DNA from: Holophaga sp.
GTDB taxonomy: Bacteria; Acidobacteriota; Holophagae; Holophagales; Holophagaceae
Assembly (NCBI GenBank): GCA_030691225.1
Contig: JAUYES010000706.1
Span: 1-10,620 of the forward strand
Reading direction: 5' to 3'
DNA length: 10,620 nucleotides
This document shows, piece after piece, positions 1-10,620 of this stretch. A program made the translations under genes and the position numbers. Position 1 is the first letter of the stretch. Each line of letters opens with the position of its first letter. The notes below the pieces were generated by a model. The model saw nothing but the letters and a program-made list of their open reading frames with translations, did no database searches and was not told the DNA's origin.

Positions 1-165
1 GTGATGACCGACGTGGCCTTGGTAGAGGGCGCTGGTGGGGGGAAGTTGGGGGTTGGTTTTGCTGATTTCGGGAACGATTGACGTTGGGCTAAGTGTGTCG
101 GCCGTCCTCTCGCCATCTGCTTCGCAGATAACGAGATCTTCCGCTCTCGGGCGGCGTTTCAGCAC
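1..165 (-). CDS. DUF1365 family protein, N-terminal part (runs off left edge)
   Basis: The minus-strand frame that reaches the left edge ends in the residues SALYQGHVGHH, which look like the typical beginning of DUF1365 proteins (SALYxGxVxHxR). DUF1365 genes commonly follow COG2907 oxidoreductase genes, exactly the order seen here, and are thought to act in lipid metabolism; the biochemical function is not known. The frame is open from about position 291, so the start is uncertain. The best guess is GTG at 165-163, because GTGCTGA there overlaps the stop of the third duplicated copy of the upstream gene's tail, and the equivalent place at the true gene end reads ATGCTGA. No good ribosome binding site precedes it, so translation would depend on coupling. 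This start gives about 45 residues before the recognisable domain, longer than usual, so a start closer to the edge is possible. Family call is fairly sure, start is not. Confidence 0.6.
   Translation of the reverse strand, partial: MLKRRPRAEDLVICEADGERTADTLSPTSIVPEISKTNPQLPPTSALYQGHVGHH
109..135. other. Hairpin in repeat unit 1 (variant stem)
   Basis: ATCTGC (115-120) pairs perfectly with GCAGAT (124-129) around the loop TTC. CTCG (109-112) pairs with CGAG (132-135) across a 2x2 internal loop. The stem is the same as in the other units except that the C-G pair at 331/339 is T-A here (118/126). No T-run follows, so it is not a classical terminator. Confidence 0.6.
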
Positions 166-214
166 TGGGCACCAAGAGCACGCGCTACTCGCATTCCGGA
201 CCACAGGCCGTCCA

Positions 215-241
215 CTCGCCATTCGCTGCGCGGATAACGAG
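215..241. other. Hairpin in repeat unit 2
   Basis: ATTCGC (221-226) pairs with GCGGAT (230-235) around the loop TGC. One G-T wobble (223/233) replaces a C-G pair, and the outer CTCG/CGAG arms (215-218, 238-241) are kept. Confidence 0.6.
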
Positions 242-321
242 ATCTTCCGCTTTGAATCCTTGGTTTCAGCATGGAGCACCAAGAGCACGCGCTACTCGCA
301 TTCCGGACCATAGGCCGTCCA

Positions 322-348
322 CTCGCCATCCGCTGCGCGGATAACGAG
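322..348. other. Hairpin in repeat unit 3
   Basis: ATCCGC (328-333) pairs perfectly with GCGGAT (337-342) around the loop TGC, flanked by CTCG (322-325) and CGAG (345-348) across a CC/AA internal loop. This unit adjoins the true 3' end of the COG2907-like gene, so the hairpin lies about 25 nt after its stop codon in the transcript. Confidence 0.6.
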
Positions 349-372
349 ATCTTCCGCTTTGAATCCTTGGTT

Positions 373-786
373 TCAGCATGGAGCACCAAGAGCACGCGCT
401 ACTCGCATTCCGGACCATAGGCCGTCCTCATGAAAACCGTAGCGCCAGTAAGCGCCGCAGAAGTGGACGTGATTCTGACCGCTAATTTCGGACCAGCGGG
501 ATTGGGCGGATAGGGCTTCCAGGGTGAAGCGGGGGTGGTCGTAGGTCAGTTTGCGATGCACTGCGGACTCTCTTACGTGACCTTCGGGGTTGAGGGTTAC
601 GAAGAAATCCTTACTGGTTGGAAGTGGTTGAAGGCGATTCATGTGATAGCTAAGCAGGAGATGATCAGGGGAATCCGGGAGCTCTTGATAATTCCACGAG
701 GACCAGGCACGGCGATGTTTGGGCAGAATTGATTGGTCTTCGTGCAGCCAAGTGGCGTTCCGATTCGTGCTAAAGGCGCCTAGCAC
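373..786 (-). CDS. C-terminal part of COG2907-type FAD/NAD-binding oxidoreductase, separated by an in-frame stop
   Basis: This 137-residue frame continues the reading frame of the preceding gene directly after its TAA stop, with no frame change. Its content is the expected second half of COG2907 proteins: a LPKHRRAWSSWNY segment (about residues 21-33) and FCGAYWRYGFHEDG (109-122) near the C-terminus. The two parts together give about 410 residues, close to the usual 420-440 of the family. It could be translated on its own: the GTG at 786-784 immediately follows the stop and has GGAG six bases upstream. The last 16 codons, ending in ALGAPC and TGA (375-373), lie in the tandem repeat. Either it is the second piece of a split enzyme, or the gene is a recent pseudogene or contains a sequencing error. 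Homology is certain enough; the state of the gene is open. Confidence 0.8.
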   Translation of the reverse strand: MLGAFSTNRNATWLHEDQSILPKHRRAWSSWNYQELPDSPDHLLLSYHMNRLQPLPTSKDFFVTLNPEGHVRESAVHRKLTYDHPRFTLEALSAQSRWSEISGQNHVHFCGAYWRYGFHEDGLWSGMRVARALGAPC

Positions 787-796
787 TTAGCGCTCC
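784..796 (-). promoter_or_regulatory. Ribosome binding site and stop-start junction TAAGTG
   Basis: On the minus strand the sequence reads GGAGCGCTAAGTG. The TAA ends the first half of the COG2907-like gene, the adjacent GTG can start the second half, and GGAG (796-793) is six bases before the GTG. This is what efficient termination-reinitiation would need, though a chance GGAG inside a coding sequence cannot be excluded. Confidence 0.45.
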
Positions 797-1608
797 AAGG
801 GCGTGGCGTCCCTCAGCACTTCAAGCACCTGAGGGCCCCTGCACGCAAAAATGATTTGGTCGAAAAATTGGGATTCTTCGCCCTGCACTTGGACACGTGC
901 ACCCCGGCTCTCGCGATGAACTCGAACCTCAACACCTGTGCGGATGCGTTCGTGAAAACCACGGGAAATGGGCTCGAGGTACCCTGACGTTCCGCCTGGA
1001 ATGGTGCGCCAGGGGCGTTGGGTAGTGACGCCTAACATGCCGTGGTTCTGAAAAAACCGAAGCAGGGTCAGGGCTGGAAAGTGTTCCATTTCGACCAAGG
1101 TCATGCTCCACACCGCCCCGGCCATGGGCAAGAGGTAGGCGTGGCGGAAGTCTATGGAAAAGTGATGCTGATCGAGGAAATCGGCGATGGTCATTTCTGG
1201 AACTGGGTTTTCCAAAAACGTCAGGCCTAGGGCATTAAATCTCAGAACTTCTTTCCAGAACAGCCAATACCGAGGGCGCAAAAAATTGCCACGATCCGCA
1301 AAGATGCCGTTGAGCCCCCGGCTGCACCATAGGAATTCGGATCCCTGATAGGCGAAGGACATGTCGCTGGGGCAGGTCGGTACGTTTAGTCGATCGAGAA
1401 GAGCCACGAGATTGGGATAGTTCTCGCGGTTATGAACTATGAAGCCCGTGTCGATGGGCGTTCGACCTTCCGGGGTATCCACGGTCACGGTGTGGGTGTG
1501 GCCGCCAATGCGGTTGTCCTTCTCGAACACCCACACTTCATGCTCGGGGCTCAAAAAATACGCAGCACCAAGGCCGGAAATGCCAGAACCGATGATGGCA
1601 ATTTTCAT
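787..1608 (-). CDS. N-terminal part of COG2907-type FAD/NAD-binding amine-oxidase-like protein
   Basis: This is a predicted flavoprotein of the COG2907 family, relatives of amine oxidases and desaturases. Its exact reaction is unknown, but such genes sit with DUF1365 and fatty-acid-modifying genes. The N-terminus has the Rossmann dinucleotide motif GSGISG (residues 7-12), an acidic residue near 29 at the end of the second strand, and GGHT at 35-38, a typical FAD contact. The start ATG (1608-1606) overlaps the desaturase stop as ATGA, implying translational coupling. The protein stops after 273 residues at ...DATPLER with TAA (789-787), whereas family members read straight on into VLGAF; the missing half follows in the same frame. 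One base change (for example CAA, GAA or AAA to TAA) would explain the stop. The N-terminal half alone lacks the C-terminal FAD-binding region and is unlikely to be active without the second piece. Confidence 0.85.
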   Translation of the reverse strand: MKIAIIGSGISGLGAAYFLSPEHEVWVFEKDNRIGGHTHTVTVDTPEGRTPIDTGFIVHNRENYPNLVALLDRLNVPTCPSDMSFAYQGSEFLWCSRGLNGIFADRGNFLRPRYWLFWKEVLRFNALGLTFLENPVPEMTIADFLDQHHFSIDFRHAYLLPMAGAVWSMTLVEMEHFPALTLLRFFQNHGMLGVTTQRPWRTIPGGTSGYLEPISRGFHERIRTGVEVRVHRESRGARVQVQGEESQFFDQIIFACRGPQVLEVLRDATPLER

Positions 1609-2438
1609 CGAACGACCTCACTACGAAGTTCCTTGGGCCAGGGCCGTATGTCTCGAACGATGTGGAGCGTTCGTAGCCCTAACAAAATCAGCCAGGTGAT
1701 ATCCAGTTCCCACCATCGGTAGCCTTGGCGGCAAGCTGAAGCGCAGTAGTGATGGTTGTTGTGCCATCCCTCGCCAAGGGTAATCAACGCAAGAAAGGGA
1801 TTGTTCCGACTCTGATCCCGGGTCTCGAAGCGTCGACTTCCCCAAAGGTGAGCCACAGAGTTGATGCTGAAGGTCGCATGAAAGAGCAACACCGTGCTCA
1901 GGGCCAAACCCCAAGCCAGGGCGGCTAGACCGCCGATTCCAGTGAACAATCCGAATGCAAAAATGGCGATTCCAAAAATCCAAGGGCAGATCCAGTGGTA
2001 GCGATCCAGGAAAACCAGTTCCGGGAATTTCTCGAAATCAGAAATGGTCTTGGGGTCGTAGGAGTCGTAAACATCGGAAAGAACCCAGCCCATATGCGAC
2101 CACCCAAAACTCTGAACGACGGGGCTATGAATATCCGCGGAAGTATCGGAATGGCGATGATGATGCCGGTGATTCGCAGCCCACCAAAGTACGCCTTTTT
2201 GAGCCGAGGTCTGGGCCAGAAAGGCCAGGAGGAATTGAGAAATTCGTCCCATTCGAAAGGATCGATGACTGAAATAGCGATGGTACCCGGCCGTTATTGC
2301 AAACATGCGAATCACATAGGTCACCAAAAGTAAAACAACCAGGGACCAGGAAAAGGGCACCCAAAAAACACCCAAGGCTGCGATATGCAAAAGCAGGAAG
2401 GACACGGAACTAACCGTTGGCTTGAACGAGAATTCCAT
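1605..2438 (-). CDS. Membrane fatty-acid desaturase (acyl-CoA/acyl-lipid delta-9 type, COG1398)
   Basis: This is an integral membrane diiron desaturase that introduces a double bond into a fatty acyl chain. All three histidine clusters are present: HRYFSH (53-58), HRHHH (90-94) and HNNHH (226-230), with NSVAH (193-197) as in the delta-9 family. Hydrophobic stretches at about 12-50, 66-78, 150-190 and 246-256 fit the usual hairpin membrane layout. The length of 277 residues is normal for the bacterial proteins. I chose ATG 2438 because the frame upstream overlaps the anti-sigma gene and shows no desaturase sequence; AAGG about 7 bases before it is a weak ribosome site. It follows the anti-sigma gene by 83 bp and overlaps the COG2907 gene by ATGA, so it is likely in the sigma factor operon. 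Substrate and position of the new double bond cannot be read from sequence. Confidence 0.92.
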   Translation of the reverse strand: MEFSFKPTVSSVSFLLLHIAALGVFWVPFSWSLVVLLLVTYVIRMFAITAGYHRYFSHRSFRMGRISQFLLAFLAQTSAQKGVLWWAANHRHHHRHSDTSADIHSPVVQSFGWSHMGWVLSDVYDSYDPKTISDFEKFPELVFLDRYHWICPWIFGIAIFAFGLFTGIGGLAALAWGLALSTVLLFHATFSINSVAHLWGSRRFETRDQSRNNPFLALITLGEGWHNNHHYCASACRQGYRWWELDITWLILLGLRTLHIVRDIRPWPKELRSEVVR

Positions 2439-2521
2439 CGAGAACCTTGGGAGGAGTGACACTGAGTATGCTCTTACGAAAACGCAACCGTCGAGGGCCT
2501 TTTGAATTCGATCGGACCCTT

Positions 2522-3154
2522 TCAGGGTTGAAAGAAACGGCGCCATCCCGTGAATCGAACGCCGCCATCGACACTGGAGAGCAGCCAGCAATCCTCATCG
2601 GCCAGGGCAACGGGTCGGTGGATCTTTTCGGCGGTGGATTCTTCGTAATCACCGGTCTCGAGAGTGCCAAATTCATCCTGCAAACCTCCGCAGAGAATCA
2701 TGGATTGCTCGGTGCCCAGATGACCATGCTCGGGGAATCGGCAATCCTTGCGCAGGTGGAGCAGCAATAATTCTGAATCTGACTGCGGCGCAGGAAGACG
2801 TAAAAAACGAAACCCTCGACTAGCGGCACCTTGCCAGTTTAGAGAAGTGAGGTTTGGCAGCAGGTTCCAGACCGAGGACGGAAGGGGCAGAATCTCGTTT
2901 CCGCAACGGGGGGCGGTAGGGGAGGGAAGGGCGCGTACCCGAGTCAAAAGGGATGCAAAAAGACCCGAAGGCACCTGCTGAGAGGGGGCTCCTTGAAGGG
3001 GGTCTTCGAGGGTGGCGGCGACTTCGGGAACCCAGATACGACAGCCTTCACAAAACGCCAGATGTGCCTCTAGCACAAGGCGAAAGGAAGGATCCAGACG
3101 ACCCAACGCGTAATCAACGAGGCGTTCAGTGGAAGGATGATGGGACGGCATCAT
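2522..3154 (-). CDS. chrR: ChrR-type zinc anti-sigma factor with C-terminal cupin domain
   Basis: This cytoplasmic anti-sigma factor holds its cognate ECF sigma factor inactive until stress such as singlet oxygen. The N-terminal zinc anti-sigma domain has His6, His31, Cys35 and Cys38 (HLAFCEGC), the same spacing and numbering as the Rhodobacter ChrR zinc site as I remember it. The C-terminal ChrR cupin has His143, His145, Glu149 (PEHGHLGTE) and His179, matching the second zinc site with a two-residue offset. The length is 210 residues, close to Rhodobacter ChrR. ATG 3154 is chosen because it overlaps the sigma factor stop as ATGA, has GGGAG (3166-3162) seven bases upstream, and gives the canonical His6; a second ATG follows directly. 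The longer frame upstream is sigma gene sequence. All metal ligands are intact, so the protein should work. Confidence 0.93.
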   Translation of the reverse strand: MMPSHHPSTERLVDYALGRLDPSFRLVLEAHLAFCEGCRIWVPEVAATLEDPLQGAPSQQVPSGLFASLLTRVRALPSPTAPRCGNEILPLPSSVWNLLPNLTSLNWQGAASRGFRFLRLPAPQSDSELLLLHLRKDCRFPEHGHLGTEQSMILCGGLQDEFGTLETGDYEESTAEKIHRPVALADEDCWLLSSVDGGVRFTGWRRFFQP

Positions 3155-3744
3155 GAGGGAACTCCCGCCTTGGGAAACGCGAGAAGGGTTCGAAGCGTGC
3201 CCAATCCGCTGCGCACTCGCGACTTCAATGTGCCGAGGGGAACGCCCAGCTGGCGAGCGGTTTCTTCGTAGGTAAGACCACCCATATAGGCAAGGCGAAT
3301 GGGTGCTTGTTGTTCCACCGGGAGCATGGAAAGAGCCTTTTGAAGACTGAGGGTATCTTCCGCATTCGTTTGAGGTTGAAGGTCCTGAACCGGCCAACGC
3401 TCCAGGTCGGGGTCAATGTCTTCCTTCGTGCTTCGGTGAGCGCGGAGAATATCGAAGACTTTATGCCGAGTGATGGTGAAAATCCAAGCCTCGGCCGATC
3501 CAGCGCCGGTGCTGAAAAGCGCGGCCTTCTGCCAGAGGGTCAAAAAAACCTCCTGGACAGCATCTTCCGCAGGGAAAGACTGGCCACCCAAGGTCCGGAC
3601 ATAGGCCAAAACGCGACCACCGAATTTTTCAAAAAGGCTCTCCAGAGCCTCTTCTTCATGGCGCGCGATCGCTTGGAGCAGGTCACTATCGGTACGGTCA
3701 TCCAGACGTTTCGCCGGTTGCGTGGTCTTGGAAGAATCCGCCAT
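3151..3744 (-). CDS. rpoE: ECF sigma-70 family factor, partner of ChrR (ECF11/RpoE type)
   Basis: This is an extracytoplasmic-function sigma factor that directs RNA polymerase to stress promoters and is held by the ChrR protein encoded next. Region 2 is seen at about residues 23-100, with DAVQEVFLTLWQ (around 61-72) and AEAWIFTITRHKVFDILR (around 83-100). Region 4 follows near 137-190, with LPVEQQAPIRLAYMGGLTYEE and the helix-turn-helix LGVPLGTLKSRVRSGL. There is no extra domain and the 197-residue length is typical. I chose ATG 3744; a TTG two codons earlier is possible, and neither has a strong ribosome site. Such sigma factors usually activate their own operon, but I could not find a convincing TGATC-type -35 with a matching -10 in the 247 bp upstream (3745-3991). 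The symbol is by analogy with the Rhodobacter RpoE-ChrR pair. Confidence 0.92.
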   Translation of the reverse strand: MADSSKTTQPAKRLDDRTDSDLLQAIARHEEEALESLFEKFGGRVLAYVRTLGGQSFPAEDAVQEVFLTLWQKAALFSTGAGSAEAWIFTITRHKVFDILRAHRSTKEDIDPDLERWPVQDLQPQTNAEDTLSLQKALSMLPVEQQAPIRLAYMGGLTYEETARQLGVPLGTLKSRVRSGLGTLRTLLAFPKAGVPS

Positions 3745-3991
3745 GAACAATGGACCCTGGGAGCTGAATGCTTACCAGAGCTTAGCATCCATGAAGGGCG
3801 GTGATAGTCCTTGCACGGAGAGGCAACCCTAGGCTGCACCCGCAGGGCTTTTCGATTGTTTTTGTAAAATAAAGCCAACCGCATAGCTCCCTCGCGATTC
3901 CTCGAATCGAGTTCAAAGAGCTAAACGGGCCAAATCTGCAAATGGATGACTTGCCGAAAAATATTTCCTGAAAGTCCGACTGTGGGGTTTT

Positions 3992-4954
3992 CTAGTAGAG
4001 CCTCGCGAGCAACACGGCCAGTTCGCCTTGCCGGGGTTTTTCGGTAGAGAGCAGAATTTTTTCCTGCTGGAGGATCGCGATGAGCTTGGTTGGAACCACG
4101 CTCTGATCGCCGACAATGGCCACGTGGCCTACTTTGACATCGATGACCTTCGCCCGGGGTTCCCCGTCCACCTGGACTTGGCGTTGTTCTTGTAGGGAAA
4201 AAATGTAATCCGACTTTTGGCAAGTGCCATCGGCGCGGGTTTCCAAACAGGTATTGCGCTCATCCGAGTTGATCTTGAGGTGACGGTTAACCTGGGGAAT
4301 CAATCGCCCGGGTCGAGTAATGAAATCACCGTTGTAGGTGATGTCTCTCCATTTGGCTCCAGAGACCACGCGACAAATGGGCGCAACGAGCCCGAAACTG
4401 ATGAGTCGGGCGACGGGAGAACCACAATGGTTAGCTGCGAAAATCCCGGAAAAAGGCGCAGAAATTGTGACTAGGCGAATCTGAAGGTGTGGATCGGTGA
4501 CAGCATCGGGTCGCTCCATTACCAACGCCTTGCGGGCTAGCAACCCACCTTGGCTATGCCCAATGACGGTGATTTGTTTGTTTTGCATCTTCTCGCTCAG
4601 GGCCTGAATTGCGCGCGCCAATTGCCCCGAACTGGCCATCATCTCGTCTCGATCGTTGTAGCTGAAGCCGATGGCCTGCTGACCATGGAAGGCGAAAACC
4701 TCGGCTAACGCCTGAAACCGTCCCGCAGATCCATTGCATCCATGAACAAGGATTGTCACGGGCTGATTGGAATCAAGATGAAGGGTTCGATTGGGCTCGT
4801 CCGTGCAGGGGCCAAGGCCTGGGATTTCCAAAGCCAAATCGGCTTTGGGCAGGTATTCGGAATATCGAAATGTTTTGGGAGTGGTGGCCCAGCGCTGGTT
4901 GCTGCAATTCACGGCTGCCAAAAGCAGGAATCCCCCAGCGATCCAGCGGCGCAT
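3992..4954 (-). CDS. Alpha/beta-hydrolase lipoprotein with GHSQGG motif
   Basis: This is a predicted lipid-anchored alpha/beta hydrolase of the lipase/esterase class; substrate unknown. A short positively charged start, hydrophobic stretch and AVNC lipobox give a lipidated Cys17. VHGCNG (70-75) is the oxyanion-hole region, Ser134 in GHSQGG is the nucleophile, and His277 in VGHVAI is the likely catalytic His; the acidic residue is not clear. The overall form resembles PGAP1/triacylglycerol-lipase-like proteins. ATG 4954 is chosen over an earlier in-frame start at 4981 because GGAGG (4964-4960) lies five bases upstream and the signal peptide then begins MRRW. The gene starts 16 bp after the stop of the preceding hydrolase gene, so they are probably cotranscribed. 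Several cysteines (C50, C73, C178, C194, C236, C245) suggest disulfides in an exported protein. Confidence 0.85.
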   Translation of the reverse strand: MRRWIAGGFLLLAAVNCSNQRWATTPKTFRYSEYLPKADLALEIPGLGPCTDEPNRTLHLDSNQPVTILVHGCNGSAGRFQALAEVFAFHGQQAIGFSYNDRDEMMASSGQLARAIQALSEKMQNKQITVIGHSQGGLLARKALVMERPDAVTDPHLQIRLVTISAPFSGIFAANHCGSPVARLISFGLVAPICRVVSGAKWRDITYNGDFITRPGRLIPQVNRHLKINSDERNTCLETRADGTCQKSDYIFSLQEQRQVQVDGEPRAKVIDVKVGHVAIVGDQSVVPTKLIAILQQEKILLSTEKPRQGELAVLLARLY

Positions 4955-4959
4955 GGCAC

Positions 4960-4964
4960 CCTCC
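4960..4964 (-). promoter_or_regulatory. Ribosome binding site deciding the hydrolase start
   Basis: GGAGG on the minus strand stands five bases before ATG 4954 and inside the short gap after the upstream TAG (4973-4971). It fixes the start of the second hydrolase lipoprotein. Confidence 0.75.
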
Positions 4965-4970
4965 AACGGC

Positions 4971-5750
4971 CTATTGCTCACGTTTTGGCTTCACGCGCTG
5001 CTGACTCTCCCGTGCAAGCGTGTCCAGGTGGCGCAGGAAAATCTTCTTGAAGGTGGAAACCGTGTGATTGCCAGGGACGGTGAATACACGTTCTGGGGGA
5101 AGGGTCGTGGCAAGAAGGGGTGGGCCACCAGCGGCAAGAATGTCGTTCTCGCCATGCCCCAGCCAGATGGGAGGCACTGTGGCGGGATCGTGGGTTTTGA
5201 TCCAAGTCCAAAGCAGTCGCTGCCAGTCCTTGGGGTCATCGGAGGTTTGTTGCCAGGCCGCAACCCCACCCGCGCGGCGGATTTCGCGCTGAATGGCTCG
5301 CCAACCGAGAAAGGGGCTGGTCAGCAGAATGCCATCGATATCGTTGGGATGGCTGCGCACATAAAGGAGCGAACCCAGTCCACCCATGGAAAAACCTGCC
5401 AGCCAGATCTGCTCATAACCTTGCTGACGGGCTGGATCGATGATGTCTTCCTTGAATCGTTTTTCGAAGGTCCTCGACTTGTAATACCCGTAATGAACGT
5501 CCGGAGCGATGACATCGAATGGAAGGTTCCGGTTGCGGATCTCTTGGATGATGCCCTTCTTCTCGAAAACGGCATTGTCGGCGCCCAGGCCCCTGACCAA
5601 CACCAACAGATTCCGTTGCCGCTTCGCGGTCTCGGTTGGGTAGCGAAGGGTTGGGATGGGCACCTTGGGTGGGGCGCAGCCAACCAACAGTTGGAGCATC
5701 AACAGGAAGGTGACTAGAAGCAGCCCACTATTGGCCAGGGGTTTGGTCAT
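4971..5750 (-). CDS. Alpha/beta-hydrolase lipoprotein with GFSMGG motif
   Basis: This is a predicted membrane-anchored alpha/beta hydrolase, probably an esterase or thioesterase-like enzyme of the envelope; substrate unknown. The signal peptide ends in the lipobox LVGC (Cys25, counting from ATG 5750). The catalytic triad can be read: Ser121 in GFSMGG, Asp203 in GEND, and His229 in PGNH. An LVRGLGADN segment (51-59) forms the oxyanion-hole strand-turn. At 259 residues it is a compact single-domain hydrolase. ATG 5750 shares a base with the TGA of the preceding lipoprotein gene (TGATG), and a GTG one codon earlier is an alternative; no clear ribosome site exists, so translation is probably coupled. 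It is not closely similar to the next hydrolase: nucleophile elbow and length differ, so this pair is not an obvious recent duplication. Confidence 0.85.
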   Translation of the reverse strand: MTKPLANSGLLLVTFLLMLQLLVGCAPPKVPIPTLRYPTETAKRQRNLLVLVRGLGADNAVFEKKGIIQEIRNRNLPFDVIAPDVHYGYYKSRTFEKRFKEDIIDPARQQGYEQIWLAGFSMGGLGSLLYVRSHPNDIDGILLTSPFLGWRAIQREIRRAGGVAAWQQTSDDPKDWQRLLWTWIKTHDPATVPPIWLGHGENDILAAGGPPLLATTLPPERVFTVPGNHTVSTFKKIFLRHLDTLARESQQRVKPKREQ

Positions 5751-6613
5751 CACTGTGAGCTGCGCGCATCATTTTGGATAAAGATGCGCCAAGGCTTTAG
5801 GTCTTGGTAGGCCGTTGGATCCTGTGCGGCCACCCATGCGAGATCCGCCGCAGCACTCTGTTTATCTCCCTTGGCGGGCAGGTAATACTTGCCTCGCGCC
5901 CAGCGGGGCAGGAGCCAGCCCTTGCCTTTGATCATGGCCTTTTGCATGTTTTCTTCGGCCTTGGCCTTTGAGCCGCCGCGGCTCTTGGGCAGCACGTAGT
6001 AGCAGATCATCTTGGCGACCTCGACACCGCCGCCCCCAAATTCGGGCGCCACCACATCGATGCGATCAAGGAAGATAAGAGCCCTTGGCAGCCATTTGAT
6101 ATTGACGATCTTGGAGGGAAGCGACATCCCTTCCTTAAACTCATACTGCAAAGCCGTTACCCAAAAATACATGGCCTCCACCTCAGCAGCACTAAGGGTT
6201 TCGGCCGCCTCCCAAGGTTGCTTCCCTGCATCGACTTGGGTTTTAAATTTAGGGTTCGTGTACATCGCCAATTCCGCGTAGGTCATGGCCTTACGGAAGG
6301 CCTCCGATTTGGCAGAGGATGCCTTGGTAAAGGCTGCTCCCTTGAGGATGTAGAGGTTGGCTGCATTCGCCCGCGCCTGGTAATGCCCTGGATTATCTTT
6401 CAAGACGGCCTCATGCAGAGCGATGCTGCGGTCCACTGAGGCTTCATCGGCGGCAGTTGCAAAGGCCTCGCGAGCGGAGAGGAAAAGAGCATCCGTCTGT
6501 TCGGTGGGACGATTCGGCGCCGCCTGTGGCCAAGCCGGTTTCCGGGTCATCACGCAACCACTGGACATCGACAGGATGAGTAGAGAAAGGGCAACGGCGA
6601 TCGGACGGCTCAT
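5750..6613 (-). CDS. TatT-like (TRAP transporter T-component family) helical repeat lipoprotein
   Basis: The sequence resembles TatT-family lipoproteins, all-helical TPR-like proteins that in spirochaetes partner with TRAP substrate-binding proteins in the periplasm. Visible features are a signal peptide ending at SSGC (Cys20), helical repeat-like segments from about 38 to 130 (IALHEAVLKDNPGHYQARAN, then AMTYAELAMYTNPKFK), and a later segment with GKGWLLPRWARGKYYLPAKG (around 233-252) in the place where TatT proteins carry a conserved aromatic/RxARxY motif. The start ATG 6613 has GGAAGG five to six bases upstream. No TRAP permease or binding-protein gene is in the window, so a transport role is not supported by context; here it leads an operon of two hydrolase lipoproteins and may be a scaffold for them. 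Family call is moderate. Confidence 0.65.
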   Translation of the reverse strand: MSRPIAVALSLLILSMSSGCVMTRKPAWPQAAPNRPTEQTDALFLSAREAFATAADEASVDRSIALHEAVLKDNPGHYQARANAANLYILKGAAFTKASSAKSEAFRKAMTYAELAMYTNPKFKTQVDAGKQPWEAAETLSAAEVEAMYFWVTALQYEFKEGMSLPSKIVNIKWLPRALIFLDRIDVVAPEFGGGGVEVAKMICYYVLPKSRGGSKAKAEENMQKAMIKGKGWLLPRWARGKYYLPAKGDKQSAAADLAWVAAQDPTAYQDLKPWRIFIQNDARSSQ

Positions 6614-6800
6614 GGTGACCTTCCCAAAAGAGGTTTCTCAAACCAAACACTAACTGGAGGACGCTTTGCCCTCACTGTAGCCGAAAATACGGGCGGGACT
6701 AGGCATTACCGCTGAGATCGGGCTTTATAAACTTCGCCAATGGGGTGTTGCCTTCCGTGGCGATAGACGACCGCGCCTACACCTTGGGTCAGTCCTCGAT

Positions 6801-8096
6801 TTAGCCTCGCCACACCAGCAGCAGGCCCAGTCCTCCGAGTCCGAGCAGGCTGAGAAACACCAGAACGATTCGGCGACCGAAGGCCCAACCGCCCGCAAAG
6901 CTGCTCATGCCGGCCTTCACCAAGGTGTTGGAAGCTACGCCTAGGAGGATAGTGGTGACCGCCACGGGCGCGCCGATGGCGCCCGTCTGGGCCAGCCGAG
7001 TCATGGATAGGGTGATCGCGTCCACGTCGGTGGTGCCCGCGAGGATGCCCGTCAAATAGGTGGCGCCAGTGCCAAAGTAGGTAGTAGCGCCCTTGGCGCC
7101 TAGCAATACCAGCGCGAAGAACGCGGCGAACTTGAAGGCGGTGGCCAACTCGAAGGGATTTGTGAAGGGGATCTCGCCGGCTTCGACGGATGACTTCTTT
7201 TGGGAATGCCGCCAGAGTAAGCCGCTGGCGATAAAGCCCCCGGCGGCCATGGCGCCGATGGGGATGGCGAGGGGACGCACTAGGGCGGGTGCCAGGATAG
7301 CCACGGTAACCAGCACCCGCAGGAACATCACTGAGGAGGCCAGTACGATAGCCATGGCGAAGGAATCCTGCAGACGGGGCTCGGCCTTGGCTCGACCGGA
7401 GAGGGACAGGGTCACGGCCGTGGAGGACACCAGACCGCCCAGCAATCCTGTGAGGCCGAGACCCTGGTGCGTGCCCAGCACCCGAATGGCCACGTAGCCC
7501 GTGAATCCAATGCCTGCGATAAGCACCACCATGAGCCCGATCTTGTACGGATTCAGCACATCCAAAGGGCCCATGGCTTGGTCGGGGAGTTGGGGCACCA
7601 GCACCAGGGCCACCAGAAGGAACTTGAGGGTGGCGAGGATGTCCTCCTTTGAGGCCTTGTGCACTAGGGCGTGCAGCCTGGGCTTGACGCTCAGGAGGAG
7701 CGTGACCACCACGGATACCGAAGACACCAGCATGATTTTTTGGCGCAAGGGAAGCTGCGCTGGGTCCGCGGCTGACAGGGCTCCGAGAAGGAACGTGAGT
7801 AGGAGGGCGACTTCGGAGGTGAGCCCCCGTGAGCCACTGGTCCGCAAATCATGGGCATAGGAAAGCGCGAGGAAGGTTAGGAAGCCCGCCATGATCACCA
7901 GCAGCACAGCCGGTCCGAGGGGTTTTGCCAGCAGCATGGCACACGCCCCCGACACCGCCACCAGGGGATGGGTGCGCGCCCCGCCTAGGATGTCTGACTG
8001 GCCTTCGGCGTCGATGCGGGCACTCTGTTCGCGTTCGAGGCCGATGAGTAAACCAGCGAAGAGGGCGAGCAGGAGAGACAAGAATGGTTCGGCCAT
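6801..8096 (-). CDS. MgtC/SapB family membrane protein with DUF4010 domain
   Basis: This is a polytopic inner-membrane protein of the COG3174 type. The N-terminal MgtC/SapB-like domain (about residues 1-145) starts with the family signature GLLIGLERE (15-23), continues with RTHPLVAVSGA, and has four or so hydrophobic segments. The C-terminal DUF4010 part (about 175-400) has GLGLTGLLGGLVSSTAV (219-235) and GTTDVDAITLSM near 350. Total length of 431 residues is usual for the fused form. The substrate is not known; MgtC relatives affect magnesium and ATP homeostasis, but that cannot be transferred with confidence. ATG 8096 is preceded by GGAG at a five-base gap. The gene stands alone: 187 bp separate its stop from the TatT-like gene, and its upstream neighbour is divergent. 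Confidence 0.88.
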   Translation of the reverse strand: MAEPFLSLLLALFAGLLIGLEREQSARIDAEGQSDILGGARTHPLVAVSGACAMLLAKPLGPAVLLVIMAGFLTFLALSYAHDLRTSGSRGLTSEVALLLTFLLGALSAADPAQLPLRQKIMLVSSVSVVVTLLLSVKPRLHALVHKASKEDILATLKFLLVALVLVPQLPDQAMGPLDVLNPYKIGLMVVLIAGIGFTGYVAIRVLGTHQGLGLTGLLGGLVSSTAVTLSLSGRAKAEPRLQDSFAMAIVLASSVMFLRVLVTVAILAPALVRPLAIPIGAMAAGGFIASGLLWRHSQKKSSVEAGEIPFTNPFELATAFKFAAFFALVLLGAKGATTYFGTGATYLTGILAGTTDVDAITLSMTRLAQTGAIGAPVAVTTILLGVASNTLVKAGMSSFAGGWAFGRRIVLVFLSLLGLGGLGLLLVWRG

Positions 8097-8239
8097 GAAT
8101 ACTCCACGTCGGGCAAGCGTACAGACCCAATGCTAGCGCTTCTGTCGAGGTTGGAGCCATGGTCCGTTTTTGAGAGAAAGAACATCTGCATTTGGTTCGT
8201 CTGGCTACTTCTCGGAAAACAATTTCTTGATGGCCAATT

Positions 8240-8268
8240 TTTTCATTCTGGATTAGCCAGAGAGTCAA
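8240..8268 (-). promoter_or_regulatory. Possible sigma-70-type promoter for the MgtC-like gene
   Basis: In the 230-bp divergent gap (8097-8326) the minus strand has TTGACT (8268-8263, five of six consensus bases), 17 bp, then TGAAAA (8245-8240, three of six). It would leave a leader of about 135 bases. The -10 match is poor, so this is only a candidate. I saw no better promoter for the plus-strand SOUL gene in the same gap. Confidence 0.2.
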
Positions 8269-8326
8269 TTGCAGCATTGGGGCATCCAATCATTTGCCGG
8301 CGAACTGGCAACAGTGGGGTGGGTGA

Positions 8327-8962
8327 ATGCGCCTAGTTAAACTGCTTTCTGCGACCTTGCTCACAATGGGTCCTGCAGTCTCGGCCATTGAGAAGCCCAA
8401 GCACACGGTCATCCAAACCTTTGGGGATTTCGAGCTTCGCCAAGTCCCGTCCTATCTCGTAGCGGAGACTCGGGTGGAAGGCAACCAAGGGGAGGCTGGC
8501 AACGAAGGGTTCCGGCGCCTGGCGGGCTACATCTTCGGGAAAAACCAAGGCGGGAAGAAGATGGCCATGACCGCACCCGTAACCATGGAGGCCGGTACGA
8601 AGATCGCCATGACGGCGCCTGTTCAGCAGACCCAGGCCTCTGGCGCCTACGTTGTTCAGTTCATGATGCCTTCCAGCTGGACACTCCAGACTCTTCCTCG
8701 TCCCCTGGATGAGCGAGTGGTGCTGAAGGAAATGCCACCGCGACAGATGGCGGCACTAACGTATTCGGGGATTTGGTCCGAGGCGCGCTATCAAAGCCAT
8801 TTGAACAACCTTCGCAAGGCCCTGAACCGGGAAGGCTTGAAGGCCCTGGGCGAACCCGTCTGGGCCCGCTATGACGCGCCCTGGACGCCGTGGTTCCTTC
8901 GCACTAACGAGATTCTGGTGGAGGTTGCTTCCATCGGAAGTCCGTCATCGCTGAGCCAGTAA
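8327..8962 (+). CDS. SOUL family heme-binding-like protein, exported
   Basis: This is a member of the SOUL/HBP family, small beta-barrel proteins first known from heme binding; the bacterial role is not established. The hallmark repeats are clear: KKMAMTAPV (78-86) and KIAMTAPV (92-99), followed by the C-terminal signature RYDAPWTPWFLRTNEILVEV (181-200). The first 20 residues form a signal peptide with probable cleavage after AVSA, so it works outside the cytoplasm. The 211-residue length is normal. The start ATG 8327 has only a GGGTGGG-like ribosome site. It is followed after 70 bp by the candidate outer-membrane protein gene on the same strand, perhaps cotranscribed. I see no His clearly placed for axial heme ligation, which is common in this family, so heme binding is not implied. 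Confidence 0.9.
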   Translation: MRLVKLLSATLLTMGPAVSAIEKPKHTVIQTFGDFELRQVPSYLVAETRVEGNQGEAGNEGFRRLAGYIFGKNQGGKKMAMTAPVTMEAGTKIAMTAPVQQTQASGAYVVQFMMPSSWTLQTLPRPLDERVVLKEMPPRQMAALTYSGIWSEARYQSHLNNLRKALNREGLKALGEPVWARYDAPWTPWFLRTNEILVEVASIGSPSSLSQ

Positions 8963-9032
8963 GGCCAGTCAACCTATCGCCGACGGAGTCTCGCCGGTGG
9001 TCTTTTTATCCACCTTCTGGAGATCCTTTCTT

Positions 9033-9755
9033 ATGCGTCCGTTGTTGATCAGTCTGCTCGTGCTTTCTCCTCTGACCGCCCAGATCGTGGTGGATATCGA
9101 AGCCACCGCTTGGCAAACGCGGCTCAACGAAGTGCGCAAACCCTCCCAGGGTGGTACTACCTTCTCCTTTCCAGAGATCCTGGGTTCAGGTCCGAGCTTG
9201 GCCCCGCGGATGAATGTGAGCTGGTCGTTGAATAAGCGCCACGGCCTGCGGGTGCTCCTGGCGCCCCTCGAAGTTTCTGGCACCGGGGTATTTCGTGAGC
9301 CGGTGGTTTACCAGGGGCGCACCTTTCAAGCGGGTGTGCCCACAGAGGGAGTGTATCGCTTCAATAGCTGGCGGTTTACCTGGCGTTACACACTGAGCGA
9401 CAATGCCACCTGGCGCGTGCTCGCTGGCGCCACGGCAAAGATCCGAGATGCCAAGGTGCAACTTCGCCAAAATGGCCACACGGAAACCAACAGCAACGTG
9501 GGTTTTGTCCCCTTGGCCCACCTCTACGTAGAGCGGCGATTTCCCCAAAACATCTCCGTGGTTTTTGAGACCGATGCCTTATCGGCATCCCAGGGACGGG
9601 CGGTGGATGCGGCCCTGATGGTGCGATGGCAGGCTACGCGCCGGGTGCATGCCGATGTTGGCTATCGCTTGTTGGAGGGTGGTGCCGATAACAAGGAGCT
9701 CTATACCTGGGCCCGGTTGGATGGCTGGCGCGCAGGCATGGGGATTCGGTTCTGA
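9033..9755 (+). CDS. Predicted outer-membrane beta-barrel protein, unrecognised family
   Basis: I do not recognise the family. The 240-residue product starts with a clear signal peptide (MRPLLISLLVLSPLTA, probable cleavage near residue 16). The rest has no hydrophobic helix but many short stretches of alternating polar and apolar residues with frequent aromatics, such as SWRFTWRYTL (about 112-121) and HADVGYRLLEGG (about 209-220), and ends in GMGIRF. A terminal Phe preceded by alternating residues is the usual end of outer-membrane barrels recognised by BamA. Size would suit 8-10 strands. ATG 9033 is chosen because it begins the signal peptide and has GGAG 10 bases upstream; a GTG at 8997 in frame would add 12 residues before it. 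It ends 27 bp before a strong terminator. Function unknown. Confidence 0.6.
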   Translation: MRPLLISLLVLSPLTAQIVVDIEATAWQTRLNEVRKPSQGGTTFSFPEILGSGPSLAPRMNVSWSLNKRHGLRVLLAPLEVSGTGVFREPVVYQGRTFQAGVPTEGVYRFNSWRFTWRYTLSDNATWRVLAGATAKIRDAKVQLRQNGHTETNSNVGFVPLAHLYVERRFPQNISVVFETDALSASQGRAVDAALMVRWQATRRVHADVGYRLLEGGADNKELYTWARLDGWRAGMGIRF

Positions 9756-9782
9756 ACATTTCCAAAGATCAACGAACTGCAC

Positions 9783-9810
9783 AAAAACGGGGCCAAATGG
9801 CCCCGTTTTT
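9783..9810. terminator. Bidirectional rho-independent terminator
   Basis: AAAAACGGGGCC (9783-9794) pairs perfectly with GGCCCCGTTTTT (9799-9810) around the loop AAAT. The 12-bp stem has a GC core and ends in T-runs on both strands, so it can end transcripts of both the plus-strand barrel gene (stop at 9755) and the minus-strand lipocalin gene (stop at 9828). Confidence 0.95.
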
Positions 9811-9827
9811 CTTTAGAGTGACTTCTT

Positions 9828-10370
9828 CTACCAGCGTTGTGGCACGCGTTCGAGTTTGCTTATGTCATAGCCCTGAGCGGCAACGAGATCGACCATGCGC
9901 TGATAGTCGCCCTCGGAAAGGGTTGGCGTGCGAGCCATGATCCAAACGTAATCACGGGCCTGGCGGCCAATGATGGTTTGACTGTAATCGTCGCTTAGGT
10001 ACACGATTCGAAAATCACTCTTGAAGGGCCAGACAAATCTCATGCCCCAAACGGCTCCAGAAGAGTCTTTGATGAAACCGCGAGGCGTGTACCTTTTGGC
10101 CTTGCCATCAAAGGCTCCGGCTCGAAAGGTGAAGGTGGTTTCGATGCTTCCATCGGAATCTTGTCGATAGGATTCGACCGCGTTATGGGCACCTTTCTCA
10201 ATAAAAGTGGGAATGTTGGCGATCACATACCAATCCCCCATGAATCGAGAAACATCTACCTTAGGTGCCAAAGTTAAGGGCGGTCGAAGCGCCTTGGTTT
10301 GGCAGCCCACCATCAATGCCGCACAGATGGAACCACCAACTGCGCACCACGTTTGAAATCGATTTTTCAT
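9828..10370 (-). CDS. blc: Outer-membrane lipoprotein lipocalin (Blc type)
   Basis: This is a bacterial lipocalin, a small eight-stranded barrel that binds lipids such as lysophospholipids or fatty acids at the envelope. The signal peptide ends in the lipobox LMVGC (Cys23). The lipocalin signature GDWYVIANIPTFIE (45-58) contains the invariant Gly-x-Trp, and YVWIMARTPTL (141-151) is the typical second signature with the conserved Arg. Length is 180 residues, as in Blc proteins. ATG 10370 is chosen since GGAG lies five bases upstream and the lipoprotein signal begins there; an upstream in-frame extension only covers the preceding gene. It begins 10 bp after the stop of the DUF6134-like gene, so the two are an operon ending at the shared terminator. 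The serine after usual outer-membrane sorting rules cannot be checked; Gln follows the Cys, so no Asp-2 retention signal is seen. Confidence 0.93.
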   Translation of the reverse strand: MKNRFQTWCAVGGSICAALMVGCQTKALRPPLTLAPKVDVSRFMGDWYVIANIPTFIEKGAHNAVESYRQDSDGSIETTFTFRAGAFDGKAKRYTPRGFIKDSSGAVWGMRFVWPFKSDFRIVYLSDDYSQTIIGRQARDYVWIMARTPTLSEGDYQRMVDLVAAQGYDISKLERVPQRW

Positions 10371-10380
10371 GGCCACTCCG

Positions 10381-10620
10381 CTATTGCAATCGATAGGTAA
10401 GGCGCCTGCCTTTACCAACCTGGGATTCAAGGCCAACCCAATTACCATTCACGTCATACCACAGCGTGATGGGTTGATCCGGGCCCACGATGCGATAACG
10501 CTTGGCAGGAATAGCACTGCCTTGGACATTCAACACCGGTTCCGATCCTTGGAATTGAACTTCAACGGAATCCAAACGACCCGTCTGGGCATTGAGTAAT
10601 TGCTTTGAGGCCAGGATGGA
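10381..10620 (-). CDS. DUF6134-like protein, C-terminal part (runs off right edge)
   Basis: The minus-strand frame is open from the right edge to TAG (10383-10381) and gives 79 residues of a C-terminus, so the start is outside the window. Residues such as AIPAKRYRIVGP, ITLWYDVNGNWVGLES and the ending RRLTYRL resemble the C-terminal part of DUF6134 proteins, which end in a similar WYDxxGxWVGL and LxYxL pattern. These are small, probably exported beta-rich proteins of unknown function that I associate with lipocalin and fatty-acid-modification clusters. Its stop is 10 bp before the lipocalin start, so the two are cotranscribed. The family name is from memory of the pattern and is moderately sure. 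Confidence 0.6.
   Translation of the reverse strand, partial: SILASKQLLNAQTGRLDSVEVQFQGSEPVLNVQGSAIPAKRYRIVGPDQPITLWYDVNGNWVGLESQVGKGRRLTYRLQ

Follow-up and report, generated by a model that had tools for sequence, protein, structure and literature searches.

The locus analysed here raises the question of what a single in-frame stop codon means in a flavoprotein gene whose frame continues on both sides of it: the recent loss of a gene, an error in the consensus sequence, a natural two-chain enzyme, or a stop codon that is read through. The window, that is, the whole stretch of DNA analysed, is the entire contig C482 (10,620 bases) of a metagenome assembly (G000) that comprises 837 contigs and is 76% complete.

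An interrupted flavoprotein gene

Positions 373–1608 on the minus strand form a single COG2907-type flavoprotein frame with one internal TAA at 789–787. In reading order, 273 residues are followed by this premature stop (codon 274), by another 137 residues and by a TGA at 375–373. Translation of the region thus confirmed an earlier note on this DNA, which had described two halves in the same frame separated by exactly one stop. The N-terminal part (787–1608, minus strand; 273 codons ending in TAA) scored above the cut-off for the Pfam domains NAD_binding_8 and Amino_oxidase, and contains the dinucleotide-binding GxGxxG motif (IGSGISGLGAA, residues 6–16). The C-terminal part alone (373–786, minus strand; 137 codons and the TGA) had no Pfam match. 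The assignment of the gene to COG2907 could be upheld on the basis of the N-terminal Pfam matches and of the finding that a single open frame spans both parts in 15 other genomes. A continuous chain of approximately 410 residues is a trait of the family, and this chain is broken here at codon 274.

The minus-strand context of the stop is TTG GAG CGC TAA GTG CTA, in which the GTG lies directly after the TAA. This GTG, the first codon of the C-terminal part, is an inherited Val codon (codon 275). A Shine–Dalgarno-like GGAG (793–796, minus strand) ends six bases before it, exactly as previously noted, and doubles as the end of the Leu codon plus the Glu codon of a conserved LER. In the 76%-complete genome, no second copy of the gene was found except two repeats of its last 55 bases. 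These belong to a 107-base tandem repeat (100–427, 3.1 copies) that overlaps the 3' end of the gene and copies approximately the last 55 bases of the gene together with downstream sequence. The same repeat array is present in the congener G002, with partly different copies. The truncated protein (P0059) belongs to a database cluster of three member sequences that come from one contig.

Relatives at the stop site

We searched 60 genomes, including the one under study, for both parts of the gene. A full-length-type match to the N-terminal part was found in 15 other genomes, and the C-terminal part lay in the same open frame in the same 15; eight further genomes had weak N-terminal matches only. 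The nearest relative, contig C228 of G002, aligned with the window over 1922 bases without a gap and contains an unbroken gene for a 411-amino-acid protein (95% identity in the N-terminal part, residues 1–273, and 94% in the C-terminal part). It has Asp in place of the stop, followed by the same GTG. The earlier note had proposed to look for the same stop in close relatives, and in G002 the gene proved to be intact.

At the protein level, 8,000 candidates were scored in a database search and the best 120 of 7,988 matches were used as relatives; after the window's own cluster had been set aside, 119 full-length proteins remained. Among these listed matches, the column of the stop was occupied by Glu (104), Ala (6), Asp (5), Gln (3) or Gly (1), and by a stop in none. 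Because Glu is the usual residue at this column, one nonsense substitution would suffice to produce the TAA. At the genome level, no interruption was observed in the best 80 of at least 577 confirmed loci, each of which was one unbroken match; it should be noted that intact genes are favoured when loci are ranked by score, and that one of the 80 is the contig of G002 itself. Close orthologues therefore lack the stop, which is one of the marks of a pseudogene.

On the basis of these results, we consider it probable that a recent nonsense substitution made a UfaD-like gene a loss-of-function allele in this genome. A fresh nonsense mutation had been listed earlier as one of several alternatives, and it proved to be the best explanation. 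The TAA at codon 274 would have arisen from an ancestral Glu codon by a single substitution, and the allele may be either fixed in the genome or a strain variant. Translation would end after 273 residues, within a helix and before the strands of the C-terminal third. In the structure predicted for the intact G002 protein (pLDDT 92.5), residue 274 lies within helix 270–276, and the C-terminal part adds strands 280–289, 305–310, 313–322 and 350–360 and helix 393–406. Because these strands and the last helix would be missing from the fold, the N-terminal part is unlikely to be active by itself. The decay of such an inactive gene would not yet be visible, and the rest of its ECF/ChrR-linked operon would still be open. 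As a further example of a recent nonsense allele, it would be of local interest.

Selective constraint on both sides of the stop

We compared the gene with that of G002 to look for signs of decay. The dN/dS ratio was 0.089 upstream and 0.083 downstream of the stop, and ten neighbouring genes had values from 0.060 to 0.230. Past the stop, neither relaxed constraint nor further lesions could be observed (dN/dS 0.083, no indel relative to G002). The neutral fraction of the window branch was at most 0.11 for the C-terminal part and at most 0.05 for the whole gene (95% Poisson bounds, with half of the divergence assigned to the window branch). A recent nonsense allele thus has no positive sign of decay on its side, as both parts are constrained alike and like their neighbours. 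Since no decay was found past the stop, the lesion should be young, or the gene may be under selection even now, and the sequence fits both equally. Missing decay is what would be expected of a very young lesion, and we infer its recency in this way. The downstream dN/dS, which the earlier note had put forward as a check, is consistent both with a lesion of very recent origin and with a gene that has kept its function. The same note had held that intact relatives together with random decay after the stop would speak against a split enzyme. The relatives are indeed intact, which argues against such an enzyme, but random decay was not seen.

The individual sense differences from G002 (n=22) were also polarised, a change being assigned when at least seven of the nine closest relatives among the matches listed agreed. 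Six had changed in the window and four in G002, with 12 left unassigned; within the C-terminal part, the numbers were three and one, respectively. In this part the window departs from its relatives at A303 (119 of 119) and R308 (105 of 119 relatives among the matches listed), which gives a weak hint of relaxation. G002 likewise departs at E394 (118 of 119 among the same matches). At columns with at least 90% conservation, departures were found at 3 of 90 and 1 of 47 positions in the window, and at 4 of 90 and 1 of 47 in G002. A surplus of unusual residues in the window was also considered and rejected, as there were barely more than in G002 (six versus four polarised changes).

Uneven divergence and the possibility of an error

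The main alternative, although an unlikely one, is an error of sequencing, assembly or strain mixture, in which case the gene would be intact in the population and the consensus base wrong or the stretch chimeric. The nonsense allele is open to this objection, as the consensus base comes from a metagenome assembly of 837 contigs and 76% completeness in which strains may have been mixed. The absence of decay on both sides of the stop would also be expected of an intact gene.

The divergence from G002 is uneven. Along the gene, dS was near zero at both ends and 0.62–0.76 in codons 150–345 round the stop. Six upstream window genes had dS values of 0.43–0.84 relative to contig C153 of G002, and four downstream operon genes, compared between contigs C168 of G000 and C228 of G002, had values of 0.10–0.28. 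The gene is a mosaic of stretches with differing identity to G002, and the identity shifts sharply near window position 1925, where C153 and C228 meet in an exact 91-base overlap of their ends. Such an exact overlap probably marks an assembly-graph junction. The overall pattern is consistent with related strains having recently exchanged the operon, or with mixed strains or misbinned contigs in the assembly, and it is because the latter fits the uneven divergence that we give an error some weight. On the other hand, comparison with G002 revealed neither indels nor other stops, either in this gene or in six genes of the window, and the premature stop lies away from the mosaic border, within a stretch of usual inter-genome divergence (dS 0.62–0.76). 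Moreover, in an older check, traces confirmed 101 of 116 pseudogene stop codons (PMC522871).

Reinitiation and readthrough

The reading put forward in the earlier note was a natural two-chain flavoenzyme: translation would terminate at the TAA and start anew at the GTG next to it, and an active enzyme would form from the two chains and FAD. Constraint does continue past the stop, and L-glutamate oxidase, which is of the same fold class, acts as several chains. In addition, the stop adjoins a GTG that has a GGAG at a suitable distance, so that both a start codon and a Shine–Dalgarno-like motif are present. Coupling at such distances works in Escherichia coli gene pairs; relative to the native overlap, a distance of +2 bases lowered reinitiation by 5, 20 and 70% in three pairs (PMC10666635). 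Reinitiation at such a distance is thus physically plausible, but nothing points to selection for it here.

We examined whether the restart context is special. Among the 119 relatives in the matches listed, the column after the stop was occupied by Val in 82 and Ile in 35. In a survey of 94 relative loci (80 plus 14, with some genomes counted twice), 24 had a start-like codon at the restart position, 39 had a GGAG-like motif 4–10 bases upstream of it, and nine intact loci had both. Within the window genes, 151 of 2972 codons had a GGAG, AGGA or GAGG ending 4–10 bases before them, as did 9 of the 206 internal ATG, GTG and TTG codons. The restart context therefore seems to result incidentally from conserved codons. 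A split at the same place as a natural feature of relatives was rejected as well. The implied starts of 47 short C-terminal relatives were scattered from about residue 174 to 350; P0044 begins at residue 275, matching the GTG here, but the other 46 start elsewhere. P0044 is a 128-amino-acid database protein with 43% identity, and its longest contig has 1010 bases.

Taken together, the two-chain reading received no specific support: its split is conserved in none of the 119 relatives among the matches listed and in none of the 80 best loci, its GTG is an ordinary Val codon whose context recurs in intact loci, and its break falls inside a helix of the G002 model. We regard it as very improbable, and equally so in the form in which a point mutation has only just split a UfaD-type flavoenzyme whose chains are both translated and assemble with FAD. 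In that form, neither part would have decayed because both chains would still function. If it were true, a natural split flavoenzyme would have been caught at birth, and one stop could suffice to yield a functional split enzyme, as start regions are already resembled by many conserved Glu-Val sites.

Readthrough or suppression of the stop to give a full-length enzyme is the least probable explanation and was rejected as the main reading: frame and constraint do run on across the stop, but TAA is an ordinary terminator in the window, where it ends the gene for a SOUL heme-binding protein at 8327–8962 (plus strand), and the stop occupies a site at which no relative examined has one (119 among the matches listed and the 80 best loci). 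A Blc-like lipocalin is encoded on the same contig at 9828–10370 (minus strand).

The operon and its state in the genus

Returning to the nonsense allele, the other genes of the operon are open, which agrees with the earlier description of an otherwise intact operon. On the minus strand, the interrupted gene is preceded by genes for an ECF sigma factor (3151–3744, by domain match), a ChrR-like anti-sigma factor (2522–3154, with zf-HC2 and Cupin_7 domains) and a fatty acid desaturase (1605–2438). The desaturase frame overlaps the next start by ATGA; its own start was set at the first ATG (Met-Glu-Phe), and the domain search took 1605–2447. Downstream, the beginning of a DUF1365 (UfaO-like) domain occupies positions 1–27 on the minus strand and is cut by the contig end (the PF07103 start at position 1896 of C228 in G002 corresponds to about window position 27). 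The remainder of this gene was found at 4618–5232 of contig C168 of G000, which alignment to C228 placed approximately 74 bases past the window start. In G002, the flavoprotein gene is followed by DUF1365, CMAS, DUF1295 and CMAS genes; C168 carries the same downstream genes without stops, its DUF1365 gene being cut by the contig end.

A DUF1365 (UfaO-like) gene directly downstream, a feature of the family, is therefore present here. Among 79 relative loci, 76 had DUF1365 directly downstream, 76 had a CMAS match and 29 had a desaturase-like match. Family and synteny make it probable that the interrupted gene is a homologue of ufaD and part of an ECF/ChrR-DUF1365-CMAS fatty-acid operon. In G002 (L056, 315–5693, plus strand), where COG2907, DUF1365, CMAS, DUF1295 and CMAS genes follow ECF, ChrR and desaturase genes, this amounts to a furan-fatty-acid-like cluster. 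The cluster in these Holophagaceae-like bacteria additionally contains a desaturase gene and has two CMAS genes.

In two of the three congeners examined, G001 and G003, neither DUF1365 nor CMAS was matched, and an intact COG2907 gene was likewise absent. G003 keeps a 49-residue C-terminal relic of the gene (contig C204; L057, 5139–5285, minus strand), just upstream of open reading frames matching the ECF/ChrR pair. Because G001 and G003 lack these genes and G003 retains a relic of the flavoprotein gene, the genus seems able to dispense with the operon. With two of three congeners already showing none of the operon but a relic, our results suggest that this Holophagaceae-like genus is losing, or switching off, a fatty-acid modification operon linked to ECF/ChrR.

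Comparison with known systems

L-glutamate oxidase belongs to the same flavin amine oxidase class; its several chains arise by a protease cut after folding and not by reinitiation. Its structure (PDB 2e1m) matched only profile positions 2–46. The best solved relative of the intact protein is the amine oxidase/cyclase LkcE (PDB 6f32 and 6f7l; sequence E-value 1.4e-51, fold TM 0.86, about 26% identity), which is one continuous chain and has another substrate. With regard to the lesion itself, 346 of 378 Salmonella pseudogenes carry a single lesion, and a premature stop accounts for 131 (PMC2916853). The gene here resembles such single-lesion pseudogenes in having one premature stop, an otherwise intact frame and intact orthologues (PMC2916853), but its stop is known from one metagenome assembly only.

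Finally, the closest functional parallel is UfaD (RSP1091) of Rhodobacter sphaeroides, an NAD/FAD-binding protein encoded beside a DUF1365 protein and linked to ChrR (PMC7380195). UfaD and the DUF1365 protein UfaO take part in furan fatty acid synthesis together with the methylase UfaM, and this synthesis is raised by deletion of chrR (PMC7380195). The likeness is one of family and synteny; the shared features are the FAD-type N-terminal part, the DUF1365 neighbour, the CMAS genes and the ECF/ChrR pair. UfaD is intact and tested, whereas the gene here is interrupted. In R. sphaeroides, ufaM lies apart from ufaD and ufaO, whereas the CMAS genes here lie within the same cluster.
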